Shown here one piece after another: positions 1 to 64,000 of a stretch of 64,000 nucleotides of DNA. Each line of letters begins with the position of its first letter. Position 1 is the stretch's first letter. The stretch comes from Bdellovibrionia bacterium (lineage in GTDB: Bacteria; Bdellovibrionota; Bdellovibrionia; Bdellovibrionales; JAGQZY01), in NCBI GenBank assembly GCA_030424715.1, contig JAUHWH010000001.1:372001-436000 (forward strand), given 5' to 3'. The notes below the pieces were generated by a model. That model ran no database searches. It had not been told where the DNA came from and worked only from the letters and a program-made list of their open reading frames with translations. The position numbers and the translations under genes are program-made.

Positions 1-185
1 AGGCTCCCCACCCACGGCCTCCCCATTCGAAGGACTTTTATTTACGACCATCACCCCAGAACACGATGGCCGCTGTGGTAGCCACGGATGGACGAACTGA
101 ACACCACCCAGCCCCATGGGAACCCATCAGCCGGTTACAACAACAGACTCAAATACAAAAGCACCATCGCGGAGCCTACGGGTAG

Positions 186-221
186 ATCCTTCGGCTAGGC
201 CTCAGGATGGCAAAGAAGGAT
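186..221. repeat. Short imperfect inverted repeat
   Basis: ATCCTTC at 186-192 is matched by GAAGGAT at 215-221, with an AGGCCT-containing interior. It resembles the short dispersed palindromes found in many bacterial genomes, but only one copy lies here, so this is not testable from the window. The rest of 1-250 shows no gene, RNA or repeat that I can recognise. Confidence 0.3.
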
Positions 222-310
222 GAAGCCCCTGCAGGCCACCCACTCGCGGCCGACCAATATCGCCACTTTTCTTGAATATGGGAAGAACTTGTTCGAACAG
301 GAGTGGTGAG

Positions 311-339
311 AAAAAAAACAGGAGGCTGCCCACGCAGCC
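311..339 (-). terminator. Rho-independent terminator copy 2 (distal) behind tRNA-Val
   Basis: On the minus strand GGCTGC-GTGG-GCAGCC (324-339) forms a hairpin followed by TCCTG and a run of T. It lies in an 88-bp repeat unit and duplicates the terminator at 400-427. Confidence 0.6.
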
Positions 340-399
340 GACCAATATCGCCACTTTTCTTGAATATGGGAAGAACTTGTTCGAACAGGAGTGGTGAGA

Positions 400-427
400 A
401 GAAAAACAGGAGGCTGCCCACGCAGCC
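400..427 (-). terminator. Rho-independent terminator copy 1 behind tRNA-Val
   Basis: The minus-strand hairpin GGCTGC-GTGG-GCAGCC (412-427) is followed by TCCTGTTTTTC. It lies about 70 nt beyond the CCA end of tRNA-Val and is the first terminator its transcript would meet. Confidence 0.65.
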
Positions 428-494
428 GACCAATATCGCCACTTTTCTTGAATATGGGAAGAACTTGTTCGAACAGGAGTGGTGAGAAGAAAAG

Positions 495-570
495 TGGTAG
501 GGCCTACCGGGTTCGAACCGATGACATCCACCTTGTAAGGGTGGCGCTCTACCAACTGAGCTAAGGCCCT
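495..570 (-). tRNA. tRNA-Val (anticodon UAC)
   Basis: The minus strand folds as a 76-nt cloverleaf. The acceptor AGGGCCT pairs with AGGCCCT, the D-arm contains AGCTCAGTTGGTAGAGC, and the T-arm contains GGTTCGAACC. The anticodon stem CCACC/GGTGG encloses the loop CTTACAA, giving anticodon UAC, which reads GUA and GUG valine codons. The 3' CCA is encoded. A good promoter lies just upstream and two terminators lie downstream in the 88-bp repeats. Confidence 0.96.
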
Positions 571-586
571 AAATCACAGAACGATC

Positions 587-615
587 TTTATAGGTGAAAA
601 CAGCCCCCTTGTCGA
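587..615 (-). promoter_or_regulatory. Promoter of tRNA-Val
   Basis: On the minus strand TCGACA (-35, 610-615) is separated by 17 nt from TATAAA (-10, 587-592). The -10 box ends about 16 nt before the tRNA 5' end, the expected geometry. Confidence 0.65.
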
Positions 616-675
616 GCCTAATTCTCCTCCAAGAAAAAAAATCGTAACCAACTGTAATAATTAAGCTTACAGAGT

Positions 676-1314
676 TTACTGTTGCTGCCCCTGAGCGGAT
701 CCGGTGTCCAGACCTAAGTAACAGCTCAGGCGCTCCCTTTGCTCATTCTCAACACACGCCAGTGGGTTCTCAAACAGTCGACGCCCCAACATATGATCGA
801 ATTCTTGATTTTTGTACTCGATAACCGACACTCCCAATACATTGCCGATTAGAGTCTCTACCTCTACGATTCGCAGAAGATAAGACGAGCCTTCAAGACC
901 GGAATTGTTCGGAAACATCGTGATATAACGCCCATGGGTATCTTGGGCCGGTAAACCAGAGCCTATGGCCACGCTGGAAAAGCTCGATTGAGGCCCACCG
1001 TCCCCGGATTTACCTGGAGAGAAAAAACCCTCACCCCAAGCAATCACATTGTAGGTTTCAGGCTCAAGCTCAGAAACTCGGATCCAATCGAAACCAGAAA
1101 TGGTGTCCTCAGAGATTTCCACATTCAACAACTTGGTGGTCTGCTGATGCTTCACCTCCCAAAGGCCCTTCGAGTTAGACGCACTAATGGAGTGCTGAAC
1201 AGATAGCGGCCAAGGAATTTCTCCTCCAAAAGTTGTTTGCGACTGAGCGAGGGCTCCACTCATAAAAACAAGGACCAAAAAGCTAAATACAAACTTATTT
1301 ACCAAACGATACAT
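676..1314 (-). CDS. Secreted protein of unknown function
   Basis: This 212-residue protein begins with a typical Sec signal peptide: basic MYRLVNK, a hydrophobic stretch, and likely cleavage after SGALA near residue 23. The mature part is hydrophilic with no membrane segment, contains two cysteines near the C-terminus (a possible disulfide), and ends in a Gln-rich tail. I recognise no family. Its ATG overlaps the stop of the upstream TPR/winged-helix gene by one base (TAATG), so the two are translationally coupled. That suggests the secreted protein is produced together with, or controlled by, its regulator partner. Function is unknown. Confidence 0.8.
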   Translation of the reverse strand: MYRLVNKFVFSFLVLVFMSGALAQSQTTFGGEIPWPLSVQHSISASNSKGLWEVKHQQTTKLLNVEISEDTISGFDWIRVSELEPETYNVIAWGEGFFSPGKSGDGGPQSSFSSVAIGSGLPAQDTHGRYITMFPNNSGLEGSSYLLRIVEVETLIGNVLGVSVIEYKNQEFDHMLGRRLFENPLACVENEQRERLSCYLGLDTGSAQGQQQ

Positions 1315-2441
1315 TAGAGTGTCTCCTCGCGCACAGCTGACTCAATCCCACGGACCTGAATTTTAATATCTTTACTCAAATAATAACCATTCTTGGCCAA
1401 GAAAATATATTTTGGCTTGTTGTAGTCTGGCTCAATTACTTTTCTCAACCTCTTGATGGTCACATAAATTTTATTGTCGTGAACGGAGGGGTTGTAACTT
1501 TGCTTCCAGATAGTTTCAATCAATTCTTCTTTCGAGAACACACGTCCCGGGTGCGCCAAAAATAGCTTTAACATTTCCAAGAGAATAAATTGATTTTTGA
1601 AATCAATTTTACCTTTGGTTTTTTCGTAAATAGAGTGAGAGTGCACGTCATACACCATATCAAAAGGACTCTTGCTAGATTTTTGCACATCTTTTAAAAG
1701 CTGAGACAATAGGAAATGAAGGCGCCGCATGTTCTTACCGTCAATGGAGCGAACCCCCAACTCGAGGTAGGTTCGTGACTTTTCAAGATCACCACTCTCT
1801 TTGTAGGTCAGCCCAAGGCCGTAGAGAAGGGTAAAATGGGTATAAAGGTCTTTTTCATCCTTGATCATTTCGTAACAATTCCAGAGAGCCTCAATGGCCT
1901 GAGGATACTTTTCTAGCTTACGATAAATATGAGCGTTCACAATCAGAGCCGTCAGCTGTAACTTTGGCAACTGCAAAGCATCAAAAAAGATCTGTAGATT
2001 GTAGATCTCTTTAAGGGCTTCTTGCAATCGACCCAGTTGATAATAACTAATCGCCATCCCCGTGATCGCATAGCAAATGTCGGTTTTTTTGTTTTGATCT
2101 AAAGCTAAGGACAGAGACTTGCGGCAGAGTTCTAGAGCCGCGTCGTATTGACCATTTTGCGATTCACACAAGGCCAAGGTGTAATAAGTTCTTGGTGTTA
2201 ACTCGCCACGCTCAAGGGCCCAGCTGTTGAGCTTGTCTTTAAGCTCTCGAATTTTCGGCTGGTCTTGTAGCTCGGCATAGGCTCGGAGCAAATAATTGGT
2301 GCATTCCAAGTAGAGGTCCGTCCCCTTATCGAGGTAGCTATCGTGATTCGCCTCCAGTAAGTCGACACACTGTAGTATGTCTCCTCGCTCGAAGAGAAGT
2401 TTCGCCATTTTTAACGTTTCATCATTTTCTAGGATATCCAT
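1314..2441 (-). CDS. TPR-repeat protein with C-terminal OmpR-type winged helix
   Basis: Counting from ATG 2441, the 375-residue protein has helical tetratricopeptide-like repeats at about 85-225. A C-terminal winged helix of the Trans_reg_C type follows at about 280-356, with the pattern LLEMLKLFLAHPGRVFSKEE, then KIYVTIKRLRKVIE and NGYYL. DNA-binding domains of this kind bind promoter DNA in response regulators and in SARP/CadC-like activators. Here there is no receiver domain and no membrane segment, so TPR-mediated protein sensing is the likely input. The open frame extends to a TTG at 2501; ATG 2474 (GGAG with short spacing) and ATG 2441 (preceded by GGGGCGGGG) are alternatives, and I prefer 2441 only weakly. 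It precedes and overlaps a secreted-protein gene. Confidence 0.8.
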   Translation of the reverse strand: MDILENDETLKMAKLLFERGDILQCVDLLEANHDSYLDKGTDLYLECTNYLLRAYAELQDQPKIRELKDKLNSWALERGELTPRTYYTLALCESQNGQYDAALELCRKSLSLALDQNKKTDICYAITGMAISYYQLGRLQEALKEIYNLQIFFDALQLPKLQLTALIVNAHIYRKLEKYPQAIEALWNCYEMIKDEKDLYTHFTLLYGLGLTYKESGDLEKSRTYLELGVRSIDGKNMRRLHFLLSQLLKDVQKSSKSPFDMVYDVHSHSIYEKTKGKIDFKNQFILLEMLKLFLAHPGRVFSKEELIETIWKQSYNPSVHDNKIYVTIKRLRKVIEPDYNKPKYIFLAKNGYYLSKDIKIQVRGIESAVREETL

Positions 2442-2678
2442 ATTCCCCGCCCCCACGACGCATTTGACCAGCATAGTCTCCGAATAGGGAAAAAATTTCA
2501 ACTTCTTAAAATCCCTTAATTATGTTACGCGTTATGTGTAGGGTATTGTTCACGAATATGAAAGCCAAGGCGTGTCTCGCACCGAGGGAAGCCGGCGATT
2601 GAGGCCTTTTTCGACGATATTATGTGGTTAAAAAAACACTAGAGTCTTTCGCAAGGCGGGCTCCAAGCGCCCTTTCTT

Positions 2679-2710
2679 TAAAAAAACAAAAGGGCCCCGA
2701 AGGACCCTTA
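2679..2710 (-). terminator. Rho-independent terminator downstream of lon
   Basis: Read on the minus strand, AAGGGTCC-TTCG-GGGCCCTT forms a strong stem with a UUCG-type tetraloop followed by TTGTTTTTTT. It sits about 40 nt past the lon stop and ends the clpP-clpX-lon transcript. The rest of 2442-2748 shows no gene. Confidence 0.85.
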
Positions 2711-2748
2711 GCGGAATGACGAGAGGCTTTTCATACCCTCACCGATAC

Positions 2749-5232
2749 TCAATGATACAGGCTGTGGCCCGTGTACTTTGCCTTTAAGCCTAGGTCGGTA
2801 TCCCGGCGGGCCTTAAACAACTCTTTCGCGTTTTTGATATCCAGAGCATGAATCAAAACTTGATCAACATGATCAACCAATACAATGGTGAGCTCTTTAA
2901 GGACTTCCGCAGGGATGTCTTTAAAATCCTTCTCGTTTTCTTTCGGCGCAATGATTGTTTTAATTCCCCCACGGTGGGCTGCTAAAACCTTTTCTTTCAA
3001 GCCACCGATGGCAAGAACCCGTCCACGCAAAGTGATCTCTCCAGTCATCGCCACGTTCTTTTTCACTGGAATCTTAGTCACGGCCGAGACGATACTGGTC
3101 GTGATCGCCCCACCGGCCGACGGTCCATCCTTTGGTGTCGCCCCTTCGGGAACATGGATGTGAGTGTCGATGTTAAAAAAGAAGTCTTTATCCAGACCAA
3201 ACAATGGTCCTCGCGATCGCACATAGCTGAGGGCTGCCGTACAAGACTCTTTCATCACATCACCCAACTGGCCAGTGATGGTAAACTTGCCTCGTCCCGG
3301 AACAACGGCGGCCTCGACGGCTAACAGATCACCACCCACCTCAGTGTAGGCCATTCCATTGGTCAAACCAATTTCGTTGTCGGTCTCAATTTTACCATGC
3401 TTATATTTGTGAGGCCCGAGGAGCTCAACAACCTTTTTCGGGTTCACCGGAAAAGATTTTTTGCGACTCTGGCTTTTTACCTTCGTACGCTTCGCTGTTT
3501 TCTTGGCCGGCTTCTCTTCATTTTTATGCTTCGAAATTTCATTGGCACGAATAATTTCTTTCGCGATCTTCCGACAAACATTGGCAATTTGTCTTTCCAA
3601 ATTTCGAACTCCTGCTTCACGAGTGTAATAGCGGATCAAGTCTCGAATAGCGGCATCATTAATATTCACATTATATCCGGTAAGGCCATGCTTTTTGAGT
3701 TGCTTGGGCACAAGATACTTTTTCGCAATATTAAACTTTTCACTTTCAATGTAACCCTCGAGAGAAATGATCTCCATTCGATCGAGTAAAGGTCTCGGAA
3801 TCGTATGCAACGAGTTCGCCGTCGTAAAGAACATCACCTTTGAAAGGTCATATTCGACTTCAAGGTAATGATCTTGAAAGGTGGCGTTCTGCTCGGGATC
3901 TAACACTTCGAGCATCGCGGCACTAGGATCTCCCTTAAAGTCGTTGGACATCTTGTCGATTTCATCGAGCAGAAGAAGCGGGTTACCATCGTCCACTTTT
4001 CTTAAGGCTTGCAGGATTTTACCTGGCATCGCGCCAACGTAGGTACGGCGATGACCACGGATTTCCGCTTCGTCACGAACCCCACCCAATGAAATTCGGG
4101 CAAATTGACGATTCAAAGACTTGGCAACAGACTTCGCAAGCGAGGTTTTACCAACACCGGGAGGCCCCACCAAACACAAAATGGGCCCACTCATCTCATC
4201 GCTCAGGCAACGAACCGCAATATGCTCTAGAATTCGCTCTTTCACTTTTTCAAGTCCCCAATGATCTTCGTTGAGCACCTGCTCGGCGTATTCCAGATCT
4301 TTTCTTTCATCACCGTACTTGGCCCAAGGCAAAGACAGCATCCAATCGATGTAGTTACGAACGACCGTCGCTTCGGCACTCATTGGTGACATCATCTTTA
4401 GCTTTTTAATTTCTTTTTGCACACGTTCGCGAGCTTCTTTTGACATTTTCTTTTTGCGAGCTTTTTCTTCAAGCTCCAGCAATTCGTTTTGGTAATCGTC
4501 TTTATCACCCAACTCTTTTTGAATCGCTTGCATCTGCTCGTTGAGGTAATATTCTTTTTGCGATTTTTCCATCTGTCGCTTCACGCGAGAGCGAATCTTC
4601 TTTTCCACTTCAAGAATTTCAATCTCACCGGTCATCAGGTTCAATAACTCTTCCAAGCGAGTGATTGGACTCACAACCTCGAGCAAACGCTGCTTGTCTT
4701 CAATTTTCAAATTCAATTGAGCAACAATGATATCTGCAAGCTCTCCGGAAGAATCAATGCTCGAAACCCGCATCAGGATTTCAGGTGGAATTCTTTTATT
4801 CAATTTCACATATTTCTCGAAAGTCGTCTTCACCGAGCGGATCAAGGCCTGGGCCTCAAGATCGTCTGTGGGATCTTCTTCCATGTACTCGACCTGCACT
4901 TTGTAAAAAGAGTCTTCCTCTAGAAACTTTTTAACCTCAACGCGAGTTTTGCCCTCGATAAGAACCTTCACGGTGCCATCGGGCAATCTCAACAACTGAA
5001 TGATCGAACCTACGGTTCCAATTTTGTAAATATCTTCGACCGACGGGGTGTTGGTTTTGGCATCTTTTTGAGCCACCAAAACAATATCTGTTTGCTTTGT
5101 CATGGCTTCTTCGAGCGCATTAATGCTCTTCTCACGCCCCACGAAAAGAGGCATCATCATGTGAGGAAAGATGATCAGATCCCGCAACGGTAGAAGCGGT
5201 AAATCGGCTGTTTTTGGTTTGTCCTGACTCAT
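2749..5232 (-). CDS. lon: ATP-dependent protease Lon
   Basis: Lon is a cytoplasmic AAA+ serine protease that degrades damaged and regulatory proteins. The 827-residue product has the N-terminal substrate-binding domain (about 10-205) and a coiled helical region (205-300). The ATPase has Walker A GPPGVGKT at 356-363 and Walker B LLLLDEID at 419-426. The protease domain carries the catalytic dyad Ser705 (KDGPSAGG) and Lys748 (GGLKEKV), 43 residues apart as in E. coli. A Lys-rich insertion at about 566-600 separates the ATPase lid from the protease domain and is unusual in its basic character. Lon follows clpX by 45 nt in the same orientation. No HIRA/CIRCE-like heat-shock operator was seen. Confidence 0.98.
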
Positions 5233-5277
5233 AGGTCTCCTCCTTGGTTTGGAATTGACCTACGAGTTCCGCATGAC

Positions 5278-6576
5278 TTAGGCGCTTTCTGCTGACCCCG
5301 TACCCTTATCTTTCGACTTGGGTTTTTTTGGTGAGGGCGTCCCGAAGATCAATTGAGGCTCCGCCTCAGCGCGGATTACCTTCTCATCAATTATACATTC
5401 TTTAACGTTCGGCTTGGAAGGGATTTCGTACATGATGTCTAGCATCGCACTTTCTATTACCCCTCGCAGACCTCGCGCACCTGTCTTTCGGTCGAGTGCC
5501 TGCTTGGCAATTTCTTTCAGAGCTTCTGGAGTGAATTTTAAATCCACATCTTCATAAGAAAAAAGCTTTTGGTACTGCTTAATCAAAGCATTTTTTGGCT
5601 TGACCAAAATATCTACTAATGCGTGCTCCTCTAGCTCGTCGAGCACCGAGATGACAGGCAAACGGCCAATAAACTCAGGAATTAAGCCAAATTTTGAAAG
5701 ATCCTCAGGCTTGAGCTTTTTAAGACTGGCATGCCCCTCGTCCTCTTTCTCTTTAGACGTTTTTATCTCAGCCGTGATTCCAAGAGATTTATTAGAAAGA
5801 CGGTTTTCCACAAGCTTTTCAAGACCCACAAAAGCGCCACCACAAATAAACAGAATGTTTGACGTGTCCACCTGGATAAACTCTTGCTGCGGGTGTTTTC
5901 TACCACCTTTTGGCGGGAGATTGGCCACAGTGCCCTCTAAAATCTTCAGCAAGGCCTGCTGAACGCCTTCTCCACTCACGTCGCGGGTGATTGAAGGGTT
6001 TTCAGATTTTCGTGTGATCTTGTCGATTTCATCCACGTAAATCACACCCCGCTGGCATTTTTCCACGTCGTAATCAGCCGCCTGCAAGAGGTTAAGAATC
6101 ACATTTTCCACGTCCTCACCCACGTAGCCAGCCTCAGTCAGTGCTGTGGCATCAGCCATCGCAAAAGGGACGTTAAGAATTTTGGCAATGGTCTGAGCCA
6201 AATAGGTCTTCCCAGATCCCGTTGGACCAATCAGAAGAATATTACTTTTTGAAATTTCTACGTCGTCTTTCTTTTTGGAAGAGTTGATCCGCTTGTAATG
6301 ATTGTGCACCGCTACAGAAAGGGATTTTTTCGCAGAATCTTGTCCAATAACATACTCATCGAGATGCTCTTTGATCTCGACAGGCTTTGGAACCTTAAAT
6401 TGTGCACTGGAGCTGTCTTCACGGTCTTTTTCTTCCTCGATAATATCGGTGCATAGATCAATACACTCATCACAAATATAAACACCGGGGCCAGCAATGA
6501 GCTTTTTCACCTCATTCTGACTTTTTCCGCAAAAACTACATCTTAGTAAACTGGATGATCCCTCTCTTCGACTCAT
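5278..6576 (-). CDS. clpX: ClpXP ATPase subunit ClpX
   Basis: ClpX is the hexameric AAA+ unfoldase that feeds substrates to ClpP. The 432-residue protein has the N-terminal zinc-binding domain (Cys13, Cys16, Cys35, Cys38), Walker A GPTGSGKT at 117-124, Walker B VIYVDEID at 178-185, and the GLIPEFIGR segment at 297-305. The ClpP-docking loop, IGF or LGF in most ClpX proteins, reads Leu-Gly-Ile at 265-267 (NKSLGITAE). The C-terminus has an extra Lys/Ser-rich tail. Its ATG overlaps the clpP stop (ATGA), so translation is coupled to clpP. Identity is certain; only the docking loop is odd. Confidence 0.98.
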
Positions 6577-7187
6577 TCGGACCCCTTCTTGCTAGTTTTT
6601 CTGAATTCTACAACTTTATCCACAAGGCCAAATTCTTTGGCCTGCTGAGCGTCCATGTAATTGTCGCGATCCATTGCTTTGTCGAGAGTCTCATAGTCCT
6701 GACCGGTGTGTTGCTCATAGATTTTGGTGAGCCGGTTCTTTGTGGCCATTAAGTTTCTCGCAGCAATTTCTATATCACTGGCTTGTCCCGCAAGACCGCC
6801 GCTGACTAAGGGCTGATGGATCATGACTTGGGCATTTGGCAAAACAAAACGCTTCCCTTTGGTTCCCGCTGTTAAGAGTAAAGAGCCCATGCTGGCGGCC
6901 ATACCAATGCAGGTCGTTGACACATCACACTTCACAAATTGCATGATGTCGTAGATGCCAAGCCCGTCATAGACGCTGCCTCCCGGAGAATTGATGTAAA
7001 TTTGAATGTCCTTGTCCGGGTTATCAGCTTCAAGAAAAAGCATTTGAGCGATCACGTTGTTAGCCACAGCAGAATTAATCGGCGTGCCTATCAGGATGAT
7101 TCTATCCTTCAACAAGCGAGAATAGATGTCATAGCTTCTTTCACCCCTAGGGGTTTGCTCGATAACGACTGGAACTAGATTGCTCAT
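6573..7187 (-). CDS. clpP: ClpP protease proteolytic subunit
   Basis: This 204-residue serine peptidase forms the tetradecameric chamber of ClpXP. The catalytic triad is visible: Ser99 in GMAASMG, His124 in VMIHQPL, and Asp173 in MDRDNYM. It has the usual handle and head sequences and the INSPGGSV oxyanion-region motif. It leads a clpP-clpX-lon operon and shares an ATGA overlap with clpX. In many bacteria trigger factor directly precedes clpP. Here tig lies about 7 kb away on the other strand, and clpP has its own promoter. Confidence 0.98.
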
Positions 7188-7217
7188 GTGACTCCTTCGG
7201 ATGGCAGACCTTTTCTC

Positions 7218-7245
7218 AATATGTGTCTACTCTTTGTTTTGACAA
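7218..7245 (-). promoter_or_regulatory. Probable clpP promoter
   Basis: On the minus strand TTGTCA (7240-7245) and CATATT (7218-7223) are 16 nt apart, about 30 nt before the clpP ATG. The rest of 7188-7407 holds only this and a -10-like TATAAT at 7330-7335 facing the aminopeptidase gene. Confidence 0.45.
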
Positions 7246-7407
7246 GGTTTAATCGGGTTTTTCGACCTCAGACTTTACAGAAAATAACTTCTATCAGGCT
7301 AAGACCAAAGCCTCCGCTCTGACGCACACTATAATTAGCCGCTCCCCGACTTTAGTCCAACCGGAAAGAGTGTCATTCTCCCCCATTAAAGACTTGAGAG
7401 GTGAACT

Positions 7408-8886
7408 ATGCAATTCAGTTTAAACGCGAAATCCCAATCTAACAACCTTATCCACTTTTACCATGTTGCTGGAAAAAGTAAAAAATTGCAGTTTTGCTCG
7501 TGCTGCAAGGGCAAAGAATCGCGCGCCGATGTCACTCAACAGTTTGAAAACGAACAATTGGAAGCCAGTTTTGGTGAAACGGTCTTCTATCGCGACAACT
7601 CAGAAGGACACCAGCTTTTTGTAGGACTCGGCGACGGAAAGGTCTCTGCCGAACAACTTCGGGAGCTGGCGAGTAATATTTATAAAAAGCTCATCGCTGA
7701 ACGAGTCAATGATATCAAATTCTCACTGGAGGCTTTACCTTTTCGAGATAAGGCCTCTGGCCTTGGCGCTTTGGTAGAGGGCTTTGTCATGAGTGCCTAC
7801 ACCTTCGACACCTTTAAGAAAAAACCAAAAAAGAAAAAGCCGGACCTTCAGGTCGACTTCACCTCCAAATCAAACAATGCGACAATGAAAAAAGCGCTTG
7901 AGGACGGACAAATTGTTGGCGAAGGCGTGAACTTCACGCGCTGGCTTGGCGACTGTCCCGGAAATTTTATGACGCCGTCACAATTGGCTGAAGAAGCCAA
8001 AACCGCCGCTAAGGGCACAAAGATGAAAGTGACCGCTTGGGATAAAGCAAAAATTGCCAAAGAAAATATGGATTCCCTTATTGGTGTTTCCAACGGGAGT
8101 GATGAAGAACCTCGCTTTATCATCATGGAATATCGAGGTGCCGCAGCCTCTAAAAAGCCCATCTGCTTTGTTGGCAAGGGTCTCACTTTTGATGCCGGGG
8201 GAATAAGTATTAAGCCCTCTGCCGGCATGGAAGAAATGAAGTTTGATATGTGTGGCGGAAGCGCTGTCATTGGTACCATGCGAACCATCGCGCGGCTGAA
8301 ACTGAAAGTGAATGTGATCGCCTTCGTGCCCGCCAGTGAAAACATGCCCGGACCGTCGGCCAATAAGCCCGGCGACATCCGCAAAGCACGCAATGGAAAA
8401 AGTATAGAAATCAACAATACCGATGCCGAGGGCCGACTCATTTTGGCCGACGCCCTTTGCTACGCCAGCGAGAAAAAGCCAGCCTGGATCGTCGACACCG
8501 CAACCCTAACCGGAGCAATGATGATTGCTCTCGGCAACACTCACACCGGCTTCTACACTCGTGATAAAAAAATGGCGGATCTTGTGAAAAAAGCGGGAGA
8601 ACAGTCCGGCGAAGAAGTCTGGCCCATGCCTCTTTGTGACCACCATTCAAAAGACATGAAAGGACATTACGCCGACCTGACGAACTTGGCCCCATCACGA
8701 CATGCTGGCAGCGCCACGGCCGCCGCCTTCCTTGAAAACTTTGTGGAAAAGGATATTCCGTGGGCCCATGTCGACATCGCTGGGACGGCTTGGCATGTGG
8801 GCAACCGTCAGTCTTATGCCCCATCGAAAGGTGCCAGTGGAGTTATGGTTCGCACTTTCGTGCAAATGGCTCGTAACCACAAATAA
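7408..8886 (+). CDS. pepA: Leucyl aminopeptidase, M17 family
   Basis: M17 aminopeptidases are cytoplasmic dimetal exopeptidases, usually hexamers, that remove N-terminal residues from peptides and finish degradation begun by proteases such as Lon and ClpXP. The 492-residue protein has the canonical metal ligands: Lys257 and Asp262 (GKGLTFDAGG), Asp280 (MKFDMCGG), and Asp339 and Glu341 (NTDAEGRL at 337-344). The N-terminal macro-like domain contains an unusual Cys cluster (FCSCC at 29-33) and a Lys-rich linker near 137-144. The RBS GAGAGGTG precedes the ATG. A TATAAT box at 7330 is the best -10 candidate, without a clear -35. Confidence 0.96.
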   Translation: MQFSLNAKSQSNNLIHFYHVAGKSKKLQFCSCCKGKESRADVTQQFENEQLEASFGETVFYRDNSEGHQLFVGLGDGKVSAEQLRELASNIYKKLIAERVNDIKFSLEALPFRDKASGLGALVEGFVMSAYTFDTFKKKPKKKKPDLQVDFTSKSNNATMKKALEDGQIVGEGVNFTRWLGDCPGNFMTPSQLAEEAKTAAKGTKMKVTAWDKAKIAKENMDSLIGVSNGSDEEPRFIIMEYRGAAASKKPICFVGKGLTFDAGGISIKPSAGMEEMKFDMCGGSAVIGTMRTIARLKLKVNVIAFVPASENMPGPSANKPGDIRKARNGKSIEINNTDAEGRLILADALCYASEKKPAWIVDTATLTGAMMIALGNTHTGFYTRDKKMADLVKKAGEQSGEEVWPMPLCDHHSKDMKGHYADLTNLAPSRHAGSATAAAFLENFVEKDIPWAHVDIAGTAWHVGNRQSYAPSKGASGVMVRTFVQMARNHK

Positions 8887-8888
8887 CT

Positions 8889-9317
8889 ATGGAGCGCGCA
8901 CTTCTCACTCTAATGGGTGGTTATTTTTTTTATATTATCCTTTTGGGCTTCTACACTTTTTACGCTCGCTTCACAGCTGTCCGGCAAAAGCGAATGTCGG
9001 GCCAGTACTTCAAGACTTATCAAGGAGAGGTCCCCAATGACGTACTGGCTGTTGGTAATCACTTCAACAATCAGTTTCAAATCCCCATTATGTTCTTTAT
9101 TGCTGGTGTGGCAGCGATCCAAGTCAAAGCGGCCTCACCTTGGTTTTTTGCCACATCTCTGTTTTTTGTTTGCTCACGCATGGCTCACTCCTATGTTCAT
9201 TTAACGAACAACAAAGTTTTACTGCGTGCGGCTTTTTATTTTATGGGATGCTTGAGCGTTTTGGCTCTCTGGGGAATCATCCTCGCCTCAATGTACTCGT
9301 CTGCCCCAAACTTTTAA
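8889..9317 (+). CDS. MAPEG-family membrane protein
   Basis: This 142-residue integral membrane protein has about four hydrophobic helices. The family signature is an NHFNNQFQIPIMFF segment in helix 2, then SRMAHSYVHLTNNK followed by another helix. MAPEG proteins include microsomal glutathione transferases; the bacterial short forms mostly lack a proven substrate. It starts two bases after the aminopeptidase stop and has little RBS of its own, so it probably depends on coupling. It converges on gshA, which makes glutathione precursor. A glutathione link is therefore attractive but inferred only from position. Confidence 0.82.
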   Translation: MERALLTLMGGYFFYIILLGFYTFYARFTAVRQKRMSGQYFKTYQGEVPNDVLAVGNHFNNQFQIPIMFFIAGVAAIQVKAASPWFFATSLFFVCSRMAHSYVHLTNNKVLLRAAFYFMGCLSVLALWGIILASMYSSAPNF

Positions 9318-9335
9318 ATGCCACCCTATCTGAAC

Positions 9336-10550
9336 TTAAGCCTTTAGGTCTTGCGCCTCTTTACTGATAGCGAGAAGTCCTAGCTTGGCAACCCATCCAT
9401 AGACATTTTCTAGGACACACCCCTCAGCCCTGACTTTCAGGTCACTGAGACAAAGTCTTTTGTAAACGGCTCCCGGACTATTCAAACTTTCATTGGCTTG
9501 CTTCTTCCCGTGGGTCCGTAAAAATCCCCCGGCAAGCTCTTGCCCAAGCATGTAGAGAACTGGCTCTGCCGTAGCCTCTTCGTCTCTAAGAACCGACGGA
9601 ACACCTTCTTGAAGAATCACTTCAGAGATGCCACCCCCGCCCTTGCTGGCCTTCATTTTCTTTTTCGACTTATAGTTCCAAGATTCAACATCGGCCCCCG
9701 ACTGTGCCATCACAACCCCAAGCCCATAGGTTCCGGAGTTGTTCTTTACAAAAACAAAAGGGGGTTCAGTAACACCGTGCTCATCGTATTTCTTTTGGGT
9801 CGCCGCCAGCATGATGTCCACTTCTGCGCCCAAGGCCTTGCGACTCTCCTCGTCCGTCACATCGAACTTGGCAAAGCGTTTTGTGGGCACTTGGAACAAC
9901 CAAGGATCTTCACCAATCATCCCAGCAAAGTCTGCCGCCACCTTATTGTAATGTTCAAAGTAGGTATGTTTCTTGCGCTGAAACCAGCCTAAGTCGCGCA
10001 GGGGAGTCATCGAGGTTTTGCTAAAATCAATCTCAGGGTAACTGTTGGAAAAATCGTTGTTGGAGATGACAAGGTCTGGGGTTCCCAGTTGAGTCAGCAA
10101 TTGTCCGGCTTCTGACTTTACTTTTTCTACCTTGATCTTCTTACCTGAAAAAGACTCTAGCTCGACACTGTCGGAAAGCTCGGGCGACAACATGCCAACG
10201 TCCACTGTGTAGTCAGCCTCTTGTAAAAGCTCTTTTATGGCGATCACGTTCTCCCAATAAAAAGCATTTTTCAGGTGATCTTCAGCCAACAGCAAAATTC
10301 GCTGGGTATTAGGAAACCTAGCCTGCAGGTGTTCTGTAATAAGTTCAGGAGCCGACTCCTTATCCATCTGACAAATGTTATTGAATCCCGCCGGAAAGAT
10401 ATTGCCATCGACATTGCCAATCTTGAATCCACCATCACGCACATCAAAACTTGAGTAGAAAGGAACATAGGCGCCCTCCAGCTCCGCCTCATACCACTTT
10501 AAAAGTTGATCGCACTGGTTCAATAATTTTGTATGGATTCGATTCTTCAT
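9336..10550 (-). CDS. gshA: Glutamate-cysteine ligase, proteobacterial GshA type
   Basis: The 404-residue protein matches the GshA family first defined in Acidithiobacillus (TIGR02049/PF08886) rather than E. coli-type GshA. Recognisable blocks are SSFDVRDGGFKIGNVDGNIF near the N-terminus, FVFVKNNSGTYGLGV, and EVILQEGVPSV with the following acidic segment. It joins glutamate and cysteine to form gamma-glutamylcysteine, the first step of glutathione synthesis, in the cytoplasm. It is the last gene of a five-gene minus-strand operon, 8 nt after the EI24 gene. No gshB is present in the window. A MAPEG protein converges on it. Confidence 0.9.
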   Translation of the reverse strand: MKNRIHTKLLNQCDQLLKWYEAELEGAYVPFYSSFDVRDGGFKIGNVDGNIFPAGFNNICQMDKESAPELITEHLQARFPNTQRILLLAEDHLKNAFYWENVIAIKELLQEADYTVDVGMLSPELSDSVELESFSGKKIKVEKVKSEAGQLLTQLGTPDLVISNNDFSNSYPEIDFSKTSMTPLRDLGWFQRKKHTYFEHYNKVAADFAGMIGEDPWLFQVPTKRFAKFDVTDEESRKALGAEVDIMLAATQKKYDEHGVTEPPFVFVKNNSGTYGLGVVMAQSGADVESWNYKSKKKMKASKGGGGISEVILQEGVPSVLRDEEATAEPVLYMLGQELAGGFLRTHGKKQANESLNSPGAVYKRLCLSDLKVRAEGCVLENVYGWVAKLGLLAISKEAQDLKA

Positions 10551-10558
10551 AATTTCGC

Positions 10559-11296
10559 TTATACAGTTTTCATGCGTAATTGAGTATACATTTTTGTGGC
10601 CCCACAGATAAAAATCGGCAGAAGAACAAAAAACAAGCCCGGCACCAAGCTGGTACCCAAAATCGCCAAACCAAGACCGAGAAACTCAAAAAAGTGTTGC
10701 GAAAAGAAGGCTCCACGCTGCCGAAGGCTCAAATAATCAATTTCAAAAGCGTAGTCCACGCAATCGTAAGCAACGAGCAGACCGAGGATGATCGGCACCA
10801 CGAACCCGAAGGGCGGAATAAAACTCAGAAAAAAACAAAACAAACCGGCAACCAAGAACACAATCACTTTCAACAAGGAGAGAAAAAACAGGCTTAACAA
10901 TACTCGAACCGAAGTTTTGGACGAGTGTTCCGGAAAGCTTTGCCGAAAGATATTCTCAACCATCAAAGCATAAAAGGGACCGGCTACGACAATAAGACAA
11001 AGGTAGCCAGCAATAAAGTTTAAGAAAGCCACCAGCATCCACGTCAGCAAAAGAACCACCCCCTCGGCGATGGCCTTCAGAAAAGGCCAGTCAGCAAAAA
11101 AGCTCTGCTCGGCGAAAAGTCGACTCACCAATGAGTCAACAATGTCTGAGGAAAGATAGAAGCCTAAAAAAAACACCAATAGACCAATGAAAAAAGGAAT
11201 GACGGCATACATCGCGTTTTTCGGACTCTTCATGAGAATCCGCAGTCCGAGCAAAGGGGACGTCAGTCCAAGAAAAAGTCTCTGTAGAGCATTCAT
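10559..11296 (-). CDS. EI24/CysZ-like integral membrane protein
   Basis: The 245-residue protein has about six hydrophobic segments with the layout of the EI24 family (PF07264), which includes the sulfate permease CysZ. Supporting stretches are FIAGYLCLIVVAGPFYALMV and YAFEIDYLSLRQRGAFF. It starts one base after the lipoprotein stop and 8 nt before gshA. If it is a CysZ-like sulfate channel it could supply sulfur for cysteine and glutathione. EI24 members also have other poorly known roles, so substrate is not assigned. Confidence 0.8.
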   Translation of the reverse strand: MNALQRLFLGLTSPLLGLRILMKSPKNAMYAVIPFFIGLLVFFLGFYLSSDIVDSLVSRLFAEQSFFADWPFLKAIAEGVVLLLTWMLVAFLNFIAGYLCLIVVAGPFYALMVENIFRQSFPEHSSKTSVRVLLSLFFLSLLKVIVFLVAGLFCFFLSFIPPFGFVVPIILGLLVAYDCVDYAFEIDYLSLRQRGAFFSQHFFEFLGLGLAILGTSLVPGLFFVLLPIFICGATKMYTQLRMKTV

Positions 11297-11297
11297 A

Positions 11298-12464
11298 TTA
11301 GAGGTTCGGATCTTTCCCGATGTCGCCGCCAGCGGCCGGCTTTCCGGTCGGCTCGACGGGCGTCTCTTTTGGAGTTGTGAGTTTCTCTTTATTCACTTTC
11401 ACCTTTTTCTTCTCTTCTTTGACATAGCGGGCAAGGCGCGTGTTTTTGACTTTTTTGTTACGGATCATCTCGGGACCGAGACTTAAAGTGAGAGTGAAGT
11501 TCTCAATTCGAGTGAGCCAACTTGCGGTCTCATCCATAATCCGCTTCGATTGCAAGTTGACTTGCCCCATGGGAAATTCCTCCACCCGAACTTTATGCAT
11601 CAAATCGTATAACTGCGCTGCCATCTCTAGTTGGCCCTCTTGCTTTTGCTTTTTAAACGCCATCGGGTCATTTTTTAGACCGTCGGGTCTGTGGTTTTTT
11701 ATCATGGACCAAGAGCGGGTGTATTGGTTTTGCAACCGTTTGACCGACTTCTCAGACCAGGTGCTTTTTGAAGCCTCGGCCGATGCCAGAAAATATTTCT
11801 GGCCTATTGATAATTTTCGGATGAGACCTTTAAAGGTCTCTTCGTTCTGATCAAAAGTGACAAATCCAAGGTAGTAAAGAGACTTACTCAGCTCGCTTCT
11901 TTGCGCCTGAAAACGCTGATTTCGAACTAAGGTGGTGAAATTTTGGGCCGCTTCGCGATGAAAAATCATTCCCTCTTTCAATCGCCCCTGGGAGGCATAA
12001 GCGGCGGCAAGGCGTGCTGGAATTTCAACTTGCCCAGTCAACACATCAAAAAACTCTCGCCTTTTCATGAGGTCGATAAGAGTCGCAAGAAGGTCATCAC
12101 GATTGTCGATTCTTTCGTAAACAAACGATAGGTTATAAAGGGCCTTCGCCTCGACCCGGCTTTCATAGTTCGACCCGTGTTCTATCGCTGAACGATAAAA
12201 CTTAATCGACATCGGATAGTTTTCTTCAAGTTCGTAGATAAAACCTTGTAAGAAATAAGCGTGTCCATACCAATGAATGTTTTCAGCCTTATTCAAGTAA
12301 TCTTCGACGCGAAGCCGAGCGTCTCCCGTTTTTTTCACGGCAATAAGCTGGTTCACCTCTTGCAGTTCCTTGGGGTATTTTAGATTGTACTTCGACTCTT
12401 TTTTTGAAGAACTTGAACAGCCCAAAACCAAGCTAAAGATCAATGTAAAAATCAGATACTTCAT
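11298..12464 (-). CDS. Lipoprotein with TPR-like helical repeats
   Basis: The start is ATG 12464, which overlaps the stop of the ATPase gene (ATGA). It begins MKYLIFTLIFSLVLGC, a type II signal with lipobox LVLGC (Cys16). The 388-residue product is mostly helical with tetratricopeptide-like spacing at about 30-150, then a Lys-rich C-terminal tail with ending TGKPAAGGDIGKDPNL. A longer frame reading from 12485 would destroy the clean lipoprotein signal. No enzyme motif is visible. Its tight coupling to two ArsA/Get3-like ATPases suggests an envelope partner of that system. I do not recognise the exact family. Confidence 0.8.
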   Translation of the reverse strand: MKYLIFTLIFSLVLGCSSSSKKESKYNLKYPKELQEVNQLIAVKKTGDARLRVEDYLNKAENIHWYGHAYFLQGFIYELEENYPMSIKFYRSAIEHGSNYESRVEAKALYNLSFVYERIDNRDDLLATLIDLMKRREFFDVLTGQVEIPARLAAAYASQGRLKEGMIFHREAAQNFTTLVRNQRFQAQRSELSKSLYYLGFVTFDQNEETFKGLIRKLSIGQKYFLASAEASKSTWSEKSVKRLQNQYTRSWSMIKNHRPDGLKNDPMAFKKQKQEGQLEMAAQLYDLMHKVRVEEFPMGQVNLQSKRIMDETASWLTRIENFTLTLSLGPEMIRNKKVKNTRLARYVKEEKKKVKVNKEKLTTPKETPVEPTGKPAAGGDIGKDPNL

Positions 12465-13534
12465 GATTTTCCTAACGACTGCCAATGGTCTTGCACAGCC
12501 AAAGCAAACCTCAACACATCCTCACTCGAATCCATGGGATTGTCGAGCTCTGGAATGATGGAAAAGGAAGCTTGTGACGGCTGTCGGCGAGATCGAAAGT
12601 CCTGGAGCAATTGGGTACTCAACGACTTCTGCCTCCGAAAATAATTATATAGCCTGTATTCAAAAGAGTCTTCGGGGATATCAAGCTCATTACCAAAGTC
12701 GAGTCCCAGAGGATAAGCCCGGTTTAAAACATAGCCATCAACGACTATCTGATTCTCCGCCAGCTCGGAGGTCAGGAACTCGGCATCACTGACCTTGTCC
12801 AGCGCAGGAGGAAAAACGAGCACAAGCTTCGCTGATTCAGAACGAACGGATCGATCAAAACTGGTCGATACAGAGTGGATTTTAGTCCTCAAATCACCGA
12901 TCACTTTAAAAAAATGATCCATTTCATCGACAAAATCGCCGCCCACTAGAGTTTTTAAAAAGCCTTCAGCGACCCGCACCCCTTTCTCTTGTACCCACTG
13001 CACCCACCCTTCTTTCTCTTGTGGTGTTCGTGCCGAGAAAAACTTCTGTAGGCGTCGCGGCGACTCAAAAAAATCCACCACCTGGTCACTCGGCGGCGTA
13101 TCAAGGATCACTAAATCATACTGCTGACCCTCTAATAGGCTTTCTACTTTATAGAGGGCGGCAAAATTATGGGTTTCTCGTAAGTTTTGGGAAATCTGCT
13201 GATAGATACCATTGGCTTCAAGAGTACTAAAGAGTTCGGGCTTCATATTTTGCGATACAAATTGCCGAAAAATTTCTTGAGGGTCCACATAGAAGATATC
13301 AACCGGCTGAGGCACTCCCTCCCAAGAGACTTTCTTCGATTGACCTCGTTTGTTTTGTAAACCCAGTAGGCTTGTTAAGCGTCGCGACGGATCTATGGTA
13401 ACAGCTGCGACCCTTCGGCCCTGCTTCGCAGCACAGATGGCCGCTGAAATCGCCAACGAGGTTTTTCCAACCCCACCGGTTCCGACAAAGGTGAGTAATT
13501 GATTGGTTCTAACAAGTTCTTCTAAAGTGGTCGT
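12461..13534 (-). CDS. ArsA/Get3-like ATPase, second of a pair, apparent ACG start
   Basis: The P-loop VGTGGVGKTS lies upstream of the first ordinary start codon in this frame: a TTG at 13456 falls inside the P-loop. Back to the in-frame stop there is no ATG, GTG or TTG. Homologous starts would be expected at codon ACG 13534-13532 (then Thr-Thr-Leu-Glu-Glu-Leu-Val), preceded by the strong Shine-Dalgarno AAGGGGAGG (13539-13547). From there the protein has 357 residues, with the P-loop at 17-26 and switch II DTPPSD. Thr19 replaces the signature lysine found in the first ATPase and in ArsA/Get3. It overlaps the first ATPase gene by 13 nt. Members of this family act in anion export or tail-anchored protein targeting; here the role is unknown. 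A sequencing error (ATG read as ACG) would also explain it. Confidence 0.88.
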   Translation of the reverse strand, partial: TTTLEELVRTNQLLTFVGTGGVGKTSLAISAAICAAKQGRRVAAVTIDPSRRLTSLLGLQNKRGQSKKVSWEGVPQPVDIFYVDPQEIFRQFVSQNMKPELFSTLEANGIYQQISQNLRETHNFAALYKVESLLEGQQYDLVILDTPPSDQVVDFFESPRRLQKFFSARTPQEKEGWVQWVQEKGVRVAEGFLKTLVGGDFVDEMDHFFKVIGDLRTKIHSVSTSFDRSVRSESAKLVLVFPPALDKVSDAEFLTSELAENQIVVDGYVLNRAYPLGLDFGNELDIPEDSFEYRLYNYFRRQKSLSTQLLQDFRSRRQPSQASFSIIPELDNPMDSSEDVLRFALAVQDHWQSLGKS

Positions 13535-14373
13535 AGGACCTCCCCTTCGAGACTCCTGAGATAGAAGTCCAAATCGTCAACAATCAAGTCGAGACACCAG
13601 CAGGCTGGCGCAAGCTCGAGGACTCGTCGCCTTTGAACCGCCCCCTGCATTAACTTTTTTTCAATAAATTTCGTCCAAGAAAGGTCTGAGGCTTGGGGCT
13701 GATCCAGAGCAATATTTTTATTCATAATGATGCTCAGTTGCCCACGATGATCCTCCTTGAACTCGGTCACCGTGTCTTCAAGCTCGTCGACCGGTAGGTC
13801 CTCAAAAAGGCTGACAAAAAAATACTGCACCAATGCTGGGTCTTGTAAGACCTGATCAATAGAATGACTCTGCTTGTGCAAGGGTCCCCGCTGGACGCTT
13901 TGCCCCAGAATCCGAGGCGCCCGAATGAGTGACGAAAAGCTGCCTGTACTGGGTGCATCCACCACAATATGGTCATAGTTGAATGCCGGGCCATGCTGCC
14001 TCAATCCACTAGTGAGCTTTCCCAAAATCGATAAATCATTGAGCCCAGGAGCAACATTAATAAGAGATTTTAGCAGAGACGACTCGAAAAGCTTTTGAGT
14101 CACACTCTCTAGACGGGTGAAGTTGCCGACGTATTCCACCAAGCAATCGACACCAGTGACGCAAGCCCAGTCAAAACCCAAACCACTGGCTGTGGGCTTG
14201 TACCCGACATTTTGTGGCCGGCCAAGCAAGGCTTGGGCTGAGCTTTGCCGAGAAAGCTCCACCAGCAGCGTCTTTTTACCGAGAGAGGCTAAATAGCGCG
14301 CTAAAACCAGGGATACCGTGGTTTTCCCGGTGCCCCCTTTACCACTGACAAATATCAATTGTTTAAAGCCCAA
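13522..14373 (-). CDS. ArsA/Get3-like ATPase, first of a pair
   Basis: The 283-residue soluble ATPase starts MGFKQLIFVSGKGGTGKTT, a deviant Walker A with the signature Lys12 and Lys17. Switch regions VELSRQSS and VVDAPSTG follow. ArsA/Get3 ATPases work as dimers or tandem halves in which the signature lysine acts across the interface. The neighbouring second ATPase lacks that lysine, so a heterodimer with unequal sites is plausible. It heads the five-gene operon ending in gshA, and no arsenite pump (arsB), arsenic regulator or tail-anchored substrate is evident. There is no recognised membrane segment. Confidence 0.9.
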   Translation of the reverse strand: MGFKQLIFVSGKGGTGKTTVSLVLARYLASLGKKTLLVELSRQSSAQALLGRPQNVGYKPTASGLGFDWACVTGVDCLVEYVGNFTRLESVTQKLFESSLLKSLINVAPGLNDLSILGKLTSGLRQHGPAFNYDHIVVDAPSTGSFSSLIRAPRILGQSVQRGPLHKQSHSIDQVLQDPALVQYFFVSLFEDLPVDELEDTVTEFKEDHRGQLSIIMNKNIALDQPQASDLSWTKFIEKKLMQGAVQRRRVLELAPACWCLDLIVDDLDFYLRSLEGEVLRPL

Positions 14374-14439
14374 CGTCGTCTTCTTTCCTTTTAAGTCGTT
14401 TTTTCAAAGGCTTATGCCTCCAGAGAATTGTTGAATTCC

Positions 14440-14468
14440 TTGATTTTAAGCACTTCTTCCCCTATATT
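14440..14468 (+). promoter_or_regulatory. tig promoter
   Basis: TTGATT (14440-14445) and TATATT (14463-14468) are separated by exactly 17 nt, and lie 27 nt before the tig ATG. This is a good sigma70-type promoter. Confidence 0.7.
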
Positions 14469-14495
14469 CCACTGAATTTTAACGGAGCGAGTTAT

Positions 14496-15818
14496 ATGAA
14501 AACTGATATCGAGAACTTATCGAACCTTGAGCGGAAACTCAACATTCACATCCCCGCGGAGCAGGTGAATAACGAATTTAGCAACGCCTTTAAATACTTA
14601 CAGAAAAGCGTTGAGGTGAAGGGCTTCCGCAAGGGCAAGACTCCGATAGCCACCATTCGCAGCCTGTATACGGACAAGATCAAAGGCGACGTGGCTCAAA
14701 ATCTAGTGCAAAATTATTATTTTAAAGCCTTGAAAGAAAACGACCTGAACCCAGCCGGAATGCCAGACATCGACTTTAAGCAACCGGAAGAAGACAAAGA
14801 CTTTTCTTTTTCGGCAAAATTCGAAGTCCAACCCGAAATTGAAATCTCCAAGATGGAAGGCCTTGAAGTCAAAAAAGAGAAAATCGACGTCACAGACGAA
14901 ATGGTCGACAAAAACATCGCACAAATCTTAGAAAACCAGGCCAAAATGGAAGATGTGGTTCTGATTCGTGACCTGAAAAATGGCGATTTCGCTGATATTG
15001 ACTTCAAGGGAATGATCGATGGCGAACCCCTTGAAAATGGCGCCGCCAAGGGCCACGTTCTTGAAATTGGTTCTAATTCTTTCATCCCGGGCTTTGAAGA
15101 GGGCTTGGTCGGAATGAAACCCCAAGAAACCAAGAACATCAGTGTCAAGTTTCCAGACGACTATCACGTCGACGCCCTAAAGGGTAAGCCAGTGACCTTT
15201 GAAGTGACTCTGAATAAGATTCAAGAAAAAATTAAACCAGAACTCAATGATGAATTTGTGAAAGGCCTTGGGGAACACAACACGGTCGACGAATTTAAAG
15301 CGCAGCTTAAAAAAGACATCGCCGATGGTGAAGAGAAACGAGCCGAGCAGGACTTAAAAAACCGTTTGTTTAAAGCCCTCGTCGCCGCCAACCCGTTTGA
15401 TGTGCCTGAAAGCATGATTAAAGAGCAGCGCAAAGCTCTCGTTGAGGACTTCAAACAGCGAATGCAAAGCCAAGGAATCGGCGAACAAGAGTTTTCTGCT
15501 TATGAAGACAAGTGGATGGAAGATTTTTCTGAAACCGCTGATTTTATGGTTCGCTCAGCCCTCTTAATTCAAAAGATTGCAAAAGAAAACAATCTTCAGG
15601 CTTCGCCAGAAGACCTAGAAAACAAGTTGCAAGAGTTTGCCAGTCAGACCGGCTTGGATCTTTCAAAAGTGAAGGAGTTTTATCAACAGGGGCAGCAGTC
15701 GGCAAATTTGGAGTTTCAGATTACCGAGGAAAAAACCTTTAAATTCCTTTTAGATAAAGCCAAAGTCACTGAAGTGCCAGCTGAGGACCTTAAAGACGAA
15801 AAAGACGCCCAGTCCTAA
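14496..15818 (+). CDS. tig: Trigger factor
   Basis: Trigger factor is the ribosome-bound chaperone that meets nascent chains. The 440-residue protein has the ribosome-docking signature GFRKGKTP at 43-50, the same numbering as E. coli. An FKBP-type prolyl isomerase domain follows at about 150-235 (GDFADIDFKGMIDGEPLE), then the long helical C-terminal arms. It is monocistronic, with its own promoter and a hairpin over its stop codon. The usual neighbour clpP is about 7 kb away in the opposite orientation, so the common tig-clpP-clpX-lon order has been split by rearrangement. Confidence 0.97.
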   Translation: MKTDIENLSNLERKLNIHIPAEQVNNEFSNAFKYLQKSVEVKGFRKGKTPIATIRSLYTDKIKGDVAQNLVQNYYFKALKENDLNPAGMPDIDFKQPEEDKDFSFSAKFEVQPEIEISKMEGLEVKKEKIDVTDEMVDKNIAQILENQAKMEDVVLIRDLKNGDFADIDFKGMIDGEPLENGAAKGHVLEIGSNSFIPGFEEGLVGMKPQETKNISVKFPDDYHVDALKGKPVTFEVTLNKIQEKIKPELNDEFVKGLGEHNTVDEFKAQLKKDIADGEEKRAEQDLKNRLFKALVAANPFDVPESMIKEQRKALVEDFKQRMQSQGIGEQEFSAYEDKWMEDFSETADFMVRSALLIQKIAKENNLQASPEDLENKLQEFASQTGLDLSKVKEFYQQGQQSANLEFQITEEKTFKFLLDKAKVTEVPAEDLKDEKDAQS

Positions 15819-15826
15819 GCGTCTTT
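15801..15826. terminator. Hairpin across the convergent stops of tig and the next gene
   Basis: AAAGACGC (15801-15808) pairs with GCGTCTTT (15819-15826), and the loop contains the tig stop. The plus strand continues CACTTT and the minus strand has TTTTTCG, so it may terminate both convergent transcripts. Confidence 0.5.
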
Positions 15827-16189
15827 CACTTTCAGATGAAGCTGTATTCGGCCGCGATCAATGGAGATCCGGCCTTTTTTTTCCTGATTAAAATCTATGG
15901 ACCCTCGACTGATAGTTTCGTTGCTCTCTTCACTCACAGTAATACTGTATTGTAAGTGAATCCGATTGTTCGTACCCACCGTTGGAACAACTTCAAGGTT
16001 GTATTCTCGGTTGTTTTTTTGATCGTTCATTATCACTTTTGCTTTTTTCCCTTCTTTCAACTGAATGCGGGGAGATCCGATAATGTTTCCTTTAAAGAAT
16101 AACTTAGAATCAACCTCGAAACTGCGAGGGGCCCCGTAGACAGTGCTAACAAACAGAAAAATAAAAACAAAATAGGCTCGTCTCAACAT
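15815..16189 (-). CDS. Small secreted protein of unknown function
   Basis: The 124-residue protein starts with a signal peptide (MLRRAYFVFIFLFVSTVYG, cleavage after YGA). The mature part is about 100 residues, predicted mostly beta (alternating FKGNIIGSPRIQL, IHLQYSITV and GRIQLHLKV). It has no cysteine and no known motif. The stop codon shares CTAA with the end of tig, a 4-nt convergent overlap. The RBS is AGGAGG before ATG 16189. Probably periplasmic; family not recognised. Confidence 0.75.
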   Translation of the reverse strand: MLRRAYFVFIFLFVSTVYGAPRSFEVDSKLFFKGNIIGSPRIQLKEGKKAKVIMNDQKNNREYNLEVVPTVGTNNRIHLQYSITVSEESNETISRGSIDFNQEKKGRISIDRGRIQLHLKVKDA

Positions 16190-16312
16190 AGAAGCCTCCT
16201 AAGACCTCAACACTACTACCCGTTGACCACGACTCCTAGTGATGCTGATTTAAGTTACGACCTTGGTCTAGGGCAACCGACTAGAGCTGGAGAATCTCGC
16301 CCTTCTGAATCG

Positions 16313-17653
16313 TTAAATGCCCTTCATTACTTTGTAAGCTTTTAGGTAATTGTAAGCTTGCAGAACTTGAAAATCGTTGAGCAAAGCTTCTTTCGTGTTC
16401 TTACCTTTTCCCTTTTTGTTGGCTGTTTCCCACCAATTGAAAATGCTCCCCGACTTTTCACTTTTTGGAGCTTTTTGTTCGCTCAACAGATGCCCATCAA
16501 TATCGGCCTCTCGTTTGACCTTGCGGTTGATAATCGCTTTTTTGAAGGCCTCTGCATCAACTTCATCAATTTTCACATCAGGAGTGATTCCCTCCGCTTG
16601 AATCGACACACCACTGGGTGTGTAGTAACGAGCCACCGTCATTTTTAACCCGGAGCCGTCACCCATTTTCACAACCGACTGTACGGAGCCTTTACCAAAA
16701 CTCCTCTTCCCCATAATGAGGGCTCGCTTATTATCCTTCAATGCGCCCGCAACGATCTCACTGGCACTTGCCGAGTATTCATTGATCAGCACAACGATGG
16801 GGAAATCCGTATAGCTATCAGCCTTGGACGCGTCCACCACCTTTTTGTTTTCTTTATCACGCCCAATGGTACTAACGATGGTTCCCTCGTCGAGAAAGAA
16901 GTCACTGATCTTAATCGCTTGATCCAACAAGCCGCCTGGATTTCGGCGCAGATCAAGAATGACGCCCTTAATTTTTTTGTTTTGCTTAACCATTTTTGCC
17001 AGGGTCTTTTTAATGTCTTTTGCCGAATTTTCGATAAAGCTCGTTAAACGAATATATCCGTAGCCGTTACCCATATCCGTATATTTTACCGATTTAATTT
17101 TAATGGTGCCTCGCTTAATGGAATAGTCTTTCTTTCCTTTCAAGCCCTCGCGAACAATACCTAGTATAATCTTGGAACCACGATCCCCTCGCATCATCTG
17201 CGCCGATTCAGCAAGGCTCAAGCCTTTGGTTGAATTGCCATCGATACTTACAATCTTATCGCCGGCTTGTAAGCCCGCCTCCCAAGCCGGTGTGTCTTCG
17301 ATTGGCGAGATGATTGTTAAAATACTGTCTTGTACTGTTATTTCAATGCCGAGACCACCAAACTTTCCGCTGGTTTCATTTTCAAACTCCTCATAGATGT
17401 CGGGAGGTAAGAAATTAGTATGGGGGTCCAACTCCTGCAACATCCCTTTGATGCCACCGTAAATCAGTTTCTTTGTATCCACTTCTTCGACATAGTATTT
17501 TTGTACAAGATTCATGACCTTCGCAAAGAGCTGTAAATTGAGATAGTGATCTTTAGACTTCGCCAGCGCACTCGGCGCCAGTTGAGTAGACACGATCAAT
17601 GCAAAGGTGAGTACCGTAGCGGTTTGCAGACATTTTCGAGTAGAAAGCTTCAT
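16313..17653 (-). CDS. ctpA: C-terminal processing peptidase, S41 family
   Basis: The start is ATG 17653 (RBS AAGGA), 8 nt after the EnvC-like gene stop; longer frames would run into that gene. The 446-residue protein has a signal peptide (cleavage near ALAKS, about 32) and a PDZ domain at about 95-175. The S41 protease core has Ser296 (YSASASEI) and Lys321 (FGKGSVQ), spaced as in E. coli Prc. CtpA/Prc enzymes are periplasmic and often degrade or mature cell-wall hydrolases. Here the gene sits directly after ftsEX and envC, so control of division-site hydrolases is a reasonable role. The C-terminal 60 residues are basic and disordered. Confidence 0.95.
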   Translation of the reverse strand: MKLSTRKCLQTATVLTFALIVSTQLAPSALAKSKDHYLNLQLFAKVMNLVQKYYVEEVDTKKLIYGGIKGMLQELDPHTNFLPPDIYEEFENETSGKFGGLGIEITVQDSILTIISPIEDTPAWEAGLQAGDKIVSIDGNSTKGLSLAESAQMMRGDRGSKIILGIVREGLKGKKDYSIKRGTIKIKSVKYTDMGNGYGYIRLTSFIENSAKDIKKTLAKMVKQNKKIKGVILDLRRNPGGLLDQAIKISDFFLDEGTIVSTIGRDKENKKVVDASKADSYTDFPIVVLINEYSASASEIVAGALKDNKRALIMGKRSFGKGSVQSVVKMGDGSGLKMTVARYYTPSGVSIQAEGITPDVKIDEVDAEAFKKAIINRKVKREADIDGHLLSEQKAPKSEKSGSIFNWWETANKKGKGKNTKEALLNDFQVLQAYNYLKAYKVMKGI

Positions 17654-17661
17654 GTTAATCC

Positions 17662-18795
17662 TTACAGTGTTGCGAGGTTTCCACCTCTTGGACGCAGCCA
17701 AGAAAGTGGGTTTTGAGGTTGCGAAAAGTGACGAATTTCAAAATAGAGGCCTGTGTTAAATTGCAGATGCTGAAAGCCCGTATGACCTAGAGCTTCGCCT
17801 TGCCGAACCTCTTCGCCAACGCGACGATCGGATTTGCTGAGGTTGGCATAAAGGGAGTAATAATGGCTGCCATGATCAACCACAACCACTTGTCCGTAGC
17901 CCTCCAACGGGCCCGAAAAACGGATCTTGCCAGCTGCTACAGATGTCACAGCCTCGTCTGCTTTGGCTTTGTAGAAGTAACCTTTGTGAATAAGCTGCAC
18001 TTGGTCTTTTGCTAGTTGCTTATTGAGACCATAGGAGTGTCTGATTGGCTTCGCAATGGGATGGGGGAGCTCCCCCTTCTGATCAAAGAACGAGGATCCA
18101 AATAAAAGGCCAAGATTTTTAAATTCTGATTTGGCGACAGCCTTCTTTCCCTGGCCCTTAATTCGATTTAATACTTTCTTCTCAGTCGATATGAGCTTGC
18201 CGAGACGCTTGAGAGATGTCTTCTTTTCGTTTTCATTTTTACTAATTCGAGATTCCTTCATTCGGATTTCTTTGCGTAGTTCAACTATTTTTAGAGCCGT
18301 CTGATTGAGCTCTTTTTTCTTTAAACTCATATCTTTCACTAGCTCTAGAAACCGAACGATCTTTTCGGATTCCTGATTATTAATATGGGTCGCCGTTTCA
18401 AAAAGGATGTCGAGATCCATCAAGGTCTGAGAGGTTAGAAAAGTGTAAAACCAAGGCAGACTGTTCACTTGGTCTGTAAAGGCCATTCTCTCAACAAGTT
18501 CCGGTAAAATGGATTCAATTTCAGTCTCTACTTCAACGATTTTCTTTGAAAGATTCGCAAGTTCACCATCAAGCTTGATCTTCTGTTCGTCAACCTCTGA
18601 CTTCTGAGTCACTAACTTATTGGTTTCTTTTTCGATGGAGTAAATTTGCGACAAAATGGCGCGCTGACGACTTTCTAAGAAGGTCACCTTGTTCTTCTTT
18701 TGATTGTATTGTTCTGCAAGATCAAACACATCCTCAGCGTTCGAAAAAGCTCCGTTTAACAAAAACAAAAAGACCAGACTAAGACAAGCTCTCAA
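17662..18795 (-). CDS. envC: EnvC-like murein hydrolase activator, degenerate LytM domain
   Basis: The 377-residue periplasmic protein has a signal peptide (1-20), long coiled coils (about 25-215) and a C-terminal LytM/M23 domain (about 268-365). Metallopeptidase ligands are lost. The first motif reads H270-KGY-Y274, where active enzymes have an Asp, and the last reads LYFEIRH, with Tyr351 in place of the His of LHFEIR. This is the pattern of EnvC, which does not cut peptidoglycan but activates amidases when driven by FtsEX. It overlaps ftsX by 4 nt, which strongly supports that pairing. The amidase partner is not in the window. Confidence 0.92.
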   Translation of the reverse strand: MRACLSLVFLFLLNGAFSNAEDVFDLAEQYNQKKNKVTFLESRQRAILSQIYSIEKETNKLVTQKSEVDEQKIKLDGELANLSKKIVEVETEIESILPELVERMAFTDQVNSLPWFYTFLTSQTLMDLDILFETATHINNQESEKIVRFLELVKDMSLKKKELNQTALKIVELRKEIRMKESRISKNENEKKTSLKRLGKLISTEKKVLNRIKGQGKKAVAKSEFKNLGLLFGSSFFDQKGELPHPIAKPIRHSYGLNKQLAKDQVQLIHKGYFYKAKADEAVTSVAAGKIRFSGPLEGYGQVVVVDHGSHYYSLYANLSKSDRRVGEEVRQGEALGHTGFQHLQFNTGLYFEIRHFSQPQNPLSWLRPRGGNLATL

Positions 18796-19727
18796 CGGGA
18801 AAGCCCCCTTAACAGAACGGCTTTTTTACGGCGAGGCATCAGATTAAAAATTGTCACTAGTGAAAACAGTGTCACAGCGAGAATAGCAACCACAAACATC
18901 CCGAAAATCAATACCGGGCTTAAAAAATGTAGCTTCGCCAGGGTCGCCTGGCTTAACAAAGAAGATGGCGTGGTCGAAACTTTCATAAAAAGTCCGTAAT
19001 TCAAACCAAGACCCAATAGAAAGGATGATCCGGTTAAAAGCATCCCGTTGACAACCTGGGGTAAGTATATCGACAGATCATCCGCACCAATAAACTCCAT
19101 AATCTCAATTTCATCTCGTCTTGCAAAAATAATTGTTTTCACCACACTCGAAGAAACGATCATAGCCGCAATAAAGAAGAGGGTGGTGAGAAAGTACGCG
19201 ACCCATTCAGTCATCGATAGAATACTAACGTAGCGGTCGAGCCAGCGCTTGCCATAACTGACGCTCTTGATTTCTTTGAACTTCGCTTGGATTCCTTTAG
19301 CGAAGCTTTCTAGGCCTCCAAAACTCGATTTGTAAGCTATGGTTTGATTCAGCTGAACCGAGAAAAACTCCGGGAAAAACTTGTGAATCTCAGCCACCTC
19401 TAGCTTTTCAGAAGAAATTTTTGTGAATTTTTTTTCGAAATTTGCTGCCGACTCTTTGGAATCCACAACGCGGTAGTCTTTCACAATTTCATGCTCTTTC
19501 AAAAACATCGAAATCTGTTTCTGGACTTCGCTTTTGGTTCCTGTCTTCAAATAGATAGACACCTGACTAGCCTGACCCCAAACGCTAAAAAGAGTTTGAA
19601 TATTAGTCAGCGCGAGCGTTACAAATATCATCGCGCTGAAAGTCATCGACATGATGACGAAAGATGAAGACTGGCCTACAAAATGTTGAGACCAGCTTCT
19701 TTTAATGGCTTGAAAAACTGACCACAT
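18792..19727 (-). CDS. ftsX: Cell division protein FtsX
   Basis: The 311-residue permease-like protein has the FtsX layout: a cytoplasmic N-terminus, TM1 at about 20-42, a periplasmic domain to about 170, then three more membrane helices. The motif ARRDEIEIMEFIGAD precedes TM3. FtsX transmits ATP hydrolysis by FtsE to periplasmic EnvC and is not a real transporter. The start ATG 19727 has RBS GGAGGG and lies 52 nt inside the ftsE gene, so translation is coupled. It overlaps envC by 4 nt. Confidence 0.95.
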   Translation of the reverse strand: MWSVFQAIKRSWSQHFVGQSSSFVIMSMTFSAMIFVTLALTNIQTLFSVWGQASQVSIYLKTGTKSEVQKQISMFLKEHEIVKDYRVVDSKESAANFEKKFTKISSEKLEVAEIHKFFPEFFSVQLNQTIAYKSSFGGLESFAKGIQAKFKEIKSVSYGKRWLDRYVSILSMTEWVAYFLTTLFFIAAMIVSSSVVKTIIFARRDEIEIMEFIGADDLSIYLPQVVNGMLLTGSSFLLGLGLNYGLFMKVSTTPSSLLSQATLAKLHFLSPVLIFGMFVVAILAVTLFSLVTIFNLMPRRKKAVLLRGLSR

Positions 19728-20398
19728 GGCTGCTGCCCTCCGCTTTCGAAAATTTGACCCGCCTCTATCTGAAAGAGGCGCTTGGATTTGTTTCGCTCAA
19801 CAACCCCTTGATCGTGGGTTGCTATAATCATTGTCGTTCCCTTGCTATTGGCTTGAGAGAAGAGTTCCATAATTTCGTTGCTTAGCCGCCAATCCAAATT
19901 TCCCGTCGGCTCATCGGCGATGAGTAGCATCGGATCATGCACTAAGGCACGTGCAATAGCAACTCGTTGCTTTTCTCCCCCCGAAAGGTGGGCCGGATTT
20001 TCATCGGATTTTTTGGAAAGCCCAACTTTTCGCAAAATGCGATCGACGCTTTCGATCACCTCCCACTTGTTTTTCTTTAGGATGTAAAGTGGGAGAGCGA
20101 CATTTTCAAAAACACTCCTGTCATACAGCAACTTGAAGTCTTGAAACACCACGCCGATAGATCGACGGAAATAAGCCATGTTACGGCTCGACAGAGAGGA
20201 CAAATCATAGTCATTGATTTTTACATGGCCCGAGGAAACTTTCTCAAAACCTGTCATTATTTTAAACAATGTGGTTTTTCCAGCCCCACTGGGGCCCATC
20301 AGGAATACGAATTCTCCATTTGCGACTTCAAGTTGCAAATTTTTAAGGACGTGCTGACCGGAAACATATGTTTTATAAACGTGGGATAGTGAAACCAT
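19676..20398 (-). CDS. ftsE: Cell division ATP-binding protein FtsE
   Basis: The 240-residue ABC ATPase has Walker A GPSGAGKT at 35-42, Q-loop VVFQDFKLL, signature LSGGEKQR, Walker [13 protein letters not shown] and H-loop IATHD. These are the classic FtsE sequences, including PTGNLD. FtsE drives FtsX in the division ring. The C-terminal extension of about 20 residues overlaps the ftsX start by 52 nt. The gene follows a small unknown gene by 21 nt in the same operon. Confidence 0.96.
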
Positions 20399-20419
20399 AT
20401 CCCATCATTTTAGCTCTGA

Positions 20420-20707
20420 TCAATCGATATGACCAGAAATGAGACGGTCTAGAATTTCTTGATGTTGTTTTTCTAAAGCCATACGAATGGACTGGTTTGA
20501 CGGGAAAGGTGTCTTGAGCACCGTTTGATAAGGTATTTTGTAGCTCTTGAGTACAGCACCCTGGCTAAAAATCTTGGTTACAATAAATGGATTGTCCCAA
20601 CCCCAGTCTTCCGTCTGTATATGAAAGTTTCTTTCTGCAATTGTGATATCGGAATTAAGTCCAGCTTCCATGGCTTCAATATGACACTTTTTCTCAATTT
20701 GAAGCAA
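20420..20707 (-). CDS. Small conserved-looking protein upstream of ftsE
   Basis: The open frame is 95 residues from a TTG; an ATG at 20671 (Met13) would give 83. The sequence has the block ITIAERNFHIQTEDWGWDNP, then TKIFSQGAVLKSYKIPY and an amphipathic C-terminal helix. I have an impression of similar small proteins near ftsE in other delta-type genomes but no named family. It is probably cytoplasmic. It is separated from ftsE by 21 nt, so it may be part of the FtsEX-EnvC-CtpA unit. A -35/-10-like pair (TTGCTT, 18 nt, CATATT) lies within the first codons of the long form and favours the shorter start. Confidence 0.65.
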   Translation of the reverse strand: MLQIEKKCHIEAMEAGLNSDITIAERNFHIQTEDWGWDNPFIVTKIFSQGAVLKSYKIPYQTVLKTPFPSNQSIRMALEKQHQEILDRLISGHID

Positions 20708-20767
20708 GGATATTTTTCTTAAGACACCTTCTTAGACTCCCGATAAGTCTTTATCCCGAGGTGCTTT

Positions 20768-22534
20768 TTGAAGAGAGTTGTTTCTACTTTAAAAAATTCA
20801 ATGCTGTTGCTTTTTCTTTGCACCGCTGGCTGCTCAAGCCCTGACTCTAGTTCAGGAGGAAGCGCTAATGCCAGTGTGCCGGCAGTACCTTATTGTAGCA
20901 CAATAAGCACACACAGTTCGCCCATCACGATTACTGGGAACGCGACTTATCAATACCGCACCAACGGAAATGGGGCCGTTGCTGCGGCAAAGCCCATTCG
21001 GCACGCAGAAGTTCGAGTAACAAACTCCAGTGGCACCATCATACAGTGTGGCGAGACTGATAGCAGCGGAGCTTTTAGTCTAAGCTTGCCCAGCGATGGT
21101 TCGACAGCCTTGGTGTCAGTGACCTCGCGCTCTGACAACAATTTCGTAAAGGCCTATATTCTAAACAACCCCACGCAAAACTTGTTTCACAGTATTTCAA
21201 AGAGTGTCACCCTCAATAGCAGTCAAAACATTGGGACCCTCAATGCATCAGCCACGGACTCTCTTGAAGGCGGCGCCTTTAACATTTTGGATAAAATTCT
21301 AGATACAAACTCATACTTACGCACACAAACCGCCAACTGCCAGGGCTCCTTTGCGAATTGCACGCCGTTCACGGTCGCCCCCCTTGTCTACACCTATTGG
21401 GCAAAGGGTGTGAACCCAGGGCAATACTTCGGGTTGGCTGCTCTTAGCTTTTTTCTACCCGATCGTAATCACCTCTATATTCTCGGTGGCGTCAACGGAG
21501 ATGTGGACAACAGTGACACCGACCACTTTGATGACACTATCATTGTCCATGAATATGGCCATTACTTGGAAAACGTCTATTCAAAAACGGACTCGCCCGG
21601 TGGTCCGCACAATGCCGATAACATTTTGGATCCCAGACTTGCCTGGAGCGAGGCCTGGGCGAACTTTCTGCAAGCCGTTGTCACCGGTAATCCTGTCTAT
21701 CGTGACACCTTCGGAACCCCCCTGGGTACCAACGGCGTTTATATCAACGAAAATCTAGAAACTCGTAACGGCAGTAGTGCCGATGTTCCCACAGAGGCGG
21801 CTGAAGGCAACTTTCGCGAGTTCTCGATCACCCGGGTTCTCGTCGACCTTGAGGACAACACCCCTGGTGAAACCACCCCTTTCACCGACAATGTGAATAT
21901 CTCCTTTGCCGAATTCTGGACTCTTTTTAGCGCCACCACTGGAGGCTTTGCTGACACCAGCCAGAATTTTAGAAGTGTCGGGCTACTTTATACCCTGCAA
22001 AGTGCATTGGCCGGCGGATCAACTTGGACGGCAGTACTCAATGCCGAACAGCAATTAGCGGCACGAACCAACTATGCCAATACGCTTTCCAACGGAACCT
22101 CTTGTCCCACGACAATCCTAGCCGAGAGTGTTCCAGGGGCAAGCCCGCTCAAAGGCCCCGGCCGCCAACCGGAAGATGGTTCTTTCGTCAATTCGAACCA
22201 GTTTAAATCCAATGACTTTTATCAGATCACCCACGGCGGAGGCAGCCTCACCATTAACATGAGTTACACCACCACAGGGGGCAATGCCGCCGACCTTGAT
22301 ATCTACCTCTATCAAAATGCTTACACCTATGGCAGCACCACCGCTGGAAATATTCTCGGACTGAGCGAAGACACGATCTCCAATGCCGCCTCCAGTGGCT
22401 CAGAAGCCATCACCATATCTTCTTTACCCAGCGGCACCTACATGCTCAACGTGAGGTATGATACAACCTTGGGCATAAAGTCCGCGGCCAACTATAGTCT
22501 AACTATCAATTCGCAAAGTGTTTGCCCGGACTAG
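20768..22534 (+). CDS. Lipoprotein with HEYGH zinc-peptidase motif and C-terminal PPC-like domain
   Basis: The start is TTG 20768, preceded by GAGG; an ATG at 20801 is an alternative. The signal ends in lipobox TAGC (Cys22). The 588-residue protein has a carboxypeptidase-regulatory-like beta sandwich at about 50-115 (AEVRVTNSSGTIIQCGETDS). A metallopeptidase-like core follows with H261-EYG-H265 and Glu295 in AWSEAWANF, the arrangement of Glu-zincins. The C-terminus (about 485-585) resembles a bacterial pre-peptidase (PPC) domain with LDIYLY and LPSGTYMLNVRY. It is likely surface or outer-membrane attached and proteolytic. It is followed 8 nt later by a secreted partner. Catalysis is inferred from the motif only. 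Confidence 0.85.
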   Translation: MKRVVSTLKNSMLLLFLCTAGCSSPDSSSGGSANASVPAVPYCSTISTHSSPITITGNATYQYRTNGNGAVAAAKPIRHAEVRVTNSSGTIIQCGETDSSGAFSLSLPSDGSTALVSVTSRSDNNFVKAYILNNPTQNLFHSISKSVTLNSSQNIGTLNASATDSLEGGAFNILDKILDTNSYLRTQTANCQGSFANCTPFTVAPLVYTYWAKGVNPGQYFGLAALSFFLPDRNHLYILGGVNGDVDNSDTDHFDDTIIVHEYGHYLENVYSKTDSPGGPHNADNILDPRLAWSEAWANFLQAVVTGNPVYRDTFGTPLGTNGVYINENLETRNGSSADVPTEAAEGNFREFSITRVLVDLEDNTPGETTPFTDNVNISFAEFWTLFSATTGGFADTSQNFRSVGLLYTLQSALAGGSTWTAVLNAEQQLAARTNYANTLSNGTSCPTTILAESVPGASPLKGPGRQPEDGSFVNSNQFKSNDFYQITHGGGSLTINMSYTTTGGNAADLDIYLYQNAYTYGSTTAGNILGLSEDTISNAASSGSEAITISSLPSGTYMLNVRYDTTLGIKSAANYSLTINSQSVCPD

Positions 22535-22542
22535 GAGATCAT

Positions 22543-23034
22543 ATGAAGTATCGAAACATTTTACTCACAATCACACTTCTCTCCGTTTTCACAATTGCAA
22601 TGAGCTCGAGAGAGCAGGAGTCACGCCCAGCACCAGAGCCGGTCAAAGTCTCTGGTAAATCATTGGGATACTTTCAGGTTGGAATCTCAATGACCGAAAG
22701 TGGTAGCGATGCAATCACACTCACAGCACAAGTTTTGGCCAACAGGCCAATGGAGAATTCAGAGTTTCAATGGAAGCTTCCCGGAAACGCAGAAGTTCTT
22801 TCTGGCCGAGAATCAGGGGAAATTGATATTAAAAAAGGCGCACAAGAAGAACTCTCCATTGAGCTCTCCAAAGACAAAGTCAACGAGGGTGATCAGGTGT
22901 TTCTTTTTGTGTATAAGATGGTCAACGGTGAACGGCATGGGGTCAGTCATAGCTATGTCTTTGGTTCAAACAACGGACGAGAAAAACAGCTAAGAAAGCA
23001 AAGTGCGGAGCAAGCCCCTAAATATTTTGAGTAA
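22543..23034 (+). CDS. Secreted protein of unknown function
   Basis: ATG 22543 follows GGAGATC, a good RBS, 8 nt after the metalloprotease-like lipoprotein; the longer frame from 22522 overlaps that gene and weakens the signal peptide. The 163-residue protein starts MKYRNILLTITLLSVFTIAM (signal). A beta-rich region follows (GYFQVGISM, ITLTAQVLANRP, ELSIELSKDKV) and a basic C-terminus. The layout resembles a small Ig-like domain. No cysteine or catalytic motif is seen. It probably works with the upstream lipoprotein. It ends directly against the convergent nfu gene. Confidence 0.7.
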   Translation: MKYRNILLTITLLSVFTIAMSSREQESRPAPEPVKVSGKSLGYFQVGISMTESGSDAITLTAQVLANRPMENSEFQWKLPGNAEVLSGRESGEIDIKKGAQEELSIELSKDKVNEGDQVFLFVYKMVNGERHGVSHSYVFGSNNGREKQLRKQSAEQAPKYFE

Positions 23035-23601
23035 CTAGCCAATCATTATGTCGAGTTCTGGATGGAACTCAGCTCTGAGAATCGAGTAGATCGCATCCAA
23101 GGTGCCATACATGGAGCTCGGACAAGAACCACAAGCCCCTTCATAAGAAATTGTGACCACATTGTCTTTAAAATCCACGATCTCTATATCACCACCATCG
23201 GCCTGCAAGCCCGGGCGAATCGTGCGATCTAGAATCTCTTCTATCTCATCAATTTCTGGAGAACGACTGGTGCGTTTTTCTTTTTTACGTACTTCATTCT
23301 CAAGGGTGAATGAAGCATCGTGCATCACAAGCCGAGTCTGTAAAACCGAGGTTACATCTTCAATCAGTTTGTTGCGATCGACGTCTGATGTGTGGGTCAC
23401 AGTCACCACGTTCTCAAACATATGAAGCTGTTCAACACCGTCAACCACAAACAGATCATCGGCGAGCTTTAAGCCTTGAGTGTCGGACGCATCGACGAAG
23501 GTGGCTTTTCCCTCGAGTTTTATAGGGCAATTGGCAACAAATTTTATAGCCAGCGGGTTTGGTGTGGCTTGGGTTCGGACCAATATGTCGTAATTAACCA
23601 T
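23035..23601 (-). CDS. nfuA: Nfu-type Fe-S cluster carrier
   Basis: The 188-residue protein has an Nfu N-terminal domain (about 5-90, RTQATPNPLAIKFVANCPI) and a NifU-like C-terminal domain (about 118-188). The latter carries Cys157-x2-Cys160 in GACGSCPSS, which binds a [4Fe-4S] cluster between two monomers. Nfu proteins pass clusters made by Suf or Isc to target enzymes. It is the last gene of the suf operon, with its ATG overlapping the sufS stop by one base. The N-terminal domain is of the eukaryote/Gram-positive Nfu_N kind rather than the A-type domain of E. coli NfuA. Confidence 0.92.
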   Translation of the reverse strand: MVNYDILVRTQATPNPLAIKFVANCPIKLEGKATFVDASDTQGLKLADDLFVVDGVEQLHMFENVVTVTHTSDVDRNKLIEDVTSVLQTRLVMHDASFTLENEVRKKEKRTSRSPEIDEIEEILDRTIRPGLQADGGDIEIVDFKDNVVTISYEGACGSCPSSMYGTLDAIYSILRAEFHPELDIMIG

Positions 23602-24815
23602 CAGAAAAACTCCTCAATTTTATCTAGTGTTTCCAACAACGAGCTGATTTCACTTTCAGTATTATAAGCCGCCAAAGAAACTCTGACCGTCCCAGGGATC
23701 TTCATCAATTCCATAAGAGGTTGGGTGCAATGGTGACCCGCTCGCACCGCGATACCATATTTATCAAGAAGGGTCCCCACATCACTGGGATGAGTGTCCT
23801 TAATGTTGAAGGAGACCACCCCGGTGTGCCGCTCCCCAGGAAAGTCGTAAAGATCCAAAGAGCTTCGGCTCGACAGATTCGCAATCAAAGATTGTCTTAA
23901 ACGATCCACATGATCGTGCATGTCGTCGATGATGGGGCTAACAAGCTGGCTGGCTACACCCAATCCAATCGCTCCAGCAATGTTGGGTGTCCCGGCCTCG
24001 TACTTCTGTGGGGCGTCGGCGTAACTCGTTTCCTTAAAGCTCACGCGATCAATCATGCTCCCTCCGGTCTGGTACGGGAGAACGCACTCTTGCATGCTCT
24101 CCTTCAGATAGAGCACGCCAATCCCATAAGGAGCAAACATTTTATGCCCTGAAAAAACCAATGCATCACAATTGATTTTCTGTACATCTATTTTCTCCGT
24201 CAACACAGCTTGGGCCGCGTCCACCACAGAAATCACCCCTCGCTTGCGGCACTTTTCCACCATGCTTTCCACAGGCAAGCGTTGACCAAAACTATTGGAA
24301 TAAAAAATGAACGCAGCCACTTTGGTTTTCTCAGTGAGACATTTATCAAAGCTTTCCAGCGAGAAGCCCCTCTCTGCATCGAAAGGAACCACCTTTAGCA
24401 CAGCCCCCGTTTTCTGACACAGAACCTGCCAAGGGACAATATTTGAGTGGTGCTCAAGCGCGGTAATTAAGATTTCGTCTCCCGCTTTCAGCTGTGGCTC
24501 GAGCCCGGTCGCCATGAAGTTGATACCCTCTGTGGTGCCTCGAGTGAAAATTACCTCGGAGGACAATCGAGCATTTACGAACCTTTGTAACTGATTGCGG
24601 GCCATCTCGTAATTTTCTGTCCCCTGGCTGCTGACTTGGTGGGCTCCGCGATGCACATTGGCCGTTTCAAACCGATTGAAGGTGTTCACTCGATCCGTCA
24701 CCGCACTGTGCTTTAAACTCGAAGCGCCGCTATCCAAATAAATCAACTTACGGGGACCGGCGGTTCTCTCCAGTTGCGGAAAGTTTTTTCGGAAGTTTTC
24801 GACATTAAAACTCAT
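23601..24815 (-). CDS. sufS: Cysteine desulfurase SufS
   Basis: The PLP enzyme takes sulfur from cysteine for Fe-S assembly. The 404-residue protein has the Schiff-base Lys225 (SGHKMFAPYG) and the persulfide-forming Cys363 (RAGHHCTQPL), within one residue of E. coli SufS numbering (Lys226, Cys364). The surrounding GHHC context marks group II (SufS/CsdA) rather than IscS. It begins immediately after the sufD stop. No sufE or sufU is present in the window, so the sulfur acceptor must be encoded elsewhere or SufB accepts it directly. Confidence 0.97.
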   Translation of the reverse strand: MSFNVENFRKNFPQLERTAGPRKLIYLDSGASSLKHSAVTDRVNTFNRFETANVHRGAHQVSSQGTENYEMARNQLQRFVNARLSSEVIFTRGTTEGINFMATGLEPQLKAGDEILITALEHHSNIVPWQVLCQKTGAVLKVVPFDAERGFSLESFDKCLTEKTKVAAFIFYSNSFGQRLPVESMVEKCRKRGVISVVDAAQAVLTEKIDVQKINCDALVFSGHKMFAPYGIGVLYLKESMQECVLPYQTGGSMIDRVSFKETSYADAPQKYEAGTPNIAGAIGLGVASQLVSPIIDDMHDHVDRLRQSLIANLSSRSSLDLYDFPGERHTGVVSFNIKDTHPSDVGTLLDKYGIAVRAGHHCTQPLMELMKIPGTVRVSLAAYNTESEISSLLETLDKIEEFF

Positions 24816-26072
24816 CTAGTGGGCTCCAAGGCGATCCAAAGAGTTGGCGACGTCCGATCCATAAAAGTCTTGAACTTGCTCACTCTCCCTGTCAAAAAGG
24901 CCATAAACAAAAGCTTTCGACAAAATTTGAGAAGCTCTTTCGGCCGTATAACCACGGGACTGTAGATAAAATTTTTGCTCTTCATCCAACTGACCGACGG
25001 TGGCGCCATGGGCTGCTTTGACATCATCATTGTATATCTGAAGCTCGGGTTTCGTATCGATCTCCGCATCACTGGAGAGCATCAGATTCTTATTTATCTG
25101 TTCCGAGTTCGATTTCGCAGCATTCGCCGCAATATAAACCTTGCCATTAAAAACAGCCTGAGCTTGCCCGGACAAAATACCTCGGTAGTCTTCTCTCGAT
25201 TCCGTTGCTCCCACGGAATGACGAATCGATGTGTGGTGGTCAGAAAAATTCTTTTTATCGTTGAGATAGGCTCCATACAAAGAACCCATGGATGCTTTTT
25301 CGCGCAAATCCACCGAAAAGTTGTGACGAGTCCATTGCGACGGCAGAGTGATATCATGACAAGAAAAGTTGGCACTCTCGCCCACGGTCGACTGTAGATT
25401 GACCACAAAGTGCGACTGGGGGCCGCCCTTCTCTTTACTAAAGACCTTCAGATCGGCCGCGGCGCCCAGCTCACAGTTGAGACAAATATTAGCAAGGCCA
25501 CAAAAAGCCTCACCTCGAATCTCCAAAAAAACTTGAGCCGCTGATTTTTCTTTCATACCAATAGAAATGTTCTGATGAATGAATAAGTCTTTTCCCGAGA
25601 GCTTGTCCAAATCGATAATAATCTTTATTGGTTTTTTGAGCTGTACCCCAGAATCGATGTCGATTTGTAGCCCCAATCCATAAAATGAAGTGGCCATAAC
25701 TTCAAAGGGGTTGTCCGACAATGCTCTTGTTATGGGCTGTTCCGCCGTCACTTCAGACTGAACCCTTACCCCCGGGGGGAGTTCGGCAACATTCAGAGGC
25801 TGCGGTGTTACAAAATTGCGGACTTCAAAGGTGTAGAAATTGGGGTCCGCAACCTGAGTCGTGACTCCGTCTTCTTCGGGCCACCTGAAGTGGGTCTGGG
25901 GAAGTTCACGGAAATTGACATACTTCCAAGCCTCACCTCGAGGATAAGGCTTTGTGCCCCACTCGTTGGCACTTTCCTCTGCCAGCTTTACAAAACCAGA
26001 GGCCAAGGGTCCGCGCAATGTCTTACTTTGCCTCTTGCTAAACTCTGTCCAAGAACGAAAAATATTTTCCAT
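24816..26072 (-). CDS. sufD: Fe-S assembly protein SufD
   Basis: ATG 26072 (RBS AGGGT) is chosen because a longer frame from 26117 overlaps sufC by more than 30 nt. The 418-residue protein has the SufB/SufD beta-helix core. Recognisable blocks are LGAAADLKVFSKEKGG, KNFSDHHTSIRH and QAVFNGKVYIAANA, then the C-terminal helical tail with VKAAHGATVGQLDEEQKFYL, the typical SufD ending. SufD pairs with SufB on a SufC dimer to form the scaffold complex. Confidence 0.95.
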   Translation of the reverse strand: MENIFRSWTEFSKRQSKTLRGPLASGFVKLAEESANEWGTKPYPRGEAWKYVNFRELPQTHFRWPEEDGVTTQVADPNFYTFEVRNFVTPQPLNVAELPPGVRVQSEVTAEQPITRALSDNPFEVMATSFYGLGLQIDIDSGVQLKKPIKIIIDLDKLSGKDLFIHQNISIGMKEKSAAQVFLEIRGEAFCGLANICLNCELGAAADLKVFSKEKGGPQSHFVVNLQSTVGESANFSCHDITLPSQWTRHNFSVDLREKASMGSLYGAYLNDKKNFSDHHTSIRHSVGATESREDYRGILSGQAQAVFNGKVYIAANAAKSNSEQINKNLMLSSDAEIDTKPELQIYNDDVKAAHGATVGQLDEEQKFYLQSRGYTAERASQILSKAFVYGLFDRESEQVQDFYGSDVANSLDRLGAH

Positions 26073-26085
26073 GCTGTTTACCCTA

Positions 26086-26838
26086 TCACTGAATCCAGTC
26101 GTATCCTTCAGACTCAAGCTTTAATGCTAGCTCGGGTCCGCCACTTTTAATAATTTTCCCGTCCGACAAAACATGCACAAAATCCGGTTTTATATAATCA
26201 AGAAGTCTCTGATAATGGGTCACGAGAACGATTCCGTTGTCTTTGCTACGAAGATTATTAACGCCTTCGGCAACAATTTTCAAAGCATCGATATCTAAGC
26301 CTGAATCGGTTTCATCAAGAAATGCCAACCTGGGATTCAATACGGCCATCTGTAAAATCTCGTTGCGTTTTTTCTCTCCCCCAGAAAAACCTCCGTTTAC
26401 AGAGCGGTACAAAAACTCTTCGCGCATTTGCACCATTTTCATTTTCTCTTTTACAAAGGGCAAAAAGGCTTCTTCTTGCATTTCTGGGAAGCCTTGGTGT
26501 TTGGCCAACGCATTGTAAGACGTCATTAAAAACTCGAGGTTCGTCACCCCGGGGACTTCAACCGGATACTGAAAGGCCAAAAAGATACCCTCACGAGCTC
26601 GCTCATCCGGATCCAGTTCTAACAAATCAGTGTCTTTAAAGTTTATCTCGAAAGACACCTTACCACCCGTCACCTCATAACTCGGGTGACCTGCCACCAC
26701 CTTCGAAAGTGTGGATTTCCCAGAGCCATTAGGACCCATAATAGCGTGCACTTGGCCTGGTTCGATTTTAAGATCAATCCCTTTTAAAACCGGTTTGTCT
26801 TCAACTGTCGCATGTAAATCTTCAATATTGAGTAACAT
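26086..26838 (-). CDS. sufC: Fe-S assembly ATPase SufC
   Basis: The 250-residue ABC-type ATPase has Walker [10 protein letters not shown], signature [13 protein letters not shown], Walker [13 protein letters not shown] and H-loop VTHYQRL. The ETDSGLD form is characteristic of SufC. It dimerises and moves SufB and SufD during cluster assembly in the cytoplasm. It follows sufB by 3 nt and precedes sufD by 13 nt. Confidence 0.97.
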
Positions 26839-26841
26839 TAT

Positions 26842-28290
26842 CTATCCTACGCTGTTTTCTAGTTTCATCTCGATAAGTTTGACCGCTTCAACCGCAAATT
26901 CGAGAGGGAGTTCTTTAAAGACTTCTTTACAAAAACCATTCACCAAAAGAGAGATCGACTCTTCCATACTCATTCCTCTCGACTGCAAGTAAAACAACTG
27001 ATCTTCACTGATGCGACTCGTACTGGCCTCGTGCTCTAAGATCGCTGTCTTGTTTTTAACTTCCAGGTAGGGATAGGTATTCGCCGAACAACGATCGCCC
27101 ACCAACATCGAATCACACTGTGAGTAATTCCGTGCGCCCTCGGCTTTCGGCATCACCTTGACCAGACCGCGATAGTTGTTCTTTGACTGGCCAGAGGAGA
27201 TCCCTTTGGAAATGATCGTGCTTTTGGTGTTCTTACCCACGTGAATCATCTTCGTCCCGGTATCGGCTTGCATAAAATCATGGGTGAGGGCAACCGAGTA
27301 AAAAGCACCTTGGGAATAATCACCCTGCAGCACACAGCTGGGGTACTTCCATGTGATCGCAGAGCCCGATTCGACTTGCGTCCACGAGATTTTCGATCGC
27401 TTGCCTTTACAGAGGCCTCGCTTGGTAACAAAATTATAGATTCCACCCCGCCCTTCTTTATCGCCGGTGTACCAGTTCTGGACTGTGGAATATTTAATTT
27501 CAGCATCATCAAGAGCCACCAACTCAACGATCGCCGCGTGCAGCTGGTTCTCATCCCTCTGGGGAGCCGTACAGCCTTCAAGGTAGTTCACATAGCTCCC
27601 CTCGTCGGCAATCACTAGGGTTCTTTCAAACTGCCCGGTGTCCATGGCGTTGATTCGAAAGTAAGTGGAAAGGTCGATCGGACATTTCACCCCCTTAGGC
27701 ACGTAAACAAACGAGCCATCCGAAAAAACAGCAGCATTGAGGGCCGCATAGAAATTATCTTTGTAGGGAACAACGGAACCTAAATATTTTTTTACGAGAT
27801 CTGGATAATCGTGCACCGCCTCTGATATGGAGCAAAAGATCACGCCGTACTTTTTAAGCTCCTCGGTGTGTGTCGTTCCAACAGAGACACTATCAAAAAC
27901 CACGTCAACCGCCACACCGCTGATTCTTTTTTGCTCTCCCAGGGGAATACCTAAGCGCTCAAAAGTTTTTAACAACTCCGGATCGAGGTCATCCAAAGAC
28001 TGAGGTTTATCACTGTCGTCTTTTGGCTTGGGCTCCGAATAATACGAGATCTCTTGAAAATCTATGGGGACAAAGTCCAAGTCAGCCCACTCCGGGGGCC
28101 GCAAGGTCAGCCAGTGTTTAAAAGCCTTAAGACGATATTCTAAGAGCCACTCGGGCTCCTTTTTACGAAGAGAGATCTTTCGAATAATATCTTCATTAAG
28201 GCCCTTACCAAAATTGAGTGACTCTATGTCGGTATAGAAGCCGTACTTGTATTCACTTTGCTCAGACAACAATTCGCTAGATTTTGGCAT
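26842..28290 (-). CDS. sufB: Fe-S assembly scaffold SufB
   Basis: The 482-residue protein carries the SufB hallmarks [58 protein letters not shown] and [20 protein letters not shown]. SufB is the scaffold on which clusters are built with SufC and SufD. The ATG at 28290 lies 14 nt inside the Rrf2-regulator gene, so it is coupled to it. Confidence 0.97.
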
Positions 28291-28744
28291 TTAAAGCACC
28301 GCCAAAAGTTCCATCAACAACAACACATTTCCGATCAGGAACACTTAGCATCGCATCAATGTTGATCCCTTTGTAAAATTGGATCAGCTGATCATTGAGA
28401 AAAGCCAAGGGCGCAACTACATTACAGCTCGATTCCATGTCGCAATCACCCTTACCGGTGTCGAGACACTTCACAACACTGATCGGTCCCACCACGTACT
28501 CAATGAGGTCCAACAGGCTAACACGGCTCAGATCTTTCTGAATCAGATACCCACCCTGAGCCCCTTGCTCTGATTTAAGCAGGCCTTTTTGAACCATCAT
28601 TTGCAGAACACGAGATGTCGCATCAAAGGAGCAGCCATAGGATCTGCATATTTCTTTGACCGTCGTCAGCTGCCCCGGTTGCTTCTGCTTCATATGCCGC
28701 AACGAAATTAGCGCATACTCCACTTTGCGGTGAATCTTGTTCAT
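28277..28744 (-). CDS. Rrf2-family Fe-S-responsive regulator of the suf operon
   Basis: ATG 28744 has an excellent RBS (GGGAGGA); the open frame extends to 28798 but that would lie in the promoter. The 155-residue protein has the Rrf2 winged helix (about 1-75, [19 protein letters not shown] and GGYLI). Three cysteines at 93, 101 and 107 follow, close to the IscR positions 92, 98 and 104 that bind a [2Fe-2S] cluster. As the first gene of rrf2-sufBCDS-nfu it most likely senses cluster supply and represses its own operon, as IscR and SufR do. IscR-like and SufR-like names are both possible, so no symbol is given. Confidence 0.93.
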
Positions 28745-28769
28745 ATATTCCTCCCGTACAATCAAGTGC

Positions 28770-28798
28770 AAGGTAAGTGAAAACCAAATGAGGGTCAA
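28770..28798 (-). promoter_or_regulatory. suf operon promoter
   Basis: On the minus strand TTGACC (28793-28798) and TACCTT (28770-28775) are spaced by exactly 17 nt, about 25 nt before the regulator ATG. This strong sigma70-type promoter faces the rrf2-suf genes. Confidence 0.7.
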
Positions 28799-28857
28799 TA
28801 AATACGGTGATATTATGACTTATTTCGTTATTTTTTTTAGCAATTTTTGTTGACTTT

Positions 28858-28869
28858 ATTGCTAGCAAT
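28858..28869. promoter_or_regulatory. Palindrome ATTGCTAGCAAT, possible operator
   Basis: A perfect 12-bp palindrome lies in the divergent region between the suf operon and the gene at 28888. It lies between a TTGACT at 28850-28855 and a TAGATG on the plus strand, so it could control the rightward promoter. It lies about 60 nt upstream of the suf -35 box. The A+T-rich surroundings contain further TTGCTA/TAGCAA-like half sites. An Rrf2 or another regulator could bind; this is inference. Confidence 0.4.
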
Positions 28870-28887
28870 ATTAGATGTTTACGGCTC

Positions 28888-29544
28888 ATGAAAGATATCT
28901 TCGGTTTCGTGGCCTTGAGTTCCATGATCTTATTGACGCTTTTTTTAGTCTGGTATGGCCTGAGCCGATACAGCCAATCTCAGCCGGCTGCAACCTACCA
29001 AACGGCTCTCGTAAAAGAACTGGTCAACGAGTCCCAAAAGGCCCCCCTCCTTTGGACCGAAGAGTCTTCGGAATACCAATGGCGTCGTATGAAATTCGGA
29101 GCCCATGAAAAAAATGACCAGCAATTGACCGAACTCTTCAAAAACGCCCCCAACAAACGCGTTCTCCTTTTTTTCAGCCTTGCCACCCCAAAAGCCTTAC
29201 CCATGTTGCGAACCTTGTTCTTGCAAGACGATCGCTGGCGCAACACCATCTTCTGCTCACGAGCCGACGGCCTCTTGAAGGACCTGCGCCGGCTCGAGCC
29301 CCATTGGAGCTTTTGTAGCGGAGAAATTTTTATGACTCGGCTTCTCGCTCTCTCTTCTTTAAAGCTCGGGAAGATGCTAGATTTTTCAGCCGATGTTTTT
29401 TTTATCCACCTCGACAACATGAAAGCCTCTAAAAGTTTGGGACCTCTCATTGAAATGGCCCAGTCCCAGAACAAGCTCGTTCTTATCGGCCCCTCCCCAA
29501 GACCTTTGGAGGGTATCGATCCGAATGGATGGATGGTTCAATAG
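28888..29544 (+). CDS. Membrane-anchored protein resembling the C-terminal part of a GDPD
   Basis: The 218-residue protein has an N-terminal membrane helix (about 5-26). The remainder resembles the later half of glycerophosphodiester phosphodiesterase folds: DGLLKDLRRLEPHWSF, then TRLLALSSLKLGKMLDFSAD, VFFIHLDNMKAS and IGPSPRPLEGIDPNGWMV. The catalytic HRG start and the Glu/Asp metal ligands of the family are not visible, so it is probably not an active GDPD. The ATG lacks a strong RBS. It precedes tolQ by 71 nt on the same strand. Family assignment is tentative and the function unknown. Confidence 0.7.
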   Translation: MKDIFGFVALSSMILLTLFLVWYGLSRYSQSQPAATYQTALVKELVNESQKAPLLWTEESSEYQWRRMKFGAHEKNDQQLTELFKNAPNKRVLLFFSLATPKALPMLRTLFLQDDRWRNTIFCSRADGLLKDLRRLEPHWSFCSGEIFMTRLLALSSLKLGKMLDFSADVFFIHLDNMKASKSLGPLIEMAQSQNKLVLIGPSPRPLEGIDPNGWMVQ

Positions 29545-29615
29545 AAAGACCAGAACGCCTCCAAAACCCGAGAAGTGTTTGAATCCTGGCCGAAGTTCCT
29601 TTAGCCTCTATAGTT

Positions 29616-30314
29616 ATGTACGCACAAGCCGCAACCACCGAAATTACGACGCAATCATCTTTAATCTCAGACATTCTAGGCGCCGGACTCGCCGTCCAAT
29701 TTTTACTCCTTGTCCTCATCGGAATGTCTATTGTCTCTTGGGCTATTATTTTTAAAAAGCGCCAAGTCTTCAATAAAGCGAAAGAGGAAAATGAAAAATT
29801 CCTCGACCTTTTCTGGAGCGCAGCCTCGCTGGAGCAGGTGAAGGACAAGCTCGAGCGTCACGGCGAGAGCCCACTTTCTCGAATCTTTAACACCGGCTTC
29901 TCTGAACTCGAGCGCATCCACCGCAAAAAGTCAGCGACTATGGGCAACTGGATGGACAATCTCGAAAGATCTTTGCGCAAAGGTCAGGATTACGAGGTTT
30001 CAATACTCGAAGAACGCTTAGCCTTTCTTGCCACCACAGGAAGCACAGCGCCCTTTATTGGCCTGCTCGGGACAGTGGTCGGAATTATGACTTCTTTTCG
30101 AGCTATCTCAAACGCTGGGTCAGCAAGCTTAGCCACTGTGGCGCCCGGTATTTCAGAAGCCTTGTTTGCAACGGCCGTGGGATTATTTGCAGCTATCCCC
30201 GCCGTCATGGCCTATAACTACTTACTCAATGAGGTTCGCAAACAAGAAAACCAAATGAATAATTTTATCTCTGAATTTTTGAACATTGCACGCCTTCAAC
30301 AGCAACAGGACTAA
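29616..30314 (+). CDS. tolQ: TolQ/ExbB/MotA-type proton channel protein
   Basis: The 232-residue inner-membrane protein has three helices (about 18-46, 135-165, 175-205). It contains the family core FLATTGSTAPFIGLLGTVVG and ISEALFATAVGLFAAIPAVM. With TolR it forms the proton-driven motor of the Tol-Pal envelope system, which in gliding delta-proteobacteria also has AglR-like paralogues. Its place in front of tolR, a TolA-like gene and tolB supports TolQ. Confidence 0.93.
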   Translation: MYAQAATTEITTQSSLISDILGAGLAVQFLLLVLIGMSIVSWAIIFKKRQVFNKAKEENEKFLDLFWSAASLEQVKDKLERHGESPLSRIFNTGFSELERIHRKKSATMGNWMDNLERSLRKGQDYEVSILEERLAFLATTGSTAPFIGLLGTVVGIMTSFRAISNAGSASLATVAPGISEALFATAVGLFAAIPAVMAYNYLLNEVRKQENQMNNFISEFLNIARLQQQQD

Positions 30315-30319
30315 GCTCT

Positions 30320-30724
30320 ATGGGAATGGGTTCTTCTAATAACAGAAACTCTATGAGTGAGATCAACGTCACTCCACTGGTTGATGTCATGCTTGTCTTG
30401 CTCATTATCTTTATGGTCACTGCGCCAATGATGCAACAGGGGATCGACATTGATCTGCCTGAAACAGCGGCCTCGGGGATGGAAACCTCCGACAAACCCT
30501 TTATTCTCGCCATCAAAAATAACAACAAAATTTACGTCGCAAAAGAAGAAGTGCAACTCGCTGGTTTACGAAAACAACTCAAAGCGATTTTTAAAAGTCG
30601 ATCCAACAAACAAATATACCTCAAAGCCGATAAACAGGTGAGCTATGAGCTGGTTGCTAAAACTCTGGCTGAAATTCGCGCGGCCGGCATTTATAATATC
30701 GGGTTAGTCACTCTTCCAAAATGA
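30320..30724 (+). CDS. tolR: TolR/ExbD-type protein
   Basis: The 134-residue protein has one N-terminal membrane helix with the essential channel aspartate Asp22 (VTPLVDVMLVLLIIFMV), followed by a small periplasmic domain with the ExbD ending ADKQVSYELVAKTLAEIRAA. It partners TolQ in using the proton gradient. It starts 5 nt after tolQ and overlaps the TolA-like gene by 4 nt (ATGA). Confidence 0.94.
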   Translation: MGMGSSNNRNSMSEINVTPLVDVMLVLLIIFMVTAPMMQQGIDIDLPETAASGMETSDKPFILAIKNNNKIYVAKEEVQLAGLRKQLKAIFKSRSNKQIYLKADKQVSYELVAKTLAEIRAAGIYNIGLVTLPK

Positions 30725-31467
30725 GTAAACCCAAAGATTCTTTCCGATATTTTATATACCTTTCCGTAGGGTTTCACGCCGTCGTGTTTTTATTTTTAAC
30801 GGTCAAAGTCCTGTTCTTTCCGGACCAGGCGCCGGAGCACCGACAATCGGTCCGCATCGATGTTGTTGCCCTTCCCGAGAAAGTCACCGAGCCACCGAAG
30901 CCACCAGCCGCCACACCGAAGCCAGCGCCGAAGTTAGAAAAAGCGAAGCCCAAAGAAGTAAAGAAAAAGCCGGTGGCAAAAAAAGCGAAACCTAAGAAGC
31001 CGAAAGCCAAGCTAAAAGCACCAGCGGAGAACAAGAAGAAACGTGTCAAAGACGATCAAAGCTCAGCCATTGCTCGACTGAAGGCACTACAAAAATTGAA
31101 ATCCAAAAACACGAACAAAACCAAAGAAATTGAATATAAAGGAAACGCGATTAGCAAAGGGAATTCGCTACAGGGCCTCGAAAAGCTTCACCACAACTCC
31201 TATCTTGATGAAGTGGAAACTCAAGTCCGAACCCACTGGAACTTGCCGGAGTGGCTTGCGAATGGTAATCTCAAGGCTCGTGTTCTGTTGTTAGTTAGGA
31301 AAAACGGAGTGATCAGCGAAAAAAGTTTTGTGGTGAAGTCAGGGAATGACTTATTTGACCAGTATGTTATCGACACTCTGGAGAAGTCTTCTCCCCTGCC
31401 GCCCCCACCCTCCAATCTCGTTGATTTTTACTCTACCACTGGTTTTGAAATTGGTTTTCCCGAATAG
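30721..31467 (+). CDS. tolA: TolA/TonB-like energy transducer
   Basis: The 248-residue protein has a membrane anchor (about 12-30), a periplasmic Lys/Pro/Ala-rich rod (about 55-115) and a C-terminal TonB/TolA fold at about 160-245 (LDEVETQVRTHWNLPEWLA, VLLLVRKNGVISEKSFVVKS). It links the TolQR motor to outer-membrane partners. The name TolA rests mainly on its place between tolR and tolB; by sequence it is a TonB C-terminal-domain protein with a shorter rod than E. coli TolA. Confidence 0.88.
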   Translation: MSKPKDSFRYFIYLSVGFHAVVFLFLTVKVLFFPDQAPEHRQSVRIDVVALPEKVTEPPKPPAATPKPAPKLEKAKPKEVKKKPVAKKAKPKKPKAKLKAPAENKKKRVKDDQSSAIARLKALQKLKSKNTNKTKEIEYKGNAISKGNSLQGLEKLHHNSYLDEVETQVRTHWNLPEWLANGNLKARVLLLVRKNGVISEKSFVVKSGNDLFDQYVIDTLEKSSPLPPPPSNLVDFYSTTGFEIGFPE

Positions 31468-31480
31468 AAAGGTCACTGAA

Positions 31481-32866
31481 ATGCAATACAAAGTCATAAT
31501 AGCCATCTTTATCTGCTCAATAATGTCGACAGTCAGCGCTGAGGCCAAAGAAAGACCCTATATCAATATCGGGAAGGCCGAGGTCAAGCAAAGTCCAATG
31601 GCTCTGGTCCCTTTGATTTATTTAGGAACTCCAGCTCTAGCAAGCAAACATCTGGCCTACGGCAAAAGATTTTACGACATTATTCTTAAGGATCTGACGA
31701 TCTCCTCTTATTTCTCCTTTATCGCGCCAGAAGCTTTTGTCGAAGATTATCGCAATCGTTCGCTAACACCAAAAGCCAATGACCCTCGAAAAGGTTTCGA
31801 TTTTGGTTCATGGAAGCAAATTGGCGCCGAATTTATGATTCGTTCAGGATTTAAAATCAACCAAAACCAGTTTCAATACGAAGCCTACCTTTACCATGTC
31901 CCACAAAGAAAATTAATTTTAGGCAAAGCCTATTCTGGCTCAATTAATGACTTAAGAACCATCGCCCATAAGTTCTCTAACGATATCATGAAAAGCCTGA
32001 CCGGCCGCAACGGCTTTTTTATGACAAAATTCGTTGTTTCCCGAGGCACTAACAAGTCGGAAAAAGAAATTTTTGTTATGGACTGGGACGGTGCCAACCA
32101 GCAACAGGTGAGCAAGCACAGAACCATTTCTCAATCTCCAGCCTGGTCACCGAACGGTCGTTATATCACTTACACGTCCTTTCTCTATCACAAAAAAATG
32201 AAGACTCGGAATGCCGACCTTTTTCTCTACGACTTCGAGAAAAATAAGCGCTGGTTGATATCTTATCAAAAAGGCATCAACTCTGGAGGAACCTTCACCC
32301 CTGACTCTAAAGAGATTTTGTTGCGCATTTCAAAGGTGGGCGCTTCAGATCTTTACAAAACCGATTTCAGCGGAAAACGACTCACCCAACTCACCAACGG
32401 CCCACGCGGCGCCATGAATGTGGAGCCCGCCGTGAGCCCTGACGGCAAGACGGTCGCCTTTTCTTCTGATCGTTCGGGTAAACCTATGATCTACACCATG
32501 GACATGAGTGGTAAAAAGGTAAAACGCCTCACTTTTGCAGGTGTGTACAATTCGAGCCCGGCTTGGTCCCCAGACGGTAAACGTCTCGCTTTTGCCGGTT
32601 TCGACAAAGGTCATTTCGATATCTTTACCGTTGATGCTAATGGTAAAAACATCAAGCGCCTGACTACAGCCCGGAAGCGAGATGGTCGCCTTGCCAATAA
32701 CGAATACCCAAGTTTTTCACCGGATGGACGATTTATTTTGTTCTCCAGCGATCGTACCGGACGCTATCAACTCTATATCGTTAGCATCGATGGGAAGTAC
32801 GAACATCGCCTCACCTTTGACAATAAGGACTATTACAAGCCTCAATGGTCACCTTACCTGAACTAG
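31481..32866 (+). CDS. tolB: Tol-Pal system protein TolB
   Basis: The start is ATG 31481 (RBS AAAGGT), 13 nt after tolA; a longer frame overlaps tolA. The 461-residue periplasmic protein has a signal peptide (cleavage near SAEA, 20-22) and an N-terminal alpha/beta domain to about 165. A beta propeller of WD40-like blades follows (PAWSPNGRYITYTS, AVSPDGKTVAFSSDRSG, PAWSPDGKRLAFAG, PSFSPDGRFILFSSDRTG). TolB normally binds Pal and TolA. No pal or cpoB gene follows; glnE overlaps the end by 22 nt instead. Confidence 0.95.
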   Translation: MQYKVIIAIFICSIMSTVSAEAKERPYINIGKAEVKQSPMALVPLIYLGTPALASKHLAYGKRFYDIILKDLTISSYFSFIAPEAFVEDYRNRSLTPKANDPRKGFDFGSWKQIGAEFMIRSGFKINQNQFQYEAYLYHVPQRKLILGKAYSGSINDLRTIAHKFSNDIMKSLTGRNGFFMTKFVVSRGTNKSEKEIFVMDWDGANQQQVSKHRTISQSPAWSPNGRYITYTSFLYHKKMKTRNADLFLYDFEKNKRWLISYQKGINSGGTFTPDSKEILLRISKVGASDLYKTDFSGKRLTQLTNGPRGAMNVEPAVSPDGKTVAFSSDRSGKPMIYTMDMSGKKVKRLTFAGVYNSSPAWSPDGKRLAFAGFDKGHFDIFTVDANGKNIKRLTTARKRDGRLANNEYPSFSPDGRFILFSSDRTGRYQLYIVSIDGKYEHRLTFDNKDYYKPQWSPYLN

Positions 32867-35244
32867 ACAGTTATTCCGATAGCACTCGGGAGCGGTTTTC
32901 CAACTATTCATCGGTCTACGCTCTCTATCTCAAACATTTAGACCGGCCAGCCAACAACCTGTCTGACGAAATTAGGAAAGCAAAACACCGTCACTGGCTG
33001 AAATGTGCCCTTGCGAGCTTCACTGAGGCGGAGACCACTGAAAATATTTGTCGTTACTGGAGTCAAGAAACCGAGGAACTCCTCAAGCGAGCCTGGGATC
33101 ATTGCGTTCCGGACAGCGATCAAGTGGCCCTGCTGGCTTTTGGCAAATTGGGGTCCTTCGAACTCAACCTGAGCTCTGACATTGATATCGTCTTTGTAAA
33201 AGAAAACGGCTGCCAAATTGAAAATTTACAAGCTTCGATACAACATTTTATAAAACTGGTCGGCGAAAATACCTCGTTTGGGTTTGCCTATCGGGTGGAT
33301 ACGAACCTACGACCGGGCGGCAACCAGTCCCCTTTAGTTCCAAGCAAACAGAACTTCTACAACTTCTATGATGAATATCTCGAGGCGTGGCACCGATTGA
33401 GCTTTATCAGAATGCGACCGCTTTTCAAAAAAAACAAACTCAGCGAAGATATCTTGTCTTACTGTCAGAAAAGGTGTTTTCCGAGGCGACTCGACTTCTC
33501 AGTTATCGATGAAATAAAAAGCATTCGGTCGAAAATTAATTTTCAGTGGCGCAAAGCACACGAGCCCTTTGACATCAAAATTCACCCCGGTGGGATTCGT
33601 GATATCGAACTTTATATCCACTCTCTGCAAGTGATTTATGGGGGCCGTAACCCCGTTGCCAGAATCGCTATGATCTCCCCTGCCCTTAAGGCCTTGGTGG
33701 AGGTGGGAGTCCTAAAAGAGTCCGATGCAGAAGTCCTCCACGAGCACTACTGGCGCCTGAGAAAACTTGAGAATATGATTCATATTCGAGACGACCAACA
33801 CACTTACCTGGCCGTCGCCAAAACACTGGCGGCCATTGATTCTCCAGAGCTTTCTGAAGCAGCCCTTTTGAAGATTTTTGACAGTACCGAAAAAAGACTT
33901 GGCGACTTCTTTGTACCCCCGGAAGCTCCAAACGAAAAAGCCATCCTCGACGAAAAAGGTTTTAGCGCCGAATCTCGACGTGCTATTGAGAAAATTGAAT
34001 CTCTCGACAGTCCGTCAATGAAAAAACAGGGCGTTCATGGACTCAAGAGGCAAATCTTACAAAGATACATTGGCCATGTGCAAGAAATTGCCCTCGATGT
34101 GGATCTCTCCATTCAAATTTTTCAGGATTTTATTTTTGCTATTAAATCTAAAACGTCGGTGTTCCACTTGTTGGCGCGAAACCCGGCTCTTTTAGAGAAC
34201 TTGGCTTGGCTCTTCTCGATATCGCCCTACGTCGGCCAAATTCTCTGCCGTCGACCGGAGCTTATCGATAGCTTTGCCCTGGGTCAGGTCGTGATTCAGT
34301 CCGATGACGACACCGAAACCCTCTGGGAAAACCTAGTGGACTACAAGCTGCTTGGGCAACTGGTCGCTATTATCTACTTAATAAAGTCAAAGGACACTCA
34401 AAAATATTTTCATCAACTCAGTGAACAGGCCGACTTTATTGTTTCTCAACTGCAACAACACCTGAATAAAAGCGCGAACAATCGAGACATCGAAGTCCTT
34501 TGCTTGGGAAAGTGGAGTGGACGCGAACTCGGCATACAATCGGACCTGGATTTTGTTTTTCTGACAGAAGGGCTCCCCACCCCAGAGCAGGTCAAATTGG
34601 CACGACGTATGATCACCTTACTAACCAATCGCTCCAATGCCGGCCGCCTCTACGACATCGATTTGCGCCTCAAGCCCAATGAAAGTGCTGGCCCGCTTAT
34701 TCTCGAGAAGGAGCGCTTTTTCAAGTTTATTCGAAGTGAGGCCCAACCTTGGCAAAAGCAAGCTTATTTAAGGTCGAGACTGATCAATGAAAACAACTTC
34801 TACTTTACAAAACACTTTAACGATCTTCGGATCAGCGTCGAAGAAAGCAAAAAACTCGAGGAACTGCACGGAAAAATTCTCACTCACCCAAGCGAACGGA
34901 TGATTGATGTAAAAACCTGTCGCGGCGGCCTTATTGATACAGAGTTCTCCATCCAACGGCATGTCCTTCTACAAAGTGTTGCTCCAAAGAACTCGTCGAC
35001 TCAAGAATTACTAAAATGCTGCAACCAAGCAGAAGTTTGGTCTCAAACTGTTCTCCAAAACTACGATTTTTTACGAATGTTTGAACAGATTTTTCAAATA
35101 TGCAATGCCTCTTCCAGTACTAAAGTCTCGATAAAAAATCACAACCTAGAGCGCGTTTCTAAGATATTAAACTCACCCGATGTGTTTGAAAAACTCAGAG
35201 TCACGGTATTGGCACAATCAGAGCTCCTGAAAAGCCTTGCCTAA
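32845..35244 (+). CDS. glnE: GlnE-like glutamine synthetase adenylyltransferase
   Basis: GlnE adds and removes AMP from glutamine synthetase in response to nitrogen status. The 799-residue protein has both nucleotidyltransferase domains. The N-terminal (deadenylylating) one has FGKLGSFELNLSSDIDIVFV, with Asp112 and Asp114. The C-terminal (adenylylating) one has LGKWSGRELGIQSDLDFVFL, with Asp567 and Asp569. It is shorter than the roughly 945 residues of E. coli GlnE. No glnA, glnB or glnD is in the window. Its ATG has a weak RBS and overlaps tolB by 22 nt, so it is translated by coupling to an envelope operon, an odd location. Confidence 0.9.
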   Translation: MVTLPELDSYSDSTRERFSNYSSVYALYLKHLDRPANNLSDEIRKAKHRHWLKCALASFTEAETTENICRYWSQETEELLKRAWDHCVPDSDQVALLAFGKLGSFELNLSSDIDIVFVKENGCQIENLQASIQHFIKLVGENTSFGFAYRVDTNLRPGGNQSPLVPSKQNFYNFYDEYLEAWHRLSFIRMRPLFKKNKLSEDILSYCQKRCFPRRLDFSVIDEIKSIRSKINFQWRKAHEPFDIKIHPGGIRDIELYIHSLQVIYGGRNPVARIAMISPALKALVEVGVLKESDAEVLHEHYWRLRKLENMIHIRDDQHTYLAVAKTLAAIDSPELSEAALLKIFDSTEKRLGDFFVPPEAPNEKAILDEKGFSAESRRAIEKIESLDSPSMKKQGVHGLKRQILQRYIGHVQEIALDVDLSIQIFQDFIFAIKSKTSVFHLLARNPALLENLAWLFSISPYVGQILCRRPELIDSFALGQVVIQSDDDTETLWENLVDYKLLGQLVAIIYLIKSKDTQKYFHQLSEQADFIVSQLQQHLNKSANNRDIEVLCLGKWSGRELGIQSDLDFVFLTEGLPTPEQVKLARRMITLLTNRSNAGRLYDIDLRLKPNESAGPLILEKERFFKFIRSEAQPWQKQAYLRSRLINENNFYFTKHFNDLRISVEESKKLEELHGKILTHPSERMIDVKTCRGGLIDTEFSIQRHVLLQSVAPKNSSTQELLKCCNQAEVWSQTVLQNYDFLRMFEQIFQICNASSSTKVSIKNHNLERVSKILNSPDVFEKLRVTVLAQSELLKSLA

Positions 35245-35271
35245 AAACCAAGGATCATTGAAAATGGATTT

Positions 35272-35856
35272 ATGATAAAGCGATTTCTTTTTGTTTCATT
35301 TCTTATTTTTTCTTTTCCCGCCCATAGTGACGATGAGGCCAACGTTAGCTTCGCCACCCTAGAAACCTCGATGGGCAATATACGAATTCGGCTGTTCAGC
35401 GATAAAGCCCCGGAGGCCGTACAAAATTTTATCGGTCTCGCCACAGGCACCAAGAGCTTTCGCGATGCTAACACCGGCAAGAAAGTCAAAGGAACACCCT
35501 TTTACAAAAATATGATTTTCCACAAGGTCCATCCTCAGCTCGGCATCCAAACGGGTTGCCCATGGGGAAATGGTAAAGGTTGGCCGGGATATACCTTACC
35601 CAATGAAAAAAATGATCTTACCTTTGATCGTCCTTATCTTGTTTTTATGGCCAAGATTCGAGGCGACGACAACTCGATTGGCAGTCAGTTTGTCATTAGT
35701 ACTAGACCTTTACCCTATCTCAACAAAGAGTACACAGTGATGGGGGCGGTTGAGCAAGGGTTTGAGATCGTCGATCAAATTAGCCGCGTTCCAGCAGACA
35801 CAATAATGAGGCCTCTCGAACCCGTCATCCTGAAGGCTATTACCGTTGGATCCTAA
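35272..35856 (+). CDS. Periplasmic cyclophilin-type peptidyl-prolyl isomerase
   Basis: The 194-residue protein starts with a signal peptide (MIKRFLFVSFLIFSFPAHS). A compact cyclophilin domain follows with ETSMGNIRIRLFSDKAPEAV, FHKVHPQLGIQTGCPWGNGK and SIGSQFVISTRPLP. The catalytic Arg of FHRV is replaced by Lys (FHKV), which may lower activity. It probably assists folding of envelope proteins. It lies in the tolQRAB-glnE run and overlaps the next gene by 11 nt. Confidence 0.9.
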   Translation: MIKRFLFVSFLIFSFPAHSDDEANVSFATLETSMGNIRIRLFSDKAPEAVQNFIGLATGTKSFRDANTGKKVKGTPFYKNMIFHKVHPQLGIQTGCPWGNGKGWPGYTLPNEKNDLTFDRPYLVFMAKIRGDDNSIGSQFVISTRPLPYLNKEYTVMGAVEQGFEIVDQISRVPADTIMRPLEPVILKAITVGS

Positions 35857-36844
35857 ACGTGTTCTCGTGACCGGTGCTACTGGTTTTCTTGGCCGTCACC
35901 TAACATCTCGATTGCTTCGCGAAGGTTACGACGTGACTGTATTGGCTCGTGAGTCCAGTGATCTCTCTTTTTTCAAAGAACTTCCGGTGAAAGTATTTTT
36001 CGGCAATATCACCGACCGTTTGGCTCTATTACAGGCCTGCGAAAATAAAGATGTGGTTTATCACCTGGCCGGGCTTATTGCTTACAAAAGGTCCGACCGA
36101 GCGGCCATGGAAAAAATCAATGTCGGCGGAACAAGCAACGTCCTCGACGCCTGCATAACCAACAAAGTAAAAAAGGTTCTTCACCTGAGCTCAGTGGTCA
36201 CGATTGGTGCCAGCTTCAGTCCCAAAGCAATTGATGAAGACTTTGAGTTCAACCTAGGCTCTTTCGATCTAGGCTATTTTGAAACCAAAAGGAAGGCTGA
36301 ACAACTGGCGCTTTCTGCTTACCAAAATGATGGACTTAATGTCTACATGATCAACCCCTCGACCATATACGGAGCCGGTGACGCCACAAAAGGCAGTCGG
36401 AAAACTCAACTCAAGGTGGCCCAAGGACGCTTTAAATTTTACCCTCCCGGGGGAGTTAACGTTGTTCATGTTAAAGATGTGATCGATGCCATTCAGTTGT
36501 GCTTAGAAAAGGGCCAACCAGGGCGACGCTACATTATTGCAGGTGACAACTTAACCATTAAGGAGCTTTTTGAGATTATTGCAGAGGCTTCAAGTGTCCC
36601 CCCTCCACGCATTGCAATCCCCCAGTGGGCGTTAAAAACGCTTGGTTTCACCGGCGATATCGTAAAAAAGTTCGGGGTCGAAACCTCGCTAAGCAGTGAG
36701 ACGGCCCTAACCTCTTCTCTCTACCATTGGTTTGAAAATACCAGAGCAAAAAACGAACTCGGCTTTGAAGCCTCCCCCGCTCATGTCGCCATCAAGGAAA
36801 GTATTTCATGGATGAAAGAAAACGGCCTGCTAGAAAACGATTAA
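35846..36844 (+). CDS. NAD-dependent epimerase/dehydratase, extended SDR
   Basis: The start is TTG 35846, which overlaps the cyclophilin end by 11 nt and has AAGG nine bases upstream. The 332-residue protein has the Rossmann motif GATGFLG at 10-16, the active-site tyrosine and lysine in YFETK, and NPSTIYGAGD. It is closest in feel to the dihydroflavonol reductase / hopanoid-associated epimerase-like (HpnA) group. The substrate is probably a nucleotide sugar or a sterol/hopanoid-type compound, not decidable here. It overlaps the downstream GT51 gene by 37 nt, suggesting a cell-envelope role. Confidence 0.88.
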   Translation: MDPKRVLVTGATGFLGRHLTSRLLREGYDVTVLARESSDLSFFKELPVKVFFGNITDRLALLQACENKDVVYHLAGLIAYKRSDRAAMEKINVGGTSNVLDACITNKVKKVLHLSSVVTIGASFSPKAIDEDFEFNLGSFDLGYFETKRKAEQLALSAYQNDGLNVYMINPSTIYGAGDATKGSRKTQLKVAQGRFKFYPPGGVNVVHVKDVIDAIQLCLEKGQPGRRYIIAGDNLTIKELFEIIAEASSVPPPRIAIPQWALKTLGFTGDIVKKFGVETSLSSETALTSSLYHWFENTRAKNELGFEASPAHVAIKESISWMKENGLLEND

Positions 36845-37974
36845 AAAGCTTCCTATTGTTAATGAGTTTTTTTCTTTTTGCCGTGCTCGCCTACGGTTTT
36901 TCTATATATATGGAGGTTCGCTCTATCCCCAACCCTAAAAAATGTTTTGAAACAAAAATGTACAAAGTTCGCCTCTGTCGAGGAGAACCACACTACGTTT
37001 TGTTTCGTGACATCCCAAAGCATTTTGTTTGGACCCTTGTCCTATCAGAGGATGGTAGCTTCTACTCCCATGAAGGCTTCGACTGGTACGAAATTAAGGA
37101 GAGCTTTCGACGCAATTTTTTGGAGTGGCGCTTTGCTCGTGGTGGCTCGACCATCACTCAACAATTAGCAAAGAATCTCTATCTATCAAAAGAGAAGTCT
37201 CTCGAACGTAAATTTAAAGAGTTTTTTATTGCCCGACAGATTGAACATAAACTTTCAAAAAGTCAGATCCTCGAGAAGTATGTCAATGTTGTCGAATTCG
37301 GCAAGAACCTTTATGGCCTTAAGCCGGCTGCGGAATATTACTTCTCAAAGTCTCCAGACCTGCTTAATGTTTTAGAAAGCCTCTACTTGGTTTCGCTCTT
37401 ACCAAGTCCTAAAAGACTTAGCTCATCTTTTGCCAAGCGACAACTCAGCAAAAAGAATGTCTGGCGCATGCAGGTTATTTTAAGACGACTCTATCGTTCT
37501 AAAAAAATATCAGACAGCTTGTATGTGTATCTAAAAATGCTTCTCGAAACCGAGCCATGGCCCTTCCCCCACTACTCAGAGGACTTTTTTGATGAGACCC
37601 CTCGAACAATTGAGAACGAAATCTTCGAAGAGTTTGAAACAACCGACAAAGACGAACTCTTTCTCAATGAGGAGATTGAAACGGAAATGAAAGGGGACGT
37701 TTCAAACGTGCAAGACCCCAAGAACGTCGAAGAGCAAACACCCCACTCGACGCCGCCTGACAGTTCTGACCTCGGCCCCGAAGACCCAGCGCCAGCGCAG
37801 GAGATCATGGATGGTAGCAAACAAGAAGGTCCGGCTAACCCCGGTGACCCTGAGAACCCTGAGAACCCTGAGAACCCTGAGAACCCTGAGAACCCTGAGA
37901 ACCCTGAGAACCCTGAGAACCCTGAAGACTTTGAAAACTCTGAAGAATTGAGTCAAGAAGCCTTGGAACCATAA
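36808..37974 (+). CDS. Monofunctional GT51 peptidoglycan glycosyltransferase with acidic repeat tail
   Basis: The 388-residue protein has one N-terminal membrane helix (about 12-34) and a GT51 domain (about 60-230). Catalytic Glu81 lies in SEDGSFYSHEGFDW, GGSTITQQLAKNLYLS is at 112-127, and the second Glu173 is in VVEFGKNLYG. GT51 enzymes polymerise lipid II into glycan strands on the periplasmic side. No transpeptidase domain follows, so it resembles MtgA. Residues from about 250 are acidic and disordered and contain eight perfect Glu-Asn-Pro units. The tail would be periplasmic. It overlaps the epimerase gene by 37 nt. Confidence 0.92.
   Translation: MDERKRPARKRLKSFLLLMSFFLFAVLAYGFSIYMEVRSIPNPKKCFETKMYKVRLCRGEPHYVLFRDIPKHFVWTLVLSEDGSFYSHEGFDWYEIKESFRRNFLEWRFARGGSTITQQLAKNLYLSKEKSLERKFKEFFIARQIEHKLSKSQILEKYVNVVEFGKNLYGLKPAAEYYFSKSPDLLNVLESLYLVSLLPSPKRLSSSFAKRQLSKKNVWRMQVILRRLYRSKKISDSLYVYLKMLLETEPWPFPHYSEDFFDETPRTIENEIFEEFETTDKDELFLNEEIETEMKGDVSNVQDPKNVEEQTPHSTPPDSSDLGPEDPAPAQEIMDGSKQEGPANPGDPENPENPENPENPENPENPENPENPEDFENSEELSQEALEP
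37852..37923 (+). repeat. Eight perfect 9-bp repeats encoding Glu-Asn-Pro
   Basis: The unit gagaaccct occurs eight times without variation inside the GT51 gene. Loss or gain of units by slippage keeps the reading frame and would change only tail length. Confidence 0.95.
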
Positions 37975-37999
37975 AACCCACATTGCGGGTCAGGGCGCT

Positions 38000-39022
38000 C
38001 TAGCCGTGTCCACCCATCAGAAAGGCCTCGTGACTGGTGTCTTTCCGCAATCCTGGGTGGACGTTTTCGTAATAGCTCCGGATCGTGTCATAGGTTTCGG
38101 CAAAGCCCCGGGCCGCGAAAATTTGACGGCGAAACTCCCCGGAACCGGGGAGCCCCGCTGAAAACCAATTGGCCAATTTACGAAATAGCAAACACTGCAC
38201 CCGTTCATCCATATCGGCCTCAGCCGTTTCTCGTAGATATTCAAATAGTGGTAAATAGTCGTAGGCTAATGGTTCGAAGTCTTGCCCCTTGAGCCGCTTC
38301 AAGGACTGCTGGAAGATCCACGGATTCTTAAGACAACCACGCCCGATCATAATGCCATCGCAACCGGACTCTTGTTTTCGAGTCACCGCTATCTCGGCAG
38401 ACGTTACATCTCCATTGCCAATGATCGGAAGAGGACTATTGGCTTTGATGCCAGCAATATAGTCCCAATCAGCCTGCCCGGTGTAGGCTTGGGATCGCGT
38501 CCTTCCATGAATGGCGACCCAGGTCACCCCCTCATCATAGGCCAGCTGGACAATGTCTAGGGCATTGCGCGACTGCTGGTCCCAACCGGTGCGAATTTTA
38601 ATGGTAAGGGGTATCTCGATCTTCGCTTTGATCTCACGACATATCCTGCGAAGCTTGTCCGGCTCTCTAAGCATCGCCGAGCCAGCCCCCTTTTTCACAA
38701 CCTTTTTTACCGGGCAACCCAAATTGATATCCACAAAATCCGCCCCCAGTTGCTCGACATGTTGGGCGGCATTCACTAAAGCTTCTTGATCTTCTCCAAA
38801 AATTTGGATTCCGATCGGGCGTTCGCTCTCGTAAAATCGCATCAGATTTTTTGTCTTTTCACTGTTGTAGAGCAGGCCGTTTGCCGAGATGAGCTCCGAG
38901 GTCAAAATACCGGCGCCCTGTTTGCGCATAAAGTTTCGAAAAACTCGATCGGTAATTCCCGCCATCGGAGCCAGCAAGAAGGGGTTGTCTTTTAGGGCCT
39001 GGAGGAGGTCTTCTTCTTTCAT
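38000..39022 (-). CDS. tRNA-dihydrouridine synthase, DusB-like
   Basis: The FMN enzyme reduces uridine in the D-loop of tRNA. The 340-residue product from ATG 39022 has FLLAPMAGITDRVFRNF, INLGCPVKKVVKKGAGSAM with the catalytic cysteine, TIKIRTGWD, VAIHGRTRSQAYTG and IIGNGDV, all typical of Dus. A TTG at 39058 directly after AAAGGAG is an alternative start. It is probably transcribed alone. A small hairpin after the stop (ACCC/GGGT plus TTTTA) may end the transcript, and the gene converges on the GT51 gene. Confidence 0.94.
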   Translation of the reverse strand: MKEEDLLQALKDNPFLLAPMAGITDRVFRNFMRKQGAGILTSELISANGLLYNSEKTKNLMRFYESERPIGIQIFGEDQEALVNAAQHVEQLGADFVDINLGCPVKKVVKKGAGSAMLREPDKLRRICREIKAKIEIPLTIKIRTGWDQQSRNALDIVQLAYDEGVTWVAIHGRTRSQAYTGQADWDYIAGIKANSPLPIIGNGDVTSAEIAVTRKQESGCDGIMIGRGCLKNPWIFQQSLKRLKGQDFEPLAYDYLPLFEYLRETAEADMDERVQCLLFRKLANWFSAGLPGSGEFRRQIFAARGFAETYDTIRSYYENVHPGLRKDTSHEAFLMGGHG

Positions 39023-39125
39023 GGGCCGTTTTGTAGCGCAATGCGACGCAACGTGCAACTCCTTTGCCGTGAAATCAATAGTCTGTGGGTGGCGCCAACC
39101 CTGCCGCTGGCTTTTTCACTAAGAC

Positions 39126-39138
39126 GGACAAGTTGTCC
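39126..39138. promoter_or_regulatory. Palindrome GGACAAGTTGTCC, possible operator
   Basis: A perfect 6-1-6 inverted repeat lies in the 150-bp divergent gap between dus and the DUF3667 gene. It sits about 35 nt before the DUF3667 ATG and its right half (TTGTCC) could act as a -35 box. Function is inferred from position only. Confidence 0.3.
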
Positions 39139-39173
39139 TTGATTCCCTAGCTGAATGATTTTAGGCCTTTGCA

Positions 39174-40139
39174 ATGCTCAACAAGAAAGCAAAGCCCCCG
39201 ACCCTTCAGTGTCTCAACTGCCCAACCTCGTTTTGTGGTTGGTTCTGCCCAAACTGTGGACAAAAAAGTGCGACCAAAAAGCTAACTTTGGTCACAGTTA
39301 TAAAGGATTTCATGGATGCCGTTTCGGACTCGGACAAAGGCTTTCTGCGCACCGCCATTGATCTGAGCACAAATCCCCACGATATGGTTCACAATTATTT
39401 AGGTGGTAAACGCCAGCGCTATCTGTCTGCCGGTAAATACGCTTTCTTTCTTGTCGTGCTTTTTACGATCAACATCTCTTACCTAGAAAAGAATATTGGC
39501 TTTTTTGAATCTATAACGACGATGGTTGATGATCTCGCCGTCACCCAAAAGGGAGACAACATCGTACTTTCTGACGACAAGACTCAAAAAAACCTGGTGG
39601 CATCAGATAAAGAGTACGGTGTTATCAATAAGGGCAACAAGGTTCACATCAAGATGGATTGGTTTGGACAGGATATTGATAAAAGAGCCTCCAAAAAAGA
39701 ATTCTTAGATTTCATAAAAGTCCTTCTTCCGAAGTATCACAAGTCGCTTTTTGACTCGCTGAAGATATTTATCATCTTGTGGATTCCAATATTTGCTTTT
39801 TTTACCGCTATTTTTTTCCGCAAGAGTGGTTTTAACCTGGCGGAGCATATCACGGTGAATGCCTATATCTACTCCCATATTTTACTGATCTTTCTGATTC
39901 TATCACCGGTCCACTGGATCGCTCCCGAACTAAGACAAACCACCTGGTTAGCAACGCTGATGGCATCGACCTTCTATCTTTGCTATGCCTTCATGGAAGT
40001 CTTTACTGCGGGTTCCTATCGCCTCGTACGAACTCTCACCGTGGTGACCATGGCTGGGACGACCTACCTTATGGTATTGGCTGGTTTGGTGGCTTGGCAG
40101 CTTTTGTTTATCGCTTTTCAAAATATCGATAAACTCTAG
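39174..40139 (+). CDS. DUF3667-like zinc-ribbon membrane protein
   Basis: The 321-residue protein starts with a zinc-ribbon of four cysteines (CLNCPTSFCGWFCPNCGQ, about 14-31). A cytoplasmic segment with NPHDMVHNYLGGKRQRYLSA precedes about five hydrophobic helices (from about 83 and from about 200 to the end). This layout fits the DUF3667 family, whose function is unknown. A bidirectional terminator follows. Confidence 0.8.
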   Translation: MLNKKAKPPTLQCLNCPTSFCGWFCPNCGQKSATKKLTLVTVIKDFMDAVSDSDKGFLRTAIDLSTNPHDMVHNYLGGKRQRYLSAGKYAFFLVVLFTINISYLEKNIGFFESITTMVDDLAVTQKGDNIVLSDDKTQKNLVASDKEYGVINKGNKVHIKMDWFGQDIDKRASKKEFLDFIKVLLPKYHKSLFDSLKIFIILWIPIFAFFTAIFFRKSGFNLAEHITVNAYIYSHILLIFLILSPVHWIAPELRQTTWLATLMASTFYLCYAFMEVFTAGSYRLVRTLTVVTMAGTTYLMVLAGLVAWQLLFIAFQNIDKL

Positions 40140-40143
40140 CAAC

Positions 40144-40173
40144 AAAAAAAGACCACGGTGGTTGTGGTCTTTT
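40144..40173. terminator. Bidirectional Rho-independent terminator
   Basis: AAAAGACCAC-GGTGGTT-GTGGTCTTTT is a 10-bp stem with A and T flanks, working in both directions for the convergent DUF3667 and small secreted genes. Confidence 0.9.
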
Positions 40174-40201
40174 CATCAAATAAACTGACAGAGTCGCTCG
40201 A

Positions 40202-40504
40202 TTAGTTGCAGCGAGCTAGTTTCTGAGGCAATTCATATTTGCCATTTTTCTCGACTAAGAGAAAATTCCCCAACTTATAAGTCACCTGTCTGTTTTCAGT
40301 GTCTGTAGTGATTGTCGCAAAACCTTCTTGGTTGCGAGCTCCGTAGGCATACTCGATGTTCATGTAGACACCAGGGTTCGATGGAACGAACTTAATCTTG
40401 ATATCAGAACATTTGGTTTCACCAGAGCATGAGCAAACAACGTCGGCCGCCTGTGCGGCGTGGCCCATCATACCAACTATAATAATGGCTATAAAAGATC
40501 TCAT
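40202..40504 (-). CDS. Small secreted cysteine-containing protein
   Basis: The 100-residue protein has a clear signal peptide (MRSFIAIIIVGMMGHAAQA) and a mature part of about 80 residues with four cysteines (CSC near the start, KCSD and a final RCN), so disulfides are likely. It is beta-rich (VYMNIEYAYGAR, FATITTDTENRQVTYKLG). Its RBS GGGGGGAA is strong. The gene begins 27 nt after the 3' end of tRNA-Phe with no terminator between, so it is probably read from the tRNA promoter. Family not recognised. Confidence 0.82.
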   Translation of the reverse strand: MRSFIAIIIVGMMGHAAQAADVVCSCSGETKCSDIKIKFVPSNPGVYMNIEYAYGARNQEGFATITTDTENRQVTYKLGNFLLVEKNGKYELPQKLARCN

Positions 40505-40531
40505 AAGTTTCCCCCCATATGAGAATTAAAA

Positions 40532-40607
<76 letters not shown>

Positions 40608-40628
40608 AGACTCCGAATCGGAAATCAA

Positions 40629-40657
40629 TAGCTACTGAATCCCAGGTTTTTTGTCAA
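40629..40657 (-). promoter_or_regulatory. Promoter of tRNA-Phe
   Basis: A perfect -35 TTGACA (40652-40657 on the minus strand) lies 17 nt before TAGCTA (40629-40634). The -35 overlaps the stop codon of the cystathionine-type lyase gene. The -10 match is moderate. Confidence 0.6.
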
Positions 40658-41805
40658 CTGAGAGCTTGCTCCAGATCAGCTAAAAGATCTTCAATATCCT
40701 CGATACCAACGCTCAATCGAACCAGGCCGTCATCAATCCCCAGCTGCTGACGGATCTCCAGGGGAACACTGGCATGAGTCATAATGGCTGGATGTTCTAT
40801 AAGAGACTCAACCCCCCCTAAACTCTCAGCTAATGAGAATACCTTCACTTTTTCTAACATCTGACGAGCCGGCTCTAAACCACCCTTCAAGTAGAAGGTA
40901 ATCATTCCGCCAAAGCCACTCATCTGCTCTTGCGCCAGACCATGCTGAGGATGACTATCAAGACCAGGATAAATAACCTTGTCGACGGCCGAGTGATTAA
41001 CCAGTAGATCCACAACTTTTTTAGCATTCGCCTCATGGGCACGCATCCGAACCGGTAAGGTTTTAAGGCTCCTCATGCACATAAAGGCATCAAAGGGAGA
41101 GCAAATGCCACCCATGGAGTTACTCAAGAAGGCGAGTTTTTCAGCGATGTCGGCGTCTTTGACAACAACGGCGCCTCCAACAATGTCACTGTGTCCGTTG
41201 ATAAACTTAGTTGTGGAGTGAAGAGCAATATCCGCCCCCAGGGACAAAGGCTTTTGAAAATAGGGGCTCATAAAAGTATTATCGACTACAGTTATCAGCC
41301 TCTTAGCGCGGCCGATGGCAGAGCAAGCTTTAATATCCACTAACTTCAGCATGGGGTTTGTCGGAGTTTCGATCCATATCATCTTGGTCTTCGCAGTCAC
41401 TGCCGCTTCGACGTTGGCTGGGTCCGACATGTCCACAAATGAAAAATCGATCCCATTATGGCGAATGATTTTATCAAACAAACGGAAGGTGCCTCCGTAC
41501 AAATCATCAGACGCCACGACATGATCTCCCGCTCTCAGCAAATGCATCACAGTGGTCGTCGCAGCACAGCCAGAAGCAAAACCGAATCCAAAGCGCCCCT
41601 CTTCAAGACTTGCTAAACAATCTTCATAAGCCTTGCGCGTCGGATTAGAGGTTCGACTGTATTCGTAACCCTTATGCTCACCGGGAGAGGACTGCACATA
41701 GGTCGAAGACAAATACAAGGGCGTCATGATGGCCCCGGTGGTCGGGTCTGGCTCTTGTCCGGCATGAATGGCACGAGTGGAAAATCCCATTTCTTTGTAA
41801 TCCAT
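40654..41805 (-). CDS. Cystathionine gamma-lyase/synthase family PLP enzyme
   Basis: The 383-residue enzyme has the family signatures YSRTSNPTRKAYEDCLASLE, the PLP segment DNTFMSPYFQKPLSLGADIA and the Schiff-base lysine in HSTTKFINGHSD, then GGMITFYLKGG and SLGGVESLIEHPA. The group includes MetB, MetC and cystathionine gamma-lyase, which cannot be separated by eye. It follows a cystathionine beta-synthase gene by 11 nt, so gamma-lyase in reverse transsulfuration (cystathionine to cysteine) is the likely role. Confidence 0.93.
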   Translation of the reverse strand: MDYKEMGFSTRAIHAGQEPDPTTGAIMTPLYLSSTYVQSSPGEHKGYEYSRTSNPTRKAYEDCLASLEEGRFGFGFASGCAATTTVMHLLRAGDHVVASDDLYGGTFRLFDKIIRHNGIDFSFVDMSDPANVEAAVTAKTKMIWIETPTNPMLKLVDIKACSAIGRAKRLITVVDNTFMSPYFQKPLSLGADIALHSTTKFINGHSDIVGGAVVVKDADIAEKLAFLSNSMGGICSPFDAFMCMRSLKTLPVRMRAHEANAKKVVDLLVNHSAVDKVIYPGLDSHPQHGLAQEQMSGFGGMITFYLKGGLEPARQMLEKVKVFSLAESLGGVESLIEHPAIMTHASVPLEIRQQLGIDDGLVRLSVGIEDIEDLLADLEQALS

Positions 41806-41816
41806 AATCTGGCTCC

Positions 41817-43196
41817 TTACACACTCATGTGCTGGCTAATGTATTCAAGAAGATCAATTTTAGTGAGAACGTGTAGCTTTTCGCTTTCATCTTTAACCAA
41901 TGCAATCATACCTTTTTGAAAAAGCTCCGATAGGCTCTGTAAATCGTCATGGGTGTTGACCCAAACAATGGCGCCCTTGATAAGATGAATAATTGGTTCG
42001 GTCGGCTTCAACTTACCAGTGGCCAAAGGAAGAATGAGGTCCGTTTCATCAAGGACCCCCACCAGCTTATCACCTGAGAACACAGGCACCTGAGAAATTC
42101 CGTGGTCTTTCAAAAGTGTGACGACATCCATAACATTGTGATCGACATTTGCCGATATCACGGGCACGTCTTTTCCTCTTTTCAACAGAAGATCTTTAAC
42201 CGTCGTGAACTTCATTGGGGATGGCAGAAAATCGTTGTCTCGCAACCAGTCATCGTTAAAGGCTTTGCTCAAGTAGGCACGCCCACTGTCAGCCATCATA
42301 ATTAAAATGTTAGACGGTTTCTCTAAAGTTTCGCTGTATTTGATGGCTCCCACCAGGGCCATTGCCGAAGACGGGCCAACACAAATGCCTTCTTTCGAAA
42401 CAAGGTCTCGAGTCATTGTGAAAGACTCTTTGTCATCGACCTGCACGAAGTCATCGATCACATCAAGGTGGACATTCTCCGGCAGCATGTCTTCACCAAC
42501 ACCCTCAACTTTATAAGGCTGGGGAGGGGTTCGAACTTCTTTGTGGTAAAATAAATCATAAAGGATGCTGCCCACCGGATCTGGACACATTATTTTAACC
42601 TCAGGCTTTTTCTCCTTGAGGTACTTACCCGTTCCCGAAACGGTTCCCCCGGTGCCGGCACCCGCTACGAAAACGTCGATTTTACCTTCCGTCTGCTCCC
42701 AAACTTCCGGACCCGTGCGCTCGTAATGAACCTTTGGGTTATCAGGATTGTGATACTGATTCGTTAGAAAACTACCCGGCGTGATTTCAGCGAGCTTGTT
42801 GGCAACACAAATATAGCTTCGAGGATCATCTGGCTCAACCGAGGTTGGAGTGATAACAACCTTGGCGCCATAGGCTCGGAGAGCGGCTCTTTTTTCTTCG
42901 CTGATTTTATCGGGCATCACAAAAATCGCTTTGTAACCCTTGACGGCACTCACCAAGGCCAGCCCCATGCCGGTGTTCCCCGAGGTCGCTTCAATAATGG
43001 TTCCACCGGGCTTCAACTCGCCTCGCTTTTCGGCTTCTTCAACGAGCGCCAGAGCAATTCGGTCTTTTACGCTCAAACCAGGGTTAAAGTACTCTAGCTT
43101 GGCCCAAAATTTGTGGGGACTGTCTTTGGGAACGACATGTTTCAGCTCCACAATGGGAGTGTTACCAACGGTTTCTAAAATACTATTGTAGATCAT
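41817..43196 (-). CDS. Cystathionine beta-synthase with C-terminal CBS pair
   Basis: The start is ATG 43196 (RBS AAAGG, 6-nt spacing); a GTG two codons upstream is possible. The 459-residue PLP enzyme condenses serine and homocysteine. PLP lysine is in NPGLSVKDRIA, followed by EATSGNTGMGLALVSA and GTGGTVSGTGKYLKE. Two CBS motifs occupy about 335-455. There is no N-terminal heme domain. Bacterial CBS and cysteine synthase are close relatives, but the CBS pair and the adjacent gamma-lyase-type gene support this call. Confidence 0.92.
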   Translation of the reverse strand: MIYNSILETVGNTPIVELKHVVPKDSPHKFWAKLEYFNPGLSVKDRIALALVEEAEKRGELKPGGTIIEATSGNTGMGLALVSAVKGYKAIFVMPDKISEEKRAALRAYGAKVVITPTSVEPDDPRSYICVANKLAEITPGSFLTNQYHNPDNPKVHYERTGPEVWEQTEGKIDVFVAGAGTGGTVSGTGKYLKEKKPEVKIMCPDPVGSILYDLFYHKEVRTPPQPYKVEGVGEDMLPENVHLDVIDDFVQVDDKESFTMTRDLVSKEGICVGPSSAMALVGAIKYSETLEKPSNILIMMADSGRAYLSKAFNDDWLRDNDFLPSPMKFTTVKDLLLKRGKDVPVISANVDHNVMDVVTLLKDHGISQVPVFSGDKLVGVLDETDLILPLATGKLKPTEPIIHLIKGAIVWVNTHDDLQSLSELFQKGMIALVKDESEKLHVLTKIDLLEYISQHMSV

Positions 43197-43416
43197 GTTC
43201 ACCCTTTTTCGTTTGTGATTCGAAAACTAATTTATTCATTTTCTCCAACACGGTTGTGATACGATTCACCGAATCCATCTGGTAATCTAAACTTAACTTT
43301 TCCATTAACATCTTCACCCGATGCTCATCGGGATCATCTTTCAGTAGTTCGTCCACCAGTTCTTCAAAATGTTTAATCATATCTGCGTTTTTCATAGGAA
43401 CTTTCTGGCGACTCAT
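43183..43416 (-). CDS. Small protein leading the transsulfuration operon
   Basis: The open frame extends to 43467, but a promoter covers that region, so ATG 43416 (77 residues) or 43395 is the likely start. The sequence is charged and helical (HFEELVDELLKDDPDEHRVK, MLMEKLSLDYQMDSVNRI), a possible coiled coil or dimer. It overlaps the cystathionine beta-synthase start by 14 nt. No family recognised. It may be a regulator or partner of the enzymes. Confidence 0.6.
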   Translation of the reverse strand: MSRQKVPMKNADMIKHFEELVDELLKDDPDEHRVKMLMEKLSLDYQMDSVNRITTVLEKMNKLVFESQTKKGEHDLQ

Positions 43417-43438
43417 TAACAAGACATCCAACCCCGTT

Positions 43439-43467
43439 TTTATAGGAAAACCCATGGCAACAAGCAA
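43439..43467 (-). promoter_or_regulatory. Promoter of the small protein-transsulfuration operon
   Basis: TTGCTT (43462-43467) and TATAAA (43439-43444) are 17 nt apart on the minus strand. The transcript would start near 43432, which rules out the longest reading of the small gene. Confidence 0.6.
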
Positions 43468-43566
43468 TCAGACAGGTTGTTAGCGACGGGCGTTGAATGC
43501 GGCGTATTATCTGTCTCGAAAAAGCAGACATATATAAGGACAGAGGTCGTCCATGAGCGAGTGGAG

Positions 43567-44373
43567 CTAAATCAGCCCTTGTCCCCACCCCATGGAATAA
43601 CAGACCAGAAAAACAAGGGAGAGACTGAACACGTAATAGCTAAACACCTTCAAATGCCCTTTCATAGTCACTCGCACCATCCAGGAGATGGCAACAAGGC
43701 CGGTAAGAAAGGACACAATCCCCCCGACCAACAAGCTGCCGATTTCAACTCCCTCGCTCAGCTCCATAGCCTCTAGAAGTCCCGCCCCGGCGATGGCCGG
43801 TATGGAAATCAAGAAACTAAAACGAGAAGCATTTTTAGGGTTCATCCCCAAGAAAAGGCCGGCAACGATCGTGGAGCCGGAGCGACTGATTCCAGGAAGA
43901 ACAGCAAACCCTTGCACCAGGCCGATGAGTAAGGCCTGCCCATATCCTATGCCGAATCCCAATTGAAAATTTTGTCGAACCTTGATTCGATCCGAAACAA
44001 AGAGAATGATCCCCGTTATAAGTAGACAGACTCCCGCCACTCCAGGGTTTGTCAAAATCCATCCCGCCTTTTTTTTCATCAAAAGACCAATGACCGCCGT
44101 TGGAACACTGGCCGTCAAAATCAACAGGGTCATTGATGTCGCCTCTTTTTCGCGCTTCATCAAGCCGGAAAGAATATCTCGGATATCACTACGATAGAAA
44201 ATAAGAATCGTGAGGAGGGTGCCAATATGAACGGCAATGTTGAGTGAGAGGTTCTCGCCGATTTCTTTTGAAAAGTACTGAAAAAGGCTCAGATGTCCCG
44301 AACTGGAGACGGGTAAGAACTCCGTCAGCCCCTGTAAAACTCCAAATAAAATTAGTGCTATCAGTGCAGACAT
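43567..44373 (-). CDS. uppP: Undecaprenyl-diphosphate phosphatase
   Basis: The 268-residue membrane protein starts at ATG 44373, just after the kinase gene. It has both catalytic motifs, LQGLTEFLPVSSSGHL at 13-28 and PGISRSGSTI. UppP (BacA) recycles undecaprenyl diphosphate to the carrier lipid for peptidoglycan and other surface polymers. About eight hydrophobic helices are seen. It ends a five-gene minus run behind a kinase, a secreted protein and two Tad-like proteins; the functional link is unclear. Confidence 0.95.
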   Translation of the reverse strand: MSALIALILFGVLQGLTEFLPVSSSGHLSLFQYFSKEIGENLSLNIAVHIGTLLTILIFYRSDIRDILSGLMKREKEATSMTLLILTASVPTAVIGLLMKKKAGWILTNPGVAGVCLLITGIILFVSDRIKVRQNFQLGFGIGYGQALLIGLVQGFAVLPGISRSGSTIVAGLFLGMNPKNASRFSFLISIPAIAGAGLLEAMELSEGVEIGSLLVGGIVSFLTGLVAISWMVRVTMKGHLKVFSYYVFSLSLVFLVCYSMGWGQGLI

Positions 44374-44380
44374 CACCCAA

Positions 44381-45409
44381 TCATAGTTTGTTGATCTCAG
44401 GTTGCAATAAAAATGTCTTTTCACTACGGTGTCTCAAATTGAGGGTGCCGCTCCCTTCAGCCCCCTGCCAGCGAATGTTGTAGTCTCCATAACGAAGATT
44501 TTTAATTTCAACAGGTCCGTATTGCATCGGCAAACCATTGAGGCTTACTAAAAACCATCTCTGAGAGCGGATCTCCAGCGGAAACCGTTGCACAGGCTCT
44601 TGAAATAACAAGGGCAAAACCAACGTCAATAAAAAACTCAATAGCAACAGCAATGGCTTGACCGAAACAGATCGGGAAAGAGCGGGTGACTGAATGGGCA
44701 AGCGGGTGGTCTTTTTTGACTTTCGAATCTTGAGAGCGGTCACCTTAAGAGCCAAGCTTCGTCGGTGGCGGGCCTTGGTATGAAGGGCCGACACCTTGTC
44801 CACGGCCTGTTCGTTTGTAAATCTGGCCAGCATATGCTTTTGAATGGAGCGCAAAGACTCGCGGTCGGTCACGGAGCAGGGAGGGGCTCCGGCCAACCTT
44901 GTTGGTGATGCGAAACATGGAGTCAGAAGCTGACCACTCTTAGCATCACCAAAGCCAAAATCGATAAGCTTCACCACGCCATCGGTGTTGATCATGATGT
45001 TTTTAAGATTAAGGTCGCCATGGAAAACTTGGTGACGGTGAAGGCTTGAAAGCCCCAACGAAATTTGAGCTAAAATCTCTCGACACAGCTCCACCGTGAG
45101 TAAGTCGGCATCAAGCAACTCGTGTAGTGTCACCCCGTCGATGTATTCAAGGACCAAAGCGGGACCACTTTGGAGGTTTTCCCAGGCATGGATCCGTACA
45201 CAATACTTCGACTCCACCTTAAGTAGGTTTTCGAACTCTTTCTTCAATATTTGGACGTCATTCTTAGACTTGATAATTTTTAAGGCCACCTCTTGACTGG
45301 TCCACCCTCGATCGTCGACCCGAAAAGCTTTGTAAACGTCGCTAGTTAGCCCCGACCCGAGGGGCTCCTTAATTTCATAACTTGTTTTTTGTGCTTTTAA
45401 CCTTCTCAT
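44381..45409 (-). CDS. Transmembrane Ser/Thr kinase-like protein with truncated C-lobe
   Basis: The 342-residue protein has a kinase N-lobe and catalytic core. Gly-rich LGSGLTSDVYKA is near 17, Lys44 in VALKII, an alpha-C Glu near 58, H130-G-D132-LNLKN137 and D150-FG. After the activation loop (ASPTRL) and a short D..SL segment the C-lobe stops near residue 190, so helices G to I appear missing. A basic linker, one membrane helix (about 251-270) and a 70-residue beta-type extracytoplasmic domain (WFLVSLNGLPMQYGPVEIKN, PEGA-like) follow. Catalytic residues are present, so activity is possible, but substrate binding must differ. It overlaps the secreted-protein gene by 35 nt. Confidence 0.85.
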   Translation of the reverse strand: MRRLKAQKTSYEIKEPLGSGLTSDVYKAFRVDDRGWTSQEVALKIIKSKNDVQILKKEFENLLKVESKYCVRIHAWENLQSGPALVLEYIDGVTLHELLDADLLTVELCREILAQISLGLSSLHRHQVFHGDLNLKNIMINTDGVVKLIDFGFGDAKSGQLLTPCFASPTRLAGAPPCSVTDRESLRSIQKHMLARFTNEQAVDKVSALHTKARHRRSLALKVTALKIRKSKKTTRLPIQSPALSRSVSVKPLLLLLSFLLTLVLPLLFQEPVQRFPLEIRSQRWFLVSLNGLPMQYGPVEIKNLRYGDYNIRWQGAEGSGTLNLRHRSEKTFLLQPEINKL

Positions 45410-45833
45410 GCCTCACTGGTAGTACAAAATCCGGACCAGAATCTCCGCTGGCCAAATATTCCAAGTCTTTTATCTTCTCACGCAAAGGTTCAACGCAGTC
45501 CTTGGGGGTGAAGAACGAATCTAGAAGTTGCTGTAGCGAAAGCTTATCTTTGGCTATCGGGGTGGTCGTTCGACAAAGTCGACTGATAGCCTCATAAAGA
45601 CGTCGGTTTTCAGTGGTGGCCTGGATCGTCCCCAGATGGTCCCCCAAAAGCGGGATACAGGATATCGGAAAAAGTTTTCCACTCTGTTCGATGCGACAGC
45701 CCTCCGTAAGGCGCTTTCGACTATGAGTCGTCGCTTCTGCTTCCATTAGCTCTTCAATGTTTTGAGCTCCAAGGATCTCACTCCATTGAGCTTCTGCCCC
45801 GAAAGACGCTAAAAGTAAAAATAGGATTATCAT
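45375..45833 (-). CDS. Secreted protein between Tad-like genes and the kinase
   Basis: The 152-residue protein has a signal peptide (MIILFLLLASFGAEA), then a helical mature part with four cysteines (EGCRIE, ISCIP, RLCRTT, KDCVEP), likely two disulfides. Its ATG overlaps the TadC-like stop by one base (TAATG) and its end overlaps the kinase by 35 nt. No family recognised. Its coupling suggests a ligand or periplasmic partner of the kinase or of the Tad-like proteins. Confidence 0.75.
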   Translation of the reverse strand: MIILFLLLASFGAEAQWSEILGAQNIEELMEAEATTHSRKRLTEGCRIEQSGKLFPISCIPLLGDHLGTIQATTENRRLYEAISRLCRTTTPIAKDKLSLQQLLDSFFTPKDCVEPLREKIKDLEYLASGDSGPDFVLPVRHEKVKSTKNKL

Positions 45834-46258
45834 TAGTTCACCTCGTTTAAAAATTGCGTGATTAAAGGACCAAAAAGAAGAATGACATAAGCGGGAAAGA
45901 AGAAAAGCAACAACGGGATCGAAAGTTTACTTGGTAAAGTGCTTAAATAGGCCTTCCATTGTCGTTCAAACTCCGCCTCCATGGCGACTTCCAGAAGCTT
46001 GAGATGCTCATACACCGGGGCCCCCGAAAGCCCGTTGGCCACGATGTCCATAAAGCTTTTTTGATAGTGGGTATGAAACAGCTCTGCCCCCGAAAGTCCT
46101 TGCTTCTGGAAATCGCAGTACCACAAATAGACTTGCACCGAGAAGCTTGTCTTCTCGGCACCGATCGCTTCATCGAGAGCACTGGCAACAGAAACCCCAC
46201 CCTCGAGTGCTGATCTGAAAGTCTTTAAAAAGGATATCGATGGAACTATATGCGCCAT
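45833..46258 (-). CDS. TadC/GspF-like membrane protein
   Basis: The 141-residue protein looks like the last part of a type II secretion F (T2SSF) domain. It has a helical region with SALEGGVSVASALDEAIGAE, SFMDIVANGLSGAPVYEHL and FERQWKAYLSTLPSKLSIPL, followed by a hydrophobic end (LLLFFFPAYVILLFGPLI) like TadC. RBS GGAG is well placed. It overlaps the TadB-like gene by 13 nt. It is short for TadC, which is usually about 300 residues. No Tad ATPase, pilin or secretin is nearby. Confidence 0.7.
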   Translation of the reverse strand: MAHIVPSISFLKTFRSALEGGVSVASALDEAIGAEKTSFSVQVYLWYCDFQKQGLSGAELFHTHYQKSFMDIVANGLSGAPVYEHLKLLEVAMEAEFERQWKAYLSTLPSKLSIPLLLFFFPAYVILLFGPLITQFLNEVN

Positions 46259-47010
46259 TTTTTACTCCGAACGATCATTAAAAGTGAAACCAATCCAAAA
46301 AAATAGCAGGAGAAAGACAAAAAAAGAGCCGTTTTGTAGGTGGAAAAATGAAATTCCGAAACAATATAAGCCAACAATCCGAAGTAAATGACACTCATTA
46401 AGGCCAGTTGATAATGGAAATACAACCAAATCTGTCTCGACTTTTGTCGAAAATTGAGACGGTCCTGCAATTTTTTTTGCATATTACACAGCCTATCAAT
46501 TGCTTGATGTTGGTTCCTATGAACAGCCCTCAATTCTTCTAGTGTCTGTCCTATGAACCGACCAAAAACACCCTTATAAGCCACCTCTTCTTGTTGTGAA
46601 AAAACAACATTTTCATAGAGGCGCTTGAGAAGGAGGTCCTGCTTCCACTTTTCCGACTGCAGAGCCGTCTCAAATGAGGAAAGAAAGGATATCCCCCTCT
46701 GCATAGAGAGAATCACCATTGAGAGGAATCGGAGAAACTCGCCATAGAACTGTTGTTGCTGGAAATGTACGGTTAAAAATAGAACCACTGGAAAAACCAA
46801 AAGTGATCCGAAACTCAACAACCAAAACCAAAATGGTTGGAGAAAAAAATAGAAATAGAGAGTGAGAATTAAAACAAAATGATAAGTGCCAATTTTTGTC
46901 ATGACTTTTAAAGAGAGAATGTGTTGTTTTTTAAATAGCGAATAAATCCGGTTTACGAATAGTAATACGGACATAAAAATCAGTAGTGAAACGAAAGCAT
47001 TCTTCAACAT
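46246..47010 (-). CDS. TadB/GspF-like membrane protein
   Basis: The 254-residue protein has N-terminal helices (about 1-20, 40-85), a cytoplasmic T2SSF-like core (about 90-190, FLSMVILSMQRGISFLSSFE with ENVVFSQQEEVAYKGVFG) and two C-terminal helices. The arrangement is that of TadB, the inner-membrane platform of Flp pili. It is probably the first gene of the run to uppP. Absence of the other Tad genes means the platform either works with proteins encoded elsewhere or has a separate role. Confidence 0.7.
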   Translation of the reverse strand: MLKNAFVSLLIFMSVLLFVNRIYSLFKKQHILSLKVMTKIGTYHFVLILTLYFYFFLQPFWFWLLSFGSLLVFPVVLFLTVHFQQQQFYGEFLRFLSMVILSMQRGISFLSSFETALQSEKWKQDLLLKRLYENVVFSQQEEVAYKGVFGRFIGQTLEELRAVHRNQHQAIDRLCNMQKKLQDRLNFRQKSRQIWLYFHYQLALMSVIYFGLLAYIVSEFHFSTYKTALFLSFSCYFFGLVSLLMIVRSKKWRI

Positions 47011-47056
47011 CGTTACGTTAACTAAGCAAAAAAAGTGCTAAAGGTTTAATTTTCTA

Positions 47057-47084
47057 TTGACGAATATAGTCATGTGAGTAAACT
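47057..47084 (+). promoter_or_regulatory. Promoter of the histone-like gene
   Basis: TTGACG (47057-47062) and TAAACT (47079-47084) are 16 nt apart, about 50 nt before the ATG. Confidence 0.65.
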
Positions 47085-47133
47085 GAATGCAGAAGTTTAA
47101 ACAACAAAGAACTCATCGTTTTGAGGAGGCATA

Positions 47134-47433
47134 ATGGCAAAGAAGAAACGTACTACTAAGAAGAAGACGACTCGCAAAAAAGCGACTCGTAAGAAAGCAA
47201 CTAGTCGCAAAACTAAGAAAAAGGCGACTAAAAAGAAAAAGAAGAAAGTAACTAAGAAGAAGGCGACTCGCAAAAAAGCGAAGAAAAAAGCCACTAAGAA
47301 GAAGGCTAAGAAAAAAGCCACTAAGAAAAAGGCTAAGAAAAAGGCCACTAAGAAGAAAGCTAAGAAAAAAGCTAAAAAGAAGACGACTCGCAAAAAAGCG
47401 ACTAAAAAGAAGACAACTCGTCGTAAAAAGTAA
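47134..47433 (+). CDS. Histone H1-like Lys/Thr/Ala/Arg repeat protein
   Basis: The 99-residue protein is made almost entirely of Lys, Thr, Ala and Arg, with a 9-residue repeat of the form KKKATKKKA in the middle (27-bp DNA repeat). This composition is that of bacterial histone H1-like DNA-condensing proteins, such as chlamydial Hc and the KAKK-type tails seen in delta-proteobacteria. It should bind DNA non-specifically and compact the nucleoid. The RBS GAGGAGG is very strong. It has its own promoter and terminator, so it may be highly expressed, perhaps by growth phase. Composition excludes assignment by ordinary motifs. Confidence 0.85.
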   Translation: MAKKKRTTKKKTTRKKATRKKATSRKTKKKATKKKKKKVTKKKATRKKAKKKATKKKAKKKATKKKAKKKATKKKAKKKAKKKTTRKKATKKKTTRRKK

Positions 47434-47439
47434 TTAAAC

Positions 47440-47613
47440 CTACTTTTTAGTCTTAATAAACCCCGGCACATTGTCGGGGTTTTTTTTTGCTTCGAGCAAG
47501 GGCGCGCCTGTCTTCGCCACTAAAGTGCTCACAATTCTCCCTAAAACTTCAAAAATGAATAAAATTGCGGCGAAAAACCCGCCAGCAACCGAAACCCCAG
47601 CAGAAGCTTCCAC
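47440..47613 (-). CDS. Possible small membrane protein
   Basis: A minus-strand frame from GTG 47613 encodes about 57 residues, with a clear hydrophobic helix (VAGGFFAAILFIFEVLGRIV) and a basic tail. It is downstream of the outer-membrane barrel gene at 47673. Its end overlaps the plus-strand terminator of the histone-like gene, which is a caution. A weak GGGG precedes the start. Coding is only suggested by the amino-acid pattern. The rest of 47434-47672 holds only the terminator. Confidence 0.3.
   Translation of the reverse strand: MEASAGVSVAGGFFAAILFIFEVLGRIVSTLVAKTGAPLLEAKKNPDNVPGFIKTKK
47458..47488 (+). terminator. Terminator of the histone-like gene
   Basis: AAACCCCG and CGGGGTTT form a stem over a 9-nt loop, followed by a run of nine T. 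A textbook Rho-independent terminator. Confidence 0.93.
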
Positions 47614-47672
47614 GAAAAGGCCCCGTCATTGCCAGTTTATGCCCAGCAACCAACCTATCGAGTTTTTATGAA

Positions 47673-48296
47673 TTAGAAAAAGTAATTAAAGCCCACCGAA
47701 GCTGTGGGGGCACCACGAAAGTCATCAATCGACATTAAGAAGAGGGCTTCTATAAAAAGCCCATAGCCCAACCACGGCCCATTGGTGAAAGTGTATTGCA
47801 TCCCCAATGAACCATGCACAATATCTTTATCGATTTGTCCGGTTCGGCGATCGGATTCGGACATGAATTCATTGGCAACAAATCCGGGAGACACATCGGC
47901 GGCATTAAAAGGGCGCGTGGTGGTGCGCTGCCACCGATTCAACCCGACACCGATATAGGGATTCAGTGGTGATGAGAGAAGCAGCATTTTCTTTACTCGG
48001 AATCCAAAAGACTGAAAGTGACTGCCCCCACCAAAGCCGAGGTCAACGCTCCATTGGGGATGAAAGTGGATTCCAACAATGCCGCCCAACAGCCCGTAGG
48101 CTCCAGCCGTAGCAACACCGACACCCACTTTGCGCTGGGACCAAAAGGTGGAGACCTCACGAGCTTCTGGTGTTCTGTCATAATTGAAGCGACTTTGCTT
48201 TTTCGGTGGCTCCACAGAATCGGTCCATAAAATGGCCGAATGGGCGGGAGACATCACGCCCAAACACAAAATCAAACCAAGAAGCTTCGCTATCAC
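47673..48296 (-). CDS. Outer-membrane beta-barrel-like protein coupled to the MCE operon
   Basis: The 207-residue protein has a signal peptide (MIAKLLGLILCLGVMSPAHS). A series of amphipathic beta strands alternating with turns follows (SVDLGFGGGSHFQSFGFRVK, LNPYIGVGLNRWQ, HGSLGMQYTF, GYGLFIEALF), and the chain ends in ASVGFNYFF, the C-terminal aromatic typical of barrels. It overlaps the MCE-domain gene by 4 nt (ATGA), so it is translated from the same operon. This suggests an outer-membrane end for the lipid transport path. I cannot place it in MlaA or other known families. Confidence 0.8.
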   Translation of the reverse strand: MIAKLLGLILCLGVMSPAHSAILWTDSVEPPKKQSRFNYDRTPEAREVSTFWSQRKVGVGVATAGAYGLLGGIVGIHFHPQWSVDLGFGGGSHFQSFGFRVKKMLLLSSPLNPYIGVGLNRWQRTTTRPFNAADVSPGFVANEFMSESDRRTGQIDKDIVHGSLGMQYTFTNGPWLGYGLFIEALFLMSIDDFRGAPTASVGFNYFF

Positions 48297-49072
48297 AAGG
48301 AAACCCTCGCCTTAATGCCCTCTTCTTGTAAAAAGCTACGAATCTCTTTTTCCTCAATTTTTTCGAGCTTCTTCAACAAATCGCGCATCGAGATCAGCAT
48401 ACTCTTTATGTCACCTTTGTTGGCATCTTTTAAAAGAACCGTCATCTCTCGACTGAGAGTGCTAATTTGAGTAACCAATCCCGTGTATTCTTTGTTTTGA
48501 CTGATTTTATCAATGGTTCCTAGGACTTTGTTGAGTCCGACCACGAGGTCACTGATCGAGCCAATCGTTGAGGTGACTGAGCTCTCATTGTCTTCAACCA
48601 CTGATAAAATTTTACCCGCTAGAGCATATCCCTGAGAAATAAGCTGGTCGACCCGTGGAGGGTCTGTTCCTCGAACAATGGTTCCGGGAGTGACCTGGGG
48701 ACTGGCCGAGCCTCCAGGTGAAATCTCCAAATACTTTTCACCGATAATACCGGCCATATTAATGAAATAGTCACTGTCTTCACGGATAACGGGCCACGCT
48801 TTTTCACTCACCTTAATATGGATGTGCAACTTCACCTCTTCACCGGCTTCGGACTTATAATCGGGCCGAAACTCAACTTTTTCGACCTTACCCACTTTCA
48901 CACCCATGAGGCGAACGTGGGACCCTTGCTCGAGGCCTCCCACAAAGTTGTAGGCGACAACGACCCGCTTGTAGCTGCCAAAAAAGGCGAACTGTCCTAA
49001 AAAAGAAACGAACACAACAACCGACAGGGTTGCCAATAAAAATAAAAGTGCCACTTTGGTTTGTGAGGTCAT
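48293..49072 (-). CDS. MCE-domain protein, MlaD-like
   Basis: ATG 49072 lies 8 nt after the second permease. The 259-residue protein has one N-terminal membrane helix (about 5-27) and a single MCE domain (about 33-115, YNFVGGLEQGSHVRLMGVKV, then GIIGEKYLEISPGGS). A long helical C-terminus follows with periodic hydrophobics. MCE proteins form hexameric rings that carry lipid across the periplasm, and longer helical tails can form needles or bridges. The RBS is weak (GAGAG). The tail is longer than in E. coli MlaD. Confidence 0.93.
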   Translation of the reverse strand: MTSQTKVALLFLLATLSVVVFVSFLGQFAFFGSYKRVVVAYNFVGGLEQGSHVRLMGVKVGKVEKVEFRPDYKSEAGEEVKLHIHIKVSEKAWPVIREDSDYFINMAGIIGEKYLEISPGGSASPQVTPGTIVRGTDPPRVDQLISQGYALAGKILSVVEDNESSVTSTIGSISDLVVGLNKVLGTIDKISQNKEYTGLVTQISTLSREMTVLLKDANKGDIKSMLISMRDLLKKLEKIEEKEIRSFLQEEGIKARVSL

Positions 49073-49080
49073 TTTTTCTC

Positions 49081-49815
49081 TCAGTAAAAGGATGAAAACA
49101 CTAACGTTAATATAAAGTCTAATACGATTATACAAATTGAGGAAGAGACAACACTCTTTGTTGTCGCGCGGCCAACTCCACCGGCTCCAGGCTCACAAGT
49201 CATGCCATAGTAGCAGCTCACCAGAGGAATGATCCCGCAAAACAGCGCTCCCTTTATTAAAGAAAACCCGAGATCTTTCATTAAAACAAAACGTCGAAAA
49301 GCTGTCATAAAAAAAGCCATACTTTGGTCAAGGCTCCATGTTGTCACAAGAGCTGCAGTCAACAGACAGACAGCATTGGCGATCAAACTCAACAAAACTC
49401 CTGCAATAAGACAAGCCACCAAACGGGGGAGCACCAGGTAGTTAAACGGATTGATTCCCAAAAGCTTCAAAGCATCGATTTGCTCAGAGATCTTCATCTG
49501 ACCCACTTCAGCCGCTATCCCCGCGCCAATTTTTGCCGCCAGTAGCAGTGACATCACAACCACGGCCAGCTCCCTCACAATCAGCATCGATGCAAAGCCT
49601 GGCACTAAACTATCGTCGTGTAAAACAAGCTTCATGTGAAACGAAGCCTCTAGAATAGTCACAGCAGCGGCAAACGAAACGCAAACCACAATAATATTGA
49701 GACTCTTAAAGGCCAAATGATCGAGATATTTCACAACCTCTTTCACTCGCACCCCTTGTTGAAAAAGGCTTTGCAGGGTTTCGATGAGGAGAGACGCAAA
49801 AGTCACTTTAAACAT
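49081..49815 (-). CDS. MlaE-type permease, second
   Basis: This 244-residue MlaE/YrbE permease has about five membrane helices and the coupling motif AEVGQMKISEQIDALKLLGI followed by NPFNYLVLPRLVACLIAG. It differs clearly from the adjacent permease (EQIDAIRCLGSDPIREV), so the complex can hold two different subunits, as in mycobacterial YrbEA/YrbEB. It overlaps the first permease gene by 8 nt. Confidence 0.93.
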   Translation of the reverse strand: MFKVTFASLLIETLQSLFQQGVRVKEVVKYLDHLAFKSLNIIVVCVSFAAAVTILEASFHMKLVLHDDSLVPGFASMLIVRELAVVVMSLLLAAKIGAGIAAEVGQMKISEQIDALKLLGINPFNYLVLPRLVACLIAGVLLSLIANAVCLLTAALVTTWSLDQSMAFFMTAFRRFVLMKDLGFSLIKGALFCGIIPLVSCYYGMTCEPGAGGVGRATTKSVVSSSICIIVLDFILTLVFSSFY

Positions 49816-50563
49816 TGATCAAGCCTTCCAAGATAAAGGTGGTGAACCAATCGGCTACGACAAGAGCGATCATGGTTTGCGTTGCGGCCTGGACCACACC
49901 ATCCCCCACTTCTTTCGCGCCCCCGAAGACTGTGTAGCCTCGGTAGGTACATATGGTGGCGATGACTAACGAAAAGACAAAGCATTTCACTACACCACTT
50001 AAAATAGAAAACCCGGAAACGACTCGTGGGATTTGGCTCAGGTACTGCTCCCAGGGCAATCCGCTAAAAGTCGTCGCCATCAGCAGACCGCCGAAAAATG
50101 AAAACAGCAGGCCAAAACTCAGCAGAAAAAAGCTGGCGATAATAATTCCCAAAAAGCGAGGTACGATCACCTCTCGTATCGGGTCAGAGCCCAAACAACG
50201 AATGGCATCGATCTGCTCACTCACCTTCATGGTTCCAAGCTCTGCCGACGTGAAGGCTCCAATTTTACCGCTCAAAAGAAAGGCAATAAGAAGCGGTCCA
50301 ACCTCTCGAACCGTGGCACTGGTGACCAAGGCACCCAAATACGACAAAGCACTAAACATCTGTACCTGTAAGGTGAACTGCAACGTCATAATCGCCCCCA
50401 CAAAAAAACCAGCAAACACCGTGGTTGCGAGACTCTGTTGGATGACGAGCAGGGATTTATCGAAAATCTCTTCGCGACGACGCCAAGAGCCCAAGGCACT
50501 TCTAAGAACCGTGCCTAGATACATCAACAAATCACCTAAACCGTTGAGGGAGCGCACGATCAT
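49808..50563 (-). CDS. MlaE-type permease, first
   Basis: This 251-residue MlaE/YrbE permease has the core AELGTMKVSEQIDAIRCLGS and DPIREVIVPRFLGIIIAS, plus a longer N-terminal region (FDKSLLVIQQSLATTVFAG). Together with the following permease it probably forms the transmembrane heterodimer of the MCE transporter. Its ATG overlaps the second ATPase stop (ATGA). Confidence 0.94.
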   Translation of the reverse strand: MIVRSLNGLGDLLMYLGTVLRSALGSWRRREEIFDKSLLVIQQSLATTVFAGFFVGAIMTLQFTLQVQMFSALSYLGALVTSATVREVGPLLIAFLLSGKIGAFTSAELGTMKVSEQIDAIRCLGSDPIREVIVPRFLGIIIASFFLLSFGLLFSFFGGLLMATTFSGLPWEQYLSQIPRVVSGFSILSGVVKCFVFSLVIATICTYRGYTVFGGAKEVGDGVVQAATQTMIALVVADWFTTFILEGLINV

Positions 50564-51291
50564 GGTGCCCCCACTTCGGCGAGGAAGTCTTGAATGAGAG
50601 GAATAGTGCTTTCTTGCATCTCTGCGGGAGTGCCCTGGGTGAGCAAGTGCCCTTTGTCCAGGACGACAATATGATCCGCCACTTTCAAGGCGCTTTCCAT
50701 ATCATGACTAACAACCAAGGAGGTCGTACCCAGTTGATTGGAAAGATCTAAGATCAACTGATTCACCCGACTCGTTGAGATCGGATCCAAGCCCGTTGTG
50801 GGCTCGTCGAAAAGCAATATTTTAGGCTTCAGTGCGATCGTTCGTGCTAGACTCACCCTTTTTTTCATCCCGTAGGAGAGCTCATGGCTTTGCTTGGCCT
50901 CTATACCTTTTAGGCCAACATGCCCCAGGCTTTCCTCGACTCGGCGAGACACTTCCTCCTCACTCAATTCAAAGTGTCTCCGCAGACCGTAAGCCACATT
51001 TTCAAATACATTCAAATTGTCAAACAGAGCGGGTTGTTGAAAGACCATCCCACATATTTTTCGAACATCCATCATTTCATGCTCGCTCATCTGATGAACC
51101 GGGAAACGATCCACATAAAGTTCACCAGAATCCGGTTTTAGCAAACCCACAATGTTTTTTAAGAGGACGGACTTTCCGGTACCAGACATTCCAAGAATAA
51201 AAACGATTTTGCCTTGGGGAATTTCTAAATCCAGCTCATTGAGGATCGTGCGTGCCCCAAAACTCTTAGTGACCTTCTTGAACGCAATCAC
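50560..51291 (-). CDS. MCE-transporter ATPase 2 (consensus Walker B, LSYGM signature)
   Basis: The start is GTG 51291, preceded by GGAGG and overlapping the first ATPase stop (GTGA); a longer frame lacks an RBS. The 243-residue MlaF-like ABC ATPase has Walker A GMSGTGKSV (34-42), VFQQ Q-loop, Walker B LLFDEP with Glu163, and H-loop His196 (VVSHD). Its signature is LSYGM (138-142), Tyr where MlaF-like proteins have Gly (LSGGM). It is consensus at the residues it contributes to its own ATP site but not in the signature it lends to its partner. Confidence 0.94.
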   Translation of the reverse strand: MIAFKKVTKSFGARTILNELDLEIPQGKIVFILGMSGTGKSVLLKNIVGLLKPDSGELYVDRFPVHQMSEHEMMDVRKICGMVFQQPALFDNLNVFENVAYGLRRHFELSEEEVSRRVEESLGHVGLKGIEAKQSHELSYGMKKRVSLARTIALKPKILLFDEPTTGLDPISTSRVNQLILDLSNQLGTTSLVVSHDMESALKVADHIVVLDKGHLLTQGTPAEMQESTIPLIQDFLAEVGAP

Positions 51292-52061
51292 AAGGCCTCC
51301 AGTGGGCCGTTGACGTCGCCTCTGATAAATTGTTGGACTCTGGGGTCGGCAAAGGCTTTTGTGTCTTCTGCGCTGCCGGTTTTCAAAAACTCTCCAGGAA
51401 AGCACACCATACAGCGCCCCGCCAGCTGATAGGCTCGCATCATATCGTTAGTCACCGTGACTATGGTGGCGCCCCATTTTTTTTGAAGCTCTAGAATCAT
51501 ACTAACAATCTTTCGACTGGTGATCGGATCCAGACCCGCTGTTGGATCGTCATAAAACACCAGCCGAGGCTTCAAAACCAAAGCACGGGCGATACCCAAA
51601 CGCTTTTGCATTCCACCACTGATTTCGCTCGGGAAGTGATCCAAGACGTGGTCCAAGCCGACGGCTTCTAAAGTCTCCAAAATATCATCTTTGCGATCCA
51701 GAGCCTGCTGAATGCCCTCGACCTCCTCGATCACAAACCGCAGGTTTTCAAAAACGGTCATAGAGTCAAAAAGGGCATTTTGCTGAAACAGCATCCCGAC
51801 CTCGGCCAAGTGCTCCTCGCGCAATTTTTTGCTAAGCGTTGAAAGGTCGTGCCCACGATATAAAACCGCACCCGATTGCGGCTTCAAAAGACCGGCCATC
51901 AGCTTCAGGAGGGTGCTTTTTCCACTGCCACTGGGGCCCACCAAAACCAACGAATCGCCCTCAAACAGCTTGAGATCGAAGTCTTTTAAGACCTCATGAC
52001 CATCAAAGCCCAATGAAGTCGATTTTAGCTCGATTATTGGGGCATCCTTGCCGACATCCAT
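51288..52061 (-). CDS. MCE-transporter ATPase 1 (Walker B Asp, H-loop Asn)
   Basis: ATG 52061 has RBS AAGGTGAG; a TTG at 52085 is less likely. The 257-residue ABC ATPase has Walker A GPSGSGKST (42-50), Q-loop FQQ and signature ISGGM (147-151). Walker B reads FYDDP, with Asp172 in place of the catalytic Glu, and the H-loop reads VTNDM, with Asn205 in place of His. Its own ATP site is therefore degenerate, while its signature is intact. This pattern complements ATPase 2, so a heterodimer would have one consensus and one degenerate site. It is the first gene of the operon; a -10-like TATACT lies at 52086-52091. Confidence 0.94.
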   Translation of the reverse strand: MDVGKDAPIIELKSTSLGFDGHEVLKDFDLKLFEGDSLVLVGPSGSGKSTLLKLMAGLLKPQSGAVLYRGHDLSTLSKKLREEHLAEVGMLFQQNALFDSMTVFENLRFVIEEVEGIQQALDRKDDILETLEAVGLDHVLDHFPSEISGGMQKRLGIARALVLKPRLVFYDDPTAGLDPITSRKIVSMILELQKKWGATIVTVTNDMMRAYQLAGRCMVCFPGEFLKTGSAEDTKAFADPRVQQFIRGDVNGPLEAL

Positions 52062-52281
52062 GATCTCACCTTTCAATCCAACCAAAGTATACTCCGAGTC
52101 ACCCGAGAAATGCAGTGAGAAGTTATGTGGTCTTGCGCCGTCAGCATCCAGAATCTTTGTCTGAATTTTGTCGGGATAGGTTTACTCTCAGCAGTCTTGG
52201 GTATAAGAAGAGAGAACACTAAAAAGTCGATTTCTATAGCCAAGTCCAATGCTGGACCTGCCACGCGCGGAGGAAAAATTT

Positions 52282-53226
52282 ATGAGTCACACGAGAAAAA
52301 AAATCACTGTTGTAGGCGCCGGATTTGTCGGCTCGACCTGTGCCCACTGGGCGGCCTCAAAAGAACTGGGCGATGTTGTATTGATGGATATCAATGAAGG
52401 CTCTGCTAAGGGCAAGGCACTCGACTTGTTTGAAGCCTCTCCTGTCGAGGGTTTTGATTCGAAGGTCACTGGAACTGCCGACTACAAAGACATTGCCGGC
52501 TCTGATATCGTGATTGTCACCGCTGGACTTCCCCGCAAACCCGGCATGAGCCGTGATGATCTTCTCGCAACCAACGCAAAAATCATGAAAACCGTGTGCG
52601 AAGGCATCAAGGAGTTTGCTCCTCAATCGACTGTGATCATCGTTTCGAACCCGCTGGACGCTATGGCCATGGTAGCCAAAGAAACCCTTGGCTTTCCCCG
52701 TGAGCGCGTGATTGGAATGGCCGGCATCCTTGATGGAGCTCGCTTCCGCTCCTTTATTGCCGAAGAAACAGGCATTAGCGTTAAAGACATCAACGCCTTT
52801 GTTTTGGGCGGCCACGGCGACACGATGGTCCCCATGCCCCGTCACTGCTCCATCGGCGGCGTTCCCCTAACGGAAATGCTTCCCAAAGAGAAAGTCGACG
52901 CACTGGTTGAGCGCACCCGTAAAGGTGGCGCTGAAATCGTGGGGCTTCTTAAAACCGGATCGGCTTATTATGCTCCTTCAGCCAGTGCCGTTGAGATGGC
53001 CGAGGCCATACTAAAAGACCAAAACCGAATTCTCCCTTGCGCCGCCTTTCTCGAAGGAGAGTATGGCATCAACGGTATGTTCATCGGTGTTCTCTGCCAG
53101 CTTGGCAAGAATGGTCTAGAGAAGGTCATCGAACTGAAACTCAACGACGAAGAAAAAGCTGGACTGGAAAACTCTCGCCAACACGTAGAAGAACTTTTAA
53201 CTGCACTTAAAAAATTAGACTACTAA
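52282..53226 (+). CDS. mdh: Malate dehydrogenase
   Basis: ATG 52282 follows CGGAGGAAA, a strong RBS; the longer frame from 52249 is rejected. The 314-residue NAD enzyme is of the LDH-like MDH type. It has the Rossmann motif [22 protein letters not shown] with the substrate arginines that mark malate rather than lactate, and catalytic His178 (GGHGDTMVP). It leads mdh-sucC-sucD-ndk, 9 nt before sucC. The 220-bp gap before it holds a TATAAG at 52202 with a weak -35 TTTACT. Confidence 0.96.
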
Positions 53227-53235
53227 GGAAGCCCA

Positions 53236-54402
53236 ATGAACATACATGAGTATCAAGCCAAAGAAATATTTCGAAAGTATCGCCTAAAGGTTCTTAATGG
53301 CGCCGTTGTCACAAACGGCGACGACGCCAAATCTGCTGCCAAAGATCTCGGTGGTGACATTTGGGTTGTTAAAGCCCAAATCCATGCCGGGGGCCGGGGC
53401 AAAGGTGGTGGCGTTAAACTTGCCAAAACCATCGACGAAGTGAAAACCCTGACGGACGAGATGATGGGCATGACTCTGGTCACCCACCAAACTGGCCCCG
53501 AAGGCAAAGAGGTACAAAAGGTCTACATCGAGCAGGGCTGTAATATTGAAAAAGAATACTACTGCGCTGTTTTTCTAGACAGAGACTCCTCCAAGGTTTC
53601 GATCATGGCCTCAAGTGAAGGCGGGATGAATATCGAAGAGGTTGCCGAAAAAACTCCCGAGCTCATCCACACCATCAATGTCGACCCTGCCTTTGGCTTG
53701 CAAGACTTTGAAGCGCGCAACCTCGCCTTTAAAATTGGTTTTACCGGCAAACAAGCCATTAAAGCCGCGGCCTATTTCAAGGGTCTCTACACCATCTATA
53801 TGGAAGAAGACTGTGCCATGGTTGAAATCAACCCCTTGGTGACCACCAAAGAAGGCGACGTTATGGCCCTCGATGCTAAGATGAACTTTGATTCAAACGC
53901 TCTCTATCGGCACAAAGACATTGCTGAACTTCGCGATCTCAGCGAAGAAGACCCAGCAGAAGTAGAAGCCTCAAAATATGATCTCGCCTTTATTAAACTT
54001 GATGGCAACATCGGTTGCCTGGTCAACGGTGCGGGCCTTGCCATGGCCACCATGGATATTATTAAACTCCATGGCTCAGCTCCGGCGAACTTTTTGGATG
54101 TTGGCGGTGGCGCCACAAAAGAAAACGTCATCGCGGCTTTCAAGATCATATTAAAAGACCCCAACGTTAAGGGTATTCTCGTCAACATTTTTGGTGGAAT
54201 CATGAAATGTGATGTGATCGCCGAGGGTGTTATTGCGGCCGTTAAAGAGGTCGGGCTGAGCGTACCCCTTGTGGTCCGCTTGCAGGGAACCAATGTTGAA
54301 CTTGGCAAAAAAATTCTTTCTGAAAGTGACCTCAACGTCACCCCGGCAGATTCATTAACAGACGCGGCCGAAAAAATCGTCAACGCCGTGAAGGGAGCTT
54401 AA
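53236..54402 (+). CDS. sucC: Succinate-CoA ligase beta subunit
   Basis: The 388-residue ATP-grasp subunit converts succinyl-CoA to succinate in the TCA cycle, with nucleotide triphosphate formation. It shows [45 protein letters not shown] and the C-terminal [20 protein letters not shown]. It precedes sucD by 2 nt. Confidence 0.97.
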
Positions 54403-54404
54403 TC

Positions 54405-55271
54405 ATGGCTATTATGATTGATAAAAACACCAAAGTCATTTGCCAAGGTATCACCGGCGCTCAAGGCACTTTCCACACTGAACAGGCTATGAAGTATGGC
54501 ACGCAAATGGTTGGTGGTGTCACACCGGGGAAAGGTGGGAGCACCCATCTTGACCTTCCGGTTTTTAACTCCACTCACGAAGCCGTTGAAAAAACAGGAG
54601 CCACGGCGACGGTAATCTATGTACCACCCGCCTTTGCCGCTGACGCGATCATGGAAGCCGTTGATGCTGAAATTGAATTGGCTATCTGTATTACCGAAGG
54701 TATTCCAATTAACGATATGGTTAAGGTCAAAGCCTATATGCAGGGCAAGAAAACCCGCTTGGTCGGCCCCAACTGTCCTGGAGTGATTACCCCGGGACAA
54801 TGCAAGATCGGTATCATGCCGGGCCACATTCATAAAGAAGGTCGCATTGGTGTGCTCAGCCGCTCTGGAACTTTGACCTATGAAGCCGTCCACCAGTTAA
54901 CCGCTGTTGGCCTGGGTCAAAGCACTTGCGTCGGTATTGGTGGCGATCCTGTCAACGGCACCAACTTTATTGACGTGCTCGAGCTTTTCAACGCCGACAA
55001 AGACACCGATGCTGTCATTATGATTGGTGAGATCGGTGGTTCAGCAGAAGAAGAAGCCGCAGAATATATCAAACGTGAATTTAAAAAACCGGTCACATGC
55101 TTTATTGCCGGCGCAACAGCGCCCAAAGGAAAGCGCATGGGCCATGCCGGAGCTATCGTTAGTGGTGGCAAAGGCACCGCTGAAGGAAAGTTTGAAGCCT
55201 TGCAAAGTGCAGGTTGCGCGATTTCCAAAAGCCCCGCAGATCTTGGAACAACTCTTAAAGCTAGTTTATAA
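54405..55271 (+). CDS. sucD: Succinate-CoA ligase alpha subunit
   Basis: The 288-residue CoA-binding subunit has [20 protein letters not shown] near the N-terminus, the CoA motif, and active-site phosphohistidine His247 in [14 protein letters not shown] (His246 in E. coli). It pairs with SucC. The RBS is GGGAGC; ndk follows after 12 nt. Confidence 0.97.
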
Positions 55272-55283
55272 GGAGAATACACA

Positions 55284-55709
55284 ATGGCTACAGAACAAAC
55301 TTTTTCAATTATTAAACCCAATGCTATGAAAAAAAATGCAATTGGATCGATCATCGCAAAATTCGAAGAAAACGGTTTAAAGATCGCGGGTGCTAAGTTG
55401 ACCCAGCTTTCGCAAGCCCAGGCCGAAGAATTTTATGCCGAACATAAAGAGCGTCCGTTTTTCGGTGAACTGGTCACTTTTATGACGTCTGCCCCAGTGA
55501 TGTTGATGTGCTTGTCCGGAGAAAACGCCATCATGCGCAACCGCGAGATTATGGGTGCAACAAACCCCGCAGAAGCCGCCGATGGAACCATCCGCAAGCT
55601 CTACGGCGACAGTATGGGCGAGAATGCCGTACATGGGAGCGATAGCCCCGAAAGTGCAAAAAGAGAGCTTGGGCTCTTTTTTACCGACAGCGAAATTTGT
55701 AACGCCTAA
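55284..55709 (+). CDS. ndk: Nucleoside diphosphate kinase
   Basis: The 141-residue enzyme balances NTP pools. It has [18 protein letters not shown] at the N-terminus and catalytic His117 in [12 protein letters not shown], the same number as in E. coli. Placement after sucCD links it to NTP made by succinate-CoA ligase. Its TAA overlaps the ATG of the next gene by one base. Confidence 0.98.
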
Positions 55710-56836
55710 TGAGGGGCGAACAACATCGCGTTGTTGTTAAATCCCTAGCCAACTCCGGAGACGGGGTTGGCAGAATCAATCAAAAAGTGGTCTTCATCCC
55801 CTTCGCCGCAGCAGGGGACGAAGTTCTTGTGGAGATCACTGTTAGTAAAAAATCTTTCTTAAAAGCAAAAATTCTTGAGGTTATAACACCGTCATCAGCG
55901 CGAGTCCCGCCCCGATGCCCTGTTTTTGGCAAATGTGGTGGCTGTGACTGGCAACATATTTCCTACCAACAACAATTGCATTGGAAAAAACAAAACCTGG
56001 TCGACGTAATGACTCGTATCGGTGGCTTTACCGACTGTGATTTGATCTCGGACCCTCAGCCTTCTTCGAACACCTTTCTTTATCGCAACCGCATACAGCT
56101 GCGTTTTGACGAAAAAGGCCCACATTACTTTGCGAAAGGCACTAAGAAGCTTGTGCCTATCGACCACTGCCCCATTGCAAGCCAGCCCATCAATGACTGG
56201 CTGAAATCAGAAAAAAGCAACTTTAAAGGGCGAGGTAAGTGGGAGCTTGCAGAAAATTCGGATGGCACCGTTAGCACATTTAAAGTCGATGAGGTGGGGC
56301 AATCTGAACTGGGGTTTCGCCAAGTCAACAACTCTCAAAACCAGTTTATCTCTCAAAAGATAGCCCAATTTGTAAAAGCTCAAAATATCGTGCGCTTAAC
56401 AGACTTATATTGTGGCCAAGGAAACTGGTCCATCGCGGTCGCAAAAGAGAGGCCAGAGGTGCATTGTCTTGGCATTGATAACAATCCTCAAAACATAAAA
56501 GAGGCCCTCAGCCAGGCGCAACCCAATACAGAGTTTCTATTGGGAGACGTATTTGAGTTACGGGAACAGTGGCAAAACCAGGGCGAACTGATCATTATCG
56601 ACCCTCCCCGAGCCGGCTGTTCCCCCGAAGTCATTCAACTCTTATCCAATGAGCCATCAACCTGGTTGGTTTACATCAGCTGCCACCCAGCCACAATGGC
56701 CAGGGATTTGACCCAGCTACTCAGCTTCGGCTGGAGTGTGGAGTCCATGATTCCCGTTGATATGTTTCCCCAAACCCCACACCTGGAAGTCCTATGCTTT
56801 CTGCGCAGCGCCAACCCCGCAAAGACTGCGAAATAG
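55709..56836 (+). CDS. RNA (uracil-5)-methyltransferase, RlmC/RlmD/TrmA-like
   Basis: The 375-residue SAM enzyme has an N-terminal TRAM-like domain (about 5-60) and a [4Fe-4S] motif: Cys70, Cys76 and Cys79 (CPVFGKCGGC) with Cys154 (DHCPI). A methyltransferase core follows with LTDLYCGQGNWSIAVA, IDPPRAGCSPEVI and the catalytic Cys in YISCHPATMARDL. The Fe-S cluster points to the RlmD/RumA type acting on 23S rRNA rather than TrmA, but the exact site cannot be decided by eye. It is in the mdh-sucCD-ndk run. Confidence 0.9.
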   Translation: MRGEQHRVVVKSLANSGDGVGRINQKVVFIPFAAAGDEVLVEITVSKKSFLKAKILEVITPSSARVPPRCPVFGKCGGCDWQHISYQQQLHWKKQNLVDVMTRIGGFTDCDLISDPQPSSNTFLYRNRIQLRFDEKGPHYFAKGTKKLVPIDHCPIASQPINDWLKSEKSNFKGRGKWELAENSDGTVSTFKVDEVGQSELGFRQVNNSQNQFISQKIAQFVKAQNIVRLTDLYCGQGNWSIAVAKERPEVHCLGIDNNPQNIKEALSQAQPNTEFLLGDVFELREQWQNQGELIIIDPPRAGCSPEVIQLLSNEPSTWLVYISCHPATMARDLTQLLSFGWSVESMIPVDMFPQTPHLEVLCFLRSANPAKTAK

Positions 56837-56860
56837 TCAAAAATTTGATAACTTCTTGAA

Positions 56861-57637
56861 ATGGTTCGCTTCTTTAAAACAGCCCTATTTTCAATCTTTT
56901 GGGGTCTCCTCATCGCCGCCTGTGCCAGCAAAAATCCCGAGAACGAGAAAGCGGCCTACAACCACTTTAAACTTGGCGTCAACTTTATCGCCCAAAACAA
57001 ACGGGCCCAGGGTCTTGACCAGCTGTTGATCGCAAAGAAGCTAGATCCCAAAAATCCCCTTATTTTAAATCACCTCGGCTTGGCCTATTTTTTCATGGGT
57101 GAGCACGAACATGCCATCATCGAACTTAAAAACGCCATCTCTGAAAAAGAAGACTACTCAGAGGCTCATAACAACTTGGGTCGGGCCTATATTGAGGTCA
57201 AAAATTTTGCTGCCGCTCAAGCCCACTTGGATAAAGCCGCCGCTGACCTCACTTACTCTCACAAAGATAAAGTTTGGCTAAACTATGGACTGTCCTACTT
57301 TTTTCAAAACGATTTTAAGAAAAGTGAGAACTATTTTCTGAAAGCCATCAGTATGAATCGAAAAAACTGTCTTGCTTATAGCTATTATGGGCGCGCCCAA
57401 GTGGAACAAGAGAATTTTAAAAAAGCCGCCAAAACTCTGGACCAAGCGATTTACCATTGCCGCAAAAAAGGTTTCGATGAGCCCTACTATTATAGCGCGA
57501 TCGCGATGTTTCGCTTGGGCTATAAGTCCAACGCCATCTCCCGACTTGAAGAAGGTCGAAAAAAATTTCCAAAAGGCGAAAATCGAAAAAAAATTGATGA
57601 GATGTTAAACCTTATGAAACTGACAGAAACACGATGA
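56861..57637 (+). CDS. PilF/Tgl-like TPR lipoprotein
   Basis: The 258-residue protein has a lipoprotein signal with lipobox LIAAC (Cys21). About six TPRs follow (NHFKLGVNFIAQNKRAQGLD, NHLGLAYFFMGEHEHAIIEL, EAHNNLGRAYIEVKNFAAA, LNYGLSYFFQNDFKKSENYF). The layout equals PilF in Pseudomonas and Tgl in Myxococcus, outer-membrane lipoproteins that help assemble the type IV pilus secretin. No pilus genes are in the window. It overlaps the RodZ-like gene by 4 nt. Confidence 0.85.
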   Translation: MVRFFKTALFSIFWGLLIAACASKNPENEKAAYNHFKLGVNFIAQNKRAQGLDQLLIAKKLDPKNPLILNHLGLAYFFMGEHEHAIIELKNAISEKEDYSEAHNNLGRAYIEVKNFAAAQAHLDKAAADLTYSHKDKVWLNYGLSYFFQNDFKKSENYFLKAISMNRKNCLAYSYYGRAQVEQENFKKAAKTLDQAIYHCRKKGFDEPYYYSAIAMFRLGYKSNAISRLEEGRKKFPKGENRKKIDEMLNLMKLTETR

Positions 57638-58602
57638 TGCAAGACCTCGGAAGCTACCTCAAGAAAGAACGAGAAAAGCAAAAGCTCTCGCTAGAAGATA
57701 TGGCTTCTCGAACCAAAATTCATATTCAAAAACTACGAGCTATCGAAGCCGGTGACAGAGAAGTTTTACCCGCCGAAGTTTTCTATGTTGGCTTAGTCAA
57801 AAGCTATGCCCGCGAGTTGAAACTCGACCCCGAGAAGGTCGACGCTTTATGCAAAAAAGAGTTTCAGACGCTTCCTCTCAGTGACGACGACGGGCTCGAG
57901 CCACCCCCTCAAAAAAGTGTGAAGAAAGAGGACCCAGGCATGGACATTCAGCCGATGGGACGATTTCAAGTGCCTAAGGTTTTTGCCATGATCGCCGGCA
58001 TTGTGGTCAGCGTGATTCTGCTTTTAGTGATTATTCAAGTTCTCAACAAAATGAAATCGTACTCCAGAGAAACAGCCCTGCCACAAGAGGTTTTCCAAGA
58101 CCAAACGGGGACCACAGGACCCTCTGAGTCCGCTGAGGATACAAATTCCCAAGCCTCTCCAGAAACTGAAGATGCTGGCTCCAAAACCCCAGCTCCAAAA
58201 ACTCCGGAGCCTAAGCGGCAAAAAACCAAACCCATTGCCACGTCCCAGTCTTCCTCTGATAAAGTCGCTGTGGCTTCTCGCCCTGAAACCGAAACGAATC
58301 CATCGCAGGCGGACAGAGACGGTGATGATGTTGGCAATTCCAGCGATGACCCCGATAACAGAGCCGTTGCTGATAATAAACTCACCCTGACGGCACTTGA
58401 GCCCGTCCGAGCCGAGGTGATTTGGTCCGATGGTTACGTACAAATTATGCTGTTAAAGAGCCAAGAATCAAAGACCCTAGTTTTTACCCAGCCAATCACA
58501 ATTCGTGTGAACAATGGCGGAGCCGTGCAGGTTTCATACAATAGTGGTGAAAAAAAGGTTCCGGGCACCTTCAACCAACCCATTGAATTAAAGTATCCGT
58601 GA
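57634..58602 (+). CDS. RodZ-like helix-turn-helix membrane protein
   Basis: The 322-residue protein has an N-terminal HTH_25-type domain (about 1-75, LGSYLKKEREKQKLSLEDMA, YVGLVKSYAREL). A single membrane helix (about 112-136), a disordered Ser/Thr/Pro/Asp-rich region and a C-terminal DUF4115-type beta domain (about 248-322) follow. RodZ links MreB to the periplasm and sets rod shape. No mre genes are near. The start could be either of two adjacent ATGs. It overlaps the following gene by 4 nt (GTGA). Confidence 0.86.
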   Translation: MMQDLGSYLKKEREKQKLSLEDMASRTKIHIQKLRAIEAGDREVLPAEVFYVGLVKSYARELKLDPEKVDALCKKEFQTLPLSDDDGLEPPPQKSVKKEDPGMDIQPMGRFQVPKVFAMIAGIVVSVILLLVIIQVLNKMKSYSRETALPQEVFQDQTGTTGPSESAEDTNSQASPETEDAGSKTPAPKTPEPKRQKTKPIATSQSSSDKVAVASRPETETNPSQADRDGDDVGNSSDDPDNRAVADNKLTLTALEPVRAEVIWSDGYVQIMLLKSQESKTLVFTQPITIRVNNGGAVQVSYNSGEKKVPGTFNQPIELKYP

Positions 58603-59930
58603 ATTTTTCGATCCGACAGATTTTTTGTTTCTCTCTTTTGATCAAGTTGGCGTTGTGTCTTTATATCCCCGTCACATTGGATGAATACTACTATTTTTTA
58701 TGGGGCAAGTACCTTTCCCTTTCCTACTTTGACCACCCGCCGATGGTGGGTTGGATTATGACTTTGTCGCAACCCCTAAAACAACTTCATGAGGGCCTCA
58801 TCCGCTGGCCCTTTATCCTTATGAGCCACGGCACCCTGGGTCTTTGGATACTGATGTTAAAACAGTCACTCGATAGAAGTCGTCTAAAAACCTTTTCGTG
58901 GGTCGCGCTCCTTAACCCTCTTTGGGGCTGGGGCGTTTTTATTGCCACTCCCGATATTCCTCTGTTGTTTTTTTGGACTCTGTCTTTGTTCTTCTGCCAG
59001 AAAATTCTCAAGCGCGAGGTGACAACCGACTACGTCTTTTTGGGTGTTTCATTAGGCCTGGGCTTTTTATCGAAGTACCAAGTGGCATTGTTCCTGCCCT
59101 GCCTTCTCCTCATGTTGTGGCAGCAAAAAAAATGGCATAAATTAATTTCTCTAAATGCCCTGCTCGGTGTCGTCATCGCTGGAGCTGTTTGTGCACCCGT
59201 GTTTATTTGGAACATGAACCACGACTGGGCATCAATCCAATTTCAGTGGAATCATGGTATGAATTTTAAGTACTGGAAGTGGACCATTCCTGTTGAATAC
59301 ATCCTTGGACAGCTGTTTATTGTGTTTCCTCCATTCTTGTTCTTCTTCTTCCAAAAGAAAAAAGACTGGCGAGACCACTGGCTGCTGCCTTTTGCGACTT
59401 TTCCTTTTTTGTTTTTTCTCTACTCTTCATTTCGAGGACGAGTGGAAGGCAATTGGGTCATCATGGCGCTACCGACGCTCTACGGGTTAAGCGCCTTATA
59501 TTCGAATCAACAAGTCTGGCGGCTCGGCCAGAGAACTGTTGCCTTCTGGGCGGTCTGCTTTGTTGGGGCACTTGGTACCATTACTGTTTCTGATCAACTG
59601 CCAACCAACCGTATCAAGCTTTTTGAAGCCGAGAAGTTTGAACCCTTGATCGACAAGGTCGATAGCGACCAAACCCAATTTGCCTACAGCTATCAACTTG
59701 CGGCCTTTCTTTCTTTTAAAACCGGTCATCTGATTTGCAAGTTCCCAAAATACGGCAGACCTGATCACTTCCAATACATCGAGGATTGTCCGGATGTCAG
59801 TGAGTCTTTTCACTATCTCACCGAAAAAAATGATAACCGTCCTTTTGCAAAAGACTTTCCCGGATTTCAAGTGACTCAAGAAACCAGCCTCGGTGATGGC
59901 TTCAAGTCGGTGCGAGTGGTGAAGCAATGA
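58599..59930 (+). CDS. PMT/ArnT-like membrane glycosyltransferase
   Basis: The start is GTG 58599 (GTGA overlap). The 443-residue protein has about ten hydrophobic helices and the GT39/PMT_2 signature: Asp28-Glu29 in TLDEYYYFLWGKYL and SYFDHPPMVGW (about 42-52). Such enzymes use a polyprenyl-linked sugar to glycosylate a lipid or protein outside the inner membrane. The acceptor here is unknown. Being coupled to the pseudo-PHP gene, it may decorate a surface molecule. Confidence 0.9.
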   Translation: MNFSIRQIFCFSLLIKLALCLYIPVTLDEYYYFLWGKYLSLSYFDHPPMVGWIMTLSQPLKQLHEGLIRWPFILMSHGTLGLWILMLKQSLDRSRLKTFSWVALLNPLWGWGVFIATPDIPLLFFWTLSLFFCQKILKREVTTDYVFLGVSLGLGFLSKYQVALFLPCLLLMLWQQKKWHKLISLNALLGVVIAGAVCAPVFIWNMNHDWASIQFQWNHGMNFKYWKWTIPVEYILGQLFIVFPPFLFFFFQKKKDWRDHWLLPFATFPFLFFLYSSFRGRVEGNWVIMALPTLYGLSALYSNQQVWRLGQRTVAFWAVCFVGALGTITVSDQLPTNRIKLFEAEKFEPLIDKVDSDQTQFAYSYQLAAFLSFKTGHLICKFPKYGRPDHFQYIEDCPDVSESFHYLTEKNDNRPFAKDFPGFQVTQETSLGDGFKSVRVVKQ

Positions 59931-61141
59931 GACGGCTCTTCTTTTTTCTTAGCTTTATTGTTCTTATTTACTTTAGCTTTGGATTTTATCTGGCAACTTT
60001 CGAAATTCAACTTTACAAAGATCCGACTTCAAGCCGATCCCATGGGCAGTTTTATGATTACCGGGGGGTGAGTCACGTGGTGACTTCCCACTCAAAGGGA
60101 AGTCTCGCTCCCACGGGAATTCTTCTTGAGGCTGCCGCCGCGGACCTCGACTATTTGTTCTTCACTGACCTCAATTTGATGGAGCGCCCTTACAATCTCT
60201 CCGGCTATCAAGGCGATGTGTTTACTTTCTCCAGTCAAAAAATAAGCTTCCTTGATTCCCATGTGCTGATTTATTCCCAAAATCCGGAGTTCTACTTCGA
60301 TGGTATGGGCACCGCCCATGCTCAACTGCACCAACACTTCTCCGACCGGCCTAGCCCTGACAAACAGTTTCTCGCGGTTTTAGCCCATCCCTTTAAACGC
60401 AATCATGGTTGGAGTGGTGAGTACCCCCTAGGTCTCGATGGTATTGAAGTGATTAATATGCGCCACTTGTGGCAAGAACTTTGGTTTCAAGACCGCACCA
60501 CGTTTATCTGGTCTATTTTTACATACCCATGGAACCCTCAAATTGCTCTGCTTAGACTTATTAAAGAACCCAAAAGGGAATTGGAGCTCTGGGACTTTTT
60601 GAACACTCAAAAACCAACTCTCGGTTTTTTAGGAAACGAGACCACAGCCAAGATTTTTAATCTTTTCGGCCTCAACTTCACGTTCCCTTCTTACGAGAAA
60701 TCCTTTAACTTTGCCTCCAATCACCTTCTCTTAGCCTCTGAACTTACGGGACATGTTGATTCGGATCGGAAAAAAATATTCTCCGCCATTCGCAAGGGAA
60801 ACTTTTATTTTTCATTTGATGCCTTAGGAAGTCCCAAGGGCTTTGCCGCCTATATGGTTCAAAACAAGCAAAGCCACCTGATGGGGTCGCCCGTCTCTTT
60901 GAAGCGAGGCACCGAGCTGGTCGTCGAATTGCCGCAGGGCCTGATCGTTCCATCGATTATCGAAATTCACAAAGACGGACGCCTTTTCTTCAAATCCAAT
61001 GAGCCGAAAGTAACTCTCGCGATTAAAGAGCCCGGCAACTTCCGCGTGGTTGTTAAGATCCAACCCGACTTACCCCTACCAGACACCCAAAAATGGTTTG
61101 TCTGGATCTATAGCAATCCATTTTTTGTATCTAAAAACTAG
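59927..61141 (+). CDS. Membrane-anchored protein with degenerate PHP-like domain
   Basis: The 404-residue protein has an N-terminal membrane helix (about 4-24). A PHP-type fold follows in outline: SH50VVTSH55SKG matches the HVHTxxSDG motif, with the second His replaced by Val52 and the Asp replaced by Lys57. The TDH motif reads TD81LN. The later LAHP segment is kept (VLAHPFKRNHGW). With these ligand losses metal-dependent hydrolysis is unlikely. The C-terminal part (about 310-404) is beta-rich. It is coupled to the PMT gene by ATGA. Function is unknown; it probably faces the periplasm. Confidence 0.8.
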   Translation: MRRLFFFLSFIVLIYFSFGFYLATFEIQLYKDPTSSRSHGQFYDYRGVSHVVTSHSKGSLAPTGILLEAAAADLDYLFFTDLNLMERPYNLSGYQGDVFTFSSQKISFLDSHVLIYSQNPEFYFDGMGTAHAQLHQHFSDRPSPDKQFLAVLAHPFKRNHGWSGEYPLGLDGIEVINMRHLWQELWFQDRTTFIWSIFTYPWNPQIALLRLIKEPKRELELWDFLNTQKPTLGFLGNETTAKIFNLFGLNFTFPSYEKSFNFASNHLLLASELTGHVDSDRKKIFSAIRKGNFYFSFDALGSPKGFAAYMVQNKQSHLMGSPVSLKRGTELVVELPQGLIVPSIIEIHKDGRLFFKSNEPKVTLAIKEPGNFRVVVKIQPDLPLPDTQKWFVWIYSNPFFVSKN

Positions 61142-61752
61142 AATAGTCCTAGATCCAATTGTTTTTCTTTTTTCTCTACCACCGGAAACCGGTATTCTGG
61201 GCGTCCCGTGAGCGCTACCAAATTTTCAACCACCACAGTTTCTCCCGGGTTGAAAATTTTTTTGATAATTTCTAAAAATAAGTTCCCACAATAAGAGGCA
61301 TCTTCTTCTGCCCGGTGAAACTGTCCGGCGGGAAGGTCGAGATGCTGAATAAGGGTTCCCAATTTGTAGTTGGCTAGCCCCGGAAAGACTTTTCTCGCAA
61401 TGGGAAGTGTGTCCAGCACGAGACCACGAGGGCCCGGCAGTTCATGCTTAATGATATCAGCCTTCAAGAACTGGGTGTCAAAGGGAGCGTTGTGTGCCAC
61501 TAAGGGTAGATCTCCGCAGAATTCAGAAAACGACTCCAGGAGATCTTCAATAAAGGGTTTGCCGATCAACATATCGTCTGTGATGCCATTCACAGCTGTT
61601 GCACCCGCTGGCATAGAACGACGAGGATTTATAAGTGTGGAGTATGTCGCCTCTGGAGCAAAGTTAACGTACCGGACAGCACCGATTTCCACTATTTGGT
61701 CAACGCCTGCCACGGTGCCCGTGGTTTCTAAATCGAATCCAATAAAATCCAT
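61138..61752 (-). CDS. DEDDh 3'-5' exonuclease, DnaQ-like
   Basis: The 204-residue protein has Exo I with Asp7 and Glu9 (FDLETTG), Exo II VAHNAPFDTQFL and Exo III HRAEEDASYCG, the DEDDh set. It resembles DnaQ/PolC-type proofreading or RNase T-like enzymes; the substrate cannot be told from sequence alone. The stop codon is shared with the convergent PHP-like gene (CTAG). Confidence 0.9.
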   Translation of the reverse strand: MDFIGFDLETTGTVAGVDQIVEIGAVRYVNFAPEATYSTLINPRRSMPAGATAVNGITDDMLIGKPFIEDLLESFSEFCGDLPLVAHNAPFDTQFLKADIIKHELPGPRGLVLDTLPIARKVFPGLANYKLGTLIQHLDLPAGQFHRAEEDASYCGNLFLEIIKKIFNPGETVVVENLVALTGRPEYRFPVVEKKEKQLDLGLF

Positions 61753-61869
61753 AATCTCCCCTTACAAGAGATTTAATAAATCACCGAATGGACAGTGAGG
61801 CAAGAATCTCGCTTGCTCTTTCTGTCGTTTTTTTTTGAACTTTCTAAATTATTGAAATAATTTGGAAGA

Positions 61870-62157
61870 ATGAAAATTGTTTACGACACTGAGAACCTTG
61901 ATTTAAAGGTCGGTAAAAGCACCAATTTGCTGGATGTCTGCCTACGCAACAAAGTCCCCATTTCCCACTCTTGTGAGGGCATGGCGAGCTGTGGAACCTG
62001 TCGCATCATCGTCACCCACGGAGAAGAAAAGCTACCACCTCGCAACTCCATTGAACAGGAGATGGCTGACGATCGCAATTTTCAGTCCCATGAGCGGCTG
62101 GCTTGCCAATGCATGCCAAAGTCTGATTTGAGTTTCGTGTTACCAAAAGACAAATGA
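61870..62157 (+). CDS. [2Fe-2S] ferredoxin
   Basis: The 95-residue protein has Cys35-x5-Cys41-x2-Cys44 (CEGMASCGTC) and Cys79 (RLACQC), the isc-type adrenodoxin-like ferredoxin pattern. It transfers electrons, probably to Fe-S assembly or cytochrome-type partners. It ends directly at the convergent nadE gene. Confidence 0.93.
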   Translation: MKIVYDTENLDLKVGKSTNLLDVCLRNKVPISHSCEGMASCGTCRIIVTHGEEKLPPRNSIEQEMADDRNFQSHERLACQCMPKSDLSFVLPKDK

Positions 62158-63759
62158 TTAGTAGCGGGCCTTGTGGGCAATGGGCATTCTTCTTCCCTGT
62201 CCGAAGGCATGATCAGACACTTTTAGTATCGGCGGCATCTGCCAGCGTTTAAACTCAGAGACATAAAGTTTCTCGAGGACCCAACTGTCCACTTCCGTCT
62301 GCGCTTTTTGTTGACGACCAACTAGGTCTTCAACCGACTTATCCAGAATATTGTAGTCCGGCAAGGAATCACTGTCTTTCTGATCAACATTGAGCTCGGC
62401 ACTCGGGGGACGAGTGATGATCTCATCGGGAATCAATTCTTGCTCTTTATTGTAATGTTTTGCTAAGGCGTATACTTGTGATTTGAGTAGGTCTCCAATG
62501 GGGGCCAGCCCACCGCACATGTCACCGTATAGGGTGGAATACCCCGTTGCGTATTCACTTTTGTTTCCGGTACTCAACAACAAGCTGTTATGCTCATTAG
62601 CGAAGCCCATTAAGAACAAACCTCGTAAACGCGCTTGCATATTCTCGTGGAGAAGAGAAAACTCTTTATCACCAAAAGTGCTCTCATAATTTTTGACAAG
62701 GGCTTGAAAGCTTTTTTCAATGGGAAGGTTGAAGAAAGAACACCCCAGGTTTGTCGCCAAAGCCTCTGCCAATGACAACGAGCGTGGACTGTTAAACTGG
62801 GTCGGCATCGCTATCGATGTTAGGTTTTGGGGGCCAATAGCATCAGCAGCTAAGGCCGCTACCACGGCGGAATCGATTCCACCACTGGAACCCAAGTGAA
62901 CTTTTTTAAACCCCGTCTTTCTTACAAAATCACGGATTCCCAATACAAGGGACTGATGCAGATGTTCGATATCTTCTTGTGGCGTTTTGCGAAGGCCCCC
63001 TGTCTCTTTCGGTAAATCAATGACATTGAGGTCCTCAACAAAATAGGCACTTTGCGCCACGACTTCGCCTTCGGCGGTGATCGCAAAGCTCCCGCCGTCA
63101 TAAATAAGCTCATCCTGGGCGCCGACCATATTAACATAAACGAGGGGGGCGGAAAGCTGTTTGGCTGTCTGACGAGCATGGTGCAAACGCTGACCCCGCT
63201 TTTCTCCCGTGAAGGGCGAAGCACTCATATTGACAACAATGTCGCGGGATTGGGGCGGGATATCCACAATGGGGTTGGTTTCGTGCAAGCTGTCCCAGCC
63301 CCACATATCTTCGCAGATGAGCAATTGCACTGTCTGACCGGCAATTTTAAAATGGTTGTCGGTGAGTGTCCCTGGTGAAAAGTGACGACTGTCATCAAAC
63401 ACGTCATAAACGGGCAACAACTGTTTTCCAAACTCTTGCAGTATAGACCCGTTGTGAATCAACAAAGCCGAATTAAAATACTTTTTACCGCGCCCCTTAT
63501 TGTGAGTCACAGCCCCCACCAAACAATGAATCGAATCGGGCAGTTTTTCTAGAAGCTCATCGATCGCCTGCATCTGCATTTCAATAACACCGGGCCGTTC
63601 GAGCAAGTCACAGGGGTGGTAACCAAAAATATTGAGCTCGGGGAAGACTATCAGGTCGCAACGTTTTTCTGCCGCCTCCTCTGCCATTTCCACAATTTTT
63701 TTCAAGTTCCCGGAGAAATCGCCAAGAAATGAATTCATTTGACCTAGGGCTATTCGCAT
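62158..63759 (-). CDS. nadE: Glutamine-dependent NAD+ synthetase
   Basis: ATG 63759 has AAGGG close by; the frame continues to 63843 but overlaps the small gene at 63776. The 533-residue protein has an N-terminal nitrilase-type amidase domain (Glu41 in VFPELNIFGYHP, Cys in LLICEDMWGW). The C-terminal synthetase carries the ATP loop LGSSGGIDSAVVAAL. It makes NAD from nicotinic acid adenine dinucleotide with glutamine as the ammonia source. It probably forms a unit with the small membrane protein upstream. Confidence 0.96.
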   Translation of the reverse strand: MRIALGQMNSFLGDFSGNLKKIVEMAEEAAEKRCDLIVFPELNIFGYHPCDLLERPGVIEMQMQAIDELLEKLPDSIHCLVGAVTHNKGRGKKYFNSALLIHNGSILQEFGKQLLPVYDVFDDSRHFSPGTLTDNHFKIAGQTVQLLICEDMWGWDSLHETNPIVDIPPQSRDIVVNMSASPFTGEKRGQRLHHARQTAKQLSAPLVYVNMVGAQDELIYDGGSFAITAEGEVVAQSAYFVEDLNVIDLPKETGGLRKTPQEDIEHLHQSLVLGIRDFVRKTGFKKVHLGSSGGIDSAVVAALAADAIGPQNLTSIAMPTQFNSPRSLSLAEALATNLGCSFFNLPIEKSFQALVKNYESTFGDKEFSLLHENMQARLRGLFLMGFANEHNSLLLSTGNKSEYATGYSTLYGDMCGGLAPIGDLLKSQVYALAKHYNKEQELIPDEIITRPPSAELNVDQKDSDSLPDYNILDKSVEDLVGRQQKAQTEVDSWVLEKLYVSEFKRWQMPPILKVSDHAFGQGRRMPIAHKARY

Positions 63760-63775
63760 ACCCTTGGTGTATCGC

Positions 63776-63964
63776 TTATTCCGATTTTTGCCAACTTTTT
63801 TTAATTTGCAGAGCCTGTCCACCAAGAAAGATGAATATGGCAATTATGATTCCTAGAATGAGCATCATTTTTATCAGTGCTCCAAAAGAGAAGCCCGAGA
63901 GATCGGCTTCCGAAGCCACAACTCTTTCTTCCGGAAGGTCCAACTTAAACTTCGGATTCCGCAA
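63776..63964 (-). CDS. Small single-pass membrane protein
   Basis: From TTG 63964 (RBS CGGAGG, 8 nt away) the 62-residue protein has a charged N-terminal half and one hydrophobic helix (MMLILGIIIAIFIFLGG, about 33-50) with a basic end. It lies 16 nt before nadE. The well-placed RBS supports it. No family is recognised; the gene could be part of an operon extending beyond the window. Confidence 0.65.
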   Translation of the reverse strand: MRNPKFKLDLPEERVVASEADLSGFSFGALIKMMLILGIIIAIFIFLGGQALQIKKSWQKSE

Positions 63965-64000
63965 GTTCTTAACCTCCGAACTTTTTTTAGACTTACTGGC

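What the first reader, a model, noticed from the sequence alone, without database searches (positions are those of the whole stretch)
47673..52061. MCE/Mla-type transporter with two different ATPases whose defects map to one ATP site
Seen: two ABC ATPases and two MlaE permeases lie next to one MCE protein. ATPase 1 has Asp172 for the Walker B Glu and Asn205 for the H-loop His, but a normal ISGGM signature. ATPase 2 has normal Walker B (Glu163) and H-loop (His196), but the signature LSYGM. Known: in heterodimeric ABC transporters, each ATP site uses Walker A/B and H-loop of one subunit with the signature of the other. All three deviations therefore fall in one composite site and the other site is fully consensus. 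This is the pattern of asymmetric transporters, but it is not the homodimeric MlaF plan or the mycobacterial plan with a single MceG. It suggests an asymmetric lipid importer or exporter.
Basis: partly seen in the sequence, partly recalled or inferred. Interest (0 to 1): 0.75.

Follow-up and report, generated by a model that had tools for sequence, protein, structure and literature searches.

The report
Lopsided two-ATPase MCE lipid transporter
In predatory Bdellovibrio-type bacteria, a lipid transporter of the Mla/MCE family is powered by two different ATPases whose sequence damage all falls in one of the two ATP pockets; this layout is conserved across the phylum, although its homologues elsewhere use two identical, fully working ATPases.

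Summary
The operon (- strand, 52061 to 47673) encodes ATPase 1, ATPase 2, two MlaE permeases, one MCE protein and a predicted outer-membrane barrel. I read 65 operons of this kind from 15 families of the same phylum (Bdellovibrionota; Bdellovibrio bacteriovorus has it). ATPase 2 has Tyr/Phe for the third signature residue in 65/65. ATPase 1 has Asn/Ser/Thr for the H-loop His in 64/65. The Walker B Glu-to-Asp change is in 45/65, so it is not universal. Over the catalytic motif positions counted, one composite site carries 176 deviations and the other none. Related single-ATPase operons, inside and outside the phylum, are almost all full consensus. No two-ATPase operon with two consensus sites was found. 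Best explanation: an obligate ATPase 1:ATPase 2 heterodimer with one hydrolysing and one degenerate, ATP-holding site, as in CFTR, BSEP or TM287/288, on an MlaE-type transporter. Complex formation, activity and transport direction are inferred, not shown. New variant of a known kind. In passing, a third MCE operon in these genomes was found whose only ATPase is degenerate throughout.

The parts
51288..52061 (-). ATPase 1 (MlaF-like; Walker A intact, Walker B Glu to Asp172, H-loop His to Asn205, signature ISGGM intact)
50560..51291 (-). ATPase 2 (MlaF-like; GTG start overlapping the ATPase 1 stop; signature LSYGM with Tyr140; Walker A, Q-loop, Glu163, His196 intact)
49808..50563 (-). MlaE permease PER1 (PF02405)
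49081..49815 (-). MlaE permease PER2 (PF02405)
48293..49072 (-). MCE/MlaD protein: N-terminal TM helix, one MCE domain, C-terminal helices (low confidence in the model)
47673..48296 (-). predicted 8-stranded outer-membrane beta-barrel, OmpA/OprF-type fold; last gene of the operon

Best explanation
The operon encodes one MlaE-type (type VIII) ABC transporter built on a PER1:PER2 permease pair and an obligate ATPase 1:ATPase 2 pair, with a ring of the single MCE protein above it and possibly the OM barrel as outer-membrane partner. Each of the two ATP pockets uses Walker A, Walker B, Q-loop and H-loop of one ATPase and the signature of the other. Site 2 (ATPase 2 catalytic motifs plus ATPase 1 SGGM) is full consensus and should hydrolyse ATP. 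Site 1 (ATPase 1 Walker A plus Asp172/Asn205, facing ATPase 2 LSYGM) keeps the ATP-binding Lys, Ser and Gln but lacks the H-loop His, usually the catalytic Glu, and the signature Gly; it should bind ATP and hydrolyse it poorly or not at all. The transporter would then cycle on one hydrolysis event, with ATP at site 1 held or slowly exchanging. SHOWN: gene content, residues, phylum-wide conservation, and the mapping of deviations to one site given established ABC geometry. INFERRED: heterodimer assembly, one-site hydrolysis, lipid substrate, role of the barrel. NOT DETERMINED: import or export.
For: 65/65 operons are asymmetric. Site 1 has 176 deviating cells (H-loop 64, Walker B 45, signature G-to-Y/F 65, next Gly 2); site 2 has none at the same motif positions. 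An unbiased scan of 54 columns conserved at 90% or more in single-ATPase controls picks out E172 and H205 of ATPase 1 and G140 of ATPase 2; the other strong departures lie outside the catalytic residues or are conservative. Only the heterodimer yields any fully consensus site: a homodimer of either would be defective in both. Controls: Walker B and H-loop almost invariant; 53/53; 20/20 MlaF-type ATPases of the same phylum; 60 ATPases, one SQGM. Trees: ATPase 2 is one clade (SH-aLRT 99), ATPase 1 with its solitary relatives another (99), PER1 (100) and PER2 (99) are each one clade, so the pairing is old. Published parallel: in ABCB11 loss of the catalytic Glu goes together with a signature Gly-to-Arg change, and moving the whole set into ABCB1 restores the turnover that the Glu mutation alone abolishes (PMC7544095).
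Against: No complex was modelled or isolated. 20 of 65 ATPase 1 proteins keep the catalytic Glu and one keeps the H-loop His (L045), so site 1 may retain some activity. ATPase 1-like proteins also occur away from any permease, so the family can act outside this operon. Where ATPase 1 and ATPase 2 are separated by 1.7-2.4 kb (L056, L061) or about 1.2 kb (L062) their co-assembly is less certain.
Confidence: 0.85

Rival explanations
1. Two separate homodimeric transporters share an operon: ATPase 1 with one permease and ATPase 2 with the other.
For: Two ATPases and two permeases are present; mycobacterial Mce1 uses an ATPase homodimer under a permease heterodimer (PMC9882608).
Against: Each homodimer would carry a lesion in both pockets, in 65 of 65 operons; only one MCE gene is present; the deviations are complementary. 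A permease heterodimer with a homodimeric ATPase would need only one ATPase gene.
Confidence: 0.06
2. ATPase 1 is a decaying copy: relaxed selection after a duplication, with no mechanistic meaning.
For: Glu-to-Asp and His-to-Asn fall in the same protein; ATPase 1 is more variable than ATPase 2 (mean column identity 49% against 57%).
Against: Its Walker A Lys, Q-loop Gln, Walker B Asp, D-loop Asp and SGGM are invariant in 65 of 65, and the partner protein carries a matching, invariant signature change. ATPase 1 is an old clade present in 15 families.
Confidence: 0.04
3. Both sites hydrolyse: Asp172 and Asn205 still support catalysis and the Tyr signature merely tunes affinity, so the machine is only mildly asymmetric.
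For: 20 ATPase 1 proteins keep Glu and one keeps His; Asp is a conservative change.
Against: His and signature Gly losses are near-universal here and almost absent in the single-ATPase controls; Glu-to-Gln in E. coli MlaF lowers ATPase activity by about 80% (PMC7784689).
Confidence: 0.2
4. ATPase 1 is chiefly a regulatory subunit that can be exchanged for its solitary relatives, so that the transporter has alternative partners. (Compatible with the best explanation, an addition rather than a replacement.)
For: Solitary ATPase 1-like genes without a permease nearby, 11 of them forming a clade beside the operon copies.
Against: Many two-ATPase genomes show no solitary copy among the hits listed (a truncated list); no physical link shown.
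Confidence: 0.15

Closest known systems
E. coli-type MlaFEDB (type VIII ABC lipid transporter)
   Same: MlaE-family permeases, MlaF-like ATPases, MCE protein with an N-terminal TM helix; the best solved relatives of ATPase 2 and both permeases are Mla chains.
   Different: MlaFEDB has one ATPase gene and one permease gene (homodimers), MlaB, and the partners MlaC and MlaA. Here there are two of each, no MlaB-like gene in the operon, and no MlaA or MlaC in the genome.
Mycobacterial Mce1 transporter (YrbE1A/YrbE1B, MceG, Mce1A-F)
   Same: Two different MlaE-family permeases form the channel (PMC9882608).
   Different: Mce1 has a homodimer of one ATPase, MceG, and six MCE proteins; here there are two ATPases and one MCE protein.
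ABC transporters with one degenerate ATP site (CFTR, ABCB11/BSEP, MRP1, TM287/288, TAP)
   Same: Two different nucleotide-binding domains; catalytic Glu and/or H-loop His lost in one and a signature Gly replaced in the other, all in one composite site (PMC7544095; the CFTR details, LSHGH signature and NBD1 lacking Glu and His, are from memory).
   Different: Those are mainly exporters or a channel with another transmembrane fold. To my knowledge no MlaE/MCE transporter with this layout has been described, and the literature searches made here found none.

Membership tests
MlaE/MCE (type VIII) ABC transporter | MlaE permease domain PF02405 | tested here: met
   187 and 197 bits, cut-off 22.5
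MlaE/MCE (type VIII) ABC transporter | MCE/MlaD domain protein PF02470 in the operon | tested here: met
   56.7 bits, cut-off 25.1
MlaE/MCE (type VIII) ABC transporter | MlaF-type ATPase next to the permease | tested here: met
   MlaF is the best NCBIfam model for ATPase 2 and the second for ATPase 1, though both are far below the equivalog cut-off of 441 bits; tree and PDB relatives agree
Canonical Mla pathway | single ATPase gene giving a homodimer | tested here: not met
   two ATPase genes with complementary lesions
Canonical Mla pathway | MlaA (PF04333) and MlaC (PF05494) in the genome | tested here: not met
   no match; E. coli and Caulobacter controls ring
Mycobacterial Mce | one shared MceG ATPase and six MCE proteins | tested here: not met
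   two ATPases and one MCE gene in the operon
Degenerate-site heterodimeric ABC | two different NBDs with one consensus and one non-consensus composite site | tested here: met
   (sequence level)
Degenerate-site heterodimeric ABC | the two NBDs assemble together and only one site hydrolyses | not testable with these tools
   needs purification and ATPase assays; the structure tool predicts single chains only

The most novel reading that the evidence does not exclude
Genomes of this phylum run three MlaE/MCE lipid transporters with two, one and zero consensus ATP sites: a canonical homodimer, this half-degenerate heterodimer, and a third operon whose only ATPase has lost the Q-loop Gln and H-loop His in 31 of 31 copies and the Walker B Glu in 30 of 31. 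The zero-site system would be a lipid conduit that works without hydrolysing ATP, and the one-site system an intermediate, ATP-gated design.
Probability: 0.2. Interest if true: 0.85.

Novelty: new variant of a known kind. Interest (0 to 1): 0.62.

Why it matters
The well-studied Mla and Mce transporters use symmetric ATPase pairs, and the direction in which Mla moves lipids is debated. A natural, phylum-wide asymmetric version lets one ask which ATP site drives transport by changing one residue in one subunit. It also suggests that the one-working-site design of CFTR, BSEP and TM287/288 arose again on an unrelated transporter fold. Bdellovibrio bacteriovorus, a genetically tractable predator, carries it.

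Tried and rejected
A heterodimer model could not be made with a single-chain predictor limited to unchanged window or locus sequences, so none was attempted. [quoted passage not shown] unbiased controls came. The idea that solitary ATPase 1 genes come with their own permeases was rejected: none lies nearby in the loci read. The idea that every two-ATPase operon has lost the Walker B Glu was rejected: 20 of 65 keep it. No paper on a two-ATPase MCE system, or on MCE systems of Bdellovibrio, was found; the library is open-access only. The MCE model (pLDDT 64.5) is too weak beyond the MCE domain to use.

Full report
OBSERVATION. The operon lies on the minus strand between a divergent mdh gene (52249-53226, +) and a lysine-rich histone-like ORF. 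Gene order is ATPase 1 (52061-51288), ATPase 2 (51291-50560, GTG start overlapping the previous stop), MlaE permease PER1 (50563-49808), MlaE permease PER2 (49815-49081), MCE protein (49072-48293) and a last gene (48296-47673). Walker A Lys, Q-loop Gln, Walker B Asp and D-loop Asp are intact in both.

COMPARATIVE TEST. A search of 291 genomes of the same phylum gave 80 regions that I fetched and parsed. 65 operons, including the window, hold ATPase 1, ATPase 2 and PER1, nearly always in the same order with PER2 and MCE; by the family codes they come from 15 families. Motifs were read from an alignment. ATPase 1: H-loop N 57, S 5, T 2, H 1; Walker B second acidic residue D 45, E 20; signature S-G-G 65/65. 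ATPase 2: Walker B E 65/65; H-loop H 65/65; third signature residue Y 59, F 6. Summed over the catalytic motif positions of each composite site (Walker A Lys, Q, D, E, H of one subunit and S-G-G of the other), site 1 carries 176 deviating cells and site 2 none. The single His exception is L045, the closest relative. On a tree built without the two columns, Walker B needs at least 4 changes, so Glu-to-Asp is probably a later, partly repeated step, while His loss and the signature change are shared by nearly all members.

CONTROLS. MlaF-type ATPases of single-ATPase operons were read in four sets; 72 proteins, Glu in 71 and His in 70 (this set was found with an SGGM pattern, so its signature is not evidence); 53 of 53 fully consensus, mostly from the phylum of a Syntrophaceae genome; 20 of 20 in a family of the same phylum in which no two-ATPase operon was seen; 60 proteins from two searches in other phyla, consensus except one SQGM, and no second ATPase in any locus. 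Sets 42 and 72 overlap in part. An unbiased scan of 54 columns conserved at 90% or more in controls singles out H205, E172 and the signature Gly; the remaining strong departures (ATPase 1 K17, V50, I157; ATPase 2 T151 and hydrophobic swaps) lie outside the catalytic residues or are conservative.

HISTORY. In the ATPase tree ATPase 2 is one clade (SH-aLRT 99) among MlaF proteins; ATPase 1 with its solitary relatives is a separate clade (99). PER1 (100) and PER2 (99) are each one clade. The pair is therefore old. Named carriers include Bdellovibrio bacteriovorus strain kdesi (L129) and several Bdellovibrionales MAGs.

MECHANISM. The geometry is established for ABC proteins (PMC7544095) and for MlaF (PMC7784689): each ATP is held between Walker A of one subunit and the signature of the other. 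Homodimers of ATPase 1 or of ATPase 2 would be defective at both pockets; only the heterodimer has a fully consensus pocket. The simplest reading is a heterodimer in which site 2 hydrolyses and site 1 mainly binds ATP. ABCB11 is an instructive parallel: it lacks the catalytic Glu of site 1 and has a matching signature Gly-to-Arg change; the Glu mutation alone traps ABCB1, while the full set restores turnover. Tyr or Phe at the signature of ATPase 2 could play that releasing role here (inference). Substrate is presumed lipid from the family; direction is open. The last gene is predicted to be an 8-stranded barrel with OmpA/OprF-type neighbours (mean pLDDT 79.5; TM-scores are modest), and MlaA and MlaC are absent from the genome, so the barrel may be the outer-membrane partner (inference).

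COMPARISON. The parts are those of an MlaE/MCE transporter, and the ATP-site layout is that of degenerate-site ABC transporters. It is neither the MlaFEDB plan (homodimer) nor the Mce1 plan (permease heterodimer over an MceG homodimer with six MCE proteins; PMC9882608). No description of a two-ATPase MCE transporter was found, within an open-access library only.

SIDE FINDING. The window's genome has two other MCE operons: a canonical one on C3 (L126) and one on C12 (L125) in which an MlaE permease, an ATPase and an MCE gene overlap. The C12 ATPase has no Walker A, no signature and no H-loop His, yet still matches PF00005 weakly. Relatives occur in 86 of 291 genomes of the phylum; all 30 fetched copies lie between an MlaE permease and an MCE gene. 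In 31 copies the Q-loop Gln and the H-loop His are always lost and the Walker B Glu is kept once, although the Walker A Lys survives in most (26 scored as Lys, two of them in copies whose Walker A is otherwise gone). This conserved dead-ATPase MCE system deserves its own study.

Noticed in passing
L125:4589-7076 (window's genome, contig C12); relatives L207-L236: A third MCE operon (MlaE permease, ATPase, MCE) whose only ATPase is degenerate: no Q-loop Gln or H-loop His in 31 of 31 copies, Walker B Glu in one, signature mostly PGR; in the window's genome Walker A is gone too. Family found in 86 of 291 genomes.
   Followed up: partly
L074, L077, L081, L085-L087, L089, L093, L094, L097, L098, L103: Solitary ATPase 1-like genes with no permease nearby, 11 of them in one clade, Walker B Asp, H-loop His/Asn/Ser/Pro; in several a divergent gene of about 190 aa lies upstream.
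   Followed up: partly
L063:1733-6229 and L131: ATPase 1 beside isocitrate and malate dehydrogenase genes, as in the window's mdh neighbourhood, but followed by two full-length ABC exporter genes instead of ATPase 2 within the stretch read.
   Followed up: no
L138, L170 (near 8001-8750): Alphaproteobacterial MlaF-like ATPases with Ser for the H-loop His and no MlaE permease found beside them by phmmer.
   Followed up: no
window 45833-47010 (-): A short T2SSF-domain protein (141 aa) next to a 254 aa membrane protein without a Pfam match, followed by a Ser/Thr kinase-like protein.
   Followed up: no
window 47134-47433 (+): 99 aa ORF made almost wholly of Lys/Ala/Thr/Arg repeats, like a histone H1-type tail.
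   Followed up: no
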